Source of the DNA: an uncultured Prevotella sp. | GTDB taxonomy: Bacteria; Bacteroidota; Bacteroidia; Bacteroidales; Bacteroidaceae | DNA length: 64,000 nt | NCBI GenBank assembly: GCA_946614435.1 | Contig: CAMOGW010000007.1 | Coordinates: 30,087-94,086, forward strand | Direction of reading: 5' to 3' | Shown here: in pieces, positions 1-64,000 of the stretch | How the letters are laid out: each line of letters starts with the position of its first letter | Numbering within the stretch: position 1 is the stretch's first letter | Notes under the pieces: model-generated | Databases searched by the model: none | What the model saw: only the letters and a program-made list of their open reading frames with translations | What the model was told of the DNA's origin: nothing | Program-made: the position numbers and the translations under genes

Positions 1-1431
1 ACCCATATTGAGAACTTCATGGCAAAAGAAGCAGAAGTCGCAAATATCTTAGTGGCGCGCGACAGGGCTTCTGCTCGCGTGCAGGAAGAGACGGGAAGTG
101 ACTCGGAAACTGCCATCATGGATGCTAAGTACGGATTTATCAATGGTGCGCTGACTGAGGCTGAGTATGAGACAGGAACCAAAGAAGACACTTATCGCAC
201 TACCCATATTATTGACCGGGTCTTGTCGCATAAGTATTTGGGATTTCCAATCTTCTTCTTCCTGCTCTATGTGATGTTCGAGACGACTTTCTCTTTGGGA
301 CAGTACCCGATGGACTGGATTGAAGCGGCAGTCGGCTGGTTGGGGGATAGGGTAGGCACTATGATGCCCGATGGTCCACTTCGCTCTCTGGTCGTTGATG
401 GAGCTATAGCAGGTGTGGGTTCGGTCATTGTGTTTTTACCTCAGATACTAATCCTGTATTTCTTTATCTCTTTGATGGAGGATTCTGGCTATATGGCGCG
501 TGCAGCCTTCATCATGGATAAGCTGATGCACAAGATGGGACTTCACGGTAAGTCCTTTATTCCATTGATTATGGGATTCGGATGCAATGTACCAGCCGTG
601 ATGGCTACCAGAACGATTGAGAGTCGGAGGTCACGGCTGATTACGATGATGATACTTCCCTTCATGTCCTGTTCGGCACGCTTACCTATTTATATAATGA
701 TAGCAGGAACTTTCTTCACGCTTCAATATCGTTCCTGGGTGATGCTTTCACTGTATGTGGTCGGCATCTGTATGTCAGTAGTGGTGAGTAAGTTGTTCTC
801 CTCTTATCTTGTGAAAGGGCAAGATACGCCATTTGTGATGGAATTGCCTCCATACAGATGGCCAACAGCCAAGGCTATAGGTCGCCATACGTGGGAGAAG
901 GGAAAGGAATATCTGAAGAAGATGGGCGGCATCATTCTCGTGGCATCGGTCATTGTGTGGGCAATGGAGTATTTCCCTCATGATGAGTCACTCACAGTTC
1001 AGCAACAGCAGGAACAATCTATTATCGGTCGTATCGGCAAGACGATAGAGCCTGTGTTTAAGCCCCAAGGCTTCAACTGGAAAATGGACGTCTCGCTCAT
1101 AGCGGGTGTCGGCGCGAAGGAAATCGTGGCTTCGACAATGGGCGTACTGTATAGTGGAGACAAATCATTTGCTGATGACGATTCTTTCAGTGATGACAGC
1201 GAGAAATATACACATCTGCGCCAACAAATGCTTCAAGACGGCATCACTCCACTGGCTGCCTATTGCTACTTGCTCTTCATCCTGCTTTACTTTCCTTGTA
1301 TAGCTACGATAGTGGCAATCAAGAACGAAACTTCATCGTGGCGGTGGGCACTCTTTGCTGCTGGTTATACGACATGTCTGGCATGGATCGTTTCTGCTGT
1401 TGTCTATCAGGTAGGGAGCTTATGCCTTTGA
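1..1431 (+). CDS. feoB: Ferrous iron transporter FeoB, C-terminal part (5' end outside window)
   Basis: This is the membrane permease half of the Fe(II) uptake protein FeoB. The frame is open from base 1, so the methionine at 19 is internal and the N-terminal G domain lies upstream of the window. What is present holds the two Gate (nucleoside-recognition) regions: the first contains the motif GFGCNVPAVMATRTIES followed by LPFMSCSARLPIYI, both typical of FeoB with the conserved cysteine, and the second contains AGVGAKEIVASTMGVLYSG. Several hydrophobic segments alternate with these gates, including the last one before the stop at 1429-1431. Family assignment is very secure. FeoA is not visible and may be upstream or fused. 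Confidence 0.95.
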   Translation, partial: THIENFMAKEAEVANILVARDRASARVQEETGSDSETAIMDAKYGFINGALTEAEYETGTKEDTYRTTHIIDRVLSHKYLGFPIFFFLLYVMFETTFSLGQYPMDWIEAAVGWLGDRVGTMMPDGPLRSLVVDGAIAGVGSVIVFLPQILILYFFISLMEDSGYMARAAFIMDKLMHKMGLHGKSFIPLIMGFGCNVPAVMATRTIESRRSRLITMMILPFMSCSARLPIYIMIAGTFFTLQYRSWVMLSLYVVGICMSVVVSKLFSSYLVKGQDTPFVMELPPYRWPTAKAIGRHTWEKGKEYLKKMGGIILVASVIVWAMEYFPHDESLTVQQQQEQSIIGRIGKTIEPVFKPQGFNWKMDVSLIAGVGAKEIVASTMGVLYSGDKSFADDDSFSDDSEKYTHLRQQMLQDGITPLAAYCYLLFILLYFPCIATIVAIKNETSSWRWALFAAGYTTCLAWIVSAVVYQVGSLCL

Positions 1432-1475
1432 AACAAAAAATAGCATATTTGTTTGGCGATTAAAAATAATTACGT

Positions 1476-1483
1476 TATATTTG
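1476..1483 (+). promoter_or_regulatory. Bacteroidota-type promoter for the REC-kinase gene
   Basis: TATATTTG matches the -7 consensus TAnnTTTG, and a TTTG at 1452-1455 sits 20 bases upstream in the -33 position. The element overlaps a possible TTG start at 1481, which argues that translation begins at the downstream ATG (1526) instead. Confidence 0.6.
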
Positions 1484-1525
1484 CATGTCGAAAAACAATT
1501 AATCATACCTACTAATCAACAGACA

Positions 1526-2665
1526 ATGGAAGAGAAACTTGAGGCGAAAATAAACCGATCTGACTATAAGATCTTAATTGTTGATGATGTCGTAAGCAAT
1601 GTGCTATTGCTTAAGATTCTGCTGACCAATGAGAAATTTCAGGTTTGTACGGCCAACTGCGGCAATATGTGCATTGAACAAGCAAAGGCTGAAAAGCCAG
1701 ATCTTATTCTGCTCGATGTGATGATGCCCGACATTAGCGGCTTCGATACTGCTGTCATTTTGAAGAAGGATCCGGAGACGGCTGATATTCCCATCATCTT
1801 CCTAACGGCATTGAATAATCCCAGTGATCTCGTTCATGGTTTCCAGGTAGGCGCTAACGACTTTTTGACGAAGCCTTTTAATAAAGAGGAGCTCGTGGTT
1901 CGTGTGATGCACCAAATTACATTGGTAGCGGCAAAACGTCTCATTCAGAAGCAGAACGAGGAATTGCGTGCTACGATCAACAATCGTGACAAGATGTATT
2001 CAGTGATTGCCCACGACCTGCGTTCACCAATGGCTTCTATTCGTATGGTTCTCAATCTGGTGGTCACGTCCATGTCTCCTGAAATGATAGGACCTGAGCT
2101 GTTCGAACTCTTGGATAAGGCAAACAAAGAATCGGAAGAATGTCATGACTTGCTCGATAATCTGTTGAAATGGACAAAGAGTCAGACGGGACGATTGAAC
2201 GTGTTGCTTCAAGATTTGGATTTGAACGATATTATTCCTGGAGTCGTTGACATCTTCGAGATGATTGCCCTCACGAAAAAGATTAAGCTCCAGTATGTCG
2301 GAACGCAAGCGCCGCTTGTCGTCAGGGCTGACAATGATATGCTTAAAACGATTGTTCGGAATTTTATGTCTAATGCAGTGAAGTTTAGTCCTGAGAATTC
2401 GGTCATTGAAATTACGATGAAAGAAGAGGGGCAATTCGCAAAGGTCAGTGTACGTGATCATGGTGTAGGTATTGAGCCTGACCGTCTCGGAAGTATTTTC
2501 CATAAAGGTGAAACTACCTATGGAACAGATGGTGAAGAGGGCTCAGGCTTAGGTCTGCAACTTTGTGCTGATTTTGCACGTAAGATAGGAGGCGATGTCC
2601 AGGTGGAGTCAACTCTAAATGAAGGTTCTACGTTCAGCGTTTTTATTCCCTTAAAGAAAGATTGA
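1526..2665 (+). CDS. Response regulator receiver domain fused to a histidine kinase
   Basis: This is a soluble signalling protein of 379 residues with the receiver domain first and the kinase second. The receiver domain (about residues 13-135) has the acidic pair D20/D21, the phospho-acceptor D64 in LLDVMMPD, T94 and K116. A coiled helix leads to a HisKA domain with H163 in VIAHDLRSP, then a HATPase domain with N box (NFMSNAVKFSP), G1 (DHGVGI) and G2 (GEEGSGLGLQL). No membrane segment or sensor domain is seen. I chose ATG 1526 because the upstream TTG at 1481 lies in the promoter. The partner and signal are unknown; it may receive phosphate on its receiver and tune its own kinase. Confidence 0.88.
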   Translation: MEEKLEAKINRSDYKILIVDDVVSNVLLLKILLTNEKFQVCTANCGNMCIEQAKAEKPDLILLDVMMPDISGFDTAVILKKDPETADIPIIFLTALNNPSDLVHGFQVGANDFLTKPFNKEELVVRVMHQITLVAAKRLIQKQNEELRATINNRDKMYSVIAHDLRSPMASIRMVLNLVVTSMSPEMIGPELFELLDKANKESEECHDLLDNLLKWTKSQTGRLNVLLQDLDLNDIIPGVVDIFEMIALTKKIKLQYVGTQAPLVVRADNDMLKTIVRNFMSNAVKFSPENSVIEITMKEEGQFAKVSVRDHGVGIEPDRLGSIFHKGETTYGTDGEEGSGLGLQLCADFARKIGGDVQVESTLNEGSTFSVFIPLKKD

Positions 2666-2707
2666 GTATTGTTGAGACTGTCTGAAAACGAAAGGATGAA
2701 TAGTTAC

Positions 2708-2769
2708 AAGAATGAAGATTAATGGTTAATTTTTGCAAATCGGAAATTAATTCTTAATTCTTCATTCTT
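2708..2769. repeat. Imperfect 15-bp inverted repeat upstream of rho
   Basis: AAGAATGAAGATTAA (2708-2722) is repeated inverted at 2754-2769 with one extra T. The pair would form a hairpin with a 31-base loop between the kinase gene and the rho promoter. It may end the upstream transcript or act in rho regulation; there is no clean T run. Confidence 0.4.
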
Positions 2770-2788
2770 TTGTATAAATATTAATTTG

Positions 2789-2796
2789 TACTTTTG
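2789..2796 (+). promoter_or_regulatory. Promoter for rho, with a leader of about 80 bases
   Basis: TACTTTTG fits TAnnTTTG. The start codon is at 2884, so the leader is about 80 bases long. It contains a short hairpin, CGTTTC (2815-2820) with GAAACG (2830-2835). A TTTTG at 2768-2772 could be the -33 box but its spacing (16) is short. Confidence 0.5.
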
Positions 2797-2883
2797 CACT
2801 CAGTTTTATCACCACGTTTCTGATTTTTGGAAACGCTTTAACCCAAAAAAACATTTCAACTTAAATAAAGTTATACGTTTATT

Positions 2884-4785
2884 ATGTATACAAAAGAAGA
2901 ATTAGAACAGATGGAACCAGCCCAACTGCTCAGTATTGCTGCAGAATTGGGCGTGGAAGTATCTCAGGATGACGAGTTAGAGAAAGTTGTCTATGAAATT
3001 CTTGATCAGGCTGCTATAGACAGTGCTTCTGGAGCAACCGCGAAACGCAAGCGTACGAGAATCACCAAGAAAGATACTGATAAGGTATATACGGTCAAAG
3101 GTAAAGACGGAGAAAACTATGATTCAAACGGCCAGAAGGCTAATAGTGTTGAAACTCCATCACTGTTTGATGCAGAACCTGTTGAGTCTCAGCAAGACAC
3201 AGCTAATGACGTGGCAAGTGTTGAAGTAGATCCTTTAGCTGCATTCCCGAAACACCGTGGTCGTAAGTCTAAGGCAGAACTGGCGGCAATCGCCGCAGCA
3301 GAAGCTGCAAAGAATGAGGCTATGATGAATGAGGAACCCGAAGAAGAGCAGATTGTCCCTGAGGAAATGGAAGAAGAAAAGTTCATGGACAAAGAGACAC
3401 CTGATAAGGAGATGCTGGAGCAACTACAGGAGAAAATGGCTAACCAATATACCAGAGAAGACATGATGGCATATTACGATGCCAATCCTGATGGTATTTG
3501 GGAGGGGGATCCCTGTGATGGCACAGATTTCATTCCTGTCGTTGATCTGCCTATTGAGGACCAGGCGGCTATACCGACACTTGACATCTTTGATCGTCCG
3601 GTAGTGCAGCATTCAGAATCTGTCTATCAGCCAGCACCAGTTTCTCAACCTGCAAGCTATGACTTCGGAGATTTCATTTCTGGTAATGGTGTATTAGAGA
3701 TTTTGCAAGACGGCTATGGATTCCTCCGTTCAAGCGATTATAACTATCTGTCTTCTCCTGATGACATCTATGTTGCTCCGCAACAGATTAAAAAATACGG
3801 ATTGAAGACTGGTGATGTCGTTGATTGTACGGTTCGTCCTCCTCATGATGGTGAAAAGTACTTTGCCATGTCAACTGTTAATATGATTAACGGGCGAGAC
3901 CCTGATGAAGTGCGTGATCGTGTGTCCTTTGAACATCTGACACCTCTATTCCCCGAGGAGAAATTTATGTTATGCGGTGATCCTTCAACGACAAATCCTT
4001 CGACACGTATCGTTGATTTGTTCTCGCCCATAGGTAAGGGACAGCGTGCATTGATCGTGGCTCAGCCTAAGACTGGTAAGACGATTCTTATGAAGGATAT
4101 TGCCAATGCCATTGCTGCTAATCATCCGGAAGCTTACATCATGATGTTGCTGATTGACGAGCGCCCTGAAGAGGTTACCGATATGAGCCGTACTGTCAAT
4201 GCTGAAGTGATAGCTTCAACATTTGATGAGCCTGCTGACCGTCATGTGAAAATTGCCGGTATTGTTCTTGAGAAGGCTAAGCGAATGGTGGAATGCGGAC
4301 ACGATGTAGTGATTTTCTTGGATTCTATCACACGTTTGGCTCGCGCATATAACACTGTTTCACCTGCAAGTGGTAAGGTGCTGACGGGTGGTGTAGATGC
4401 TAATGCCTTGCAGAAGCCGAAGCGTTTCTTCGGTGCAGCTCGTAATATAGAGGGAGGAGGCTCGCTCACCATTATTGCAACAGCCTTGGTCGATACAGGT
4501 TCTAAGATGGATGAAGTCATCTTTGAGGAATTCAAGGGAACGGGTAACTCTGAGATTCAGCTTTCTCGTGCGCTTTCAAATAAGCGTGTGTTCCCTGCCA
4601 TTGATCTTGTTCAGTCAAGCACGCGTCGCGATGATTTGTTGCAGGATGCTACAACACTCAACCGCATGTGGATTATCCGTAAGTTTATTGCTGATATGAA
4701 CCCAATGGAGGCAATGAATACTGTTCGCGACCGTCTTGTTCAAGCTCGGAATAATGAGGAGTTCTTGATGTCAATGAATGGATAA
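2884..4785 (+). CDS. rho: Transcription termination factor Rho with long disordered insertion
   Basis: Rho is the hexameric RNA-dependent ATPase that ends transcription. The protein has 633 residues against about 420 in E. coli. The order is a Rho_N helical domain (1-48), an insertion of about 200 residues rich in Lys/Arg at first and then in Glu, Ala and Gln (about 50-255), the cold-shock RNA-binding domain (about 265-330), and the RecA-like motor. Walker A is AQPKTGKT at 393-400 and the following [13 protein letters not shown] is characteristic. A long low-complexity insertion at this place is known from Bacteroides Rho, where it has been linked to condensate formation. The gene stands alone between its own promoter and terminator. 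Confidence 0.96.
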
Positions 4786-4814
4786 AGATTGAGAAACAAC
4801 TTTGTTTAAATAAT

Positions 4815-4850
4815 AAGGACTGAGTCATTTGTGGCTCAGTCCTTTTTTTA
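4815..4850 (+). terminator. Intrinsic terminator of rho
   Basis: AAGGACTGAG (4815-4824) pairs with CTCAGTCCTT (4835-4844), with three more inner pairs possible around a TTTG loop, and is followed by a run of seven T. It is notable that the gene for Rho itself ends at a Rho-independent terminator. Confidence 0.85.
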
Positions 4851-4886
4851 TGTCATATATTCATTCGTTATTGTTGCTGCTTTTTA

Positions 4887-4973
4887 AATTACTGTCGTTT
4901 CTTTTTATGAATTACTGTCGTTTCTTTTTGAATTACTGTCACTTCTTTTTTGAGTTGTTGTCTCTTCTTTTTC
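4887..4973 (-). repeat. Four tandem copies of a 21-22 bp unit spanning the tamB stop codon
   Basis: Copies start near 4887, 4909, 4930 and 4952. On the minus strand the unit reads AAGAAACGACAGTAATTC plus A residues. The most gene-proximal copy (4952-4973) encodes KRRDNNSK at the end of the TamB-like protein, the next contains its stop codon, and two more lie downstream. The downstream pair are almost identical; the gene-proximal ones are more diverged. Confidence 0.8.
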
Positions 4974-7900
4974 TTGAGAACAGATCGCCTATACCGTCGA
5001 AGTCTCGCTTGATAATGAAGCCAATGCCTTGTGTGTTGAGTGAAGAACGGGTGAAGTAGCGGTCGTTGGTCTGGTTGTACACTTTCAGTGCCAAGTTGCC
5101 ATTCGGCCTTAGTAAATAACGAATGTCGAAGTCACCAATGAAAGTATGATTGGCACGTGTGGCATTATCGCGATAGCCGAACTGCCCATTGATGAGCAGA
5201 CGGTTGTTCAGCATGCGTCCGCTCACAATGCCTTCATATTCAGCATTGTGCCATCCTTCATTTCCTGTTGATATATTGGCACCGAAGTTCCAATTGTCAT
5301 TCTTCACGACATGTGAAATCACTTCATTAATCTGGGTGGAAAGTGTTCCTGAGAGGAATGATTGCATTGCTAATTGCGTCTGGTCGTAGGTCTGTGAGCT
5401 GGCATTGTTGATGTCTTGAGTATAGAAGCGACCGATGCCGAGGAGGTAGAGCACTTGCTGATTCATTTCCTGTTCACTTGTGATAACTGAGCGTATCATC
5501 TGCTTTTCCTCACTATTCACGTTAGGTATGTCGAGGTCGAACTCAATGCGTGGAGCACCGGCCTGTCCTAAGATATTCATGAGGCAGTTCACTCTTACCG
5601 TATTATTGGAGAAAGAATTGCCTAAGTTCAGATCGGACAGCGACACACCATTTACCGTGTGTATGGCTTGCAACTGCAGATTGGCTTCCATAGGTGCTCC
5701 GCCGAATACGATGGTTCCACCTTCCTTGAATTTGAAATTCTTCTTAATGATGTTCTGAATCGTAATGCCATAGGTGCCGCGTTCCACTTGATATGTGCCA
5801 AACATGTGGAAAGCACCTTTGTTGTGGTAGGAAGCACGTATCATGCCCGAACCATTGAGCGTGATATAGTCACCCATCTTTGCATCCATAAGAAGTCGCA
5901 CGGTAGCATCACTATTGGCATTGATGCGGAAGTTGAGGAACAAGTCTGACGGGATGTCCTTTACTTTACTTTCCTTTTCCCCGGCTTCTTCAGTAGTTGA
6001 GGCTTTCCCCTTGTCTCTCCAAGTTATGAACTCCTGAGAACTCACGCTTCCGCCCGATGACGCATTATAGAAAAATGTAGTAGGGAGAAGAGGGGTGGCA
6101 TCGATGTTGATTGTAACTTCCTTGGGCCGTCCATGCATATCAACATGTCCTGATGCAACAACGCTTCCGCAGAACTGTTCGTCTCCAAATTCCTTAAAGT
6201 CATACGCCAGCATTCTCTGTGTCTCAATGTCGAGGTCGAATGTCATGTTCGACAGATGCTCATGATGAATGCCTCCGCTGATGCTGGCCGTATTGCCATA
6301 CTTATCGTAGATAGCAGCTTTGTTGAAACGGATATCGTTATGAACAAAATGTACGGTGTCGCGTACCAGCTTGTAAGTTGTTCCCAATGGAATGACATCG
6401 GCCTGCCCGTCTGCCACAAGTGTTCCTATCAGGTCCATTTTGCCCAAAGGTCCCACAAGTTTCAGATCTCCGTAAGCATGCCCTTCTATGTTTTTGAGGA
6501 AACTGCTTGTATATGTCTTCAAGAACTCTATATGCGTACCGCGCCCTCTGATGTTCAGGTCTATGTCTTTACGTACAGGTGACACGTAGCCGTCGATAAG
6601 TGTCATGACTTCAGGACCATCTTCAGTCTTGGCATCAATGTCAATCTGTTGTCTTTCGTTGTTCCATTGTGCATTGGCATATAGCGTTCCCATTCTTCCA
6701 TTCTCGAATGTGAACTGGTCAACTGTAAGGTTAGTCCATGCTATAGGTCTCTCAAACAGTTGCGTAGCATAGACATTTCCAGTTGCCAAGCCATTGAACT
6801 CAACAGGATGGAAATTAATGAGTTCCATGATATAGCCAACGTCCATCTCTTTCATATCCACAGCCAATGTGTCGGTCGGAGAGGCAGAGGCCACTCCGTC
6901 GATGGTCAGATGCTGTTGTTCATGCTTTACAGAGAATTCATCTACTATCAATTTCTTCTCTGAATAGAAAATATTGGACGGCAGAACATCCCATTTGGCT
7001 GCGCCCATTGTGATATGGGATGGCTGAATGTGTATGTGTGCTTGGGCTTTTCTGTTGTGATCACTATATAGCTGAGTGATGGCATTGAGGTTGCCTTGCA
7101 TGAATATTCTGCCCTTGGCGTGATTATTCCAGTTCACACTTGTCTGCAGCCGATTGTCAGAGGCATTAGCCTTTAAGCCTATATCCATACCCGTTCCATT
7201 GTCCATGATTTTCTTGAGACTGATGTCACAAAGGATGCTGTCACTTGGCGACGTGAAGGCAACAACGGCATTCCTATACGAACTGCCCTTGTAAGTAAAA
7301 GCAGGTATGTTTCCTGTTATGCTTAGATTACGATTGGTGTCGTTGATACTACCACTCAGTGTCATAGGCTCATCAAGATTCACGGGAATATTGAGCAACT
7401 TTTGCATCCACCGGGTAGAATAGAGCTCAAGCTTGATGTCGAAGTCGTTCGTGACCCGATCGTTCATGGGGGGAAGTCCTGGCAGGGTGGGGAGATGAGC
7501 TCCCAGCACATTGATGAAGCTCTGTGGCAAGGTGTCCCAGTTGAATTCTCCATTGAGTTCCATCGTGCCCATGTCTCCCTTGACCTGAAAATGATGTCGT
7601 TGTCCCTCAAAGCCAGTAGTGAGCTGAACATTCTTGATTGTAAACACGTCCGTAGAGTCTGCCATCGCGAAATCGTAGAGTGTGATGCTGCCTTGTGCAT
7701 CATTCAGGTTGCTGGCAGTAATGTCGGTCGCAAAACTGGCTGTGAAGACCGACTTGCCCCATTTGTCAGACAGATGGAGTGTCAAGGGCGAAAAGTCTCT
7801 GACGTTTCCTTCAGCCTTTATCTTCATGTTCTTGCCCGTTTTCTTCCATTCACCATTAAGCATCGTCTTAATGTTTTCGTCGTCTATTTTCAGAACGCCG

Positions 7901-9342
7901 GTAGCAGACATTTGGTGGAAGTCACCATGCAAAAGATCATTGGTAAGGAGTGACGCATTGAGATTGATGTTCTGGTATGCATAATTCTTGTATTCGAAAG
8001 CAGGTATTTCCCCCATCACGTTTACCCCTGTGCGGTCACCTTGAATATTAATATTTCCACTTATGTTGCCGAATCGTTCGTTGTTCAGCAGTCCTTTCAG
8101 GTCAATACCATTCGAAGTGAGATTGCCTTTGAACGCCTTGTTGGCATCTATCTGAAAGTTAGCCTCCAGATTTCCTATATCCGTTGTAAGAGTTGACGTG
8201 GCTTGCATGTCGCCTGTTTGCCATCCTTCAAACCGTCCGTGAATGTTCAGGTTGCCAATGTTTCCTAAAATCTCAGGAAGAGCGGGAATTTCGCTTTTCA
8301 GTAGGCGAAACGTATTCTCGTTCATGGAAAACTGGTTCACCACAGCTTGCCATTCAGGATAGCTTTGGTCTAAATGCTCGGCCCATCCTGTAGCTTTCAG
8401 GGTGATAAGATTGTTAGTGGAGTTGATGATGACCGATGGAATACGGATGCTTTGCGAACTTCCTTGCACAAGGGTCTTGCATTCTATTACTTCGCGTACA
8501 TTCTTTAAAGAAGGGTGCAGGAAGCTCAAGTCGTTAAGACAGACTCCGAAGGCTAAGCTGTCCACGCGATAGCGTAAAGTCTCTTTTAGGTGCTTTGCGT
8601 CATAATTCGCTTCGGCTTCATTGATGAACAAGGTTGACTCTGGCAGTTGGAGCTTCAGTTCTGAAAGTCGGCTACTCTTTTTTCCAGCCTCCAATTTGAG
8701 TGTAAGGCTCTTTAGCTTCAGTCCGCTAAGTTCGTTCAAAGCCAAGCGCTTTATGTTGACATTAAGGGTGTCTTCGTTCAATTCTTTAAGTATGATGTGT
8801 GCGCTTATGTTATTGAAACTCAGATGGTCAGTACTGATTTTGTCAAGTAAAGGAACGTCTCTTCTGTGATAGCTGATGCTTGAATGTCTCACAATGAGTG
8901 AGTTGATGCGCAGCTGTAGAGGAGCGCTTGAAGTAGTGTCTTTAGAGGCGAGCGAATCGATTACAAACTGATAGTTCGCTGGAGCTTCGGCATGGGTCTT
9001 ATATAAATTAGCCTGAGCGCCGAACAGCTGAGCCGATGAGATGCTGATGCGTCCGTTCAGTAGGGCAGACCACTCGGCCCTTACCGATAGGCGACCTACG
9101 CGCAGCAAGCTTTCTCCTTGTTGGTCGTAAATGTGGAAGCCGTCGATGATAATGCGATTGAGAAACCCCAGATTCACTCGCTCCATCTGAACCTTTGTAC
9201 CCAGTTTTTTGCCAATCTCAGTCGCCACTTTATTGGCTAACTTCGTTTGGAAGGCTGGTATGTGGGTGAGTGTCATTAGCAAGACGTACAGAGCAATCAA
9301 GCTCCATATTAGTCCGCTCAGGATATGTCTAAGTATCTTCAA
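4939..9342 (-). CDS. tamB: TamB-like translocation and assembly module protein (DUF490)
   Basis: This is a very large (1467 residue) envelope protein with one N-terminal membrane anchor (about residues 8-28) followed by a long periplasmic region of repeating beta strands. The C-terminal 450 residues match the TamB/DUF490 family, including a run on ISGGI, NLQLQAIHTVNGVSLSDL and a terminal part resembling an outer-membrane-facing strand region. TamB proteins bridge inner and outer membrane and are thought to help lipid transport or outer membrane protein assembly. No TamA/BamA-like gene is adjacent here. The basic tail SRKRRDNNSKKK is encoded by a tandem repeat unit. It is transcribed divergently from nqrA. 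Confidence 0.88.
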   Translation of the reverse strand: MKILRHILSGLIWSLIALYVLLMTLTHIPAFQTKLANKVATEIGKKLGTKVQMERVNLGFLNRIIIDGFHIYDQQGESLLRVGRLSVRAEWSALLNGRISISSAQLFGAQANLYKTHAEAPANYQFVIDSLASKDTTSSAPLQLRINSLIVRHSSISYHRRDVPLLDKISTDHLSFNNISAHIILKELNEDTLNVNIKRLALNELSGLKLKSLTLKLEAGKKSSRLSELKLQLPESTLFINEAEANYDAKHLKETLRYRVDSLAFGVCLNDLSFLHPSLKNVREVIECKTLVQGSSQSIRIPSVIINSTNNLITLKATGWAEHLDQSYPEWQAVVNQFSMNENTFRLLKSEIPALPEILGNIGNLNIHGRFEGWQTGDMQATSTLTTDIGNLEANFQIDANKAFKGNLTSNGIDLKGLLNNERFGNISGNINIQGDRTGVNVMGEIPAFEYKNYAYQNINLNASLLTNDLLHGDFHQMSATGVLKIDDENIKTMLNGEWKKTGKNMKIKAEGNVRDFSPLTLHLSDKWGKSVFTASFATDITASNLNDAQGSITLYDFAMADSTDVFTIKNVQLTTGFEGQRHHFQVKGDMGTMELNGEFNWDTLPQSFINVLGAHLPTLPGLPPMNDRVTNDFDIKLELYSTRWMQKLLNIPVNLDEPMTLSGSINDTNRNLSITGNIPAFTYKGSSYRNAVVAFTSPSDSILCDISLKKIMDNGTGMDIGLKANASDNRLQTSVNWNNHAKGRIFMQGNLNAITQLYSDHNRKAQAHIHIQPSHITMGAAKWDVLPSNIFYSEKKLIVDEFSVKHEQQHLTIDGVASASPTDTLAVDMKEMDVGYIMELINFHPVEFNGLATGNVYATQLFERPIAWTNLTVDQFTFENGRMGTLYANAQWNNERQQIDIDAKTEDGPEVMTLIDGYVSPVRKDIDLNIRGRGTHIEFLKTYTSSFLKNIEGHAYGDLKLVGPLGKMDLIGTLVADGQADVIPLGTTYKLVRDTVHFVHNDIRFNKAAIYDKYGNTASISGGIHHEHLSNMTFDLDIETQRMLAYDFKEFGDEQFCGSVVASGHVDMHGRPKEVTINIDATPLLPTTFFYNASSGGSVSSQEFITWRDKGKASTTEEAGEKESKVKDIPSDLFLNFRINANSDATVRLLMDAKMGDYITLNGSGMIRASYHNKGAFHMFGTYQVERGTYGITIQNIIKKNFKFKEGGTIVFGGAPMEANLQLQAIHTVNGVSLSDLNLGNSFSNNTVRVNCLMNILGQAGAPRIEFDLDIPNVNSEEKQMIRSVITSEQEMNQQVLYLLGIGRFYTQDINNASSQTYDQTQLAMQSFLSGTLSTQINEVISHVVKNDNWNFGANISTGNEGWHNAEYEGIVSGRMLNNRLLINGQFGYRDNATRANHTFIGDFDIRYLLRPNGNLALKVYNQTNDRYFTRSSLNTQGIGFIIKRDFDGIGDLFSRKRRDNNSKKK

Positions 9343-9391
9343 TCTGTCAATCCGAGTTTACAAACACTTTGCAGGGGTGTTTTTAGCGTTG

Positions 9392-9399
9392 CAAAAATA
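9392..9399 (-). promoter_or_regulatory. Probable promoter for tamB
   Basis: CAAAAATA on the plus strand reads TATTTTTG on the minus strand, a fit to TAnnTTTG, 50 bases before the tamB start. No clear -33 box. Confidence 0.45.
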
Positions 9400-9463
9400 C
9401 GATAAAATCTTGTGAAAGCTCTATTTTTATCCGAAAAATAAGGCACTTCTATCAAAAAAGTAT

Positions 9464-9471
9464 TAATTTTG
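9464..9471 (+). promoter_or_regulatory. Promoter for the nqr operon
   Basis: TAATTTTG fits TAnnTTTG, 42 bases before the nqrA start and divergent from the tamB promoter. The next suitable terminator is after nqrF, so one transcript of about 5.9 kb is likely. Confidence 0.55.
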
Positions 9472-9513
9472 CAGCCGTTATAGAGAATAATAACGTTATT
9501 TCTAATTATTTAT

Positions 9514-10896
9514 ATGACAAATTTGATTAAGTTGCGTAAAGGCCTGGACATAAACCTTCAGGGGTGCGCTTCGGAAACAAAGATTCAATTGAAATCGAAT
9601 GGCAAGTATGCTTTAGTGCCTGATGATTTCGAAGGTGTCGTACCGAAGGTCGTTGTTAAAGAAGGTGATCATGTCAAGGCCGGGGATGCGCTTTTTGTCA
9701 ACAAGCAGTATCCCACGGTTCGTTTCGCTTCGCCTGTTAGTGGAAAAGTTACCGCCGTAGAACGAGGCGAACGTCGTAAGGTGCTCTGTGTGAGGGTTGA
9801 AGCCGATGCCCAGCAAGAGTATGTCGATTTTTGTAAAAAGGATGTTTCAAAGATGGACGGTCAAGCCGTTTGCGAAGCGCTCTTATCGGCTGGTATCTTT
9901 GGCTATATCAATCAGTTGCCTTATGCTGTTTCCACCAATCCGGAAACGAAGCCTAAGGCAATTTTCGTATCGGCACTTCGTGACAAACCACTGGCTTGCC
10001 GCTTCGATTTTGAAGTGAAAGGGCAGGAAGACGACTTCACGACAGGACTTATAGCCCTTTCAAAGATTGCCAAGACCTATCTGGGACTGGGCATTCAGCC
10101 CGACCTTCAGGCAGAGCTGCAGAAGCGGCAGATTGAGAACTATGTGGAGCTGAATGTGTTTGAAGGCAAGTGTCCTGCGGGCAACGTGGGCGTTCAGGTG
10201 AACAACGTAGCGCCAGTGAACAAGGGCGAAGTGGTGTGGACGATAGGCGATCCGACGGTGGTGCTCTTCATCGGTCGCCTGTTCAACACGGGCAAAGTGG
10301 ATTTACACCGCACGGTCGCCCTTTGCGGAAGCGAGGTATTGAAGCCGCTACATGTTGACATGCTGGTGGGCGAGGAACTTTCCACGCTGCTCAGCAACAG
10401 TTATGATGCAAATCATCATGTGCGCATCATCAACGGCAATGTACTCACAGGCCGTAAGACTACGAAAGACGGCTTCCTTGGAGCTCATTCTTCCGAGATA
10501 ACGGTAATCCCCGAGGGCGACGATGCCGATGAGATGCTGGGATGGATAATGCCTCGATTCAAGCAGTTCTCAGTGAATCGCAGCTATTTCTCATGGTTGC
10601 AGAACTGTTGGTTCTGTGGCAAGAAGAAGGCTTATGTAGCCGATGCCCGTATCAAAGGCGGTGAGCGCCACATGATTATGAGTGGTGAATATGACAAGGT
10701 GCTTCCTATGGACATCTATGCCGAGTACCTTATCAAGGCTATCATCACAGGCGACATTGACCGTCAGGAACAGCTCGGCATCTATGAAGTTTCACCTGAA
10801 GACTTTGCCTTGGCAGAATTCGTGGATTCCTCAAAGCTGGAGTTGCAGCGTATCGTGCGCGAAGGGCTTGACATTCTAAGGAAAGAGAATAGCTAA
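9514..10896 (+). CDS. nqrA: Na+-translocating NADH:quinone reductase subunit A
   Basis: NqrA is the cytoplasmic-side subunit of the sodium-pumping NADH:quinone oxidoreductase. The 460-residue protein starts with the typical KLRKGLDINLQG segment and carries the barrel-sandwich region with KEGDHVKAGDALF, like biotinyl/lipoyl folds. A cysteine-containing stretch (WLQNCWFCGKKKAY, about residue 368) is present. It is the first gene of nqrABCDEF, with 38 bases to nqrB. Length and order match the family, so the assignment is secure. Confidence 0.96.
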   Translation: MTNLIKLRKGLDINLQGCASETKIQLKSNGKYALVPDDFEGVVPKVVVKEGDHVKAGDALFVNKQYPTVRFASPVSGKVTAVERGERRKVLCVRVEADAQQEYVDFCKKDVSKMDGQAVCEALLSAGIFGYINQLPYAVSTNPETKPKAIFVSALRDKPLACRFDFEVKGQEDDFTTGLIALSKIAKTYLGLGIQPDLQAELQKRQIENYVELNVFEGKCPAGNVGVQVNNVAPVNKGEVVWTIGDPTVVLFIGRLFNTGKVDLHRTVALCGSEVLKPLHVDMLVGEELSTLLSNSYDANHHVRIINGNVLTGRKTTKDGFLGAHSSEITVIPEGDDADEMLGWIMPRFKQFSVNRSYFSWLQNCWFCGKKKAYVADARIKGGERHMIMSGEYDKVLPMDIYAEYLIKAIITGDIDRQEQLGIYEVSPEDFALAEFVDSSKLELQRIVREGLDILRKENS

Positions 10897-10934
10897 TTCA
10901 AGAAATCATTCATCAATCAATCAAAGTAAAAATA

Positions 10935-12095
10935 ATGAGCGCTTTAAGAAATTATCTGAATAAGATAAAGCCGAACTTCGAGGAGGGTGGCAAGCTACAT
11001 GCCTTCCGCTCGTTGTTCGACGGCTTCGAGACGTTTCTTTATGTGCCAAACGACACGGCAAAGACGGGCGTACACATTCACGACGCCATCGACTCGAAGC
11101 GCATCATGAGCATGGTGGTCCTTGCGCTGATGCCGGCTATGCTGTTCGGCATGTATAACGTGGGCTACCAGAACTATCTGGCTGCAGGCACACTGGCTTC
11201 GGCCTCGTTCTTCGACTTGTTCGTCTTCGGATTCCTGGCAGTGCTGCCTAAGATTCTCGTTTCTTACATCGTGGGACTGGGCATCGAGTTTGCCTGGGCA
11301 CAGTGGAAAGGAGAAGAGATTCAGGAAGGCTTCCTCGTCAGCGGCATCTTGATTCCGCTGATTGTTCCGGTCAACTGTCCGCTTTGGATACTGGCGATTG
11401 CCGTAGCTTTCGCAGTCATCATCGGCAAGGAAATCTTCGGCGGTACGGGTATGAACATCTTCAATCCGGCATTGCTTTGCCGTGCCTTCCTGTTCTTCGC
11501 TTATCCCACGAAGATGAGCGGCGATCAGGTGTGGGTAGCCAACGAGAGCATTCTCGGCTTCGGCAACACGCTGCCCGACGGATTTACAGCTGCGACCCCT
11601 CTGGGACAAGTGGGGCAGGGGGCTGATGTGTCGGCCTCGCTCAGCGATATGGTTCTGGGCTTCATTCCCGGTTCAATTGGCGAGACCAGTGTCATTGCTA
11701 TTGCGCTTGGCGCAATCCTGTTGCTCTGGACGGGCATCGCTTCGTGGAAGACCATGCTGAGCGTGTTCCTTGGTGGCGGCTTGATGGCCTGCTGCTTCGA
11801 GAGTCTCGGCATGACTCCAATCACATGGTATGAGCACTTGGTGCTGGGCGGCTTCTGCTTTGGTGCAGTGTTCATGGCTACCGATCCCGTCACTTCATGC
11901 CGTACAGAATGTGGCAAGTGGATCTACGGCTTTATTATCGGAGCAATGGCCGTCATCATTCGTGTGATGAATCCTGGCTATCCTGAGGGCATGATGCTGG
12001 CTATCCTGCTCATGAACATGTTTGCTCCTACGATCGACCACTTCGTTGTGGAGCGCAATATCTCGAAACGACAGAAGCGTGCTTCTAAACAGTGA
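10935..12095 (+). CDS. nqrB: Na+-NQR subunit B
   Basis: NqrB is the main membrane subunit, with about ten hydrophobic segments over 386 residues, and contains a covalently bound FMN and the quinone site region. The flavinylation motif is D215-GFTAA-T221 (family pattern Dxx[S/T]gAT, with Ala in place of the usual Gly); T221 is the expected FMN attachment site. The segment KEIFGGTGMNIFNPAL is strongly conserved in the family. The flavin transferase ApbE needed for this step is not in the window. It lies 18 bases before nqrC. Confidence 0.96.
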   Translation: MSALRNYLNKIKPNFEEGGKLHAFRSLFDGFETFLYVPNDTAKTGVHIHDAIDSKRIMSMVVLALMPAMLFGMYNVGYQNYLAAGTLASASFFDLFVFGFLAVLPKILVSYIVGLGIEFAWAQWKGEEIQEGFLVSGILIPLIVPVNCPLWILAIAVAFAVIIGKEIFGGTGMNIFNPALLCRAFLFFAYPTKMSGDQVWVANESILGFGNTLPDGFTAATPLGQVGQGADVSASLSDMVLGFIPGSIGETSVIAIALGAILLLWTGIASWKTMLSVFLGGGLMACCFESLGMTPITWYEHLVLGGFCFGAVFMATDPVTSCRTECGKWIYGFIIGAMAVIIRVMNPGYPEGMMLAILLMNMFAPTIDHFVVERNISKRQKRASKQ

Positions 12096-12113
12096 AATTC
12101 TAAATTTTGAATT

Positions 12114-12800
12114 ATGAGCAAGCTAAATACAAATTCCAACTCGTACATATTTATATATAGTGCGATTCTTGTAGTGGTCGTTGCCTTCCTGTTGGCTTTC
12201 GTGTTTCAGATGCTGAAACCCATGCAGGATGCCAACGTGGCACTCGACGTGAAAAAGCAAATCCTCTACTCGCTCAATATTCGCAATCTCGACGGCGCTG
12301 AGGCCGAAGCCAAATATGCCGAGGTGGTGAAAGCAGAAAAGGAGGTTGAAGGGCAGAAGGTCTATGAATGCCAGATTGACGGTCAGGACATCCTGGTTGC
12401 CAGCCTGAAGGGCATGGGCCTCTGGGGAGGCATCAGCGGTTATCTGGCTATCGGCGAAGATGGCAAGGTGTATGGAGCCTACTTCAACCACGAGAGTGAG
12501 ACCGCCGGACTGGGAGCTGAGATCAAGGACTCGCAGAAGTGGCAGGAGAAGTTCATCGGTAAGAAAATCTATGATGAAGACGACAATGTTGTGCTCTCTG
12601 TGGTGAAGAAAGTAGATCGTCCTGAGTCGCAGGTTGACTGTGTGACAGGTGCTACGCTGACCAGCAACGGTGTCGATGCAATGCTGAAAGAAGGTCTGAA
12701 GAATCTCTCGAACTACTCTTTGGGCCAGTTCGTTGAAAGTGTTGTAGAGAAAGCAAGTGCCGATTCGGCTGATGTTGAACTTAAAGCAGAGGAGGAATAA
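12114..12800 (+). CDS. nqrC: Na+-NQR subunit C
   Basis: NqrC has one N-terminal membrane helix (about residues 11-33) and a periplasmic FMN-binding domain. The flavinylation motif D175-CVTGA-T181 followed by LTSNGV is complete. It shuttles electrons within the complex. At 228 residues it is slightly shorter than the enterobacterial form. nqrD begins 5 bases after its stop, consistent with tight operon packing. Confidence 0.96.
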   Translation: MSKLNTNSNSYIFIYSAILVVVVAFLLAFVFQMLKPMQDANVALDVKKQILYSLNIRNLDGAEAEAKYAEVVKAEKEVEGQKVYECQIDGQDILVASLKGMGLWGGISGYLAIGEDGKVYGAYFNHESETAGLGAEIKDSQKWQEKFIGKKIYDEDDNVVLSVVKKVDRPESQVDCVTGATLTSNGVDAMLKEGLKNLSNYSLGQFVESVVEKASADSADVELKAEEE

Positions 12801-12805
12801 GGACT

Positions 12806-13429
12806 ATGGCATTATTTAGTAAACAAAACCGCGAGGTGTTCTGCAATCCGCTCAACCTCGACAACCCGATTCTTGTTCAGGTGCTGGGCATCTGCTCGGC
12901 GCTGGCAGTGACCTCGCAGCTGAAGCCCGCCATCGTGATGGGACTGGCTGTAACCGTGATTACGGCTTTCTCAAACGTGATCATCTCCATCTTGCGCAAT
13001 ACTATTCCCAACCGCATCCGTATCGTGGTGCAGCTGGTGGTGGTGGCCGCGTTGGTGACCATCGTGAGCCAGGTGCTGAAGGCATACGTCTATGACGTGA
13101 GCGTAGAACTGAGCGTATATGTCGGCCTGATTATCACCAACTGTATTCTGATGGGACGTTTAGAGGCTTTTGCCATGATGAACAAGCCTTGGCCTTCTTT
13201 CCTTGATGGTGTGGGCAACGGTCTCGGCTATGCACTCATCCTCGTTATAGTAGGTGCTGTGCGTGAGCTTCTTGGACGTGGCTCCCTGTTGGGCTTTCAG
13301 ATTATTCCGGATGCCTGCTACGACTGGGGATATATTAATAATGGTATGATGACCATGCCGGCAATGGCGCTCATCCTTGTCGGTATCGTCATTTGGGTTC
13401 ACAGAGCATATTTTTATAAGGAGAAGTAA
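12806..13429 (+). CDS. nqrD: Na+-NQR subunit D
   Basis: This is an integral membrane subunit with six hydrophobic segments over 207 residues. It belongs to the NqrD/RnfE family, recognisable from the N-terminal [17 protein letters not shown] and the central [13 protein letters not shown]. The central cysteine of that motif is the conserved residue that, with its NqrE partner, holds the intramembrane iron-sulfur centre. The gene ends two bases before nqrE begins. Confidence 0.95.
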
Positions 13430-13431
13430 TT

Positions 13432-14058
13432 ATGGAACACGCAATAAGTTTATTCTTCAGGTCGATATTCGTCGATAACATGATATTTGCCTTCTTCCTT
13501 GGCATGTGCTCCTATCTGGCCGTGTCGAAGACGGTGAAGACCTCTATGGGACTGGGCTTGGCTGTGACATTCGTGCTCACGGTGACGGTGCCCGTCAACT
13601 ATCTGCTGCAGACGAAGGTGCTCGGCCCCGGCTGTCTTGTTGAGGGCGTTGACCTGAGCTATCTGTCGTTCATCCTCTTCATCGGTGTCATTGCCGGTAT
13701 GGTGCAGCTCGTAGAGATGGCGGTCGAACGCTATTCACCTTCACTCTATGCCGCTTTAGGCATCTTCCTGCCGCTGATTGCCGTAAACTGTGCCATCATG
13801 GGTGCTTCGCTCTTCATGCAGCAGCGCATCCTGCTCGACCCGTCCAACACGCAAGCCATCACATCCGTATGGGATGCCCTCGTCTATGGCTTCGGCTCTG
13901 GCATCGGCTGGACCTTGGCCATCGTTTCTCTGGGTGCCATTCGCGAGAAGATGCAATACAGCGACGTGCCTCGTCCGTTGCAGGGATTGGGCATTACGTT
14001 TATTGTGGTAGGCCTCATGGCTATGGCCATGATGTGCTTCTCAGGGTTAAACATCTAA
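13432..14058 (+). CDS. nqrE: Na+-NQR subunit E
   Basis: NqrE is the second of the paired, inverted-topology membrane subunits (208 residues, six hydrophobic segments). The typical start [20 protein letters not shown] and the later [15 protein letters not shown] both contain the conserved cysteines. It pairs with NqrD around the membrane iron centre. It is followed after 21 bases by nqrF. Confidence 0.95.
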
Positions 14059-14079
14059 TCTTAGGGAACTTAGAAGACT

Positions 14080-15348
14080 ATGATACAGTTTATTTCATAT
14101 AGTATAGGAGTTTTCCTCGCCGTAATTCTCCTGTTAGTGTTTGTTTTGGTGGTGGCCAGGAAGTACCTGTCGCCCAGCGGAAATGTGAATATTGAAATCA
14201 ATGGTACCAACACCATCAATGTGCCGCAAGGCAATTCGCTGATGGCCACGCTCAACGAGAACGGCATCTTCCTGCCCTCAGCCTGTGGCGGCAAGGCATC
14301 GTGCGGCCAGTGCAAGGTGCAGGTGTTTGAGGGCGGTGGCGAGATTCTCGATTCCGAGCGTTCGCACTTCACTCGCAAGGAAGTGAAGGCCGGTTGGCGA
14401 CTGGGCTGCCAGTGCAAGGTGAAAGGCGACCTGAAGATTCATGTCGATGAAAGCGTCTTGGGCGTGAAGGAATATGAGTGCACCGTCATCTCCAACAAGA
14501 ACGTGGCAACCTTCATCAAGGAGTTCAAGGTGCAGCTGCCAGCAGGTGCCCACATGGACTTCCTGCCCGGCTCTTATGCCCAGATTAAGATTCCTGCATT
14601 CGATTGCATCGACTACGATAAGGATTTCGACAAGTCGCTCATTGGCGAGGAGTACTTGCCTTCATGGGAGAAGTTCAACATGTTCCCCCTGAAGTGTAAG
14701 AACCCTGAACCCACCATTCGTGCCTACTCCATGGCAAACTATCCTGCCGAGGGTGACGTGTTCATGTTGACGGTGCGCATTGCCACGCCGCCGTTCAAGC
14801 CTGATCGCAGCGGCTTCATGGAGGTGAATCCCGGTATCGCCTCGTCCTACATCTTCTCGCTGAAGCCTGGCGACAAGGTGATCATGAGCGGCCCCTATGG
14901 CGACTTCCATCCCCACTTCGACTCTAAGAAGGAGATGATTTGGGTGGGCGGCGGTGCCGGCATGGCTCCGCTCCGTGCGCAGATCATGCACATGACGAAG
15001 ACACTGCACACCACCGATCGCGAGATGCACTACTTCTACGGAGCCCGCGCCCTGAACGAGGTGTTCTATCTCGACGACTTCCTCAGTCTGGAGAAGGAGT
15101 TCCCCAACTTCCACTTCCATCTGGCGCTCGACCGTCCCGATCCTGCCGCCGATGCTGCAGGCGTGAAATACACTCCCGGCTTTGTGCATCAGGTGATGCT
15201 CAACACTTATCTGAAGGACCACGAGGCACCCGAGGACATCGAGTACTACATGTGCGGCCCCGGCCCCATGTCGAAGGCGGTCGTTCAGATGCTCGACTCG
15301 CTGGGAGTTGAGTCGGAGTCAATCATGTACGATAACTTTGGTGGCTAA
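14080..15348 (+). CDS. nqrF: Na+-NQR subunit F, NADH-oxidising subunit
   Basis: NqrF oxidises NADH and passes electrons through FAD and a [2Fe-2S] centre into the complex. One membrane helix (about 5-26) is followed by a ferredoxin domain with C69, C75, C78 and C110 ligating the cluster (CGGKASCGQC then LGCQC). The FAD-binding motif RAYSMANYP and the NADH-binding parts WVGGGAGMAPLR and YYMCGPGPM follow. Its 422 residues fit the family. It is the last gene of the operon and is followed by a strong hairpin. Confidence 0.97.
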   Translation: MIQFISYSIGVFLAVILLLVFVLVVARKYLSPSGNVNIEINGTNTINVPQGNSLMATLNENGIFLPSACGGKASCGQCKVQVFEGGGEILDSERSHFTRKEVKAGWRLGCQCKVKGDLKIHVDESVLGVKEYECTVISNKNVATFIKEFKVQLPAGAHMDFLPGSYAQIKIPAFDCIDYDKDFDKSLIGEEYLPSWEKFNMFPLKCKNPEPTIRAYSMANYPAEGDVFMLTVRIATPPFKPDRSGFMEVNPGIASSYIFSLKPGDKVIMSGPYGDFHPHFDSKKEMIWVGGGAGMAPLRAQIMHMTKTLHTTDREMHYFYGARALNEVFYLDDFLSLEKEFPNFHFHLALDRPDPAADAAGVKYTPGFVHQVMLNTYLKDHEAPEDIEYYMCGPGPMSKAVVQMLDSLGVESESIMYDNFGG

Positions 15349-15376
15349 CAGGTTGCTGTCAGAGCACAGTATTTGC

Positions 15377-15419
15377 GAGGAAGATGCCCGGACAGGAAAC
15401 GGGCATCTCCCTCATTTTG
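15377..15419 (+). terminator. Terminator of the nqr operon
   Basis: A stem of 13 pairs with one mismatch (15377-15390 with 15400-15413, core GATGCCCG/CGGGCATC) encloses a loop of 9 bases and is followed by ATTTTGTTG. The T run is imperfect, but the stem is strong and the place fits. Confidence 0.75.
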
Positions 15420-15473
15420 TTGTGTTAAGAAAGCTTTATGCAAAAGAATAAAGAAGAAGAAGAAAAAACAGCG

Positions 15474-16127
15474 ATGATTCTCAATGCTCAAGTAAACACG
15501 AACTACAGGCGCATTCAGGCCGTCCTGCTGCTGCTGGTCATGAGTCTCGCAGCTTATGCTAACGACGAGACCCCCAACGCCCAGCAGGCCAGGCGCATCT
15601 TCGAGACGGCCTACGACCGAGTCTTTGGCAACGAGGGCTCCAGTCTTGTCTATGATGTAAATATAATAGGCGTTTTCAAGACCAAAGGCAAGATCTGGCT
15701 GAAGGGGAACAAGAAGCGCTATTCTGACCGTCGTGTCGAAAGTTGGAGCGACGGGCAGAATTACTATAAAGCCATTAGGAAGAAAAAGAAGGTCGAAATA
15801 TACGACCCCACATCAGAGAAGAAAGACAAATATGCCGCACGCTTCAAGTTCACGCTCGACGACTTCAGCTATAGCATAGCCAAGCAGCCCGACGGGCTCC
15901 TCGTCACCCTCAAGCAGAAGAAAAAGGCCAAGGGCACCATCAAGGAGGTGAAAGCCCTCCTGGCTCCCCACACCTATGCCCCCATCCGTTTGCGCATCAA
16001 GGTGGCCTTCATCTGGACCACCATCAAGATATCAGACTTCCATGCCGGTGGCATTGATGACGAGGTGTTCATCTTCCCGCGAAGCAAGTACGCCTCAGAG
16101 GGGTGGAAGTTCGAGACCGTGGATTAG
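15474..16127 (+). CDS. LolA-like exported protein
   Basis: The protein (217 residues from this start) has a signal sequence (hydrophobic stretch about 17-28 ending in AYAN). The mature part looks like the LolA fold, the periplasmic lipoprotein carrier: strand-rich, with a central LDDFSYSIAKQPDG segment and the C-terminal IKISDFHAGGIDDEVFIFP pattern. LolA proteins bind lipoprotein acyl chains in the periplasm; whether this one does so, or only shares the fold, is not shown. An ATG at 15438 would add 12 charged residues (EEEEK), which is a poor signal-peptide start. It follows the nqr terminator and precedes rarA. Confidence 0.7.
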   Translation: MILNAQVNTNYRRIQAVLLLLVMSLAAYANDETPNAQQARRIFETAYDRVFGNEGSSLVYDVNIIGVFKTKGKIWLKGNKKRYSDRRVESWSDGQNYYKAIRKKKKVEIYDPTSEKKDKYAARFKFTLDDFSYSIAKQPDGLLVTLKQKKKAKGTIKEVKALLAPHTYAPIRLRIKVAFIWTTIKISDFHAGGIDDEVFIFPRSKYASEGWKFETVD

Positions 16128-16133
16128 CGTGAG

Positions 16134-16149
16134 CCCCCGTCCTCGGGGG
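16134..16149. other. Short GC-rich hairpin after the LolA-like gene
   Basis: CCCCCG and CGGGGG flank a TCCT loop, just after the stop codon at 16127. No T run follows, so it may protect the mRNA end or attenuate read-through into rarA rather than terminate. Confidence 0.4.
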
Positions 16150-16229
16150 GAGGAATAATCCGGAACAGTTTTCGTGGCTTCTTGAAGTCGCAAAAAAAGA
16201 AGAAGAGAAGAAACACAAGATATATATAT

Positions 16230-17531
16230 ATGTCACAACCATTAGCCGAAAGACTACGGCCCCGCACGCTCGACGAGTACATCGGGCAGCGCCATCTGGT
16301 GGGCGAAGGCGCCGTGTTGCGCACGATGATCGACACGGGCCGCGTCTCGTCGTTCATACTCTGGGGACCGCCGGGAGTGGGGAAGACCACCCTCGCACAG
16401 ATCATAGCCCACAAGCTGAACACGCCGTTCTTCACCCTCTCAGCCGTGACCAGCGGCGTGAAGGACGTGCGCGACGTGATAGAGCGAGCCGAGAAGGGGC
16501 GGTTCTTCAACGAGGCTTCGCCCATACTCTTCATCGACGAGATTCACCGCTTCTCGAAGTCTCAGCAAGACTCGTTGCTGGGAGCGGTCGAGAAGGGCGT
16601 GGTGACCCTCATTGGCGCCACCACGGAGAATCCCTCTTTTGAGGTAATCAGACCTCTGCTCTCGCGCTGCCAGCTCTATGTGCTCAAGCCGCTGGAGAAG
16701 GACGACCTGTTGCAGCTCCTGAACCGGGCCATCACCACCGACGTGCAGCTGAAGCAGCGCCACATTGAGCTGAAAGAGACGTCGGCCCTTCTGCGCTATA
16801 GTGGAGGCGATGCGCGTAAGTTGCTGAACATCTTGGAATTAGTGGTCGATTCTGAAAGTCATGATGTGACGATTACCGATGAGCTTGTCGTCTCCCGTCT
16901 GCAACAGAATCCGTTGGCTTACGACAAGGATGGCGAGATGCACTACGACATCATCTCGGCCTTCATCAAGAGCATCCGGGGCAGCGATCCCGATGCGGCA
17001 CTCTACTGGATGGCCCGCATGATAGAGGGCGGCGAAGACCCGCAGTTCATAGCCCGGAGAATGGTAATTTCGGCCTCCGAGGACATAGGACTGGCCAATC
17101 CGAATGCCCTTCTGCTGGCCAATGCAGCGTTTGATACGGTGATGAAGATAGGGTGGCCCGAAGCGCGCATCGCCCTGGCCGAGGCAGCAGTCTATCTGGC
17201 TACGTCGCCCAAGAGCAACTCCACCTACCTGGGCATCGACGCAGCCCTCGCTGCCGTGCGTGCCACTGGTAACCAGCCCGTGCCGCTCCACCTGCGCAAC
17301 GCTCCCACCCAGCTCATGAAGGATTTGGGCTATCACGACGGCTATAAGTATCCCCACGACTATGCCGGCCACTTCACGCCCCAGCAGTACCTGCCCGATG
17401 CGCTCCGGTCCGAGCGCTTCTGGATGGGGCAGCACAGCCCCGCTGAGGATAAGCTCTATCAGCGCATGGTGAGCTACTGGGGCGACCGATATAAGGATAA
17501 CAACAAGCAGCAGGAGGAACAGAACCAATGA
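16230..17531 (+). CDS. rarA: Replication-associated recombination protein A (RarA/MgsA), AAA+ ATPase
   Basis: RarA is a clamp-loader-like AAA+ ATPase acting at stalled replication forks. The 433-residue protein starts MSQPLAERLRPRTLDEYIGQ, has Walker A GPPGVGKT at 46-53, Walker B LFIDEIHRF near 110, sensor 1 GATTENPS, and the C-terminal MgsA domain with SEDIGLANPNAL and KSNSTYLGIDAA. I chose ATG 16230 because it matches the family start; an in-frame upstream ATG (16182) would add a lysine/arginine-rich leader. The stop overlaps the next start by four bases (ATGA), suggesting coupled translation. Confidence 0.95.
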   Translation: MSQPLAERLRPRTLDEYIGQRHLVGEGAVLRTMIDTGRVSSFILWGPPGVGKTTLAQIIAHKLNTPFFTLSAVTSGVKDVRDVIERAEKGRFFNEASPILFIDEIHRFSKSQQDSLLGAVEKGVVTLIGATTENPSFEVIRPLLSRCQLYVLKPLEKDDLLQLLNRAITTDVQLKQRHIELKETSALLRYSGGDARKLLNILELVVDSESHDVTITDELVVSRLQQNPLAYDKDGEMHYDIISAFIKSIRGSDPDAALYWMARMIEGGEDPQFIARRMVISASEDIGLANPNALLLANAAFDTVMKIGWPEARIALAEAAVYLATSPKSNSTYLGIDAALAAVRATGNQPVPLHLRNAPTQLMKDLGYHDGYKYPHDYAGHFTPQQYLPDALRSERFWMGQHSPAEDKLYQRMVSYWGDRYKDNNKQQEEQNQ

Positions 17532-18151
17532 ACCAAGACGTCATCATCAGCATCATTGAAATGCTCGGCACGTTTGCTTTTGCCATCTCCGGCATACGCC
17601 ATGCAGCCGCCAAGCAGTTCGACTGGTTCGGAGGCTACGTGTGCGGCATAGCTGTGGCCATAGGCGGCGGCACCATTCGCGACGTCATGCTGTCAACCAC
17701 GCCGTTCTGGATGACTACCCCCGTCTATATTGTCTGCACAGCCGTGGCGCTGCTGACCGTGGCCTTCTTCGGGCGGTGGATGGAGCCGCTGAAGAACGCC
17801 TGGTTCGTGTTCGACACCTTCGGGCTGGCCCTCTTCACCATTGCCGGCATACAGAAGAGCCTGGCTTTCGGCCAACCCGTCTGGGTGGCCATCATCATGG
17901 GGTGCATCACGGGCTCGGCTGGCGGCGTCATCCGCGACGTGCTGCTCAACAACGAGCCCGTCATCTTCCATAAGGAGATCTACGCCGTGGCCTGCGTGCT
18001 GGGCGGGGCCTTCTATTGGTGCGGCCTGCTGTGCCGCTGGCCCGTAGAGCTCACGTCGGCTGCCACCTTCGCCGTGATCTGCCTCATCCGCTTCCTTGCC
18101 GTCCGCTACCACATCTCACTGCCCATACTGCATGGAGAGGAGAAACCCTGA
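17528..18151 (+). CDS. Trimeric intracellular cation (TRIC/UPF0126) family membrane protein
   Basis: This 207-residue membrane protein has two UPF0126 repeats and about seven hydrophobic segments. The duplicated signature is visible as AIGGGTIRDVMLSTTPFWM in the first half and GSAGGVIRDVLLNNEPVIF in the second. Prokaryotic members have been studied as TRIC-type K+ channels, though the role in bacteria is not settled; an amino acid carrier role was also suggested for some. It overlaps rarA by four bases, so the two are co-transcribed. A repeat-rich region follows. Confidence 0.85.
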   Translation: MNQDVIISIIEMLGTFAFAISGIRHAAAKQFDWFGGYVCGIAVAIGGGTIRDVMLSTTPFWMTTPVYIVCTAVALLTVAFFGRWMEPLKNAWFVFDTFGLALFTIAGIQKSLAFGQPVWVAIIMGCITGSAGGVIRDVLLNNEPVIFHKEIYAVACVLGGAFYWCGLLCRWPVELTSAATFAVICLIRFLAVRYHISLPILHGEEKP

Positions 18152-18198
18152 TGGCGGCAAGGATGAAGCATGCATCGCCAGAGCGAGATTACAACAAG

Positions 18199-18374
18199 AT
18201 TTTGCCTATATCGCAACACGGTTTTGCCTAAACGGTAAAATGACTTTGCCTAAACGGTAAAATGATCTTGCCTAAATCGTAATGTGATCTTGCCTAAACT
18301 GTAGTGTGGTTTTGCCTAAACTGTAGCGTGATTTTTCCTAAGCCGTAGCGTGAATTTGTCTAAGTCGCAAGTCT
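18199..18374. repeat. Eight tandem copies of a 22-bp unit
   Basis: Eight units with exact 22-bp spacing start at 18199, 18221, 18243, 18265, 18287, 18309, 18331 and 18353. The approximate consensus is ATTTTGCCTAAACCGTAGCG plus TG. The middle copies are closest to each other, and the outer ones are diverged. There are no spacers between copies, so this is not a CRISPR array. It lies in the intergenic gap of 18152-18640. Confidence 0.9.
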
Positions 18375-18390
18375 GGCTTATTATTATATC

Positions 18391-18528
18391 ATATACTTGA
18401 AGTTTTCAAAACATCTGCTCCATCTGCTCCCATCTGCTCCATCTGAAATTATTTGCAACTGTTTGATAATCAGATGGTATTGCAGATGGGAGCAGATGGA
18501 GCAGATGTTTTGAAAACTTATAGTATAT
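18391..18528. repeat. Long inverted repeat with perfect 38-bp arms and internal CATCTGCTC modules
   Basis: 18400-18437 and 18482-18519 are perfect reverse complements (38 bp); after two mismatches the pairing resumes for seven more pairs (18391-18397 with 18522-18528). The 44-base centre contains a further stem, CCATCTGA (18439-18446) with TCAGATGG (18470-18477). The arms consist largely of repeated CATCTGCTCC. No ORF is associated. It lies between two convergent genes. Confidence 0.9.
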
Positions 18529-18568
18529 AGAGCTGAAATAGTCTCTTCTTTCCATTCCCTGCACATAC

Positions 18569-18610
18569 AAAAAAGAGATGGGAATACTGGTTGTCCAGCA
18601 TTCCCATCTT
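18569..18610 (-). terminator. Terminator of the secG transcript
   Basis: On the minus strand a 16-bp stem (18595-18610 with 18575-18590, one G-U type pair) with a 4-base loop is followed by six T (18569-18574). It ends the long minus-strand gene string. Confidence 0.85.
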
Positions 18611-18640
18611 ACTTGTTGTTTTGAATCCTTGCTGATGTCT

Positions 18641-18997
18641 TTATTGAGCAGGTGCTTCGGCTGGAGCGGCAGGTGCTTCCTGCTGCGTCTGGCTGGCTCC
18701 GAATCCGGGGAGGTTGCTCGGGTTGGTGGCGGGCACCTCAACACCTTCCATCACGGAGTTGTCGGTAGCAGACTTGGGAGCGCTGAAGGTGCACAGCACG
18801 CTCAGCACGACCATGACGGCTGCCAGACCGAAGGTCATTTTCTCTATGAGGTCGGTGGTTTGGCGAACGCCTGCAATCTGGTTGTAGGACGAGAAGTTTT
18901 GTGCCAGGCCGCCGCCTTTTGACTCTTGCATGAGCACGATGAGAATCATCAGTGCCGAGACGATCAGGATGAAGATTACGAATAGTGTGTAAAGCAT
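18641..18997 (-). CDS. secG: Preprotein translocase subunit SecG
   Basis: SecG is the small accessory subunit of the SecYEG channel. The 118-residue protein has two hydrophobic helices (about 3-21 and 51-71) with the conserved loop LMQESKGGGLAQNF between them. The C-terminal tail is rich in Ala, Pro and Gln, which is usual for Bacteroidota SecG. It is the last gene of a four-gene group with the sigma54 activator, lptE and a TPR gene, seven bases from the TPR gene. Confidence 0.93.
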   Translation of the reverse strand: MLYTLFVIFILIVSALMILIVLMQESKGGGLAQNFSSYNQIAGVRQTTDLIEKMTFGLAAVMVVLSVLCTFSAPKSATDNSVMEGVEVPATNPSNLPGFGASQTQQEAPAAPAEAPAQ

Positions 18998-19004
18998 TGT
19001 TTTT

Positions 19005-19769
19005 TTAGTTTATTTTTTTGTTATTATTGATGATTAATTTCTCGAGGAATCGAATTTGGTCTGCAAAGTAAGCATTTTTTTTTGGATATTGCAAACTTAA
19101 ACGGCTAATAATTTCTAAAGCCTTTGAATATCTGCCCTGTTTGATGTAAATTCGGGCTAGTGTCTCGGTGAAATAGCTCTCTTCGGCCTTTTTCTCGTCG
19201 GAAGAGGCGGCATCGGGTATGTCGGGCTTCAGGGTGGGGTTCTCGCTGAGCACGATCTTGCCTTTGTCGTTTTCGATGAAGGTGTCGATGAGGTTCTGCC
19301 CGATCATCTGCGGGGCCTCGTCGGCCTGTGTGCGCTCCTCGTCGCTCTCGCTCTCTATGAGGTAGGCCACGTAGTCAACGGCTGCATCGGCGGGGGTGGG
19401 CTTCCGCTTTGTCTTCTTGTCGTCGCCCTCAGCGGCTTGGGGTATGGACTCCAGGAAGTTGTCGATGAGCGAGATGGTGCGGCTCTGCTGTTCTTGCGGC
19501 TGTGCCGTCTTTGGCTTTTCCCTTTTCTGTGGGGCCAGCTGGTAGTGGCCTGCCTCTATGAGCTGGAACAGCACTTTCCGGTCGGTGATGTAGATGGCGG
19601 CTTGGCGCAGCTCCTCGTCGAACGTGGAGTCGTGGAGGAGGTAGAGATTCTGCAGCATGAGCAGCCTCGCGGTCTGGAAATAGGGATGGAGGGCCAGCAT
19701 GGAGCGCAGCTCGTAGAGGGTGTCGCGATTGAGCCGTTCAGGATGTTTGATGAGTTCGGTGAGTACCAT
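19005..19769 (-). CDS. TPR-containing protein of the lptE-secG cluster
   Basis: The protein (254 residues) has helical N- and C-terminal parts joined by a charged, low-complexity linker. The C-terminal segment TETLARIYIKQGRYSKALEI is a typical tetratricopeptide helix pair. No signal peptide or membrane segment is seen, so it is probably cytoplasmic. I chose the ATG at 19769 because the longer frame (to 19841) would run into lptE. The gene sits between lptE and secG. Its function is unknown; TPR proteins usually mediate protein contacts. Confidence 0.7.
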   Translation of the reverse strand: MVLTELIKHPERLNRDTLYELRSMLALHPYFQTARLLMLQNLYLLHDSTFDEELRQAAIYITDRKVLFQLIEAGHYQLAPQKREKPKTAQPQEQQSRTISLIDNFLESIPQAAEGDDKKTKRKPTPADAAVDYVAYLIESESDEERTQADEAPQMIGQNLIDTFIENDKGKIVLSENPTLKPDIPDAASSDEKKAEESYFTETLARIYIKQGRYSKALEIISRLSLQYPKKNAYFADQIRFLEKLIINNNKKIN

Positions 19770-19818
19770 TCTGCTTGTTTTCTGTCGTTTTTTTATCTGG
19801 AAGTGTCGGGGGGGGGCA

Positions 19819-20352
19819 TCACCAGTTGGCCACGGTGGCATTGAATATCTGCTCGGTGATTTCCTTGACCATCTGGTTCACCAGCTCCTCCTGAACGGAG
19901 TTCAGCGAGCGCGTGGTGTCGTAGGTGGCTGTGGCGGTGAACTGGCGCTCAAAGTCTTCAGCGTGGTTGGTGTTGTTGGTGAATCTCACGTTGACGGTCA
20001 TCGAGAGTTCGGTCTGTGCCGAGTATCCCTCGGCTGAGACTGACTTGTTGCGCTGCTCGTAGCGGGTGATCTCACCGTCTAATCGCAGGTCGCCGTTTGC
20101 CCTGACCTGTATGAGCTTGGTGTGGTTGGCATACTGGTCCTTCAGCTGGTTGTTGAAGATGTTGGCCATCGGTCCCCATACGTAGTTGGCGCGAATGGGG
20201 AACTCGCTGATCTGTATGGTCTTCGTCTTGGTGTAGTCAACGCTGGCACCGTTGAACGTGTAGCTGATGGAGCATGACTGCACCGCGAAGCTGGCCGTGA
20301 GCAGCGCCATGCCGAGGGCGAGCGATAGGAAAACACGTCGTCTATTCGTCAT
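19819..20352 (-). CDS. lptE: LptE-family lipopolysaccharide assembly lipoprotein
   Basis: This is a lipoprotein of 177 residues: an N-terminal hydrophobic stretch ends in a lipobox (AVQSCS), followed by the Bacteroidota LptE pattern SISYTFNGASVDYTKTKTI with a GPMANIF segment. LptE plugs and helps assemble the outer-membrane LptD channel for LPS. Start ATG 20352 is preferred; another ATG nine bases upstream is possible. It overlaps the end of the sigma54 activator gene by 11 bases. The next gene, a TPR protein, begins 49 bases on. Confidence 0.82.
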   Translation of the reverse strand: MTNRRRVFLSLALGMALLTASFAVQSCSISYTFNGASVDYTKTKTIQISEFPIRANYVWGPMANIFNNQLKDQYANHTKLIQVRANGDLRLDGEITRYEQRNKSVSAEGYSAQTELSMTVNVRFTNNTNHAEDFERQFTATATYDTTRSLNSVQEELVNQMVKEITEQIFNATVANW

Positions 20353-21583
20353 TGAACCCATATTGTTTAAGTCGTCTGTAGAGTGTGCGGTCGCTGATGC
20401 CCAGTTCCTGAGCCGCCTTCTTGCGGTTGCCGTTGTTGCGCTCGAGCGCCTTGATGAGTGTTTGCCGGCTGAGGTCGCTCAGGTTCAGGTTCTCGGGTGT
20501 GGCCGTCGGCTCGATGTATTCCTCGGCAATGGCGTCTTCCATGTTGGCCACCACGGGCTGAATGCTCTGAATGGGCTGCAGCGGCTGCATGGGGGGCGTG
20601 GCTGAGCTGCCGATGATGGTGGGCGGCTTGGTCTGAACGTCCTCTATCTGCTTCTTGAGCAAGCTCATCTCGCGGCGCATGTCGTTCACGTTACCGCGCA
20701 GCTCGAAGAGGATCTTATAGAGAATCTCGCGCTCGTTCTCGAAGGAGTGGTCGGTGCTGCCGGAGTTTACGACTGCAAGCTGGGTGCTCTCCCTGTCTTG
20801 CGGAATGAACTGTGCCAGCACGTCGGGGGTGATGGTGCGCTCGGGGCTGAGCACGGAGATCTGCTGGGTGATGTTCTTCAGCTGGCGCACGTTGCCCGGC
20901 CACTTGTAGCGCATCAGCATCTGCTTGGCCTCGTCGGTGAGCTGCACGCGGTCCATCTTGTACTTCTCGGCCATCTGCATGGCGAAGAGCCTGAACAGGA
21001 GCACGATGTCCTCGCCGCGCTCGCGCAGGGGAGGCATCTGCACGGCCACTTCGTTCAGGCGGTAGTACAGGTCTTCTCTGAATCGGCCTTCGCTGATGGC
21101 TTTCTGGATGTTGACGTTGGTGGCTGCCACGATGCGCACGTCGGTCTTGCGCACTTCGGTAGCGCCTACGGGAATGTACTCACCGTTCTCCAGGACGCGT
21201 AGCAGTCGGGCTTGTGTGGCTAAGGGCAGCTCGCCCACCTCGTCGAGGAAAAGGGTGCCTTTGTTGGCCACTCCGAAGTAGCCTGGCGAGTCGTTGATGG
21301 CTCCGGTGAAGGAGCCCTTCACGTGGCCGAACAGCTCGGAGTCGATGGTGCCTTCGGGAATGGAGCCGCAGTTGATGGCAAAATACTTCTCGCGACGGCG
21401 TGGCGAGTTGTCGTGAATGATGCGGGGAATGATCTCTTTGCCTACTCCGCTTTCGCCAATGATGAGTACGCTGAGGTCGGTGGGTGCCACCTGGAGCGCC
21501 ACGTCAATCACGTGATTCAGGGAATCACAGTTGCCAACAATGTTGTATCGTTGTTTGATGTTTTGTAGTTCTGTACTCTTCAT
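20342..21583 (-). CDS. Sigma54-dependent activator without receiver domain
   Basis: This 413-residue protein is a bacterial enhancer-binding protein. The AAA+ domain begins almost at the N-terminus, with Walker A GESGVGKE (43-50), GSFTGA at 90-95 (a variant of the GAFTGA loop that contacts sigma54), Walker B LFLDEVGE (111-118) and RFREDLYYRL. The C-terminal part has a variable linker and a Fis-type helix-turn-helix (NNGNRKKAAQELGISDRTLY). There is no N-terminal receiver, GAF or PAS domain, so activity is presumably controlled by level or a partner protein. It leads the lptE-TPR-secG group. Confidence 0.92.
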   Translation of the reverse strand: MKSTELQNIKQRYNIVGNCDSLNHVIDVALQVAPTDLSVLIIGESGVGKEIIPRIIHDNSPRRREKYFAINCGSIPEGTIDSELFGHVKGSFTGAINDSPGYFGVANKGTLFLDEVGELPLATQARLLRVLENGEYIPVGATEVRKTDVRIVAATNVNIQKAISEGRFREDLYYRLNEVAVQMPPLRERGEDIVLLFRLFAMQMAEKYKMDRVQLTDEAKQMLMRYKWPGNVRQLKNITQQISVLSPERTITPDVLAQFIPQDRESTQLAVVNSGSTDHSFENEREILYKILFELRGNVNDMRREMSLLKKQIEDVQTKPPTIIGSSATPPMQPLQPIQSIQPVVANMEDAIAEEYIEPTATPENLNLSDLSRQTLIKALERNNGNRKKAAQELGISDRTLYRRLKQYGFNDE

Positions 21584-21591
21584 AAGGCTGA

Positions 21592-21599
21592 CAAAATTA
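21592..21599 (-). promoter_or_regulatory. Promoter for the sigma54 activator-lptE-secG group
   Basis: CAAAATTA reads TAATTTTG on the minus strand, nine bases before the start codon. It lies in a 79-base gap after the flippase gene, suggesting a second transcription start within the long minus-strand string. Confidence 0.5.
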
Positions 21600-21662
21600 C
21601 ATATTTTTTTTCACAATGCTGCAATTATGGCAGGAATTTAAGCGTTTTTAGCGAGTAGGCAG

Positions 21663-22682
21663 CTATTTTGAGGCATATTTCTTGCCTGAACTTTCTATTT
21701 TTATGAGGAGCAGTCCGATGCCTGTCCAGATGAGCTCGCGCAGTCGGACAATCAAGGCCACGAAAATGCCTGCCGAGGCCGTCATGCCAAGTCCGTTGAC
21801 CGACATGAGGAATCCGCCTTCACGGCCTCCTAACTGTAGCGGAATGAAGAAAAGCATGTTGGCAATCAGCGAGGTGAAGGCTAAGATGAGAATGCACTGA
21901 ATGTAGTTAGCCTCAGGCATAATCACCAATAGTACGAACATGATTTCGAGTGCCGAGACGATTCGGCACGACAATTCGAGCATGACGGCCAGCACAAAGG
22001 TGCGGCGGTTCTGATTGTGAAGTGAGGCTATCTGGTGGTCGATCGTGGTGAGGCGGGCTGAGTGGCGCGCTGTCATTCGCTGTGCCCATGCCTTAACGAG
22101 GGGGATGTGGCTCAGAATCGTCATCACGGTGCGGGCAATGCCTTTCCTATAGCCCTTGATGAAGAACCAGATGGCGGTGAGGCAGAACAGGGTCACCAGG
22201 ATCAGAACGGTGCTCATGAGAACATTCAGCGGCTCGGTCATTACGAAGAGGATGCAGGCAATCAGCCAGAACCAGAAGTGAGAGAAGATGTGTGTCATCG
22301 TGTGCAGAATGACCGACGAGGTGGCGCGCTCGGTGCCTATCTTAGGCGACAGCGACATGATCTTGTAGGGTTCGCCTCCCATCAGTCCGCCGGGAGTGGC
22401 ATAGTTGAGCGCAAAGCCTGAAACGGTAATCTTGTAGAGCCAAAGGAAGGAGACGGGCGATGGCTGCCTGTCGGATTGAGTCGCAGACTGACTGTTGATG
22501 ATGATCCACCAGGCGGCTGTGTTGAAGAGGTAGAGCACGGCCCACAGAGCTACGACGGCCAGGAACCAATAGCCTGCACGCCGCACACCCTCACAGACCT
22601 CATTGAAGTTGAGCTGAGTAACCATCAGCGCAAGGACAATGAGACCTATGATGAAAAATATGTTCTGGTGCTTCTTCTTCAA
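21663..22682 (-). CDS. Flippase-like integral membrane protein (LPG synthase TM / UPF0104 family)
   Basis: The 339-residue protein has about eight hydrophobic segments. It belongs to the family that includes the membrane half of MprF and archaeal AglD-like proteins, recognised from ATPGGLMGGEPYKIMSLS and QLGGREGGFLMSV. Members are thought to move lipids or lipid-linked sugars across the membrane; the substrate here is unknown. There is no LPG synthase catalytic domain. It overlaps pdxA by four bases. Confidence 0.82.
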   Translation of the reverse strand: MKKKHQNIFFIIGLIVLALMVTQLNFNEVCEGVRRAGYWFLAVVALWAVLYLFNTAAWWIIINSQSATQSDRQPSPVSFLWLYKITVSGFALNYATPGGLMGGEPYKIMSLSPKIGTERATSSVILHTMTHIFSHFWFWLIACILFVMTEPLNVLMSTVLILVTLFCLTAIWFFIKGYRKGIARTVMTILSHIPLVKAWAQRMTARHSARLTTIDHQIASLHNQNRRTFVLAVMLELSCRIVSALEIMFVLLVIMPEANYIQCILILAFTSLIANMLFFIPLQLGGREGGFLMSVNGLGMTASAGIFVALIVRLRELIWTGIGLLLIKIESSGKKYASK

Positions 22683-23800
22683 TTCTTGGGCGTTTTAGGA
22701 GCGGGCGATGACTGGCCTTCTTGCCCTATGGGTGAGCGGAAGCGTACTTTCTCGCTATCGTCGCGTTTCTCGTGATAGAGCTTCGGCAGCGGATTGGCCA
22801 ACGGCTTGTCGTAGTCTTTGCGATTGCGGAAAATGTCGATGGCCGCGTAGATGGCATGGCAAAGCATGGCGGGTGAAGCCTGGTTGCGACCTGCCATGCC
22901 GAACTGCGTGCCGATGGCGGGAGCAGTGCGCACGATGGGCAGTCCGGCTGTGTACCTGATTCCCTCGTCAGGACAGATGGTCTTGAACGGAGTGAGACCT
23001 TGGTCATGATACATGGCCAAGACTCCGTCGAAATGATAATAGTCGCCATTGCCGAAGAAATTGTCGGCTGCATAGGGGCCGAATGCCTGAATGCCCTTGT
23101 TCTCCAGCTCTTCAATGGCTGGAATGATGATTTCCTGCTCCTCTTCGCCCAAAGCGCCGTCTTCGCCGCATCGGGGATTGAGCGAGAGCACGGCAATGCG
23201 CGGACTCGTGATGCGCATGTCGCGGCGTAGCGATTCGAAGAAACGCTCGCCTTTCTCGACGATCTTCTGCTTGGTGATGGATTCAGAGATGTCTTTGATG
23301 GCAACATTGTTGGTCACCAGTGCCACGCGGAGTTCTTCGTTCATCAGGATGCTGATGCCAGCCCCCTTGCCCAGCTTGCGCTCCAGGTAGTCGGCATGTC
23401 CCTGAAAGCCCTCGATCGTGCTGCGGTTCACTGGGGCGGTGACCAACACCTGAACCAGCCCTTTCTGATAGTCCTCGATAGCTCTGTCGATGGCGCTCAA
23501 CGCTGCCTTGCCTGATTCAGGGGTTGCTTCTCCAAAGGTGACGTTGACATCATCATCGTTGAAGCAGTTCAGCAGATTGACCTTGTTGGGATGGGCTTCT
23601 TCAGCATTGTTTATCACAGAGAGCTGCAGCTCGCTGTGAATGGAATGGGCATGATAGGTGGCCAGCTTTGACGAGCCGTAAATGACAGGGGTACACAACT
23701 CGAGCATGGTGGAATCTTCAAATGCCTTGAAAATCATCTCATAACCAATGCCGTTCGTATCGCCACTCGTGATGGCTACAATTATTTTCTTATCGTTCAT
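22679..23800 (-). CDS. pdxA: 4-hydroxythreonine-4-phosphate dehydrogenase
   Basis: PdxA oxidises 4-phosphohydroxy-L-threonine in pyridoxal phosphate synthesis. The 373-residue protein starts IIVAITSGDTNGIGYEMI, has the active-site region TAPVNRSTIEGFQGHADYLE, and the metal-binding MYHDQGLTPFKTI followed by GLPIVRTAPAIGTQFGMAG. It has a slightly longer polar tail than usual, ending in SPAPKTPKN. Neighbours rlmN (28 bases upstream) and the flippase share its transcript; neither is a PLP gene. Confidence 0.95.
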   Translation of the reverse strand: MNDKKIIVAITSGDTNGIGYEMIFKAFEDSTMLELCTPVIYGSSKLATYHAHSIHSELQLSVINNAEEAHPNKVNLLNCFNDDDVNVTFGEATPESGKAALSAIDRAIEDYQKGLVQVLVTAPVNRSTIEGFQGHADYLERKLGKGAGISILMNEELRVALVTNNVAIKDISESITKQKIVEKGERFFESLRRDMRITSPRIAVLSLNPRCGEDGALGEEEQEIIIPAIEELENKGIQAFGPYAADNFFGNGDYYHFDGVLAMYHDQGLTPFKTICPDEGIRYTAGLPIVRTAPAIGTQFGMAGRNQASPAMLCHAIYAAIDIFRNRKDYDKPLANPLPKLYHEKRDDSEKVRFRSPIGQEGQSSPAPKTPKN

Positions 23801-23828
23801 ATTTCAGTTAGATTGTTATTGTTTTAAA

Positions 23829-24899
23829 TCATTCTTTTTCGTTCTTTTTCGCTGTTGAGAGCAATCCGCAGGCAGCGTAGATGTCTTGTCCACGGCTTGC
23901 CCGTATGGTGGTATAGACTCCGTGGCTCGTGAGATAGTCACGCAGTGATTCCATGCGCTTCTCATCGGCTCCAGGGAGGTCTATGTTCGGAATCGGGTGA
24001 AACCGGATCAGGTTCACCCTACATTCAAGTCCCTTGAGCAGCTTCACGATCTCGCGTCCATGCTCCATCGTGTCGTTGAGACCTGCAAAGCAGATGTACT
24101 CGAACGAACACCGGCGCTGGTGGGTGAAGTCATATTGCTTGAGCAGCGCCACTACGTCGGTGAGATGCTGACTCCGTTCTACTGGCATGAGCTCGGCTCG
24201 CTGGCGGTGGAGTGGTGAGTGCATGGAGATGGCCACGTGGCACTGGCTCTCGTCGAGAAAACGCTTCAGCTTGTCGATGATGCCCACCGAACTCACGGTG
24301 ATGCGCTTAGGGCTCCAGGCAACTCCTTGCTCGCTTGTCAGGATGTGTGTGGCATGAAGCACATTGTCTAAATTGTCCATCGGCTCACCCTGTCCCATGA
24401 ACACAATGTTGGTTAAGCGTTCACGCTCGGGTAGGGAGTATATCTGATTGAGAATGTCGGCGGTGGTCAGATGCCCTTCGAACCCCTGTTTGCCAGTCTG
24501 ACAGAACAGACAATTCATTTTGCAGCCCACTTGGCATGACACACAGAGCGTTGCCCGGTCTTTGTCGGGAATGAACACGGTCTCAACAAACAAATGTCTT
24601 GAACCGTTCTCGGAAGTAGTCCTTACGGGAAAGAGATACTTGATGGTTCCGTCGATACTCTTCTGGCAGTCGATGGGCGGCATGGAACCTATACAGTAGG
24701 CGGCAGCCAGACGTTCGCGATTGGCTTTCGAGAGATTGGTCATCTCGTCGATAGACGTGACGCCCTTCTCGTAGATCCATCGCGAAATCTGTCCTCCAGT
24801 AAAATTGGGCATGCCTAAGCTTTTGGCCACCTCTTTTAGTTCTGCGGTAGTCTTACCGAGGAGCACCTCTTTCTTTGTTTCACTGCAAGCTTCAGCCAT
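23829..24899 (-). CDS. rlmN: 23S rRNA (adenine-2503-C2) methyltransferase RlmN
   Basis: RlmN is a radical-SAM enzyme that methylates A2503 of 23S rRNA (and A37 of some tRNAs). The 356-residue protein has the CX3CX2C motif in SCQVGCKMNCLFCQTG, the GQGEPMDN motif and the C-terminal catalytic cysteine region near ASRGQDIYAACGLLS. ATG 24899 fits family length; the longer open frame to 24971 would overlap fbp. Spacing is 31 bases from fbp and 28 to pdxA. Confidence 0.95.
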   Translation of the reverse strand: MAEACSETKKEVLLGKTTAELKEVAKSLGMPNFTGGQISRWIYEKGVTSIDEMTNLSKANRERLAAAYCIGSMPPIDCQKSIDGTIKYLFPVRTTSENGSRHLFVETVFIPDKDRATLCVSCQVGCKMNCLFCQTGKQGFEGHLTTADILNQIYSLPERERLTNIVFMGQGEPMDNLDNVLHATHILTSEQGVAWSPKRITVSSVGIIDKLKRFLDESQCHVAISMHSPLHRQRAELMPVERSQHLTDVVALLKQYDFTHQRRCSFEYICFAGLNDTMEHGREIVKLLKGLECRVNLIRFHPIPNIDLPGADEKRMESLRDYLTSHGVYTTIRASRGQDIYAACGLLSTAKKNEKE

Positions 24900-24930
24900 G
24901 ATATATACTGATTGATGTGTGTGATGCTCT

Positions 24931-26895
24931 TTAGTTTCTCTTCTCCTTGATGATGCCGTGCCTGTAGGCATAGAGTAGGTTCTTCAGGTCTGCAATCTGG
25001 TGGCGCAGCTCCTCGCCCTTGTCCGTATCGGCTACAAGCATGCGGTGGGTTGACATTTCAACAATCTGAGTGGTCGATTTGATGTCGGTTCCCCTTATGA
25101 TGGCATCTTGGGCACTGGTGAACGGCTCGTGCTGTACGAGTTGGAATCCCCGGCTGTGATAGACGAGCGTGTAACCGGCAATGCCTGTCTCTGAATGATA
25201 AGCCTCTGAGAAACCACCGTCAATCACCATCAGCTTTCCTCCTGCCTTGATGGGATTCTCGCCCTTCGACGCATGAACGGGCACATGTCCGTTGATGATA
25301 TGGCGATTCGTACCGCTCACACCGAAAGCATCGAGAATGCGATCGCAGATTTCCTCTGAGTCTCTCAGCAGGAAGTAGTTGCCTTTCTCTTCCTTGTAAG
25401 TATCGCGGTCACTCAGGAAATAGCGCTCGAAAGTAGCCATCTTCGACTTGTCGAACAGTGGGGAGTCCTTGCCGCACCAAAGGTAGAGGAAGTAATCCTT
25501 TGCATACTGTTTGAGGTCGGCAGGCGAATCGTTTTGGAAAGCGGCTCTCACCAACTGCCCGATATACGACATGAGCTCTTTCCCTGCATATTGCTTCCCT
25601 AAGATTTCCACGTTCTTCAAAGTCCCGTCGGCATTTAGGGGGATGGAGGCGTGGAAGAGCAGATTCTGATTGCAGATGTTATACATGCACCCGTGGCTGA
25701 GGATGATGCGTATATGCTTTCTGAGCTTTTCGCTCACGCGGAACGAGTGATGCAGCTTCTGCATGAGAGCCGTCTCTTCTTCAGTCATCTCAGACGGATG
25801 ATTGGGGTCGATGGTGGGGAAATTGCACGATTTCATCTCGTAGGCTTTTCCGGCAATGGTGCAGGTATGCTTCTCAAAATCAATAGTCTCCAACAAACAG
25901 CGGTCCTCCATGTTCCATTCAGGGCGACGGTGGAAGATGCTGGCTTCCTGCTTGAACTGAATGACGGAGATTGCCTTGTGCATCTTGGCTGTCAGCTGCA
26001 GTGTCTTGTCGTCCATGGAGATTCCTTTCAGGAGCTTTGGAATGAACTCAGTACACGGATCGTCGCCATAGGTCTCCAATGCAAATGTTGCAAGGGGAAC
26101 GAGGTTGATGCCATATCCTTCTTCAAGCGTGGCAAGGTTGGCATAGCGGAGCGATAGGCGAAGGACATTGCATATACATGCATCGTTGCCTGCCGAGGCT
26201 CCCATCCAGAGCATGTCATGGTTGCCCCATTGAATGTCCCATGCATGGTATTGGCGCAAGGTGTCGAGAATGATGTGTGCTCCGGGACCTCGATCATAGA
26301 TGTCGCCTAAGATGTGGAGCTGGTCGATAGCCAGCCGGTGAATGACGTTGCAGATGGCCGTGATAAAGTCGTCGGCACGTCCTGTTGATATGATTGTGTC
26401 AACAATAACAGCTACATACGCAGCCTTGTCTTGGTCGTCGGAGCGTTCATGGAGCAGCTCTTCAATAATGTAGGAGAATTCTTCCGGCAGGGACTTGCGC
26501 ACTTTCGAGCGCGTATATTTAGATGACACTTCGCGACACACCTTCACCAGCTGATGAATGGTGATGTGATACCAGTCGTCAATGTCTTGTTCTACAGCTT
26601 TAATAAGCTCCAGCTTCTGTTCTGGATAGTAGATGAGCGTGCAGAGTTCTTTTTTCTCAGTCTCACGTATAGAGTTGCCGAATATTTCCGATACCTTACG
26701 CTTGATGTTTCCGGAGGCATTTTTCAGCACGTGAATGAAAGCCTCATGCTCTCCGTGCAGATCAGCCAGAAAGTGTTCTGTGCCCTTGGGCAAGTTTAGG
26801 ATTGCTTCAAGGTTGATAATTTCCCCTGCAGCATCTGCTACGGTAGGGAATGTATGTGAAAGCAGATTTAAATATCGTTCTTCTTCGTTATTCAT
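24931..26895 (-). CDS. fbp: Fructose-1,6-bisphosphatase, class III
   Basis: This is the large class III FBPase known from Firmicutes and Bacteroidota, a metallophosphatase of gluconeogenesis unrelated to class I. The 654-residue protein shows FLADLHGEHEAF near residue 45, GDIYDRGPGAH, WGNHDMLWMG, and ILSHGCMYN further on, which supply the metal-binding Asp, His and Asn residues of a calcineurin-like fold. It overlaps the stop of the upstream half-glycosyltransferase gene by four bases. Confidence 0.95.
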   Translation of the reverse strand: MNNEEERYLNLLSHTFPTVADAAGEIINLEAILNLPKGTEHFLADLHGEHEAFIHVLKNASGNIKRKVSEIFGNSIRETEKKELCTLIYYPEQKLELIKAVEQDIDDWYHITIHQLVKVCREVSSKYTRSKVRKSLPEEFSYIIEELLHERSDDQDKAAYVAVIVDTIISTGRADDFITAICNVIHRLAIDQLHILGDIYDRGPGAHIILDTLRQYHAWDIQWGNHDMLWMGASAGNDACICNVLRLSLRYANLATLEEGYGINLVPLATFALETYGDDPCTEFIPKLLKGISMDDKTLQLTAKMHKAISVIQFKQEASIFHRRPEWNMEDRCLLETIDFEKHTCTIAGKAYEMKSCNFPTIDPNHPSEMTEEETALMQKLHHSFRVSEKLRKHIRIILSHGCMYNICNQNLLFHASIPLNADGTLKNVEILGKQYAGKELMSYIGQLVRAAFQNDSPADLKQYAKDYFLYLWCGKDSPLFDKSKMATFERYFLSDRDTYKEEKGNYFLLRDSEEICDRILDAFGVSGTNRHIINGHVPVHASKGENPIKAGGKLMVIDGGFSEAYHSETGIAGYTLVYHSRGFQLVQHEPFTSAQDAIIRGTDIKSTTQIVEMSTHRMLVADTDKGEELRHQIADLKNLLYAYRHGIIKEKRN

Positions 26896-27923
26896 ATTTC
26901 AAGATGTTTTTCTATCTTCTCTCTGATTCGTTTTGCCTCAGTGCCGTTTGTCGGAGCACAGGGCATGAAACCTTCGTCAAAGTTACTTTGTTCTTTCAAT
27001 ATTTGCAGAAGGGCAGAAAAGAAACTGTCCAGCCGTTCACTCTTTAGCTGTTGCATCAGCACGTCATCCTCAACATCGTCGTGTCTTAATGCTTGGTCCA
27101 GTTCCAGCAAAGGCAATAAGGACAGCTCGCCGGCTTCTGCTTTTTGCCGTATCTCTCTGACCATCTCGATGATGGGCTTTCCTGCGACTGACGCTGGCTT
27201 TTTATAATCATTGGGCAGATAACTGGATAGGAGGCTTCTTCGTGGAATGCTGATTCCCATGTTCACCATCCCTCTTTCTAAATAAGGTGTGACGCCCTCT
27301 TGCTCAGCATAGATGAGCATAAGATTCCAATCTGCAGAAGCTTTATCAAACGGCTTTGCCCATCTTTCATCGTGCGTGATACCCACTTTGAGTAAAGAGC
27401 GCATGGCTGCACGGGTGTTCTCGTCCATCAGTTCGAAAACATTTGAAATCATCACCTGTTCGTAAATCCTGCGATGCGCCTCTTGCAATTTCTCGATTGT
27501 CGTAGAACGTGTGACGATAGGATTGTAAACCGTCTCTATGCGCGAGTTCCATCCTTGTTTCTTCAATTCTTCTGCCTCAATCGGGCCGCGTGCTATCATT
27601 GCATAGGCATGACCGACGAGTGTCTGAATGTTCGAGTTCATGAGCTTCTGCGGTGCTGGCTCCCACGACTCTAATTGGCCATGTGGCGTTACTACAATAC
27701 GAATGCCCTGGCTTCTTGCCCAAAGAGCTGCCTTGGTGAGCTCGTTAGCATTGCAGCCATGCAGATGAAGAATGTTGGGACTGAACTCCTTGCAGCATTG
27801 TTGTACCTGTTTGGGGTCATCGCAAGCCATCATTTCCATGCTCTTATCCTTCTTCACCAGATTCACGTATTGTGCAATCATGCTGTCGGATTGCGGATAT
27901 ATATGAAGCACTTTTATTGACAT
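26892..27923 (-). CDS. Glycosyltransferase-like protein with only an N-terminal GT-B domain
   Basis: The first 150 residues of this 343-residue protein look like the N-terminal Rossmann domain of GT4-type glycosyltransferases: VLHIYPQSDSMIAQYVN, NILHLHGCNANE and VVTPHGQLESWEP, with an ARGPIEAEELKKQGW segment. After the usual hinge (VYNPIVTRSTT) there is no nucleotide-sugar-binding domain and no EX7E motif; instead there are about 190 residues of mostly helical sequence of no family I recognise. A catalytic role is therefore doubtful. It lies between lysA and fbp, overlapping the latter by four bases. Confidence 0.65.
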   Translation of the reverse strand: MSIKVLHIYPQSDSMIAQYVNLVKKDKSMEMMACDDPKQVQQCCKEFSPNILHLHGCNANELTKAALWARSQGIRIVVTPHGQLESWEPAPQKLMNSNIQTLVGHAYAMIARGPIEAEELKKQGWNSRIETVYNPIVTRSTTIEKLQEAHRRIYEQVMISNVFELMDENTRAAMRSLLKVGITHDERWAKPFDKASADWNLMLIYAEQEGVTPYLERGMVNMGISIPRRSLLSSYLPNDYKKPASVAGKPIIEMVREIRQKAEAGELSLLPLLELDQALRHDDVEDDVLMQQLKSERLDSFFSALLQILKEQSNFDEGFMPCAPTNGTEAKRIREKIEKHLEI

Positions 27924-27953
27924 TCGATAGCGCAGAATTGTTAGAGCCGTTTG

Positions 27954-29114
27954 TTACATAAGATCCTCGCTGACAAAGCCTTTAGGCAGCTGTCTGCAAT
28001 TATAGCTTGAAGCCATGATCTCGCCATAGGCACCGGCAGAGCGTATTGCCATTATGTCGCCCCGATGCGCGGCATTCAGGTCAGTCTGTTTGGCAAACAC
28101 GTCACTCGACTCGCAGATGGGGCCTACCACATCGTAGGTCTGCATAGGCTCCTCACTCGAAAGGTTCTCAATCTTGTGAAAGGCTTGATAGAGCGCAGGG
28201 CGAATGAGGTCGGTCATGCCTGCATCGAGTATGGCAAACTTCTTGTGAGTACCTTCTTTAATATATAAGGTACGTGAGATCAGTGATCCGCATTGCGCCA
28301 CTACTGCACGTCCCAGTTCAAAGTGGATCACTTGTCCGGGACGTCTTTTCAGATGCTTCGCATAAGTATCGAAGTAGGCTTTGAAGTCGGGAATAGGTAT
28401 GCGGTTAGGATGTTGGTAATCTATGCCAAGCCCTCCTCCCACGTTGATATTCTCTATGCAGATGTGATGACTCTCGAGCTGGTTCTGGAGCTCGTTGATC
28501 CGATTGCAGAGTGCTTGAAAGTCACCCATGTCCAAGATCTGTGAGCCGATATGGAAATGCAGTCCCACGAACTTCACGTTCTTCAGCTGTGCGGCCAGTT
28601 CTATGACACTTTGCATGTCGCGCATGGCAATGCCGAACTTGTTCTCAGCCAAGCCAGTGGTGATATTCGCATGAGTATGTGCTCCCACATCCGGATTGAT
28701 GCGGAAAGCCACTTTGGCCGTCTTGCCCCTTGCACCGGCAAGCTCATTGATGACTTCCAGTTCGGGCACGCTTTCAACATTGAAGCAGAAGATGTCGTGG
28801 TCCAGACCCAGCTCTATCTCCCAGTCGCTTTTGCCCACGCCAGCGAAGACAATCTTGTCGTGTGGAAATCCTGCTCGGATAGCAGCTTCAATCTCACCGC
28901 CACTCACACAGTCGGCTCCCAATCCTGCCTCACGAATGTAGCGCAGCACCTTGGGATTTGCATTGGCCTTCACGGCATAGTGAACGCAGAAGTCTTCATG
29001 CTTTCGAGTTTCCTCGTTGATAGCTCGTAGCGTTGTCCTTAACAGCTCCGTGTCATAGTAATAGAAGGGTGTCCGCATTTTTGCGAACTGTTCTAATGGG
29101 AACTTGCCTTTCAT
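27954..29114 (-). CDS. lysA: Diaminopimelate decarboxylase
   Basis: LysA makes lysine from meso-diaminopimelate, the last step of the pathway. The 386-residue PLP enzyme shows the Schiff-base lysine in HYAVKANANPKVLR, LGLHFHIGS-like sequence (VGLHFHIGSQI), the glycine-rich NVGGGLGIDY phosphate loop, and the cysteine of VVGPICESSDVFA at the active site. It is adjacent to lysC, 21 bases downstream of it, so the first and last enzymes of lysine synthesis are together. Confidence 0.96.
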   Translation of the reverse strand: MKGKFPLEQFAKMRTPFYYYDTELLRTTLRAINEETRKHEDFCVHYAVKANANPKVLRYIREAGLGADCVSGGEIEAAIRAGFPHDKIVFAGVGKSDWEIELGLDHDIFCFNVESVPELEVINELAGARGKTAKVAFRINPDVGAHTHANITTGLAENKFGIAMRDMQSVIELAAQLKNVKFVGLHFHIGSQILDMGDFQALCNRINELQNQLESHHICIENINVGGGLGIDYQHPNRIPIPDFKAYFDTYAKHLKRRPGQVIHFELGRAVVAQCGSLISRTLYIKEGTHKKFAILDAGMTDLIRPALYQAFHKIENLSSEEPMQTYDVVGPICESSDVFAKQTDLNAAHRGDIMAIRSAGAYGEIMASSYNCRQLPKGFVSEDLM

Positions 29115-29135
29115 TTTTTGTTGGAGGAGGTATTG

Positions 29136-30455
29136 TTATTTGTTGAACAGTGTGTCACTCAGTGCCTGAAGTGCGCGTTTCTTGTCTTCCTCACGTACCA
29201 GGAATGATATATTATAGTTCGATCCACCGTAGCTGATCATTCGTACCGGGATGTTCTTCATGGCATCCAGCACGCGCGTCTCGAAGCCGATGTTCGACCA
29301 GTCGAGGTCTCCTACCACACATACCACGCACATGCCAGTGTCAACGGTCACAGTACCGTACTTCTTCAACTCGTCAACAATCTCGCCTAAGTGGGCCGAA
29401 TTGTCTATTGACATGGAAACGCCTACCTCAGAGGTACACACCATGTCGATAGGTGTCTGATAGCTCTCAAAGATTTCGAACACCTTGCGCAGGAAGCCTG
29501 TGGCAAGCAACATGCGGCTCGACTTAATCTTGATGGCGATGATGTTGTCCTTTGCAGCCACGGCTTTGATTTTGCCGTATTCCGTAGCATTCGAAATAGT
29601 GGTGCCTTCAGCATCGGGATCCATCGTGTTGAGCAGACGCACGGGAATACCTGCATATTTGGCAGGCTGTACGCAGGTGGGGTGCAGGATCTTTGCTCCG
29701 AAATAAGCCAGCTCGGCAGCCTCTTCGAAATGGAGCTGATGTACGGGCTCTGTTTTGTCAACGATACGCGGGTCGTTGTTGTGCATACCGTCAATGTCGG
29801 TCCAGATTTGAATCTCCTCGGCATTAATGGCAGCACCGATGAGTGAGGCGGTATAGTCGCTGCCGCCACGTTGCAGGTTGTCAATCTCTCCGTAAGCATT
29901 GCGGCAGATGAAGCCTTGGGTGACATATACCTGATGACCGCCTTCCTTCTCAAGAATTGCATTCAGCTTCTCTTTGATATAGACGGGGTCTGGCTCAGCG
30001 TTCTTGTCTGTACGCATGAAGTCGAGTGCATTAATCAGGATGGCATCAATGCTTTGCTCCTTCATGTAGTTTACGACCATATTGGTTGACATCATCTCGC
30101 CTTGTGCTACGATGCTCTTCTCCTCGAAGCTCGTGAACAGTTCCTTCGTGAACGAACGCAGATACTGAAACTCATCGCGCAAGAAGTCGTTCGTCATCTG
30201 CTTATATTCGCTGCTCGTATAGAGCTCCTCCGTGTGGTGCAGGTACTTTTGTTCCAGCCTGTTGATCACTTCGTTTGCTCCGTCGGCATTCTTCTTGTAA
30301 AGATAATCCGAGATTTCAACCAGGGAGTTGGTCGTACCCGACATGGCTGACAATACCACAAACACTGGCTCACCCGACTTTGTGATGAGCTTTGTCACTT
30401 CCTTCATTCTTTGCGGGCTACCTACTGAGGTGCCACCGAACTTCATTACTTTCAT
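29136..30455 (-). CDS. lysC: Aspartate kinase
   Basis: LysC phosphorylates aspartate at the start of the lysine, threonine and methionine pathways. The 439-residue single-function protein begins MKVMKFGGTSVGSPQRM, has the kinase GGSDYTASLIGAA and WTDIDGMHNNDPR motifs, and ends in two ACT domains (with VCTSEVGVSMSID) that usually bind the feedback inhibitor. No homoserine dehydrogenase domain is fused. It precedes lysA. Confidence 0.96.
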   Translation of the reverse strand: MKVMKFGGTSVGSPQRMKEVTKLITKSGEPVFVVLSAMSGTTNSLVEISDYLYKKNADGANEVINRLEQKYLHHTEELYTSSEYKQMTNDFLRDEFQYLRSFTKELFTSFEEKSIVAQGEMMSTNMVVNYMKEQSIDAILINALDFMRTDKNAEPDPVYIKEKLNAILEKEGGHQVYVTQGFICRNAYGEIDNLQRGGSDYTASLIGAAINAEEIQIWTDIDGMHNNDPRIVDKTEPVHQLHFEEAAELAYFGAKILHPTCVQPAKYAGIPVRLLNTMDPDAEGTTISNATEYGKIKAVAAKDNIIAIKIKSSRMLLATGFLRKVFEIFESYQTPIDMVCTSEVGVSMSIDNSAHLGEIVDELKKYGTVTVDTGMCVVCVVGDLDWSNIGFETRVLDAMKNIPVRMISYGGSNYNISFLVREEDKKRALQALSDTLFNK

Positions 30456-30491
30456 AGTCTTTGTATATGTTTTTTATTTTCGTTTCTGTCC

Positions 30492-31196
30492 TTATTCCAG
30501 ACTTTTCTCCATTTCCTGTTTCTCGTTTTCGCTTGAAACCTTTTCCAGCTTACCGTCAAAGCAGCGATACACAATGCCCGGATAGAGATCCAGCAAAGGC
30601 ATGTTGTGTGTGGACATTACAACAGCAGTCCCTTCTTGTGAAATCTTGCGCAATATTTCCATGATGTTCTTTGCCGTCTCGGGGTCGAGATTGCCAGTCG
30701 GCTCGTCAGCCACAATCATCTTCGGGCTGTTGAGCAGTGCACGTGCAATAGCCACACGCTGCTGTTCGCCACCTGAAAGCTCGTGAGGCAGACACAACAT
30801 CTTGTCTTTCATGTTTACCAGGCTGAGCACCTCTTCGATGCGGTCATCTACTTGTGATTTCTTCCACCCGGTAGCTCTAAGCACGAATCTCAGGTTCTTA
30901 TACACGGTGAAGTGTGACAGCAGTTGAAAGTCCTGGAATACGATGCCCATCTGTCGGCGCAGAGCCGGAATGTGCTTTCGGCGTAGTGTCTTCAGATTGG
31001 TTCCAAAGACCGTTGCTTCATCTGCTTCGTCTATGTCGAGCTCGAAGTAGATGGTCTTCAGCAGCGAACTCTTTCCTGACCCCACTCGTCCGATGAGATA
31101 GATAAACTCTCCTTCACCGACGTTGAAGTCCACATTCTTCAGGATGGTCGTTCCGTCTTGTTGGCAAATTGTTGCGTTCTTATATTCTACAAGCAT
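30492..31196 (-). CDS. ftsE: FtsE-like ABC transporter ATPase
   Basis: This 234-residue ABC ATPase has Walker A GRVGSGKS (36-43), signature LSGGEQQRVAIARALL and Walker B MIVADEPTGNLD. The short loops and the IVFQDFQLLSHFTVYKNL segment resemble FtsE, which with the membrane protein FtsX regulates peptidoglycan hydrolases at the septum. No ftsX lies next to it, so it could also be a LolD-like or other FtsE/LolD family ATPase. It sits between hisIE and lysC. Confidence 0.8.
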   Translation of the reverse strand: MLVEYKNATICQQDGTTILKNVDFNVGEGEFIYLIGRVGSGKSSLLKTIYFELDIDEADEATVFGTNLKTLRRKHIPALRRQMGIVFQDFQLLSHFTVYKNLRFVLRATGWKKSQVDDRIEEVLSLVNMKDKMLCLPHELSGGEQQRVAIARALLNSPKMIVADEPTGNLDPETAKNIMEILRKISQEGTAVVMSTHNMPLLDLYPGIVYRCFDGKLEKVSSENEKQEMEKSLE

Positions 31197-31249
31197 TGCA
31201 TGATGTTATGTGAAGTCTATAACTTATGTTCTCTTGTGCGGGATGCCGC

Positions 31250-31897
31250 TCATTTCATCGTGCCTTCAGCCTTGGCTTTCCTGCGCTGGGCATCCCAGTT
31301 AGGGTCATGACGGTGGTGCAGCTCTTCAGCCACGTCTTCGATACGGAGACCTTTGCTTGTGAGCAGCACGATGAGGTGGTAGAGTAGGTCGGAGGCTTCA
31401 TATACTAAGTGCTCCTTTGTACCGTTGGTTGCCTCAATCACTGTCTCCAGTGCTTCTTCGCCCACCTTCTGTGCCATCTTGTTCACACCGTCGCTGAACA
31501 ACTTAGTGGTGTAGCTGCCTTCAGGCATCTGTTTGTGGCGTAGCTCAATGAAGTCCTGCAACTCGCTTAGGAATTCTATTGGATTGCTGCTATTCTCTTC
31601 TCCCCAGCAAGTATCAGTGCCTGTGTGGCAGGTAGGCCCTATGGGGTTCACTTTTATGAGCAGTGTATCATTGTCGCAGTCGTTCTGAATGCTCACGAGA
31701 TTCAGATAGTGACCTGAAGTCTCGCCCTTTGTCCAAAGACAATTACGTGTACGACTCCAGAACGTAACATGTTTGGTTGCAACAGTCGTGTCGTAGGCTT
31801 CTTGATTCATGAAGCCCAGCATGAGCACGTTTCGTGTCTTTGCGTCTTGTATGATGGCAGGCACCAGGCCGCCGCATTTATCAAAGTCTATTTTCAT
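31250..31897 (-). CDS. hisI: Bifunctional phosphoribosyl-AMP cyclohydrolase / phosphoribosyl-ATP pyrophosphatase
   Basis: HisIE carries out steps two and three of histidine synthesis. The HisI half (1 to about 110) contains TKHVTFWSRTRNCLWTKGE, NDCDNDTLL and GPTCHTGTDTCW with the metal-binding Cys and Asp residues. The HisE half (about 115-215) has the GEEALETVIEA and YEASDLLYHLIVLL helices. It is the last of the his genes here, 24 bases after hisF. Confidence 0.95.
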   Translation of the reverse strand: MKIDFDKCGGLVPAIIQDAKTRNVLMLGFMNQEAYDTTVATKHVTFWSRTRNCLWTKGETSGHYLNLVSIQNDCDNDTLLIKVNPIGPTCHTGTDTCWGEENSSNPIEFLSELQDFIELRHKQMPEGSYTTKLFSDGVNKMAQKVGEEALETVIEATNGTKEHLVYEASDLLYHLIVLLTSKGLRIEDVAEELHHRHDPNWDAQRRKAKAEGTMK

Positions 31898-31921
31898 GTT
31901 ATTTCAGTATGTGTCAGTTTT

Positions 31922-32680
31922 TTATAGACGAACGTCTATTCCTTCATCATGTAAATATTTCTTCAGTTCTGGAATGGCAATCTCTCCGAAGTGGAACACA
32001 CTGGCAGCGAGTGCCGCATCGGCTTTGCCCAGCAGGAAGGCATCTCTGAAATGCTCTTTCTTTCCTGCACCTCCACTGGCTATGACGGGAATGTTCAGAT
32101 TGTCTGCCAGTTGCGCCAATGCTTCATTGGCATAGCCAGTCTTCACCCCGTCGTGGTCCATGCTTGTGAACAGAATCTCTCCGGCTCCTCGTTCCTGTGC
32201 TTCGCGTGCCCATTCAAAGAGTCCTCGTTCCGTTCGCTCGCGCCCACCTTTCAGATAGCAGTGCCATCCGTCTTCATCGTGTCTGGCATCAATGGCACAG
32301 ACACAAACCTGCGAGCCGAATTGGGTGGCTATCTCCTCAATCAGTTCCGGGCGGCGCAGGGCTGCGCTGTTCACACTCACCTTGTCGGCTCCGGCATAGA
32401 GCAGTCGCTCCACGTCGGCCAGTTCGTTGATGCCGCCTCCTACGGTGAACGGTATGTTGATGGCCTCAGCCACACGTGTGACCATTTCCGTGAAGGTCTT
32501 TCGGCCTTCAAACGAAGCCGTGATGTCAAGGAATACCAGTTCGTCGGCTCCAGCCTGACTGTAGGCTTTGCCTAATTCCACAGGATTCCCCGCGCTCCTG
32601 AGTCCCACGAAGTTGACTCCCTTAACTGTTTCGCCGTTCTTTACGTCGAGACAAGGAATTATTCTGCGTGCCAGTGCCAT
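31922..32680 (-). CDS. hisF: Imidazole glycerol phosphate synthase, cyclase subunit
   Basis: HisF is the barrel subunit that joins PRFAR with ammonia from HisH. The 252-residue protein starts [19 protein letters not shown], holds the first catalytic Asp in that segment and the second in [14 protein letters not shown], with phosphate-binding glycine stretches FTVGGGI and IASGGAG. Its start overlaps the end of hisA by 22 bases, more than usual but in the position expected from the family N-terminus. Confidence 0.96.
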
Positions 32681-33390
32681 AGTTCATTCAAGTTGATTCG
32701 TCCTTCATATATTGCTTTGCCAAAGACCACTCCTGGTATGCCGGCCTCGTTGAGTGCCTCGATGTCGCTGATAGCGCTTACGCCACCGCTGGCAATGAGG
32801 TGAAGCTTAGGATAGGAGTTCATCACGGTCTTATATAGGTCGATGGCAGGTCCTGCAAGCGTGCCGTCTTTTGAAATCTCCGTGCAGAGCACGTTCGTCA
32901 CGCCCATTGCCACATATTTCTCAAGAAAGTCTGCCAGTGCCACGTCCGAGCTTTCTTTCCATCCGTTGATGCTGATCCTGCCGTGTCGGACGTCGGCTCC
33001 GAGGATCATGCGGTCGGCACCGTACTTCTTGAGCCATTGCTCAAACAGCAATGGATCGGTCACCGCTACAGAGCCCACCGTGACCATAGCAGCGCCAGCT
33101 TCGAAAGCTTGACAGATGTCGTCGTCGGTCTTGATGCCGCCTCCGAAATCGACAGTTAGATGTGTTTGAGAGGTAATATCTCTCAGCACGTTGCTGTTGA
33201 CGATGTGTTTCGATTTTGCTCCGTCGAGATCCACCACATGCAGGCGTTTGAATCCCATGTCCTCAAACTCCTTGGCCACGTCGGCTGGCGAGTCTCGATA
33301 GACCGTCTTCTGGCTATAGTCGCCTTTAGTGAGTCTCACGCATTTACCTTCGATGATGTCGATGGCAGGTATCAGTTCAATCTGTTTCAT
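32659..33390 (-). CDS. hisA: ProFAR isomerase (HisA)
   Basis: HisA isomerises ProFAR to PRFAR. The 243-residue barrel protein has the first catalytic Asp in [19 protein letters not shown] and the second near [14 protein letters not shown], with phosphate loops TVDFGGGIK and [11 protein letters not shown]. It overlaps hisH by four bases and hisF by 22 bases, consistent with translational coupling within the hisHAF block. Confidence 0.96.
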
Positions 33391-33974
33391 AGGTCAAGAA
33401 AGTTCTTTAGAATCTGTTCGCCGGCATCACCGCTTTTCTCCGGGTGAAACTGTGTGGCATAGAAATTGTCCTTGTGCAGCGCAGCGCTATAGGGAATGAT
33501 ATAGTCGGCTGTGGCGATGGTCTCGGGACACAGTGGAACATAGAAACTGTGTACGAAATATACATATTGCTGTTCCAGTCCTTTCATGAGTGGTGAGCTC
33601 GTGTCGTACAGGCGGTTCCATCCCATGCATGGCACTTTCTCTTCGTGGCGGTTGGGGCGGAAGCGCTTCACCTCGGCATCGAACACTCCGATGCAGTCTG
33701 TATCGCCCTCCTCAGAGTGTCGGCAGAGCAGTTGCTGTCCTACGCAGATGCCAAGCACGGGTTGCTGTAGCGAGCGGATTAGCTCGTCGAGCTTTCTGGC
33801 TTTCAGATATTCCATAGCTCCTCGTGCCTCGCCTTGTCCTGGAAAAATGACACGGTCGGCCTTGTGGAGTTCCTCGGCATCGTCGGTCAGGAGCGGCTCG
33901 ACACCCAATCGCTTGAGCGTGTTCACCACCGAGAAGATGTTGCCTGCATTATATTTTACAATAGCTACGTTCAT
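33387..33974 (-). CDS. hisH: Imidazole glycerol phosphate synthase, glutaminase subunit
   Basis: HisH frees ammonia from glutamine for HisF. The 195-residue class I glutamine amidotransferase has the nucleophile Cys in PVLGICVGQQLL (Val for the usual Leu) and the catalytic His-Glu pair in ATQFHPEKSGDAG. The N-terminus VAIVKYNAGNIFSVVNTL is typical. It begins 18 bases after purU and overlaps hisA by four bases. The other his genes (hisG, D, C, B) are not in this window. Confidence 0.95.
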   Translation of the reverse strand: MNVAIVKYNAGNIFSVVNTLKRLGVEPLLTDDAEELHKADRVIFPGQGEARGAMEYLKARKLDELIRSLQQPVLGICVGQQLLCRHSEEGDTDCIGVFDAEVKRFRPNRHEEKVPCMGWNRLYDTSSPLMKGLEQQYVYFVHSFYVPLCPETIATADYIIPYSAALHKDNFYATQFHPEKSGDAGEQILKNFLDL

Positions 33975-33992
33975 AAAACTGCAAATTATGAA

Positions 33993-34856
33993 TTAACTAA
34001 AGATGATGGTCTTGTTCTTGTAAGTCAGAATCTTGCGCTGAATGTGCTTAGCCACGGCTCGTGAGAGCACGATTTTCTCCAAGTCTTTGCCTTTCAGGAC
34101 AAGGCTCTCGGGCGTGTCCTTGTGAGTGATGCGAGTCACGTCCTGTTCAATGATGGGACCTGCGTCGAGCTCTGCCGTGACATAATGACTCGTTGCGCCA
34201 ATGATCTTCACGCCTCGCTCCCATGCCTGGTGATAGGGCTTGGCACCTATGAAGGCGGGCAGGAATGAATGGTGAATGTTGATGATGTGATGGGGGTAGG
34301 CCGCAATCATGTCGTCGCTGATAATCTGCATGTAGCGCGCCAGGACAATGAACGAGATGTCTTCCTTCTTTAACAGGTCCATTTCGGCTTTTTCCACCTC
34401 TGCCTTGTTGGAATGGTCCTTGTTGATGCTCCAAACGTAGTAGGGGATTCCAAACTGCTCAGCCACATAGCGAAGATCTTCGTGATTCGACACGATGCAG
34501 GGAATGTCAACATTGTACTCACCAGCTTTCCAGCGTGCCAGCAGGTCGTAGAGACAGTGGCTCATCTTGCTGACGAAGATCGCCATGCGTGGGCGCTTGT
34601 CGCTATAGTAAAGGCTGAACTTCATCTTGTAGCGCTGGGCATAGAGTGTAGTAATGTATTCGTAGAGTTTTTCGCGAGGTATGAGAAATTCTTCCAGTTC
34701 CCATTCTATACGCATGAAAAACATGCCGTCGAGCTTGTCAACATATTGGTCGAGATAAACGATGTTACCCTTGTTGTCTGTAATAAATTTTGTGACTTCC
34801 GAAATGATGCCCTGTTGGTCTGGACAATGCAGGAGAAGGATTGCGGTTGGTTTCAT
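33993..34856 (-). CDS. purU: Formyltetrahydrofolate deformylase
   Basis: PurU hydrolyses 10-formyl-THF to formate and THF, balancing one-carbon pools. The N-terminal ACT domain (AILLLHCPDQQGIISEVT) is followed by the formyltransferase-fold catalytic part with the Asn-His pair of INIHHSFLPAF and the Asp in TAELDAGPIIEQD. The protein has 287 residues from ATG 34856; a TTG at 34886 lies just at the predicted transcription start and is not used. It is the first gene of the long minus-strand string and directly precedes hisH. Confidence 0.94.
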   Translation of the reverse strand: MKPTAILLLHCPDQQGIISEVTKFITDNKGNIVYLDQYVDKLDGMFFMRIEWELEEFLIPREKLYEYITTLYAQRYKMKFSLYYSDKRPRMAIFVSKMSHCLYDLLARWKAGEYNVDIPCIVSNHEDLRYVAEQFGIPYYVWSINKDHSNKAEVEKAEMDLLKKEDISFIVLARYMQIISDDMIAAYPHHIINIHHSFLPAFIGAKPYHQAWERGVKIIGATSHYVTAELDAGPIIEQDVTRITHKDTPESLVLKGKDLEKIVLSRAVAKHIQRKILTYKNKTIIFS

Positions 34857-34891
34857 TTTTCGAAATTTAGTATATACTCTTTTCAAGAGTG

Positions 34892-34899
34892 CAAAGTTA
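34892..34899 (-). promoter_or_regulatory. Promoter for the purU-his-lys string
   Basis: CAAAGTTA reads TAACTTTG on the minus strand, and CAAA at 34919-34922 (TTTG on the minus strand) lies 19 bases upstream, an exact match to the two-part Bacteroidota promoter. The transcript would start near 34885. Confidence 0.65.
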
Positions 34900-35136
34900 C
34901 GAATAAGAGATTAAAAAGCAAAGCGAAAATCCAATATTTTTGCCAATTTCATACCGATTCACATAATATTTGTGCGTTTTTGCATGTTCATTCATGTTTT
35001 TGCATTTCCTTTTAGCATTTTTCGCTCTCTCTTCTCCATACACCTTTCTTGATAGTTTTCCCCTTGAGATATGTCAATCTGTTATAAAAAGACGGAAAAA
35101 ACTTTCACTTTTGCTTTGTTTTGTTTCTAAATAGTG

Positions 35137-35144
35137 TAACTTTG
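35137..35144 (+). promoter_or_regulatory. Promoter for the leu operon
   Basis: TAACTTTG fits TAnnTTTG, with TTTG at 35115-35118 in the -33 position (18 bases apart). The leader to leuA (35207) is about 55 bases. I see no leader peptide rich in leucine codons and no T-box. Confidence 0.6.
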
Positions 35145-35206
35145 CAACCTAATCACAAATTTTCAAGGCAATAAGGTTAAGAAATTAAAGCAAAAGTAAA
35201 GAGAGA

Positions 35207-36703
35207 ATGAACGACAGATTGTTTATATTCGACACAACGCTTCGTGATGGCGAGCAGGTGCCTGGTTGTCAGCTGAACACAGTTGAGAAGATTCAGGTGG
35301 CAAAGGCGCTCGAGCAGTTGGGCGTTGATGTGATTGAAGCAGGATTCCCGGTTAGTTCGCCAGGCGACTTCAATAGTGTGATTGAAATCTCAAAAGCCGT
35401 GACATGGCCCACTATTTGTGCGCTCACACGTGCTGTGCGACGCGATATAGATGTGGCTGCCGAGGCGTTGCAATATGCCAAGCACAAGCGCATTCATACC
35501 GGCATAGGGACCAGCGACTCCCATATTAAGTACAAGTTCAACTCTACTCGTGAGGAAATCATTGAACGTGCCGTGGCTGCCGTGAAGTATGCCAAGAAGT
35601 ATGTAGAGGACGTGGAGTTCTATGCCGAGGATGCCGGACGTACTGAGAATGAGTATTTGGCGCGTGTCATTGAGGCGGTGATTAAGGCCGGTGCTACCGT
35701 GGTTAATATTCCTGATACTACGGGCTATTGTCTGCCCGACGAGTTCGGTGAAAAGATTCGCTATCTGAAAGAGCATGTCGATGGCATAGACCGCGCCATC
35801 ATCTCAACCCATTGCCACAACGACTTGGGCATGGCTACGGCAAATACGCTGGAAGGCGTGCTCAACGGTGCCCGTCAGGTGGAGGTGACGATCAACGGTA
35901 TAGGTGAGCGTGCCGGCAATACCTCGCTTGAGGAGATTGTCATGATTCTGAAGTGCCACAAATCCATCAGTATCGATACCAACATCAACACTACGAAGAT
36001 ATTCCCCACCAGCCGAATGGTGTCGGGCTTGATGAATATGCCAGTACAGCCCAATAAGGCCATTGTGGGCCGTAATGCCTTTGCCCACTCGAGCGGCATC
36101 CATCAGGACGGTGTGCTGAAGAACGTACATACCTATGAGATCATGGACCCGAAGGATGTGGGTATTGACGACAATTCTATCGTGCTGACAGCTCGTAGCG
36201 GACGTGCTGCGCTGAAGCACCGCCTACATGTGAACGGGGTCGATATGAGTGAGGAGAAGCTGGACAAGATTTATGAGAAGTTCTTGGAGCTGGCCGACCA
36301 GAAAAAGGAGGTGACCGATGCCGACGTGCTTATGCTGGCTGGTGCCGATACTGCCGACCAGCATGCCGTGCGACTCGACTTCTTGCAAGTCACTACGGGC
36401 AAGGGCGTGAAGTCGGTGGCTTCCATCGGGTTGGACATCAGCGGACAGAAGTTCGAGGCTGCCTCGAGCGGCAATGGTCCTGTCGATGCTGCCATCAAGG
36501 CCATGAAGAAAATCATCATGAAGAAGATGACCTTGAAGGAATTCACTATTCAGGCTATTTCCAAGGGCTCCGACGATGTGGGTAAGGTACACATGCAGGT
36601 GGAGTACGACGGCTCTGTATATTATGGCTTCGGAGCCAATACTGATATCGTTACGGCTTCGGTGGAAGCATATATTGACTGTATAAATAAGTTTAAGCGA
36701 TGA
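35207..36703 (+). CDS. leuA: 2-isopropylmalate synthase
   Basis: LeuA condenses acetyl-CoA with 2-oxoisovalerate, the first step of leucine synthesis. The 498-residue protein starts [18 protein letters not shown], has the metal-binding [14 protein letters not shown] and [17 protein letters not shown], and a C-terminal regulatory domain (about 385-498) with [14 protein letters not shown], where leucine binds in characterised enzymes. Its stop overlaps the leuC start by four bases. Confidence 0.95.
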
Positions 36704-38088
36704 ATACATTATTTGATAAAATCTGGGATCGGCACGTCGTGCAACAGGTACCCGACGGTCCCACTCAGCTTTATATTGATCGTCTCTATTGCCACGAAGT
36801 GACCTCTCCGCAGGCATTCGACGGCATGAGGGCGCGTGGCCTGAAGTGCTTCCGTCCTGACCACATCGTCTGCATGCCTGACCATAACACCCCTACGCAC
36901 GATCAGGACAAGCCCATCAGTGATCCCGTGTCGAAGAAGCAGGTAGATGCACTGGAGCGGAACGCCCGTGAGTTCGGGCTCAGGCACTATGGCATGATGT
37001 CGCCCGATAATGGCATCATACACGTGGTGGGCCCTGAGAAGGGACTCTCGCTGCCAGGCATGACCATCGTTTGCGGCGACTCTCACACCAGCACGCATGG
37101 AGCTGTGGGAGCTGTGGCTTTCGGCATCGGAACCTCTGAGGTGGAGATGGTGATGGCCTCGCAGTGCATCTTGCAACAAAAGCCGCGCTCTATGCGCATC
37201 ACCATCAATGGCGAGTTGGAGCGTGGCGTGACGGCAAAGGATGTAGCCCTCTACCTCATGTCGCAGCTCACCACCAGCGGCGCCACGGGCTACTTTGTAG
37301 AGTATGCCGGCGAGGTGGTTCGGAACCTGTCGATGGAGGGCAGGCTCACGCTTTGCAACCTCTCTATTGAGATGGGAGCGCGAGGCGGATTCATCGCTCC
37401 CGACGAGACCACGTTTGCCTATCTGAAAGGGCGCGAATTTGCCCCCAAGGGCGATGAATGGAATCGTGCCGTAGCCTATTGGAAAACGCTTCGGAGTGAT
37501 GCTGATGCAGTGTTTGATAAAGAACTGACATTCAGCGCGAAAGATATTGAACCGCGAATCACTTATGGAACTAATCCCGGCATGGGTATTGGTATTGCTG
37601 AATGCATACCTTCGGCTGTCTCTGAAAAAGAGTCGGCAGGCTTTATGAAGTCACTCGCCTACATGGGCTTCAAACCTGGCGAAAAGCTCTTGGGTAAGAC
37701 CGTCGATTACGTCTTCCTCGGAGCCTGCACCAATGGGCGCATTGAAGACTTCCGCGCCTTTGCCTCTATAGTGAAAGGACGGAAGAAAGCACCCAACGTG
37801 GTGGCTTGGCTGGTGCCTGGCTCTTGGGCGGTTGACCGTCAGATTCGCGAGGAAGGGCTCGACAAGGTGCTGGCTGAGGCTGGCTTCCAGATTCGTCAGC
37901 CTGGCTGCTCGGCTTGTCTGGCTATGAACGACGACAAGGTGCCTTCGGGCAAGCTTTGTGTATCAACCAGTAATCGCAATTTTGAAGGACGTCAGGGCCC
38001 CGGGGCACGCACCATCCTGGCCTCACCCCTTGTGGCAGCCGCAGCTGCCGTAACTGGCGTTATCACCGATCCACGTTCCCTTTTATAA
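36700..38088 (+). CDS. leuC: 3-isopropylmalate dehydratase, large subunit
   Basis: LeuC with LeuD isomerises 2- to 3-isopropylmalate through a [4Fe-4S] cluster. The 462-residue aconitase-family protein has [20 protein letters not shown] and the cluster cysteines in [13 protein letters not shown] and GCSACLAMN. Length and order fit. It is followed after three bases by leuD. Confidence 0.96.
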
Positions 38089-38091
38089 ATT

Positions 38092-38685
38092 ATGAAACAG
38101 AAATTTGATATCATCACATCTACTTGCGTTCCTCTTCCTTTAGAGAACGTAGATACAGACCAAATCATCCCTGCACGCTTCCTGAAGGCAACCGACAAGG
38201 AAGGCTTTGGTGAGAACCTGTTCCGCGACTGGCGCTACGACAAAGACGGACAGCCTGTGAAGGACTTTGTGCTCAACGATCCCACTTATGGCGGCTGCAT
38301 CCTCGTGGCTGGTAAGAACTTTGGCTCAGGCTCCAGTCGGGAGCATGCGGCATGGGCGATTGCCGGCTATGGCTTCCGCGTGGTCATCAGCTCGTTCTTT
38401 GCCGATATTCACAAGAACAACGAACTGAACAACTTCGTGCTGCCAGTGGTGGTGAGCGAGTCGTTCCTGGCTGAACTCTTCGAGAGCATTAAGAATGACC
38501 CGAAGACCGAGGTGGAGGTTGACCTGCCACAACAGACCGTGACCAATAAGGCTACAGGTCGGCAAGAGCATTTCGAAATCAACGGCTATAAGAAGCACTG
38601 CCTGATGAATGGGCTCGACGACATAGACTTCCTCGTGGAGAACCAGAGCAAGACAGAGGCGTGGGAGCGCAAAAACAATCAATAA
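38092..38685 (+). CDS. leuD: 3-isopropylmalate dehydratase, small subunit
   Basis: This 197-residue aconitase-swivel subunit has LPLENVDTDQIIPARFLK at the start and the substrate-binding GKNFGSGSSREHAAWAI. It forms the isomerase with LeuC. Its TAA stop shares one base with the ATG of the next gene (TAATG), so the two are translationally coupled. Confidence 0.95.
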   Translation: MKQKFDIITSTCVPLPLENVDTDQIIPARFLKATDKEGFGENLFRDWRYDKDGQPVKDFVLNDPTYGGCILVAGKNFGSGSSREHAAWAIAGYGFRVVISSFFADIHKNNELNNFVLPVVVSESFLAELFESIKNDPKTEVEVDLPQQTVTNKATGRQEHFEINGYKKHCLMNGLDDIDFLVENQSKTEAWERKNNQ

Positions 38686-40262
38686 TGGCTATGAAACAGA
38701 TGGAGGACGTGCACGGGTTCCAACCCTTTATTGAAATCATGGACTCTACGCTGCGCGACGGCGAGCAGACGAGCGGGGTGAGCTTTCTGCCTCACGAGAA
38801 GCTCATGATAGCCCGTATGCTGTTGCGCGACCTGAATGTGGATCGCATTGAGGTGGGCTCGGCACGGGTGAGCGAAGGCGAGAAAGAGGCTGTGAAGATG
38901 ATATGTCGCTATGCCCGTCAGATAGACCGTCTGGACAGCGTGGAAGTGCTGGGCTTCGTTGACGGACATGTGTCGGTGGACTGGGTGGAGAGTGCCGGTT
39001 GCAAAACGCTCAACCTGCTGGCAAAGGGGTCGCTCAAGCACTGTCGTGAGCAGTTGCGGAAGACTCCCGAGGAGCACATCAGCGACATTCGGGAGGAAGT
39101 GGCCTATGCCCATAGCAAAGGCATTAAGGTCAATCTGTATCTGGAAGACTGGTCGGGCGGCATGAAGGACTCGCCCGAATATGTATATCAGCTGATGGAC
39201 GCACTCATCGACACCCCTGTGCGCCGCTTCATGCTGCCTGATACGCTCGGCATCATGAATCCGCTGCAGGTCATTGAGTTTTTCCGTAAGATGAACCGCC
39301 GCTATCCCGATGCTCACTTCGATTTTCATGCCCACAACGACTACGACCTGGCCGTCTCGAACTCGCTGGCAGCAGCGCTCTGCGGTGTGCGCGGACTGCA
39401 CGTCACGGTGAATGGGCTGGGGGAGCGGTGCGGCAATGCGCCTCTCTCCAGCGTACAGGTCATTCTGAAGGATCATTTTCATGCCAAGACTAACATCAAC
39501 GAAGAACGGCTCAACGACATCAGCCGTCTGGTGGAAAGCTACAGCGGCATAGCCATTGCGCCCAATCAGCCCATCATTGGAGACAATGTGTTCACACAGG
39601 TGGCCGGCGTGCATGCCGATGGCGACAACAAGGGTGGGCTCTACCACAACGCCTTGGTGCCTGAACGGTTCGGTCGTAAGCGAGAGTATGCAATGGGGAA
39701 GACCAGCGGACGAGCCAATATAGCCCGCAACCTGAAGGAGCTGGGCTTGGAACTCACGCCAGAACAGACGCAGCGCGTCACAAAGCGAATCACCGAACTG
39801 GGCGACCGCAAGGAAGTGGTCACACAAGACGACTTGCCTTTCATCGTGAGCGATGTGTTGAAGCACGACGTGGCTGAGGACAGGGTGAAGCTTGTGGGCT
39901 ATCAGGTGTCGCTGGCTTACGGCCTGAAGCCTTTGGCTAACGTGAAGGTAGAGGTCAACGGCATGCAGTATGAGGGCCACTCGTCGGGCGACGGCCAGTA
40001 CGATGCTTTCGTGAAGGCTGTGCGCAAGATTTACAAGGAATATCTCGACCGCACTTTCCCGCTATTGGAAAACTATGCCGTGACCATTCCTCCCGGTGGT
40101 CGTACCGATGCCTTGGTGCAGACGGTCATCACCTGGCGAAAGGACGATGGGCGACTGATGCGCACTCGCGGACTGGATGCCGACCAGACCGAGGCTGCCA
40201 TTAAGGCGACCATCAAGATGCTGAACATGATAGAGGCAGAAGTGTCCCATCCGGTGGCTTGA
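38685..40262 (+). CDS. Second 2-isopropylmalate/citramalate synthase family enzyme
   Basis: The 525-residue protein is a second member of the LeuA/CimA family. It has the DRE-TIM motif IMDSTLRDGEQTSGV, the metal-site HAHNDYDLAVSNSLAA and GLGERCGNAPLSSV, and a LeuA-type C-terminal domain with HSSGDGQYDAFVKAV. It shares few stretches with the LeuA three genes upstream. It may be an (R)-citramalate synthase for isoleucine (as its length and sequence allow) or another condensing enzyme; substrate cannot be told from sequence alone. ATG 38685 overlaps the leuD stop by one base. leuB, which might be expected next, is absent. Confidence 0.85.
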   Translation: MAMKQMEDVHGFQPFIEIMDSTLRDGEQTSGVSFLPHEKLMIARMLLRDLNVDRIEVGSARVSEGEKEAVKMICRYARQIDRLDSVEVLGFVDGHVSVDWVESAGCKTLNLLAKGSLKHCREQLRKTPEEHISDIREEVAYAHSKGIKVNLYLEDWSGGMKDSPEYVYQLMDALIDTPVRRFMLPDTLGIMNPLQVIEFFRKMNRRYPDAHFDFHAHNDYDLAVSNSLAAALCGVRGLHVTVNGLGERCGNAPLSSVQVILKDHFHAKTNINEERLNDISRLVESYSGIAIAPNQPIIGDNVFTQVAGVHADGDNKGGLYHNALVPERFGRKREYAMGKTSGRANIARNLKELGLELTPEQTQRVTKRITELGDRKEVVTQDDLPFIVSDVLKHDVAEDRVKLVGYQVSLAYGLKPLANVKVEVNGMQYEGHSSGDGQYDAFVKAVRKIYKEYLDRTFPLLENYAVTIPPGGRTDALVQTVITWRKDDGRLMRTRGLDADQTEAAIKATIKMLNMIEAEVSHPVA

Positions 40263-40795
40263 TTGCCCTTGTGTAGATTGTCGCAATATGGGGGCGTTTT
40301 TTTTCGATTTTCAAGACAAATGAAAAAGCGAAAATAGAGAAAATATGAGGCATTTTGACTTGTTGAGGTAAAAAGACCGCTGTTCTATTTCTCGGATGGA
40401 ATGTCTGAATGGGAATATTCTTAACATCTCTTTGCAACTGATTTGCTCTATTTTCGCTTTTTCTCAGCTGTATGAAAGCAGCTTTTCAGATGATTCACGA
40501 TGGGTTTTTGCCAATTTTACGACACGATTTTGAAAATTTCATGCGATGATTTAGGTTAGTTCGGATTGCGATCTAACCTAAATGGTGTGATGATCTGTTC
40601 GCAGAGGTGACGTGAAACTTCCTAAATCGCTGAAAACCCTTGCTGCAAAAGGCTTTTCAGAAAAGTGATTTTCTAACTCATTGAATATCAAATGATTGCA
40701 AAATGGTCAAAACTCGCAAATTTCAGACCAAGTTAGGAGTTGGTGAATTTTTTGCGAGTTTTGACGAAGATAATTGCCTAAATAAGGACTCATTT
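40263..40795. other. 533-bp non-coding region with three perfect inverted repeats
   Basis: No convincing gene lies between the leu operon and the TPR gene. Three perfect inverted repeats are present: 18 bp (40322-40339 with 40446-40463), 11 bp (40549-40559 with 40573-40583, ATTTAGGTTAG and its complement) and 15 bp (40706-40720 with 40751-40765). The middle one has a 13-base loop and the last a 30-base loop. Words such as CCTAAAT recur (40578, near 40622, near 40779) and resemble the CCTAAAC core of the 22-bp repeats at 18199-18374. Confidence 0.75.
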
Positions 40796-41461
40796 TTATC
40801 GGGCCATCCAGTGATTGAGGGCCGAACGGGGAATGCCTCGCTTGATGGCTTTGTTCAGTTCCTCACGGGCTTCGACGTTGCGCTTCTGGGAGAGGAGCAC
40901 TTCGACTTTTGACACGACGAAGTCGGCATTGAGGGGACTGCGCTTGATGGCCTCGTCCCAGTCGTAGAGCGATACTTCGTATTGTCCGAGCTCGGCCTCG
41001 TAGCCAGCGCGCGCCACATAGGCTAGGGCAGAATCGGGATACATCTGCACAAGGCGGTTCATCTCTTCAAGGGCATCGGTCTTGCGGCCCATCCTGCGCT
41101 TGACCATCGCCAGCCCTAACTGTGCGTCGAAGTTGCGAGGCACGATGGAGAGAAAAGTCTCGTAGTCGTACTTGGCCTGGTCGTAGTGCTTCAGCTGGGT
41201 GTGGGCGTAGGCGCGATAGTAGAGGGCAGCGAGGTTCTTCGGGTCAATGCTTAGCACGTTGCCGTATTCCTCGATGGCATAGTCCCACTGGTTGAGCTCT
41301 ATGTTGATGGCGGCTTTCTTCAGCCGGAGGTCGGTGGACTTGGGGAAGCGTCTGATCTGCTTGTTGAGTATAGACAGCGAGTCGCGCCATTGTTGCGGGG
41401 ACTGTGCTTGGAGGCCGGAATAGGGCAGAAGGAACAAGATGGTGAATAGTAGGGCTCTCAT
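40796..41461 (-). CDS. Exported TPR protein
   Basis: The protein (221 residues) has a signal peptide (MRALLFTILFLLPYSGLQAQ) and then about five tetratricopeptide repeats, visible as LRLKKAAINIELNQWDYAIE, AALYYRAYAHTQLKHYDQAK and AQLGLAMVKRRMGRKTDALE. It is therefore a periplasmic scaffold of unknown partner. I chose ATG 41461; an upstream extension lacks a signal-like start. It is divergent from malQ with its own promoter. Confidence 0.8.
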   Translation of the reverse strand: MRALLFTILFLLPYSGLQAQSPQQWRDSLSILNKQIRRFPKSTDLRLKKAAINIELNQWDYAIEEYGNVLSIDPKNLAALYYRAYAHTQLKHYDQAKYDYETFLSIVPRNFDAQLGLAMVKRRMGRKTDALEEMNRLVQMYPDSALAYVARAGYEAELGQYEVSLYDWDEAIKRSPLNADFVVSKVEVLLSQKRNVEAREELNKAIKRGIPRSALNHWMAR

Positions 41462-41488
41462 CGTTTGACGGTCATGAATAAGTGGGTG

Positions 41489-41496
41489 CAAAATTA
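41489..41496 (-). promoter_or_regulatory. Probable promoter for the exported TPR gene
   Basis: CAAAATTA reads TAATTTTG on the minus strand, 28 bases before the chosen start. Confidence 0.5.
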
Positions 41497-41591
41497 AGCA
41501 AAAAGGGACGAAACACACGTCAATGGAAAATAACAATAACGCTAATTACATTTTTTTAGCGGACACAGCAGTTGCGATTTGCGCAGATTTT

Positions 41592-41599
41592 CGTAATTT
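41592..41599 (+). promoter_or_regulatory. Promoter for malQ and the HAD phosphatase
   Basis: TAATTTTG fits TAnnTTTG, 31 bases before malQ. A GTTG at 41571-41574 could serve as a weak -33 box. Confidence 0.5.
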
Positions 41600-41629
41600 T
41601 GCGTTTATAAATACGAATTAACCGAAAAA

Positions 41630-44242
41630 ATGAAACTCAGATTTTCTATACATTACAGGACTGAATGGGGCCAGCAAATGGTGGTGTGCGTGAGTTACTG
41701 TGCTGCTGATGGGGTGGAGCGACACGTGCAACTGCCTATGACCACACAGAATGGCGATCAGTGGACGGGTGAAACCGTAGTGCTGGAATCGCGCCGAAGC
41801 CCCATCATGTCTTTCACATATTATTATATAGTAGCCGATGCCGATGGTAAAGAGCTGCGGCGCGAATGGACCATGATGCACAGAGACTATGCCTTCGACT
41901 CTACAAAGACTTTCATCTTCAACGATCAGTGGCACGACATGCCCCTGAACACTCATCTGTATTCAGCAGCTTATCAGGTGACGACGAACTTTCAAAGCAT
42001 CGACGGCAAAGGCGGTGAACAGCAGGGTGACAAGAAAGGGGCGAAGAAACTGCCGCTGTTTCGCAAGACACTGCTGTTCCGCGTGTCGGCTCCACAGCTG
42101 ACCGACGAGCAGATGGTGGCCATCGTGGGCAGTCATCCGGCATTGGGGTCATGGAATCCCGCCCGCTATCTGCCTATGGAGAACACGGGACGGAATGACT
42201 GGATGGCCACGCTCAATGTAGATTGGATAAGCATGCCACTGGAATATAAATATGTAATCATCAATCGCAAGACGCACGAGCTGCAGGCTTGGGAGGAGGG
42301 CGACAATCGGATGGCGACCGACGAGCTGGCCGACGGCGAGGTGATGGTGCTCAATGGCGAACCGTTGCGATGGGCCGAGAAGCCCTGGCGAGTGGCCGGT
42401 GTGTGTGTGCCTGTCTTTGCCTTGCGCAGTGAGCACTCTTGCGGCGTGGGCGACTTCGGCGATCTCCGCCGGTTGGTGGACTGGGCCGTCCTCACGGGCA
42501 TGAAAGCCATTCAGGTGCTGCCCGTGAACGACACTACCATCTATCATCAGTGGGGCGACTCCTGTCCCTACAACATCGTGTCGGCCTTTGCCTTGCATCC
42601 GCAATACATTGACTTGGAGCAGCTCGGAACATTGAAGAACAAACAGCAGATGACGGCCTATCGCAGACAGCAGCGTGAACTGAACGCCCTGTCGTATAGC
42701 GACTATGTGGCTGTGGAGAAGGTGAAGTCTGAATACGTTCATCAGATATTTCAGGAAAAGGGAAGTCAAACACTCAACTCGGCTGACTTTAAGTCGTGGA
42801 GAGAGGAGAACAAAGAATGGCTGATGCCTTATCTGGAATGGAAGGCTGACGAAGATAGCGACGAAGTGGCTTTCGTGCAGTATCACTTGCACTTGCAGCT
42901 GAAGGCTGCTGCCGACTATGCACGCTCGAAGGGCGTGTTCCTTAAAGGTGATCAGCCCATCGGACTGAATCGTAAGAGTGCCGACACGATGGAGCATCCT
43001 GAATATTTCAATATGGACATGCAGATGGGGGCACCGCCCGACTTCTTCTCAGTGAAAGGGCAGAACTGGGGCTCGCCTACTTATCGGTGGGACATGGTGG
43101 GCGACTTCTTCCACCGCAGACTGAAACATGAGGAGCAGTATTTTGATGCCATCCGTATTGATCATGTGCTGGGCTATTTCCGTTTTTGGGAAATACCCAA
43201 GGAACAGCTATATGGCACGATGGGGCATTTCTCGCCATCGATGCCTCTCACGGAAGGGGATATAGAGTATTTCGGATTGCCGTTCCGTAAGGATTTCCTC
43301 ACCCGTCCGTTCATCAATGAGCGCACGATAGAACGTTTCTTCGGCATTCATGCGAAGTATGTGAAAGACAACTTCCTTACGAAGAAACCATACGGGCTCT
43401 ACGAACTGAAGGAAGAGGTTGACACTCAGCGTAAGGTGGACAAGCTGTTTAGGGAAAAGGACGATGAGAACAGCCTGTGGATTCGCGACGGACTGATGCG
43501 GTTGGTGGCTAATGTGCTCTTCGTGGAAGACCCGTACCAGCAGGAGATGTATCATCCGCGCATCATGGCCTGCGACGAGCCGGTGTTCAAGGCGCTCACA
43601 GCCGACGAGCGCGATGCCTACATGCGGTTATACAATAATTACTTCTTTCAGCGGCACTCTATGTTCTGGGGCAATACGGGCTATCACAATCTGAGCAAGA
43701 TCCTGAGTGATACCCACATGCTCGTCTGTGCTGAGGACTTGGGACTGATGCCGGATTGCGTGGAGCCGGTGCTGAACGCACTACGCATCCTGACACTTGA
43801 GATTCAGCAGATGCCAAAGCAAAAGGGCATAGAGTTTACGCATCTGGATGGCAACCCGGTGAGGAGCGTGGCCACCATCTCTACACACGACATTGCGCCG
43901 CTGCGACTATGGTGGGAGGAGAATTCGGAGCGCGCACAGCGGTTCTATGCCACAATGCTGCAGAAGCAGGGACGTGCGCCGCAACATCTGCCTGCACATC
44001 TGGCCGAAGAAATCATTGCCCGACATCTCTATTCGCCATCCATGCTCTGCATTCTTGCTCTGCAAGACTGGTTGGCGATGGATAGCGAACTATGGAACAA
44101 GCATCCGCGTGAGGAACGTATCAACGTGCCGAGTTCTGCCAACCAGTGGAAGTATCGCATGCACCTCACTATCGAGCAACTGATGGCTGCCGAGCGGTTT
44201 AATAAAAAGGTGAAAACAATGGTGACCCGTAGTAAGCGATGA
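41630..44242 (+). CDS. malQ: 4-alpha-glucanotransferase with N-terminal starch-binding modules
   Basis: MalQ (amylomaltase, GH77) disproportionates maltooligosaccharides. The 870-residue protein has two CBM20-like modules at the N-terminus (about 1-110 and 130-240, the second with VGSHPALGSWNPARYLPM), then the GH77 catalytic part. The nucleophile Asp is in IRIDHVLGYFRFWEIP, the acid/base Glu in LVCAEDLG, and the third acidic residue in ATISTHD. No signal peptide, so it acts in the cytoplasm, probably on glycogen or imported maltodextrin. The stop overlaps the next start by four bases. Confidence 0.95.
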   Translation: MKLRFSIHYRTEWGQQMVVCVSYCAADGVERHVQLPMTTQNGDQWTGETVVLESRRSPIMSFTYYYIVADADGKELRREWTMMHRDYAFDSTKTFIFNDQWHDMPLNTHLYSAAYQVTTNFQSIDGKGGEQQGDKKGAKKLPLFRKTLLFRVSAPQLTDEQMVAIVGSHPALGSWNPARYLPMENTGRNDWMATLNVDWISMPLEYKYVIINRKTHELQAWEEGDNRMATDELADGEVMVLNGEPLRWAEKPWRVAGVCVPVFALRSEHSCGVGDFGDLRRLVDWAVLTGMKAIQVLPVNDTTIYHQWGDSCPYNIVSAFALHPQYIDLEQLGTLKNKQQMTAYRRQQRELNALSYSDYVAVEKVKSEYVHQIFQEKGSQTLNSADFKSWREENKEWLMPYLEWKADEDSDEVAFVQYHLHLQLKAAADYARSKGVFLKGDQPIGLNRKSADTMEHPEYFNMDMQMGAPPDFFSVKGQNWGSPTYRWDMVGDFFHRRLKHEEQYFDAIRIDHVLGYFRFWEIPKEQLYGTMGHFSPSMPLTEGDIEYFGLPFRKDFLTRPFINERTIERFFGIHAKYVKDNFLTKKPYGLYELKEEVDTQRKVDKLFREKDDENSLWIRDGLMRLVANVLFVEDPYQQEMYHPRIMACDEPVFKALTADERDAYMRLYNNYFFQRHSMFWGNTGYHNLSKILSDTHMLVCAEDLGLMPDCVEPVLNALRILTLEIQQMPKQKGIEFTHLDGNPVRSVATISTHDIAPLRLWWEENSERAQRFYATMLQKQGRAPQHLPAHLAEEIIARHLYSPSMLCILALQDWLAMDSELWNKHPREERINVPSSANQWKYRMHLTIEQLMAAERFNKKVKTMVTRSKR

Positions 44243-44886
44243 TGGCACAGACTTATATCTTTGACTTAGACGGTACGCTACTCGACACACTGGCCGATTT
44301 GGCTGCATCGGTAAACTATGCCTTGCGCACTCATCACATGCCTGAACACAGTCTTGACGATGTGCGGCGATTTGTGGGCAATGGGGTGCGACTACTGATG
44401 ATACGTGCCATTCCTGATGGTGAGCAGAATCCGCAGTTCGAAGCTGCTTTCCAAACTTTTCGTGAACACTACATGGCGCATTCGCTTGACACGACGCATC
44501 CATACGATGGTATTCCTGAGTTGCTGGCAGAACTGAAAGCACGTGGCAAACGACTGGCTGTGGTCAGTAACAAGTTTTATGCCGCTACGCAGGAATTGTG
44601 CCGCCATTTCTTTCCAGACACCATTGAGGTGGCCATTGGTGAACATGAGGCGGAAGGCATTAAGAAAAAGCCTGCACCCGACACCGTGATAGAGGCGCTG
44701 CGCCAATTAGGTGTCACGAAAGAAAATGCCGTCTATGTGGGCGACAGTGATGTGGACATCGCAACGGCACGCAACTCTGGGCTTCCTTGCATCAGTGTGC
44801 TTTGGGGCTTCCGCGACCGAGATTTCCTGACAGAAAAAGGAGCCACAACATTTGTTGAAGCTCCTTCTGATATTCTTGATTTGTAG
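44239..44886 (+). CDS. HAD-family phosphatase, phosphoglycolate phosphatase-like
   Basis: The 215-residue protein is a HAD hydrolase: motif I FDLDGTLLDTLADL, motif II LAVVSNK, motif III Lys near IKKKPAPDTV, motif IV VGDSDVDIATARNSG. The cap and the Pro-rich KPAPDTVIEAL segment resemble phosphoglycolate phosphatase (Gph), but pyrophosphatases and sugar phosphatases look similar. Overlap with malQ suggests co-expression. The final 17 codons and stop have been duplicated just downstream. Confidence 0.85.
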   Translation: MMAQTYIFDLDGTLLDTLADLAASVNYALRTHHMPEHSLDDVRRFVGNGVRLLMIRAIPDGEQNPQFEAAFQTFREHYMAHSLDTTHPYDGIPELLAELKARGKRLAVVSNKFYAATQELCRHFFPDTIEVAIGEHEAEGIKKKPAPDTVIEALRQLGVTKENAVYVGDSDVDIATARNSGLPCISVLWGFRDRDFLTEKGATTFVEAPSDILDL

Positions 44887-44953
44887 AAAAATATAAGAAA
44901 AAGGAGCCACAACATTCGTTGAAGCTCCTTTTGTATATCCTTGATTTGTAGAA
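44833..44953 (+). repeat. Tandem duplication of the 3' end of the HAD gene, with terminator
   Basis: 44833-44889 (inside the gene and stop) and 44897-44953 are near-identical, offset by 64-65 bases. Each copy contains AAGGAGC...GCTCCTT, a hairpin with inner CAAC/GTTG pairs. In the second copy the stem (44901-44907 with 44924-44930) is followed by TTTG and probably acts as the gene terminator; in the first copy the same hairpin is within the coding sequence. Confidence 0.85.
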
Positions 44954-44956
44954 AGA

Positions 44957-45085
44957 CTATAGCGCTTCGTCTTCGGGGCGCTCTATTTTTCTGCTCACTT
45001 TTGGCAAGTGCTTTTTCTTCCGCAGATATTCGGCCTTTCGTGCCTCATAGTCCTGTTGGCGTTTCTCTAAATATCCGTCAGCCAT
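44957..45085 (-). CDS. Small charged protein, 42 residues
   Basis: An ATG at 45083-45085 opens a 42-codon frame ending with TAG at 44957-44959. The protein starts MADGYLEKRQQDYEARKAEY, is rich in Lys, Arg and Glu, has no membrane segment and is likely a basic helix. It lies 55 bases after the DUF4270 gene, in the same direction, with its ATG just past the tandem repeats that extend the previous gene's end. Its composition, codon pattern and lack of overlap with other genes support it as real. I recall similar short charged proteins in Bacteroidales genomes but cannot name a family or function. Confidence 0.6.
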   Translation of the reverse strand: MADGYLEKRQQDYEARKAEYLRKKKHLPKVSRKIERPEDEAL

Positions 45086-45156
45086 TGTTCTTATTGGGTG
45101 AATCGTCCATTGTTCTTATTGGGTGAATCGTCCATAGTCCTTATTGGGTGAATCGT
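45082..45156 (-). repeat. Three tandem copies of a 25-bp unit at the 3' end of the DUF4270 gene
   Basis: Units at 45082-45106, 45107-45131 and 45132-45156; on the minus strand each contains ACGATTCACCCAATAAG. The copy at 45132-45156 is the true gene end (Gly-Arg-Phe-Thr-Gln-stop) and two copies follow downstream. The unit contains both a stop (TAA) and an ATGG, so each copy also has a start-like triplet, and the ATG of the following small gene arises at the edge of the last copy. Confidence 0.9.
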
Positions 45157-46691
45157 CCATAGACTACTTCAATGGAAATCGGGTGATTCTTTCCGCCCAC
45201 CAGACGTGTGCTGGTGAGTGACATGTCGTGGCCAACTCGGGTTGGCGTAGTGCTTGTCGAACTCATCTCATAGCTGATAGGCACCAGCAACACTTTGTTC
45301 CAGTTCTGATTCACCAGATTGCCATTTGCATCTTTCTGATTGGTCCATTCGTTGGTAGCCTGCTCTAAAGTCCAGTCTTTGTGTTCGGCCTGAATCTTTT
45401 TGATGGCTTCATTGCGATTGGCCCACATCTTCCGGATGAGGGTGGATATGTTGACAAAATTGTAAATATTGCTTGTTGAGGTGAAGGAAGTGTAGAAGGA
45501 AGTCTGGCTGTTGGGCACCATGCGTCGTTCGAAAAAGGCGTTCAGACTATCCTTCATTACCATCAGCAGAGCGGTTGGTGTACCAAGGTCACGTTCGCTC
45601 ACGTTGGTGTTGTTCAAGCGCTGAAAGACAATCTTGGCAGCAAGCAATGAGTCTTTATCATGGCCTTTCCAGATGTTCTCTACTGGCAGTGTTACCTCAG
45701 TGAACAGGCCGGCAGGGGTCTTCAGATACGTATGATCAGTCTCAGCAGCCAGCTTGGCGAGGGCTGTCTTGTCGTTTGTCACTCTAACAGTCTGCACCAC
45801 CTCCTCAGTACCGGCAAACACTTCCGAAGTTTGGAATTCTTTATCGTGCTTCAGTGTGTAGAACACACGCAAGCCTATGTTGCTCATAGCAGCATAGAAG
45901 CCAAGTCCGTCTGTGATTTCGAATAGGAATCCCGGGCATACGTCTCGGGCAAATACGCTCGAATTGCGGAAACGCTCCTTGTGCTCCATATACTGACGCA
46001 GGATATAGGTTCCGTAGTTCTTGTAAGTTACGCCATCTCTTCCTGTGTAAGGCTTGTTCAGCACAATACGAATATTGTTGAGATAGTCCGACTTTGAACG
46101 ATCGTCTTCGGCATCACGCAGGTTGGTGTAAGTGAATGTATGCGTGAAGTCGATGGCATTATTATCCTTTCTCACATAGCTCTCAGGATCAAAGTCTGAA
46201 TAGTATCGTTTAGATGGGATAGGGGACTGCAACTCACGGATTCGCATTTGCATGGCAGTCAGATTGTCTAACGTGTTGGCAGGAGCCTTCGTATAGATGA
46301 TGATGTCGCATGAGTCGGCAATGATTTTGCCGTCTTCCTTGTGCACAAAGTCACTTTCTGGCGAAATATTCAGACTTGGTAGCACATAGAACTGCGAAGT
46401 GAAGTCACTGGTCACGATGGTATTGGTCTGTGGGTCGTTCACTCGTCCGAAGAAAAAGTCTTGAGGGTCGGTGAGCACAGAAGTGGCTAATACGGTTTGG
46501 CTGGTAGCAAAGTAAGTGCTCTTATTGAGGTTCAAGGTGTCGCTCTCGTTTGTGAGCGTTCTACCTACAGACATAGGGTCTTCATCACAAGAAGAAATGG
46601 CTATTGCCGCAAATACGACCCCAGCCATGTACTTTATATAACTCATTTTTCTTGAATTATCCTTAAAAACTTGAAAGTGTTTATTCTTCAT
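45141..46691 (-). CDS. DUF4270 domain lipoprotein
   Basis: The 516-residue protein from ATG 46691 has a hydrophobic leader ending in a lipobox (AIAISSC), then about 480 residues of DUF4270 type, with a TYFATSQTVLATSVLTDP segment near the N-terminus and SIEVVYGRFTQ at the end. This family is common in Bacteroidota and of unknown role; it is an outer-surface or periplasmic lipoprotein. The start overlaps the end of the glycogen-synthase-like gene by 11 bases. Both genes form one transcript. Confidence 0.78.
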   Translation of the reverse strand: MKNKHFQVFKDNSRKMSYIKYMAGVVFAAIAISSCDEDPMSVGRTLTNESDTLNLNKSTYFATSQTVLATSVLTDPQDFFFGRVNDPQTNTIVTSDFTSQFYVLPSLNISPESDFVHKEDGKIIADSCDIIIYTKAPANTLDNLTAMQMRIRELQSPIPSKRYYSDFDPESYVRKDNNAIDFTHTFTYTNLRDAEDDRSKSDYLNNIRIVLNKPYTGRDGVTYKNYGTYILRQYMEHKERFRNSSVFARDVCPGFLFEITDGLGFYAAMSNIGLRVFYTLKHDKEFQTSEVFAGTEEVVQTVRVTNDKTALAKLAAETDHTYLKTPAGLFTEVTLPVENIWKGHDKDSLLAAKIVFQRLNNTNVSERDLGTPTALLMVMKDSLNAFFERRMVPNSQTSFYTSFTSTSNIYNFVNISTLIRKMWANRNEAIKKIQAEHKDWTLEQATNEWTNQKDANGNLVNQNWNKVLLVPISYEMSSTSTTPTRVGHDMSLTSTRLVGGKNHPISIEVVYGRFTQ

Positions 46692-47493
46692 CCGGACAGA
46701 TTTGATCATAGAATGCCTCGTAAGCATCGGCAAAGTCTTCGTGATAGTCGAGAATGGGAATTTTCTTTGATGTGGCGTGTTTCAGCAAACTCTTGTTGAC
46801 GGACTTGTCGGCCTTAATGATACCGTCACTATAGTCGATGGCCAGCTTGCCCAGTTCTTCGAAATCGAAGTTGTCATTGTAGGTTGCTAACAGGTCGGCT
46901 TTAGTGTCGCGGAACTCCAGACAGTTCTTGAAGTTCGGTCCCAAGTCTTTCTTCAGCGATTTTGTGAAAAGGGAAGTCACCACTTTTGTGTTGGCAAAAG
47001 AAGGCTCGTCATGATAGGCTGTCTTAATGTAGAGAGGAACAACTGCGCTCATCCATCCCTGACAGTGAATGATGTCGGGAACCCAGCGCAGCTTCTTCAC
47101 CGTCTCCAGCACGCCACGGGCAAAGAAAATAGCTCGTTCGCCATTATCAGGATAGTCCTCACCGGTCTCATCGCTCGCCATCTGGCGCTTGCTGAAATAG
47201 TCATCATTGTCAATGAAATAAATTTGGATGCGTGCCGACTGGATGCTGGCCACCTTGATAATCAAGGGATGGTCGGTATCGTTGATGATGAGATTCATTC
47301 CTGAAAGGCGCTGCACTTCATGCAGTTGTCCTCTTCGTTCGTTAATGTTGCCCCATTTTGGCATGAAGGTACGGATTTCGTGACCTCTCTCCTGCATAAC
47401 TTGTGGCAGTGCTTGCCCCATAAGTGACATGTTACTGTCAGGTACATAAGGAGCAATTTCTTGATTAATGAACAGAATTTTCTTTTTAGCCAT
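46681..47493 (-). CDS. Glycogen/starch synthase-like protein with only the N-terminal domain
   Basis: The 270-residue protein matches the N-terminal (GT5 catalytic) domain of glycogen synthase: ILFINQEIAPYVPDS, the ALPQVMQERGHEIRTFMP segment, and WVPDIIHCQGWMSAVVPLY. The C-terminal Rossmann domain that binds ADP-glucose, about 200 residues, is absent, and no frameshifted remainder follows. In known synthases the N-terminal KxGG motif binds ADP-glucose; here the corresponding place reads NMSLMGQ. It is known in related genomes at this length beside panC, so it is not a broken gene; it probably has another role. Confidence 0.8.
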   Translation of the reverse strand: MAKKKILFINQEIAPYVPDSNMSLMGQALPQVMQERGHEIRTFMPKWGNINERRGQLHEVQRLSGMNLIINDTDHPLIIKVASIQSARIQIYFIDNDDYFSKRQMASDETGEDYPDNGERAIFFARGVLETVKKLRWVPDIIHCQGWMSAVVPLYIKTAYHDEPSFANTKVVTSLFTKSLKKDLGPNFKNCLEFRDTKADLLATYNDNFDFEELGKLAIDYSDGIIKADKSVNKSLLKHATSKKIPILDYHEDFADAYEAFYDQICPDEE

Positions 47494-47513
47494 TTCTTTT
47501 TCTTTTACCCATG

Positions 47514-47521
47514 CAAAGGTA
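47514..47521 (-). promoter_or_regulatory. Probable promoter for the synthase-like/DUF4270 pair
   Basis: CAAAGGTA reads TACCTTTG on the minus strand, 21 bases before the start codon, divergent from panC. Confidence 0.5.
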
Positions 47522-47677
47522 AGAAAAAATCTCTGTAAAAGCGAAGAATAGGGCTGTTTTTAGGGAAAAGTGACATTTTATAGGCTTATTTTTAGTTTTT
47601 TTTTTCCATATTTGATAAAAATGTTGTTATTTTGCAGCGCCTTAGCAAAAAGAGGCAATTTGAAAAAAGAGAAAGTA

Positions 47678-48538
47678 ATGAAAGTATTTTATAAGATTGT
47701 TGACCTCCAAAACGCATTGTTCGAGGATCGGAAGGCTGGAAAGAAAATAGGATTTGTTCCCACGATGGGAGCATTGCATGAGGGTCACGCTTCGTTAGTG
47801 AGGCGTAGTGTTGAGGAGAATGATGTCACCGTTGTTTCGGTGTTTGTCAATCCCAATCAGTTCAACGATAAGAACGACTTAAAAAACTATCCGCGCGATT
47901 TAGATGCTGACTGCAAGTTGCTGGAGGCTTGTAAGGCTGATTACGTGTTTGCTCCTGAGGTAGAAGAAATGTATCCTACGCCCGATAATCGCCATTTTGA
48001 ATATCCCCCAGTTTCGACTGTGATGGAAGGTGCCCATCGTCCAGGCCACTTCAATGGAGTGTGTCAGGTGGTGAGTCGCCTTTTTTATATTGTCCGTCCT
48101 GACAAATCTTATTTCGGTGAGAAGGACTGGCAACAAATAGCTGTCATCAAGGCTATGGTGCGCCACTTGCAGTTGCCTGTGCAGATTGTGGAGTGTCCGA
48201 TCATTCGTGATGCCGACGGGTTGGCCCGTTCCAGCCGCAACACCCTGCTTTCAAAGGATGAACGTGCTATTGCTCCCCATATCTATAAGGTGCTCAAGGA
48301 AAGTACTGAATATGCCAAGAAGCATTCGCTGAAAGAGACCCATCAGTTCGTGGTCGATTCAATCAATGCAGTAGAGGGACTCAAAGTGGAATATTTCGCC
48401 ATTGTTGATGGAAACACGTTGCAAGACGTGGCAGAGTGGAATGATTCGTCTTACGTAGTGGGGTGCATCACTGTGTATTGTGGAAAGACACCTATTCGTC
48501 TTATTGACCATATCAAATACAAGGAAGAAACCGTATGA
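47678..48538 (+). CDS. panC: Pantoate-beta-alanine ligase
   Basis: PanC makes pantothenate from pantoate and beta-alanine with ATP. The 286-residue protein begins [14 protein letters not shown], with the nucleotide-binding [18 protein letters not shown] (HEGH of the HIGH class) and [16 protein letters not shown] 47678 is chosen; the frame extends upstream to 47570 but that part encodes no family sequence and overlaps the promoter region (near-consensus TTATTTTG before position 47637). Its stop overlaps panD. Confidence 0.95.
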
Positions 48539-48879
48539 TGATTGAAGTATTGAAGTCAAAGCTGCATTGCGTACAGGTGACTGAGGCCAACCTGAACTAC
48601 ATGGGCAGTATTACGATTGATGAGGATTTGATGGACGCGGCCAACATGATTGCCGGTGAGAAGGTGCAGATTGTTGACAATAACAACGGAGAGCGTTTTG
48701 AGACTTATATCATCAAGGGAGAGCGCGGTTCGGGCTGTGTGTGCCTGAATGGAGCAGCTGCCCGTAAAGTGCAAGTGGGTGACACGATTATTATCATCTC
48801 CTATGCCCTCATGGATTTCAATGAGGCTAAGAACTTTAAGCCCACCGTTGTCTTCCCAAAGGACAATCATCCTGTGTGA
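48535..48879 (+). CDS. panD: Aspartate 1-decarboxylase proenzyme
   Basis: PanD makes beta-alanine for PanC and cleaves itself to form a pyruvoyl group. The 114-residue protein has the cleavage site at Gly24-Ser25 in NYMGSITID, the same position as in the E. coli enzyme when counted from ATG 48535, which supports that start. ATGA overlaps the panC stop, so PanC and PanD are coupled. A strong bidirectional terminator follows. Confidence 0.95.
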
Positions 48880-48900
48880 AGCTTCCTGATGAAATAGAAT

Positions 48901-48952
48901 ACATAAAAAGAGCCCGACTTCTCAATAACAAGAAGTCGGGCTCTTTTTATGT
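48901..48952. terminator. Bidirectional terminator between panD and the TlpA-like gene
   Basis: Perfect 22-bp arms (48901-48922 and 48931-48952) around an 8-base loop, with A5 and T5 tracts so the hairpin works in both directions. It ends panCD on the plus strand and the TlpA-like gene on the minus strand, whose stop codon begins at 48952, on the edge of the stem. Confidence 0.9.
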
Positions 48953-50049
48953 TACAGCTGTTCCTCAATAAATTCTTCGAGGTCGTTGCCGCGCAGTCCT
49001 TTTTTCAGGATCTTTCCTTGCTGGTCAACCACCACGATGAAGGGAATTGAGTTCACTTGGAACAAACGGGCGCCTTCTGATTGCCAGCCTCCCAGATCGC
49101 TCATTTGCGGCCAGAGAATGCCCAGCTCTTTAATCGCATTCACCCAAGACTCTTTTGATTCGTCGAGGGAAATGCCGACGATGCCCAGTCCTTTTTCGTG
49201 ATACTTCTTGTAGAGTTCCACCATGAATGGCATTTCGTTGCGGCAGGGACCGCACCATGAAGCCCAGAAATCAAGAATCGTCAGCTTATTTCTTTTCACT
49301 TCGCTCATCACGCTGAGATCGCTATTCTCCGGTGTGGGCATCGTGAAGTCTGGAATCGTTTGGCCTTCAGCAATTTGCGCAATGGTTTCCATCATCTTCA
49401 GTATGTTCTTTACGGCTTGGCGCTCACGATAGTTGGCTGGCATCTTCTCAATCAGTTCGCGACGTTTCTCTGGTGTGAAGATGTTATCGTCGCTTATGCC
49501 GGTCACGATGAAGTAGCCCAGTTCATTGTCGATGTTCTTCTCAGCCAGAGCGGCAACCTTGCTGTTCAGTTCTTCCTGCAAGTCACTTTCCTGCTTCATG
49601 GTCTCCAGTTTGCTCTCTTCGCTGATGGAAGGGTCAAAATAGTTGGCGGCCAATTCCTGCATCTTATTGCCATATTCTCTGGCCAGCGTGTTCAGCTCAT
49701 TCAAGCCTTCGTTGGCTTTAGTGCCGCCAATGGCTGTGACTGTGGCCGACTCGCCCAGATGAATCGTGATGTTGCCGGGTTCGGTAAAGAACATGGCACT
49801 GGTCTCAGGATTGTTCGGAGCATAGATGAGTGTGAGCGAAGCCGAATCAGCAGTTCCTTTTTTGGTGAACCCTCCATCCTTTATGATAATGGTGTCCGAC
49901 GGGATGCCTGTGTTCAGGTCGCTTGTGATGAAAAGCGTGTCGCCTTCATCAAGTCCTTCCACCGTTCCCGTAATCTTATAGCTGTTTTGCTGACAGGCGG
50001 TGAAGGCAATGGCTGTGGCCGCAATGGCTATCATGTGTCTTGTCTTCAT
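48952..50049 (-). CDS. TlpA-like thiol-disulfide oxidoreductase lipoprotein with DUF4369 domain
   Basis: The 365-residue protein has a lipobox near residue 19 (AFTACQQ), a DUF4369 beta domain (about 25-120), a helical middle part and a C-terminal thioredoxin-fold domain with the active site WASWCGPCRNEMPFM. Proteins of this kind are periplasmic or outer-membrane reductases or isomerases in Bacteroidota. The electron donor is not in the window. Expressed alone, as its 3' end is at the strong terminator. Confidence 0.9.
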   Translation of the reverse strand: MKTRHMIAIAATAIAFTACQQNSYKITGTVEGLDEGDTLFITSDLNTGIPSDTIIIKDGGFTKKGTADSASLTLIYAPNNPETSAMFFTEPGNITIHLGESATVTAIGGTKANEGLNELNTLAREYGNKMQELAANYFDPSISEESKLETMKQESDLQEELNSKVAALAEKNIDNELGYFIVTGISDDNIFTPEKRRELIEKMPANYRERQAVKNILKMMETIAQIAEGQTIPDFTMPTPENSDLSVMSEVKRNKLTILDFWASWCGPCRNEMPFMVELYKKYHEKGLGIVGISLDESKESWVNAIKELGILWPQMSDLGGWQSEGARLFQVNSIPFIVVVDQQGKILKKGLRGNDLEEFIEEQL

Positions 50050-50089
50050 AACGAATCATGATTAAGTAAAGTGTAGTGTTTGGCTTTGC

Positions 50090-51028
50090 TTACACGATGT
50101 ATTGGTCGCTGATGCTCTCGTTCTCGATGACGCGGCGAATGGTCTCTGCAAACATGTCGGCCACAGAGAGCTGCTTCACTTTGGCGCATCGTTGGGTGTA
50201 GGGAATAGAATCAGTGAACACAATCTCTTCGAGGGCCGATTCCTGCACGCGGTCGCTGGCCGGACCGCTCATCACACAGTGAGAAGCGCAGGCGCGAACG
50301 CTCTTTGCGCCCGAAGCCATCATCAGGTCGGCAGCCTTGGTGATGGTGCCGGCTGTGTCCACCATGTCGTCGATGATCACCACGTTCTTTCCTTCCACCT
50401 CACCGATAATCTGCATCGATGCCACCACGTTGGCACGGGCACGTGTCTTGTTGCATAGCACGAGCGGACAACCCAGATACTTGGCATAGGTGTTGGCACG
50501 CTTCGAACCGCCTACGTCGGGCGATGCAATCACCAGATTGTCGAGCTTCAGGCTCTGTAGATAGGGCAGGATAACACCTGAGGCATAGAGATGATCGACG
50601 GGTACATTGAAGAATCCCTGAATCTGATCGGCATGCAAGTCCATCGTGATTACGCGGTTCACGCCCGCTACGCTCAGCAGATCGGCTACGAGCTTGGCAC
50701 CGATGCTCACGCGGGGCTTGTCTTTCCTGTCCTGTCGAGCCCATCCGAAGTAGGGAATCACGGCATTGATGGTGCGGGCCGATGCACGTTTGGCTGCATC
50801 AATCATGAGCAGCAGTTCCATCAGGTTGTCGCTGTTAGGAAAGGTGCTCTGCACGAGGAAGATGTCGCGTCCGCGAATAGACTCTTCATAGCTCACGGCA
50901 AACTCTCCGTCAGAGAATTTCGTCATCAGCATTTTGCCAAGCGGACAACCCATGCTTTGGCAGATTCTTTCTGCCAGGTATCTCGTGGCTGTGCCAGAGA
51001 AAATCATGTAAGAGTTTTGTGTACTCAT
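50090..51028 (-). CDS. prs: Ribose-phosphate pyrophosphokinase
   Basis: Prs makes PRPP from ribose 5-phosphate and ATP, feeding purine, pyrimidine and histidine synthesis. The 312-residue protein shows PYFGWARQDRKDKPRVSIGA, the catalytic region DLHADQIQGFFNVPVDHLYA, and the PRPP loop VVIIDDMVDTAGTITKAA. ATG 51028 is preferred over a GTG three bases upstream. It is 40 bases upstream of the TlpA-like gene. Confidence 0.95.
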   Translation of the reverse strand: MSTQNSYMIFSGTATRYLAERICQSMGCPLGKMLMTKFSDGEFAVSYEESIRGRDIFLVQSTFPNSDNLMELLLMIDAAKRASARTINAVIPYFGWARQDRKDKPRVSIGAKLVADLLSVAGVNRVITMDLHADQIQGFFNVPVDHLYASGVILPYLQSLKLDNLVIASPDVGGSKRANTYAKYLGCPLVLCNKTRARANVVASMQIIGEVEGKNVVIIDDMVDTAGTITKAADLMMASGAKSVRACASHCVMSGPASDRVQESALEEIVFTDSIPYTQRCAKVKQLSVADMFAETIRRVIENESISDQYIV

Positions 51029-51073
51029 CACTATTTTTTTGTTATACGAATGATTTTTTTCTTTTTTTTGTCT

Positions 51074-51682
51074 TTAATCGACAGCTTTGCTCAGTTTCTG
51101 GAAATGAACAATCAGGTCTTTATAGTCGGCCTCGTGGTGAATGTTGAATCGATTCCACAGGTCGCCGCACACTACTACGCCCCCGAATCCTAAGTCACGA
51201 CAGAGCCGGATGTTATCCAAGTTGATGCCTCCCATCGCATAGACCTTCTTGTCTATCAGTCCTCGGCGAGCTCCCTCTTTCAGCTGTTCCAGCGTGAACG
51301 TCTGTTTGTCCTCGGGATTGCTTTGGCTGTCGAAGATAGTCTTCAGAAACACATATCTTGATTGCCGCTTGGCCTGATACAGCTCGTCAATGGAGTGGCA
51401 GGTGCGGCTCACGTCGCCCCGATATCCGTTGGGCAGTGGGTCGTTGGCATTATTCAGGTGTATGCCGCGCAATTTGTATTCATCGCGCAGGTAGAAATGG
51501 TCGTGTACGGTGATATGCTTATAATATTCTTCAGAGAGTAAGGAGAGTAGCCGTTCTGAATAGATGGGTTCAGCCCCCGGCTTATATAGGTGCAGATTCT
51601 CCATCCCTTCTTCGAAGAGGGTGGTCAGAATCTTGTCTTCTTCCACGAAAAACGTGGATTTGGTCATGATGATGAGTTTCAT
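51074..51682 (-). CDS. Thiamine phosphate synthase-like protein (ThiE/TenI family)
   Basis: The 202-residue protein is related to ThiE/TenI barrel proteins: the HLYKPGA segment near residue 32, GIHLNNANDP in place of the usual GVHLGQ, the RTCHSIDELYQAK segment, and VYAMGGINLDNIRLCRDLGFGGVVV at the phosphate-binding end. ThiE joins the two parts of thiamine phosphate; TenI is a related aromatase. No other thiamine gene is nearby, so function is uncertain. Confidence 0.72.
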   Translation of the reverse strand: MKLIIMTKSTFFVEEDKILTTLFEEGMENLHLYKPGAEPIYSERLLSLLSEEYYKHITVHDHFYLRDEYKLRGIHLNNANDPLPNGYRGDVSRTCHSIDELYQAKRQSRYVFLKTIFDSQSNPEDKQTFTLEQLKEGARRGLIDKKVYAMGGINLDNIRLCRDLGFGGVVVCGDLWNRFNIHHEADYKDLIVHFQKLSKAVD

Positions 51683-51704
51683 CTTGCAGTGATTGTTTGC
51701 GTTG

Positions 51705-51712
51705 CAAAGTTA
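51705..51712 (-). promoter_or_regulatory. Probable promoter for the ThiE-like gene
   Basis: CAAAGTTA reads TAACTTTG on the minus strand, 23 bases before the start. Confidence 0.5.
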
Positions 51713-51786
51713 ATCAAACTTTTTGAGACAGCCGACTGTTTTGCTAAAAAACTTAGAGCATCGTTATGCTTTTCTTGAAATAGGGC

Positions 51787-51821
51787 AAAAAAATCAGCGC
51801 CCGATTCACATCGGACGCTGA
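51787..51821 (-). terminator. Terminator of galE
   Basis: TCAGCGCCCGAT (51794-51805) pairs with ATCGGACGCTGA (51810-51821) around TCAC, with one G-U pair in the minus-strand RNA, and the minus-strand copy is followed by seven T (51787-51793). A weaker hairpin (TACAG...CTGTA, 51848-51867) lies just after the stop. Confidence 0.8.
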
Positions 51822-51871
51822 AACAACACAAACACAAAATTAAATATACAGTCTTTTCAGGCTGTACCTCT

Positions 51872-52912
51872 TTATTGAATGCCGTCCTCGCGCAGCTTTA
51901 CCTGCCAGCGCCAGGCCGACTTCAGAACTTCCTCGGTGGGCGTGTCGGCTTTCCAGCCGAGCACCTTGTTGGCTTTATCCACATTGCCCCACACCTTCTC
52001 AATGTCGCCTTCGCGACGTGGTGCGTAGGTCCAGTTCACTTTCACGCCCGTAGCTTTCTCGAAGCCTTCAACCACTTCCAGTGTTGAAAGTCCTTTTCCT
52101 GTTCCGATGTTGAACACTTCTACAGCATCGGTTTCGGGCTTGTCGAGTACGCGCTCCATAGCCTTCACGTGAGCCTTGGCCAGATCCACCACATATATAT
52201 AATCGCGTATGCATGTGCCGTCGGGGGTGCCGTAGTCATTGCCGAAAATCTTCAGCTGCTGGCGAATGCCGATGGCAGTCTGGGTGACGAAGGGGATAAG
52301 GTTCATAGGCACGCCGTTGGGCAGTTCGCCGATGAGTGCCGTGGGATGTGCGCCGATGGGGTTGAAGTAGCGCAGGATGATGCTCTTGATGGGAGCACCG
52401 CTGTGGATATAGTCCTGAATGATTTCCTCGTTAATCTGCTTAGTGTTGCCATAGGGCGACAGCGCTTTCTGGATGGGAGCATTTTCCGTCACAGGCAGAT
52501 TCTCCTCTGAGGGCTGGCCATAGACGGTGCAGCTCGACGAGAAGATGATGCCCTTCACGTTATACTTCGGCATCAGTTCCAACAGATTGATGAGCGAAGT
52601 GAGGTTGTTACGATAGTAGAGCAGGGGCTTCTCTACACTCTCGCCTACAGCCTTTGAAGCAGCGAAGTGAATGATGCCCTCAATCTTCGGGTATTTCTTG
52701 AACACACCTTCCAGTGCCTCCATGTCGCAGCAGTCCACCTTCTCGAAGGCAGGGCGCACGCCCGTAATCTTCTCGATGCCGTCAACGACGTTAGCATTTG
52801 AATTCGACAGGTTGTCGATGATAACTACCTCGTAGCCTGCTTCCTGTAGCTCTACAGTGGTGTGGCTTCCGATAAATCCGGTGCCACCCGTAACAAGAAT
52901 CGTTTGTTTCAT
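51872..52912 (-). CDS. galE: UDP-glucose 4-epimerase
   Basis: GalE interconverts UDP-glucose and UDP-galactose. The 346-residue SDR-family protein has the NAD-binding LVTGGTGFIGSHT near residue 6, the SSSCTVYGQPSEENLP segment, and the catalytic YxxxK in SPYGNTKQINEEI. It lies between a repeat region and its terminator with its own promoter, so it is transcribed alone. It may feed surface glycan synthesis. Confidence 0.95.
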   Translation of the reverse strand: MKQTILVTGGTGFIGSHTTVELQEAGYEVVIIDNLSNSNANVVDGIEKITGVRPAFEKVDCCDMEALEGVFKKYPKIEGIIHFAASKAVGESVEKPLLYYRNNLTSLINLLELMPKYNVKGIIFSSSCTVYGQPSEENLPVTENAPIQKALSPYGNTKQINEEIIQDYIHSGAPIKSIILRYFNPIGAHPTALIGELPNGVPMNLIPFVTQTAIGIRQQLKIFGNDYGTPDGTCIRDYIYVVDLAKAHVKAMERVLDKPETDAVEVFNIGTGKGLSTLEVVEGFEKATGVKVNWTYAPRREGDIEKVWGNVDKANKVLGWKADTPTEEVLKSAWRWQVKLREDGIQ

Positions 52913-52944
52913 TTTATGTTTTTGGTTTTTAATAGAATCTTCTG

Positions 52945-52952
52945 CAAAGATA
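52945..52952 (-). promoter_or_regulatory. Promoter for galE
   Basis: CAAAGATA reads TATCTTTG on the minus strand; CAAC at 52972-52975 (GTTG on the minus strand) lies 19 bases upstream, near-consensus for the -33 box. Confidence 0.55.
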
Positions 52953-53018
52953 GTGATTTTTTGTCAGAGTGCAACGGGATTAACAGAGATTAATATTTCC
53001 CCTATAGATGTGTAAGAT

Positions 53019-53100
53019 GCATCGGACGATTCGTTAAACGCATCTAACGGCTTGTTAAACGCATCTAACGGCTCGTTAAACGCATCGGACGTTTACGCGA
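53019..53100. repeat. Tandem 21-bp repeats (nearly four copies) after menB
   Basis: Units start at 53019, 53040 and 53061 (GCATCTAACGGCTCGTTAAAC and variants), with a partial fourth at 53082. Two variants alternate: GCATCGGACG at the outer copies and GCATCTAACG in the middle. The block lies between galE and menB, both on the minus strand. There are no spacers. Confidence 0.85.
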
Positions 53101-53106
53101 TGCATA

Positions 53107-53964
53107 TTAAGGAATCTTCGGGTATTGGTCGAAGTTGGGCTTGCGCTTTTCGAGGAAAGCCTTGCCGCCCTCTTGCGCCTCGTCTAAGAAGTAGTAGAGC
53201 ATCGTGGCATCGCCTGCCAGTTGCTGTATGCCGGCCTGTCCGTCGAGTTCGGCATTCAGTCCGGCCTTGATCATGCGCAGGGCCAGTGGCGAGCGTTCCA
53301 TCATCGTCTCTGCCCATTCCACACACTCGTCTTCTAATCTTGCCAGTGGCACCACCTTGTTCACCATGCCCATCTGCTCAGCCTCCTGTGCGGAGTACTG
53401 TCGGCATAGGAACCAAATCTCGCGTGCCTTCTTCTGTCCCACGATGCGTGCCAGATAGCTGCTGCCGAAGCCTGCATCAAACGAGCCCACTTTCGGCCCC
53501 GTCTGTCCGAAAATGGCGTTCTCCGAAGCGATGGTCAGGTCGCACACCAAGTGCAGCACGTGACCGCCTCCGATGGCATAGCCGTTCACCATTGCAATCA
53601 CGGGTTTGGGCAGACGACGAATCTGCATCTGCACGTCGAGCACACTCAGACGGGGCACACCCTCGCCGTCAACGTAGCCGCCGCGCCCCTTCACGTGCAT
53701 GTCGCCGCCCGAGCAGAAAGCATGCTTCACGTCCTCCAGTCGCTTGCCCTCTGGCACAGGCGAGTTGGCTCCCGTGAGAATGACCACTCTGATGTCCTGC
53801 ATCTCACGGCACTGTGCAAATGCCTGGCTCAGTTCCAGTGTCGTCTTTGGCGTAAAGGCGTTGCGGTATTGCGGTCGGTTGATTGTGATTTTTGCAATAC
53901 CATGATACTTCTCGAAAAGAATCTCTTCATATTTCGTGATTTCTTGCCACTCTCTTTTTGTCAT
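53107..53964 (-). CDS. menB: 1,4-dihydroxy-2-naphthoyl-CoA synthase
   Basis: MenB closes the second ring in menaquinone synthesis. The 285-residue crotonase-fold enzyme shows [18 protein letters not shown], the [19 protein letters not shown] oxyanion and active-site loop, [18 protein letters not shown], and [20 protein letters not shown]. No other men gene is adjacent. The menaquinone pool is the likely acceptor for the Na+-NQR encoded in this window. Confidence 0.94.
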
Positions 53965-53992
53965 AGTGTTATGTCGTTTGGTTATTCTTTTG

Positions 53993-54000
53993 CAAAAGTA
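53993..54000 (-). promoter_or_regulatory. Promoter for menB
   Basis: CAAAAGTA reads TACTTTTG on the minus strand, and CAAA at 54020-54023 is exactly 19 bases upstream, a full match to the two-part Bacteroidota promoter. Confidence 0.6.
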
Positions 54001-54040
54001 CGAAAAAACGGGAGAAGCGCAAAAGGAAACAGCGCTTTTC

Positions 54041-54802
54041 TTATGTATTCATGCGCAGCAGCAGATGTTTCACAATCAGTGAGTCCAGCACCTGATAGCC
54101 TCTCTTGTTGAGGTGCATCCTGTCAGCGGCGTACAGACTCGCGTCCCAGTGCTGGTTGGCGATGATGACGATGCTACTCGCCAGTCGTTCTTCCTCCATT
54201 GCCGTTCGGAGCGCCTGCCGATAGTCTTCGCGACAGTCGAGCGTGCTGTGCGTGATGCCCATTGACAGCTGGCGGAGCAGCTTCTTCCTGACCGTCTGGT
54301 GCTCATAAGTATAGGCAATGTCGTAGTCGGGAATCTCCAGCAGAATGGGAGTGATGCCGTTCTGTAGCATGAACCGCAGAATCAAGCACGTGTGGTGGGC
54401 AAAGTAGTCGGCTCCTATCTTCTTGTAGGTGTCGTTGATGCCTACTGAAATGAAACAGTAATCGGCTCCTTCGCTCAGCTGGCGGCGTAGCCCCCGGTCG
54501 TTGAACATACTTAGATATACCTCCTTGCTCGTCTGTCCGCACAACCCGTAGGAGCTCACTTTAACAGGGGTGCCCGTCTTCGAGCTGATGGCCTGTTGCA
54601 GCAGCGTGTCATAAGGTTGGTGCAGATGCGCCCAGCTGTCACCGATGATGGCCAGTCGCAGTGTGTCGTCCTGTTGGCACTTGCAGGCATAGGCTTCACG
54701 TTCCGAAGCCAGTCCGTAGTACCCCCATGCCTTCCAGATGATGGCAGTAGTGCCCAACAAGAGGCATACAATGACTGTAGCAGCAATGATTTTTCCTTTC
54801 AT
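54041..54802 (-). CDS. SGNH/GDSL-like hydrolase with N-terminal anchor
   Basis: The 253-residue protein has a hydrophobic N-terminal segment (about 5-23), then an SGNH hydrolase fold: nucleophile Ser56 in [12 protein letters not shown], block II in [11 protein letters not shown], Asn123 in [10 protein letters not shown], and Asp227/His230 in [10 protein letters not shown]. It should face the periplasm. It directly follows the acyltransferase gene, overlapping by four bases, which fits pairs in which the membrane protein passes an acyl group across the membrane and an SGNH protein adds or removes it from a glycan. Confidence 0.85.
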
Positions 54803-55833
54803 GAGCGATTGCCTGACAGCAGATTTCTGAGTGAATGGGGTAGCAGCTGATAGAAGAGCAGGCTCAGGGCAGTGACGGCGACGACACATCCCAGATAGAG
54901 CGCGAACTGCACAGCATCATTAGCCTGTGCAAAGTAGTGGGCACATCCCTTGCGCATCATCACAATGAGCGGATAGTGAATGCTGAACACGATGAAAGCT
55001 GCGCCTGTGAGCAACGGCGACTGAAAGCCGTGCCGCACGCAATAGTCTGCCAGCAGGAACAAGGCCGGAATGTTGGCAATGAGCGCCATGCGGTGTATCT
55101 GCAGGTTGAACGGGGTGGGGAAGGCCACGTGCGTGATGATGTCGGCTAGACCGAGCACGATGCACAAGCTGATTGTCAGTTTCTTCTTTTGGCTGAACAT
55201 GATCAGCGGCACTCGTTCGTGGATGGAAAAATAGGCTCCGAGACTGAAGAAGAACACGCTCTGCTGAATGAATGCATTGTGAGGCGTGAACATCCACCAC
55301 ACGGCCATCCCCAGCAGGAACAGCTCGCGCACATAGCGCACCAGTACGAAGATCAAGGGCGACACGACCGATAGCAGGAGCAGATTGCGGATGTACCAGT
55401 AGGGGCAGAGCAACGGCACGAAGTTGCCGTTGTCGAACGAGCCGCGATCCCAGAACAGTCTGATGTAGTCCGTCCATCCGTAGTCGGCCATGTTTCTGCC
55501 GTTGATGTCCTGCGGATGTCCCAGCGCGTAGGCAGCTACATAAGCCGCCAACAGCAGCGTGTTCCATATAATATAAGGTACGAGCAGCGTGTGGAACCGG
55601 CTTCGCAGTTTATCGCCATACGTCTTCTTGCTTAGGAAGAACAGGAAGCCCGAGATGAAAAAGAACCCCGGCACACCCGTCTCTCCAATCCACAGTGACA
55701 GCGGATAAGCCGTCTTGAAAAAGACAGCATGTTCGCCCGGAATCTGCACCACCGAGTAGGCATGCAACAGAATGACGAAGAAAATGAGTGGGAAGCGTAG
55801 CCATGCTATGGCATCCTTGTTCCGCTGTGTCAT
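54799..55833 (-). CDS. Membrane acyltransferase (acyltransferase 3 family)
   Basis: This 344-residue integral membrane protein has about ten hydrophobic helices and the family features WLRFPLIFFVILLHAYSVV near the N-terminus (with the conserved His) and ETGVPGFFFISGFLFF. Members move acyl groups, commonly acetyl, from cytoplasmic acyl-CoA to glycans outside the membrane (OatA, O-antigen acetylases). It is the middle gene of a thioesterase-acyltransferase-SGNH operon. Substrate unknown. Confidence 0.85.
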   Translation of the reverse strand: MTQRNKDAIAWLRFPLIFFVILLHAYSVVQIPGEHAVFFKTAYPLSLWIGETGVPGFFFISGFLFFLSKKTYGDKLRSRFHTLLVPYIIWNTLLLAAYVAAYALGHPQDINGRNMADYGWTDYIRLFWDRGSFDNGNFVPLLCPYWYIRNLLLLSVVSPLIFVLVRYVRELFLLGMAVWWMFTPHNAFIQQSVFFFSLGAYFSIHERVPLIMFSQKKKLTISLCIVLGLADIITHVAFPTPFNLQIHRMALIANIPALFLLADYCVRHGFQSPLLTGAAFIVFSIHYPLIVMMRKGCAHYFAQANDAVQFALYLGCVVAVTALSLLFYQLLPHSLRNLLSGNRS

Positions 55834-55881
55834 AAGTTTAGGAGTGCAGAAGCATTAGGTTTGTTCCGGAATGTCGTGAAT

Positions 55882-56673
55882 TTACAAATCTCTGTTCAGT
55901 ACTTCGCTGACGTCAGCTGTTTGGGGCTGAGGTTGCCATTTGCTCATGAGCTCGCAGACCACAACGCCCTCAGAGTTAGTCAGCGTGTGCAGGTAGCTGC
56001 CGTCATCGGTGCGCGACATGCGGCACGAGAGAGTGTCGTCAAGATAGGTCTCGTGCAACCAGTGTACGGTGAGCGATGACAATATTTGCGAGGCCAGTAC
56101 CTCATCGGGCATGGTGAGCAGGGCAATACTTACATAGCTGCGGTTGCTGACGTGGAAATTGAAGTCAAGGTCGAGACGGGTGGCACGATGGTCCATCTGC
56201 ATTTCGACTGACTGCGGCTTGGGGAATCGCACTTTCTTGTGACTTGCCGTCATCAGTTCAGGCACCACCGTCAGCTTGTCGGCAAGGAAGTCGGTCGGCT
56301 CCAGTCGCTTGGTGTCGAGGTTCAGGATGTTCCATTGGCTCGTGCCCGAGGCTATGAGCTTCTCGTTGTCCTTGCGCACAATGCGGAAGTCGCAATAGAT
56401 GCGGAGCGAGGTGAGCTCGCTCACCCAGAGCTCCACCGTGAAGTCTTCTGACCAGTAGGTCACCGTGGGCTGAACGTCTATCTGAACTTCTGTAATGACC
56501 CACATTCGCCGTTGCTTCACAATGTCGAAAGCCGCAAGGCCGTGAATGGTCATCAGGCGTGCGAAACTATCTTGAAAGTACATCAGCAGGGCATTTGGCG
56601 TAAGCTTGTATAGGGGCGTGATGTCCGATGCTGTCGATGTGTAAGTATGTCTGTATTTTCCTTCTGTAATCAT
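55882..56673 (-). CDS. Acyl-ACP thioesterase (FatA/FatB family)
   Basis: The 263-residue protein has two hotdog domains. The first starts near residue 8 with YTSTASDITPLYKLTPNALL and carries the helix IHGLAAFDIVKQRRMWVITE. The active-site motif LDLDFNFHVSNRSYV matches the plant-type D-x-N-x-H-V-x-N pattern. It would free fatty acids from ACP in the cytoplasm. It begins the three-gene operon with the membrane acyltransferase (48-base gap). No clean TAnnTTTG is present; TAACTTTA (plus 56697-56704 read on the minus strand) is one base off. Confidence 0.85.
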   Translation of the reverse strand: MITEGKYRHTYTSTASDITPLYKLTPNALLMYFQDSFARLMTIHGLAAFDIVKQRRMWVITEVQIDVQPTVTYWSEDFTVELWVSELTSLRIYCDFRIVRKDNEKLIASGTSQWNILNLDTKRLEPTDFLADKLTVVPELMTASHKKVRFPKPQSVEMQMDHRATRLDLDFNFHVSNRSYVSIALLTMPDEVLASQILSSLTVHWLHETYLDDTLSCRMSRTDDGSYLHTLTNSEGVVVCELMSKWQPQPQTADVSEVLNRDL

Positions 56674-56881
56674 AACGCAAATATTAATTCACGGTGTAAA
56701 GTTACGATTTGTCTTTGTATTTTCTGCGAAACGTGAAAGATTTTTGAACATGTTTATGGAGTTTTAACAGGCACGTTGAAAAAGTGTAAATTCTTCACGA
56801 ATAGCTTGCGTAATCCAAATAAACTTAATACATTTGCTATTCAAATTCTGAATATATTTACAAGTTTTTGTATAGTGAGCG

Positions 56882-58024
56882 ATGATGAAACGACTGAAGT
56901 ATGTTATTACATTATTATATATAATAGTAGTGGGAGCTGTTCATGCACAGGGGCTGCCGAGTGATGCCCCCTTGACTGTGCGCCCGTTGTTGCAACAGTT
57001 GGGCGAGCAATTATTACAGGGCAAGACGGGAAGTATCGTGGCCATTCAACCAGAGACGGGCGAGATACTCTGTCTGGCAACCAATTCGCCGTCGGGCAGC
57101 AATGTGAGTCTTGCAATAGCGAAGGCTTATGCACCGGGCTCCACCTTCAAGACGGCACAGGCACTGACGTTGCTTTCTGAAGGTGTGGTTACCGATGCGA
57201 CTACTGTTCCTTGTGAGAACGGCTTCACTGAAGGTAACATCCGCGTGGGATGCCATCAGCACCGGTCTCCGCTGAACTTACAAGATGCTTTGGCTCAGTC
57301 TTGCAACACGTGGTTTCTCTTTACGTTTGCATCGATGATTAACGATGATTTCATGTATGCCAGTAAGGAGGAGGCCATTGATACGTGGCGCGACTATATG
57401 CGCAGTATGGGGTTGGGAGGCCCGCTGGTCATAGACTTGCCTGGCGAGATGGGAGGCTTGCTTGCTAATTCGGCCTATCTGAACCGTCGTTACAAGGAGG
57501 GCTGGAACGGAAACACGATCATGTGGGCCGGAATGGGACAGGGCGACGTCACCATCACGCCGCTACAGCTCTGCAACTTGGCTGCGTCTATTGCCAATCG
57601 CGGTTCTTACTTTGTGCCGCACATTTATAAGGATACCGATGCGAAGCCACTGGCACAGCGATTCAAGACCTTGCGCAAGACGATGGTGAAGCCCGAGGCT
57701 TACAAGTCGGTGATTGCCGGAATGAGAAAAGCGGTGGAGTCGGGTACTGCCTATGCCATTAATACCCCTATGTATAAGATTTGCGGAAAGACTGGCACGG
57801 TGGAAAATAGTGGAGCCGACCACTCGGCATTTATCGGCTTTGCCCCTATGGAGCATCCCAAGATAGCCGTCTCCGTGTATGTGGAGCATGGAGGCTTCGG
57901 AGCTGAAATGGCTGCACCTATGGCATCGCTCGTCATTGAGATGTATCTGAAAGGAAAGCTTTCAAAGAAGTCATCGGCCTTGAAAGAGAAATTACGAAAA
58001 CTCTCTCCTGCACCTTCCATATAA
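56882..58024 (+). CDS. Exported stand-alone penicillin-binding transpeptidase domain
   Basis: The 380-residue protein has a signal sequence (about 1-22, ending HAQG) and then only a class B PBP-like transpeptidase domain. All three motifs are present: SxxK at S87-TF-K90, SxN at S140-C-N142, KTG at K303-T-G305 (CGKTGT). Class B PBPs are normally 550 or more residues with a membrane anchor and an N-terminal dimer domain; that part is absent. It may be a periplasmic transpeptidase-like or penicillin-sensing protein. A weak GAGAAC/GTTCTC hairpin plus GTTTT (58029-58053) follows the stop. Confidence 0.85.
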   Translation: MMKRLKYVITLLYIIVVGAVHAQGLPSDAPLTVRPLLQQLGEQLLQGKTGSIVAIQPETGEILCLATNSPSGSNVSLAIAKAYAPGSTFKTAQALTLLSEGVVTDATTVPCENGFTEGNIRVGCHQHRSPLNLQDALAQSCNTWFLFTFASMINDDFMYASKEEAIDTWRDYMRSMGLGGPLVIDLPGEMGGLLANSAYLNRRYKEGWNGNTIMWAGMGQGDVTITPLQLCNLAASIANRGSYFVPHIYKDTDAKPLAQRFKTLRKTMVKPEAYKSVIAGMRKAVESGTAYAINTPMYKICGKTGTVENSGADHSAFIGFAPMEHPKIAVSVYVEHGGFGAEMAAPMASLVIEMYLKGKLSKKSSALKEKLRKLSPAPSI

Positions 58025-58086
58025 GGAAGAGAACAGGAGAGAGTTCTCGTTTTGTGGGTATAAAAAATCAGTTTCTTCTTTTTAAT

Positions 58087-59487
58087 TTATTCGTCGGGCA
58101 GGAAGAGAGGATCTTCCGGCATGACCATCACTGGCGTGGTGTTATAGGCATTCATCACTTTCTCTGGCACATAGTCGTTGGGAACGACCAGACGGAACAT
58201 GAACTCGCGGAACCATCGGTCGGTCATGATCAGACAGCCGTTTTGTCCCCAAGTGCTGCCCCATGAGTTTTCCACTTTCCATTTCTTCGCTGTCCCGTTG
58301 GCATCAAGGTCAACAGCCGTGAGGGTCATGGCGTGAGTCGAACCACTGTCGAAGGTGGCGATGCGGTCGGCTTTCGACATGTTGAACGTGGTGCCAAACA
58401 GTGAGCCGTAGTTGAAGTTCTCAATGTCGGCATAGCCGCGCTTGCGGTCCAGAAATTTAGCCACGTCGTAGCTCGAATAGAGCTTGCGCCCGTCCTTCAG
58501 TGCTGCAATCGCCATCTGCTCAATATCGTCCATCGGCAGGTTCACGTACTTCCAGTTGTGACCGTCGTAGGTGTGGCGGTCGTATTCCACCTCGTAAGTC
58601 TTGTAATAGTCGCGTCGGGGATCGTTCATCACCATGATGAACGTGCCGTTGATGGGACCGCCCACTACTTCCTTGAAGAATGACTGTGGCGTGTATTCTT
58701 TTGCTTCGCCGACGGCTTTTCCTTTCGCGTTCTTGAAAGCATAGGTGAACTTGGCGGGAGGCTCGCCTATCGTGAACTGCAGCATGCGGTAGATCTGGCT
58801 CAGCATGCGCGTCTTTGCCTTTTCAAGCGCAGCTCCCTTCTTTCCGTTCTGCACCATGTTGCGCAGCTCCAGGCCGTATTCGCGTAGTTTCGAGGATATG
58901 AGCTGACGGGCACGCGATGTGTTGTCGCTCGAGAACGTCTCGGGCATCACCTCGCTGGGCACCAGTCCGTACTTGTCGGCCAGGTCGGCTACACCGCAGA
59001 ATGTGCCGCCGTCGCCAATGGGGTAATGGAAGAAGAACTGCACGCGCTGGTCGTCGATGGGCTTGTTCGCAGTGTCGATAACGCCTTGCAGCATGAGGTT
59101 CGCTTTCTCCAGCTGATCCCAGAAGAAGAGGTAAGCCTGTGAGAAATCGACCGTGAGTGAGTCGGTGCGCTTCTGGAAATTGCCACGCAGCACGTTCATG
59201 CCGCTGAACATCCAGCAGCGGCCCGATTGCTTCTGGTCGGTGATGCTCTGTTTCCTGGTCTCCACGCTAAAGTGGGTGTCGAGTGCTCCCGAGTGAGAGT
59301 GATTGCGTGTCAGGTCGTCGATGGAGTTGCCGGCAACGGCATTCTGCAGTGCCTGCTCGGCTCCAGTCATTTTCTGCTCCTTCTGAATCTCCTTCAGCAT
59401 CGATTCCGAGATGCCGCCGTTTTGTGCCTGTAAGGTTGTTGCAGCTGCAAAACACAGGCAGAGGGTTGTTGAATATAGTTTCTTCAT
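58087..59487 (-). CDS. Exported C1-family aminopeptidase (bleomycin hydrolase / PepC type)
   Basis: The 466-residue protein has a signal peptide (MKKLYSTTLCLCFAAATTLQ) and is a papain-fold peptidase of the C1B family: active-site Cys in QSGRCWMFSGMNVLRG, His in GSTHAMTLTAVD and Asn in VENSWGSTWGQNG. C1B peptidases are normally cytoplasmic hexamers; an exported form is typical of Bacteroidota and is probably periplasmic or outer-membrane associated, acting in peptide use. Confidence 0.93.
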   Translation of the reverse strand: MKKLYSTTLCLCFAAATTLQAQNGGISESMLKEIQKEQKMTGAEQALQNAVAGNSIDDLTRNHSHSGALDTHFSVETRKQSITDQKQSGRCWMFSGMNVLRGNFQKRTDSLTVDFSQAYLFFWDQLEKANLMLQGVIDTANKPIDDQRVQFFFHYPIGDGGTFCGVADLADKYGLVPSEVMPETFSSDNTSRARQLISSKLREYGLELRNMVQNGKKGAALEKAKTRMLSQIYRMLQFTIGEPPAKFTYAFKNAKGKAVGEAKEYTPQSFFKEVVGGPINGTFIMVMNDPRRDYYKTYEVEYDRHTYDGHNWKYVNLPMDDIEQMAIAALKDGRKLYSSYDVAKFLDRKRGYADIENFNYGSLFGTTFNMSKADRIATFDSGSTHAMTLTAVDLDANGTAKKWKVENSWGSTWGQNGCLIMTDRWFREFMFRLVVPNDYVPEKVMNAYNTTPVMVMPEDPLFLPDE

Positions 59488-59536
59488 TTTGTTGAAATTT
59501 TATGGGTTCGTATTCGTTTTCTGATTCATTTGCTGG

Positions 59537-59544
59537 CAAAGTTA
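59537..59544 (-). promoter_or_regulatory. Promoter for the exported C1 peptidase
   Basis: CAAAGTTA reads TAACTTTG on the minus strand and CAAA at 59564-59567 is exactly 19 bases upstream. A second CAAAGTTA is at 59620-59627, and the two share the longer word GCAAAGTTACAAATAAA. Confidence 0.6.
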
Positions 59545-59600
59545 CAAATAAACGAGAGAAGAACAAAACAAACATGTTCGTTTTTTTCTTCCGAGTGTCC

Positions 59601-59628
59601 GTAACTTCGCGCCGAAGCGCAAAGTTAC
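59601..59628. other. Compact hairpin overlapping a second TAACTTTG element
   Basis: GTAACTT, one mismatch, GCGC, loop CGAA, GCGC, one mismatch, AAGTTAC: a nearly perfect 12-bp stem. The right arm contains the plus-strand CAAAGTTA (59620-59627), i.e. a -7 element on the minus strand, so the stem would cover a potential promoter. Confidence 0.45.
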
Positions 59629-59671
59629 AAATAAAAAAAACGAAAATGTGACGTGTGTGTCGTTTTTTGTG

Positions 59672-59679
59672 TAAATTTG
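59672..59679 (+). promoter_or_regulatory. Probable promoter for the GH2 gene
   Basis: TAAATTTG fits TAnnTTTG, 27 bases before the chosen start. No clear -33 box. Confidence 0.5.
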
Positions 59680-59705
59680 CAACCGACTTATATATAAAAA
59701 GCACT

Positions 59706-62636
59706 ATGAAGCGATTACTAATCAGTTTGTCATTTATCATTTTTCATCTTTCAATGAGTCACGTATCGGCTCAGCAAGTCATCTCACTTGAAGGCGCCTG
59801 GGACTTCCGTATGGGCGACACCGATGCCAAGACCGTTCCCGACGACTACGACGACTATGTGATGTTGCCCGGCTCAATGCTAACCAACGGCAAGGGCAAT
59901 CCCGTGTCGGTGCACACCCAGTGGACTGGTTCGCTCTATGATTCCAGCTTCTACTTCAATCCCTACATGGAGAAGTATCGTCGCGAGGGTGGGGCAAAGG
60001 GTGAGCCCGGTGAGGTGAAGTTTCCTTTCTTCCTCACGCCTGAGCGCCACTATGTAGGAGCCGCCTGGTATCATCGTTCGGTCTATGTGCCTAAGTCGTG
60101 GTCTGATCAGCGCATCACGCTCTTCTTGGAGCGACCGCACATCGAGACCAAGGTCTATGTCAACGGTCGTGAGATCGGGCGGCAGCTCAGCCTCTCAACG
60201 CCCCATCGCTACGACATCACCAGCTTCGTGAACTTCGGTGACAAGAACGATATCAGTATCCGTGTCTATAATGGCATTGAGAACGTATGCGTGGGACAGG
60301 ACTCCCACTCCGTGACCGACCAGACGCAAGGCAACTGGAATGGCATTGTGGGCCGCATCGAGTTGCAGGCTCAATGGAAGAAACTGAACATCCGGCATGT
60401 GCGCGTCGTGCCGAATGCAGCCCGGCGCAAGGTAGATGTTGAGGTGGAACTGGAGAATCATGTCGATGGCGTGCGCTTCTTCCCCGATGGCAACTATCAC
60501 GTGTATGTGACGGTACGCTCCGTCGGTGGCTGGCAGTCGCGCCCCATACAGGCTGCGGCTGTCAAGGAGGCGCTTGGCAGCAAGAAGCGTTTCGAGATAC
60601 CTCTGGGCGAGAAGGCGCGTCTGTGGGACGAGTTTGAGCCTAACCTCTATCTGTTGACGGTCAGAGCCGGCGACGATGTCTATGAGACGACCTTCGGCTT
60701 GCGCGACATCAGCGTGGAAGGCCGCCAGCTGAAGCTCAACGGTCATCCGCTCTTCCTTCGCGGCACGGTGGAGAACTGCTGTTTCCCTGCCACAGGCTTT
60801 CCGCCCACCGACGAGCAGGAGTGGCTGCGCATTTTCCGCAAGTGCAAGGAGTATGGGCTCAACCACGTGCGCTTCCACAGCTACTGTCCTCCCGAGGCTG
60901 CCTTTGCCGCTGCCGACCAGCTGGGCATCTATATCCAGGCTGAAGGCCCCACGTGGCCCAATCATGGCGTGAAACTGCGTCGCGGCATGAAGATCGACCA
61001 GTACCTGCTGGAGGAGTCGAAGCGCATCATCGACGAGTACGGCCACCATCCCTCCTTCGTGATGATGGCAGCCGGCAACGAGCCTGCAGGCGACTGGGTG
61101 AGCTACTGCAACGATTGGGTGAAGGAGATGAAGAAGTATGACCCCACGAAGCTCTATGCCGGAGCCTCAGTCGGTGGCGGATGGGCGTGGGACAGCGGCT
61201 CTGAGTATCACGTGAAGGGCGGCGCACGCGGACTTGACGACTGGAATCGCCGGGCCCCGTCGAGCGATGACGATTACTACAGCGGCATCCTCCATCCCAG
61301 GAACTATAAGGGAGAGGAGCCCAATCAGACCCCCATCGTCACCCATGAGAAGGGACAGTGGTGTGCTTTCCCCGACTTCAGCGAGATACCTCAATACACA
61401 GGTGTCTATAAGGCAGGCAACTTCGAGATATTCCGCGACCTGCTGCGCGACAATGGCATGGAGGGCATGGGCAGCAAGTTCCTGCATGCCAGCGGCAAGT
61501 TGCAGATGCTGTGCTATAAATACGAGATTGAGCGCAACCTGCGCACCAAGGACTATGCTGGCTTCCAGCTGCTCGGCCTCAACGACTACAGCGGTCAGGG
61601 TACGGCTCTCGTAGGCGTGCTCAACGTGTTCTGGCGCGAGAAAGGCTACTGCACCGCCCGTGAGTGGCGCGAGTCCTGCGGGCCCATCGTGCCGCTGGCC
61701 CGCTTCCCCAAGTTCGTCTTCACCAACGACGAGCAGCTGCAAGTGCCTGTTGAACTCTACAATGCCTTTAAGACAGCAGTGAGCAACGTCAATGCCACCT
61801 ATAGCATCAGCGACGATCAGCAGCGGCTCCTGGCACAGGGCACGCTCTTCTCGGGCATCGTTCCCGTGGGCAAGAACTTCCAGCTGGGCACCGTGAAGCT
61901 TGCGCTCGATACCATCCGGCAGCCTGCCAAGCTCACGCTGGCCGTACAGCTTTCCGGCAGAATACAGAACCACTGGGAGTTTTGGGTCTATCCGGGCACA
62001 GCCGATTGCTCCCCGCTGAAGGACGACGGCATCTATATTGCCGACACGCTCGATGCCAAGGCACTGAAGACCCTGAAGAAAGGCGGCACCGTGCTGCTCA
62101 CGGCTGCAGGCCGCGTCACGCTGGGCAGCGACGTGAAGCAGACCTATCTGCCCGTGTTCTGGAACACTTCGTGGTTCAAGATGCGTCCGCCTCACACCAC
62201 TGGGGCCTACATTCACAAGGATCATCCCCTGTTCCGTCACGGCTTCCCCACCGACGACTGGTCGAACCTGAACTGGTGGGAACTGCTCAACAAGGCGCAG
62301 GTCATGAACCTCATGGAGCTGCCCGCGAGCTATCAGTCGCCCATCCAGCCCATTGACACGTGGCATGTGTCGCGCAAGCTCGGCATGCTCGTCGAGGCCC
62401 GGGTGGGCAAAGGTCGTCTGCTCATGACGACGATGGACATCACTCACGATCTTGACCACCGCCCCGTAGCCCGTCAGATGCGTCAGGCCATCCTCTCCTA
62501 CATGCAGAGCGCCGACTTCCAGCCCGCTATCGAGTTGTCGGCAGAGCAGATAGAGCACTTCTACACCAAGCGAGCACCGGCAGTGAACATGTTCACCAAT
62601 GACTCGCCCGACGAGTTGAAGCCGAAAATCAAGTGA
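59706..62636 (+). CDS. Glycoside hydrolase family 2-like protein, exported
   Basis: The 976-residue protein starts with a signal sequence (MKRLLISLSFIIFHLSMSHV) and has a GH2 architecture: an N-terminal galactose-binding-like domain (with AWYHRSVYVPKSW), an immunoglobulin-like domain, and a barrel beginning KLNGHPLFLRGTVENCCF. The acid/base Glu is expected in MMAAGNEPAGDW and the nucleophile Glu in VTHEKGQWCAFPDF. The C-terminal 300 residues form extra domains. The substrate is not clear; GH2 in Bacteroidota covers beta-galactosidase, glucuronidase and others. No SusC/SusD pair is adjacent. An upstream ATG frame (59655) overlaps the promoter. Confidence 0.86.
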   Translation: MKRLLISLSFIIFHLSMSHVSAQQVISLEGAWDFRMGDTDAKTVPDDYDDYVMLPGSMLTNGKGNPVSVHTQWTGSLYDSSFYFNPYMEKYRREGGAKGEPGEVKFPFFLTPERHYVGAAWYHRSVYVPKSWSDQRITLFLERPHIETKVYVNGREIGRQLSLSTPHRYDITSFVNFGDKNDISIRVYNGIENVCVGQDSHSVTDQTQGNWNGIVGRIELQAQWKKLNIRHVRVVPNAARRKVDVEVELENHVDGVRFFPDGNYHVYVTVRSVGGWQSRPIQAAAVKEALGSKKRFEIPLGEKARLWDEFEPNLYLLTVRAGDDVYETTFGLRDISVEGRQLKLNGHPLFLRGTVENCCFPATGFPPTDEQEWLRIFRKCKEYGLNHVRFHSYCPPEAAFAAADQLGIYIQAEGPTWPNHGVKLRRGMKIDQYLLEESKRIIDEYGHHPSFVMMAAGNEPAGDWVSYCNDWVKEMKKYDPTKLYAGASVGGGWAWDSGSEYHVKGGARGLDDWNRRAPSSDDDYYSGILHPRNYKGEEPNQTPIVTHEKGQWCAFPDFSEIPQYTGVYKAGNFEIFRDLLRDNGMEGMGSKFLHASGKLQMLCYKYEIERNLRTKDYAGFQLLGLNDYSGQGTALVGVLNVFWREKGYCTAREWRESCGPIVPLARFPKFVFTNDEQLQVPVELYNAFKTAVSNVNATYSISDDQQRLLAQGTLFSGIVPVGKNFQLGTVKLALDTIRQPAKLTLAVQLSGRIQNHWEFWVYPGTADCSPLKDDGIYIADTLDAKALKTLKKGGTVLLTAAGRVTLGSDVKQTYLPVFWNTSWFKMRPPHTTGAYIHKDHPLFRHGFPTDDWSNLNWWELLNKAQVMNLMELPASYQSPIQPIDTWHVSRKLGMLVEARVGKGRLLMTTMDITHDLDHRPVARQMRQAILSYMQSADFQPAIELSAEQIEHFYTKRAPAVNMFTNDSPDELKPKIK

Positions 62637-62648
62637 TTCTTTTTTTAA

Positions 62649-62891
62649 CTGAAGTTTCCCATCCTTTTTTATTTATCAAGAATTAGAGATTTTGAGAATT
62701 ATTTTTGAATTACCCGTCGCAAGCGACTGGAATCCTGCGGATTGAAACGGAAATGGCTGGCCATTTCTTCTCAAATTCCTAATAATTCTACCAAATTACA
62801 AAAGGAGAAATTCTCCAATTCTTTGCAAGCAAAGCGACCAAAGGTCGAGCGCTCTAATTCTTGATAAATAAAAAAGGATGGGAAACTTGAA
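62649..62891. repeat. Large nested palindromic element
   Basis: Perfect 37-bp inverted arms (62652-62688 and 62852-62888) enclose 163 bases. Inside are stems TTTG+AGAATTATT (62691-62703) with AATAATTCT...CAAA (62781-62795), TTTGA/TCAAA (62704-62708 with 62771-62775), GTCG-CAAG-CGAC (62716-62727), AATCC/GGATT (62731-62743), GAAATGGC/GCCATTTC (62750-62767), GGAGA/TCTCC (62804-62816), CTTTG-CAAG-CAAAG (62821-62834) and CGACC/GGTCG (62835-62847). Two loops are both CAAG. TTTTTTAA flanks the arms on both sides (62641-62648 and 62892-62899). No ORF is seen. Confidence 0.88.
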
Positions 62892-62895
62892 TTTT

Positions 62896-63900
62896 TTAAT
62901 CCTCCCCTTTGAGGTGTTCGAGCATAAGGTCTTTCTCTGAAAGGCCTTTTTCTTTAGTTGAGCCTTGCATAAAGTCATCGACGCGCCATTGGCCTTCCTC
63001 CCATTTCATAATCAAGCATTGAGGCTCATGGTAGGTCTCTGGCTTTCTCACATAGTCAGCCCTCACCACGAGGTCGAGGGCTATTATGGCGCGTCCGTCT
63101 TCCATGATCTCGCACTTGCTGACGGTGGCTGAGTCAATGCTGTGAAACTCCTGACGCAGTCCCCAGTGGTCGCTGTTGAAGAAGCTGAGTCCTTCGGCCC
63201 TGTTAGCCTTGTCCATGGAGTCCACCTGCTGATACAGTCGGTAGTATTCCTCCGTGACGTAGGGCATCTTGTTGAACTTGTCCAGACTGGTGTAGTCGCG
63301 TGTTTGTCGTTGAGTCTTACATTCGTCAATCAGTTTCGCGTACAGTTCCATCGTCTGATCCTCAGCCACACATGCTTTGATGGCATCCTTCTCTGAGCTC
63401 AGGCTGATGAAGTCATCGATGTGCCAGCAGCCCTCCACGTCTTTGCAGAGTGCCAGTGTGATGTGCTCCTGTCCCGAGCAGTTGCCGCTGTGGGTGATGG
63501 TGATAGCCGCTGTGGGTTGTCCCTTACTGGTGCTCACGCTGTCCACCCGCATGCTTACTTGATCCCAGTCCTGCGCTTGAATCCAGTGGTCGCCGTCGGG
63601 ACCAACTATCTCCCCTGGGTATTTCTTAGCCATCTTCTCCAGTTCCCCTTGCCACATCAGAAAGTCGGGCGAGAGATATTTCTTGTCGAAAGCCTCCACG
63701 TCGGGGTTCCCCTCGCCTTGCTTGTTGTAAGCGCTGAGCACGTCTTCGTATGCAGTCTTCAGGAAGGTGACAATCTCAGTGGAGTCAGTCTGGAGGATGG
63801 CCTCCGTTTCCGACTGGCTGTCGTCGTCATTGTGATTGCTCGCTTGTTTGCAGCTGGTTGCAATCAGAGCCGCTGCAATGAGAAAATGATAAGTCTTCAT
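62896..63900 (-). CDS. Lipoprotein with two DUF3828-like domains
   Basis: The protein (334 residues) has a signal sequence with a lipobox (LIAATSC at about residue 13-17, LIAAALIATSCKQ) and two diverged domains of similar plan, about 40-165 and 185-320. Each has a helix-rich start with a KY-or-YYRLYQQ segment, a middle SDxW-like part, and a strand-rich end with WHIDDF in the first and WRVDDF in the second. I assign DUF3828-like tentatively. Role unknown; it should be membrane-anchored, facing the periplasm. ATG 63900 is chosen because the longer frame adds a Lys-rich leader. Confidence 0.65.
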   Translation of the reverse strand: MKTYHFLIAAALIATSCKQASNHNDDDSQSETEAILQTDSTEIVTFLKTAYEDVLSAYNKQGEGNPDVEAFDKKYLSPDFLMWQGELEKMAKKYPGEIVGPDGDHWIQAQDWDQVSMRVDSVSTSKGQPTAAITITHSGNCSGQEHITLALCKDVEGCWHIDDFISLSSEKDAIKACVAEDQTMELYAKLIDECKTQRQTRDYTSLDKFNKMPYVTEEYYRLYQQVDSMDKANRAEGLSFFNSDHWGLRQEFHSIDSATVSKCEIMEDGRAIIALDLVVRADYVRKPETYHEPQCLIMKWEEGQWRVDDFMQGSTKEKGLSEKDLMLEHLKGED

Positions 63901-63931
63901 GTCCTTTTTCTTTTTGAACGATTTCTGCATG

Positions 63932-63939
63932 CAAAAATA
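63932..63939 (-). promoter_or_regulatory. Probable promoter for the DUF3828-like lipoprotein
   Basis: CAAAAATA reads TATTTTTG on the minus strand, 32 bases before the start. Confidence 0.5.
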
Positions 63940-64000
63940 CTACATTTTTTTTCATTTCCGCACTTTCGCACGCTAAAAGTGACCATGAATCCGGGTGCGA

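Follow-up and report, generated by a model that had tools for sequence, protein, structure and literature searches.

The question raised by this locus is whether a nested palindrome lying between two convergent genes is a mobile element, a structured RNA or terminator, or a DNA site that is recognized in a folded, single-stranded form. We analyzed it within a window of 64,000 nucleotides of contig CAMOGW010000007.1, which belongs to an uncultured Prevotella sp. with an assembly of 2.06 Mb that is 56% complete. Very probably, the 243-bp element is an inserted non-autonomous MITE, which would be mobilized in trans by the IS4-family transposase of an element that shares its end core.

Position and fold of the element

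The element occupies positions 62649 to 62891, coordinates which are exact to the base, and fills the gap between a gene on the plus strand (59655-62636) and a gene on the minus strand (62896-63930), so that the convergent arrangement given in the preliminary description is correct. Equally exact are the inverted arms of 37 bp noted there, as positions 62652-62688 (plus strand) and 62852-62888 (minus strand) are perfect reverse complements. On either side of the element lies TTTTTTAA, at 62641-62648, with one T more in its T run, and at 62892-62899, the right copy including the stop codon of the minus-strand gene (62896-62898). No transposase gene is located inside the 243 bp, and among open reading frames of at least 60 amino acids a single, mechanical one of 60 residues overlaps the element.

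The region 62640-62900 is predicted to fold with -97 kcal/mol on the plus and -99.9 kcal/mol on the minus strand, while shuffled sequences average about -50 and -51 kcal/mol, respectively (z of about -10.5; none of 200 shuffles as good on either strand). The six hairpins that had been named earlier are all present in the minimum-energy fold of the plus strand, and this part of the proposed tree-like folding stands. In contrast, the enclosed 163 bases folded alone reach a z of -2.08, with 3 of 200 shuffles equally good; the extreme score is thus carried by the arms, and the symmetry of the interior is weaker than its appearance.

Strong folding on both strands and a position between convergent genes would be consistent with a structured RNA or a bidirectional terminator, with arms that pair when transcribed in either direction and so end or protect both messages. 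Four terminator-like hairpins are, in addition, found in 62500-63050, where shuffling yields a mean of 0.5, the most-paired of them lying outside the element at 62926-62948. Several findings make such a function improbable. Comparison of the whole window with Rfam gave no match at gathering thresholds, the interior by itself folds only as well as stated above, copies of the element reside beside unrelated genes, and the close relative G178 keeps the gene pair without the element, the two stop codons being 7 bases apart. The core with hairpins (62695-62788, plus strand; about 94 bases, based on the fold and on an alignment of 20 copies, window included) was also compared between copies. Core hairpins 1 (GTCGCAAGCGAC, 62716-62727) and 3 (GAAATGGC/GCCATTTC, 62750-62767) are kept in this alignment, while hairpin 2 (AATCC/GGATT, 62731-62743) is not. 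Covariation of the inner stems, proposed in the preliminary description as the sign of an RNA and generally taken as the criterion for an RNA family, was observed at one of the 16 predicted core pairs, which has two-sided changes in six sequences; 14 pairs are invariant and one is broken once, and hence the core says little for or against a structure. Given the lack of an Rfam match, the single covarying pair and the unrelated neighbors, a structured non-coding RNA is unsupported for the element as a whole. Transcription may be affected as a side effect after insertion.

Insertion, related copies and the likely transposase

The 1.3 kb around the element were searched against 200 genomes of the genus, with the host genome among them. 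In G178 (contig C165) both flanks are present, 91% and 98% identical, the gene pair is intact and the element is absent. The empty site reads GATTC-TTTTTTAA-TCC, the window GATTC-TTTTTTTAA-element-TTTTTTAA-TCC. As the site in G178 has one TTTTTTAA and no element, the flanking repeat is an 8-bp target-site duplication, as had been suspected, and insertion of the element at this position is supported; from one site alone, excision in G178 is an alternative. A sister copy elsewhere in G178 (C204) carries AATAAATAA on both sides. Two further candidate empty sites were compared: the minimal copy L045 of G023 is absent from G178, with a boundary blurred by short local repeats, and the left flank of the sister copy L167 does not align to G023. 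The search of this genome and its relatives for copies and empty sites, as proposed in the preliminary description, hence revealed multiple copies and, among the sites compared, one clear empty site.

Within the host genome, 19 matching pieces, some merely arm or module, are distributed over seven contigs; on the six contigs other than that of the window, the pieces on C1, C3 and C12 are short. Matches with E up to 0.01 occur in 25 of 60 genomes, this one included, many of them to the module or an arm only. Phage records gave no match to the element, and plasmid records a single one, in Prevotella sp. E2-28, which covers bases 175-208 of the 251-base query, i.e. the module only. From all loci, 34 distinct pairs of ends were collected by script. 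Inner arms of the CAAGAATT or CACGAATT type are present in 22 of them, among which L191, L193 and L200 have another interior. Equal flanks were counted once, so that the window copy and L259, its ortholog in G023, form a single entry. Direct repeats of at least 6 bp abut the ends at 15 of the 22 copies (at least 7 bp at 14), while 202 random re-pairings of the flanks resulted in a mean of 0.65 and a maximum of 3; no duplication of 6 bp was found at 7 of the 22 copies. The remaining 12 end pairs include four with a duplication (re-paired mean 0.33, maximum 1). Duplication lengths range from 6 to 11, seven and eight being the commonest, and the copies adjoin unrelated genes. Thus, the features that define a MITE, namely terminal inverted repeats, a target-site duplication, a short sequence without a transposase gene, and dispersed copies along with empty sites, are all found here.

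The collection also contains a number of composite arrangements. L193 (1000-1450) is a nested case, in which a remnant of the window type encloses an element that is of a different type, shares these ends and has a 10-bp duplication with one mismatch. Two copies of the window type plus a partial third form a direct tandem array at L042 (1130-1760, G023:C11) and at L037 (G000:C2, this genome). The same outer ends enclose other short-repeat interiors at L189, L191, L199, L200 and L201, and at L189 (1250-1750) the units are arranged in tandem and combine this outer end core with a different interior (ACGGATTTCACGGATTATACGGATTT). A small insert, GAGATTTGTCGAAGACCCAC...GGTAATT or a variant thereof, splits the inner arm at L051-L054, L035, L015, L091 and L195. 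The window itself harbors a second long palindrome at 18391-18528, with 47-bp arms that are 96% complementary and composed of CATCTGCTC-like units; similar units reside beside the C2 array and in L044.

The left end of the element (62649-62664, plus strand) reads CTGAAGTTTCCCATCC and resembles the IS4-type end CTAAAGTTTCCCACC, and the right end (62876-62891) reads TTCAAGTTTCCCATCC on the minus strand. The end core AAGTTTCCCAYC was found in 9 of 13 genomes, and in 8 of these 9 it is commoner than a reversed control; for G009 and the four genomes lacking a match, it does not exceed that control. In G178 (C200) and G034 (C66), facing ends about 1.66 kb apart surround a gene of 480 and 497 amino acids, respectively. 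Both genes possess Pfam DDE domains and encode IS4-family transposases (NCBIfam NF049925, transpos_IS4_4; 372.5 and 354.7 bits at a cut-off of 250). IS4-family transposases between such ends, 1661-1669 bp apart, were identified at three loci, and a fourth locus has both ends. In the 200 genomes of the genus, NF049925 matches in 24, in 12 of them over the cut-off; no match was obtained in this genome (56% complete), while G178 holds both the IS4-type IS and a sister copy of the element. The IS4-family element with the same ends that is expected for an IS4-family derivative is thus present in the genus, as four of the 12 loci over the cut-off (L206, L209, L211, L213) display the shared end on both sides. 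L204 and L214 have it on one side, L210 and L212 have a different end (...TTTCGCAAGTGAA), and at L205, L207, L208 and L216 neither end was found on both sides, with the different end on one side of L216. Shortened IS copies have an 8-bp duplication, CTGAATAA, in one case (L215, 1160 bp) and a 7-bp duplication in another (L231); an exact duplication is absent at the three full-length IS copies and at the shortened L221.

Since AAGTTTCCCAYC also bounds the 1.66-kb elements with an IS4-family transposase, the element is most likely an IS4-type MITE, the end shared by MITE and IS amounting to only about 12-13 bp. Judged from the common end core and the duplication length, the transposase likely recognizes the ends of the element and moved it in: the enzyme of a related element would act in trans on the MITE ends, leading to insertion and a duplication of about 8 bp. 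The non-autonomous mobile element suggested in the preliminary description is thereby upheld by the empty site, the dispersed copies, the duplications and an IS with the same end core.

Arms, inner repeats and the 31-bp module

The interior of the element is a mosaic of 8-base-repeat arms, the hairpin core and a double-hairpin module of 31 bp; a further hairpin, GGAGA/TCTCC, is located at 62804-62816. For a comparison of the arms, 12 of the 22 copies were oriented by their core hairpins; those that contain N or do not have both core hairpins or arms were left out. Eleven of the 12 have unequal arms, the left extending over 48-49 bases (to the end of CAAGAATT or CACGAATT) and the right over 28-33. 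The left arm of the window copy measures 33 bases to that repeat end and is identical to the right arm of the G178 sister copy at 33 of 33 positions (score 33.0), compared to a score of 18.5 against the sister's left arm. A like symmetry, with the right arms of its own genome, is displayed by copy L052 of G032. Most likely, the left arm (62652-62688) was rewritten from the right arm (62852-62888), its likely template, and the perfect 37-bp arms would be secondary. Polymerase template switching at the palindrome could have copied the right arm over the left. Template switching between inverted repeats is reported to homogenize their arms and either to create RNA hairpins or to preserve them (PMC8604942, PMC8794818). 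That long perfect arms can arise as a by-product of arm-to-arm copying and not by selection is a testable statement, and some caution is appropriate, as neither long perfect stems nor paired changes in dispersed repeats are proof of a functional RNA.

The inner arm (62677-62702, plus strand) is composed of the 8-base repeats CAAGAATT, AGAGATTT and TGAGAATT. Arms of the same kind lie on both sides of GxxExxY genes (TIGR04256; Pfam PDDEXK_3) in three relatives, G023 (L046), G006 (L017) and G018 (L087), from which it might be speculated that the inner arm unit is the actual mobile unit, akin to intervening-sequence-like elements with a GxxExxY (PD-(D/E)XK) gene, and that the IS4-type ends were acquired later. 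We consider this history highly unlikely, because the boundaries of insertion and duplication coincide with the outer ends and not with the inner arms, and because of the 33 GxxExxY matches, which are spread over 17 genomes of the genus, only 3 have such flanks. A general inverted-flank test exceeds the shuffles at 13 of 28 GxxExxY loci (e.g. L060, L075, L083, and L084 with its near-copy L085). Since it does so at 10 of 18 Y1 loci as well, inverted flanks as such do not single out GxxExxY genes. Between the arms of the window copy, no open reading frame for a GxxExxY or four-helix-bundle protein was found. GxxExxY was hence rejected as the mobility gene, despite the arms common to the three loci. 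The MITE may have acquired its arm unit from a GxxExxY-type element. More broadly, GxxExxY (PDDEXK_3) genes within inverted arms of short tandem units were observed at L046 (941-1333), L017, L087, L070, L060, L075, L083 and L084; the arm units at these loci differ in sequence between genomes, and gene and arms together possibly represent a mobile unit.

The 31-bp module (62821-62851, plus strand) consists of two adjacent hairpins, CTTTGCAAGCAAAG and CGACC/GGTCG, followed by AGCG. Compared to the G178 sister copy, which reads TCAATT-CTCTAATTC, the window reads CCAATT-[31 bp]-CTCTAATTC, i.e. a clean insertion without target duplication, and the module was likely inserted later into the right half of the element. 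It is an abundant repeat in the genus, with matches in 124 of 200 genomes (E up to 0.001) and at least 16 copies in this genome, the counts per genome being lower bounds because no more than 32 candidates were scored in each; a model search over 68 sources returned 67 module matches. TT precedes all 38 distinct copies in a fixed-pattern scan that did not require it, most of the loci having been fetched with queries that contain TT. In 13 of the 38 copies, the sequence behind the module is to at least 75% a repeat of the sequence in front of it, where 2.5 are expected and 500 re-pairings reached a maximum of 7.

For an alignment of the module, 35 of 36 copies (33 distinct) were kept and L265 was left out as a presumed chance match in a Bacillota record. 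Two-sided changes occur at 5 of 10 pairs and in 14 cells, while shuffles gave means of 2.0 pairs and 3.0 cells and in none of 500 cases as high a value. In the proper register 93.9% of the cells pair, compared to 26-41% when the alignment is slid, one slid version nevertheless displaying two-sided changes at 4 pairs and in 9 cells. Further pair types number 8, against 6.4 upon shuffling, and 87 of 500 shuffles reach 8. The covariation resides in the second stem; the first is nearly constant, in part because the copies were gathered by its sequence. As template switching could keep the stems of the module paired as well, the covariation is no proof of an RNA. We further observed that the module often lies within short tandem repeats, the register of which is unbroken (L102, L101, L018, L006, L282 and others), and that in places it is located inside short open or annotated reading frames (L019, 1480-1640; L313, 1201-1233, on plasmid pE2-28).

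It might tentatively be hypothesized, although we would not favor it over its denial, that CTTTGCAAGCAAAGCG-NNN-loop-NNN-CGAGCG defines a genus-wide Prevotella family of minimal mobile hairpins, which insert cleanly after TT without target duplication, often into tandem-repeat arms with the register kept, which have a second stem paired by compensatory changes, and which are moved by an enzyme reading folded single-stranded DNA. If so, Prevotella palindromes would grow by nesting of hairpin in hairpin and by copying of one arm onto the other. The earlier idea of a site recognized in its folded single-stranded form is unsupported for the whole element, while the module remains a candidate.

That the whole element is REP- or BIME-like and moves as a single-stranded hairpin through the action of a Y1 (RAYT) transposase might be suggested by the recurrence of hairpins with a GCAAGC core across the genus and by the position of the module after TT without duplication of the target. 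IS200/IS605-type elements likewise insert without duplicating the target, and Y1 enzymes are not known to make a target duplication. The whole element, in contrast, has ends that are inverted and a target duplicated over about 8 bp. Moreover, Y1_Tnp gave no match in this genome and none in G023 (each about 56% complete), and CTTTGCAAGCAAAG within one mismatch was present at none of 30 Y1_Tnp loci, one of which, L109, has another GCTTGC palindrome. With both the Y1 search and the flank check negative, this origin was rejected for the element as a whole, for which it is very hard to believe; for the inner module, Y1-type movement may apply.

Relation to known systems

With IS4-family insertion sequences and the MITEs derived from them (NF049925), the element shares the end core, the duplication of about 8 bp, a short form without a transposase gene and dispersed copies. 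It differs in its interior, where repeat arms and hairpins form a mosaic, and in that the host genome gave no match for the partner IS. Bacterial interspersed mosaic elements are small intergenic palindromes combined into mosaics, and they are, like REP elements, tied to Y1 transposases. REP and interspersed mosaic elements differ from the element of the window, as they are without IS4-type ends or a target duplication. The combination of small intergenic palindromes into mosaics is a feature of REP elements also (PMC3733652).

BrickBuilt of Porphyromonas gingivalis (PMC4596501) is a MITE of the Bacteroidota which has inverted ends around a tandem-repeat interior, is intergenic, and occupies sites that are filled or empty between strains. 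There, a 23-nt minisatellite is enclosed by ends most like those of ISPg1/ISPg9, while the element of the window has inverted arms of 8-base units with hairpins between them and IS4-type ends. MITECca01 of Cardinium (PMC9769881), also from the Bacteroidota, similarly has palindromic inverted repeats and is linked to a named IS; this is ISCca4 (IS982) and not an IS4-type element, and the passages on MITECca01 that we used do not describe a hairpin mosaic. Intervening sequences of 23S rRNA (PMC4990558) have inverted arms able to enclose a small gene; in contrast, the copy in the window is not in rRNA and has no such gene inside. Palindromic candidate structured RNAs from human microbiomes (PMC8040213), some from Bacteroidetes, resemble the element by their description, with structures predicted on both strands of one region. 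Most of the palindromic candidates are read as terminators in that study.

The open-licence literature on MITEs or palindromic repeats in Prevotella or Bacteroidetes and on RAYT in Bacteroidetes, also when queried with the repeat letters, gave no description of the element and no name for the module; for nested palindromic elements nothing relevant appeared, and the repeat letters retrieved unrelated papers only. As a mobile element, the locus most likely belongs to a kind already known, the IS4-type MITE. The perfect palindrome thus turns into two testable statements, the one on arm-to-arm copying given above and a second one, that an IS4-type transposase mobilizes gene-less mosaics in Prevotella. 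The part which may be new in kind is the 31-bp module.
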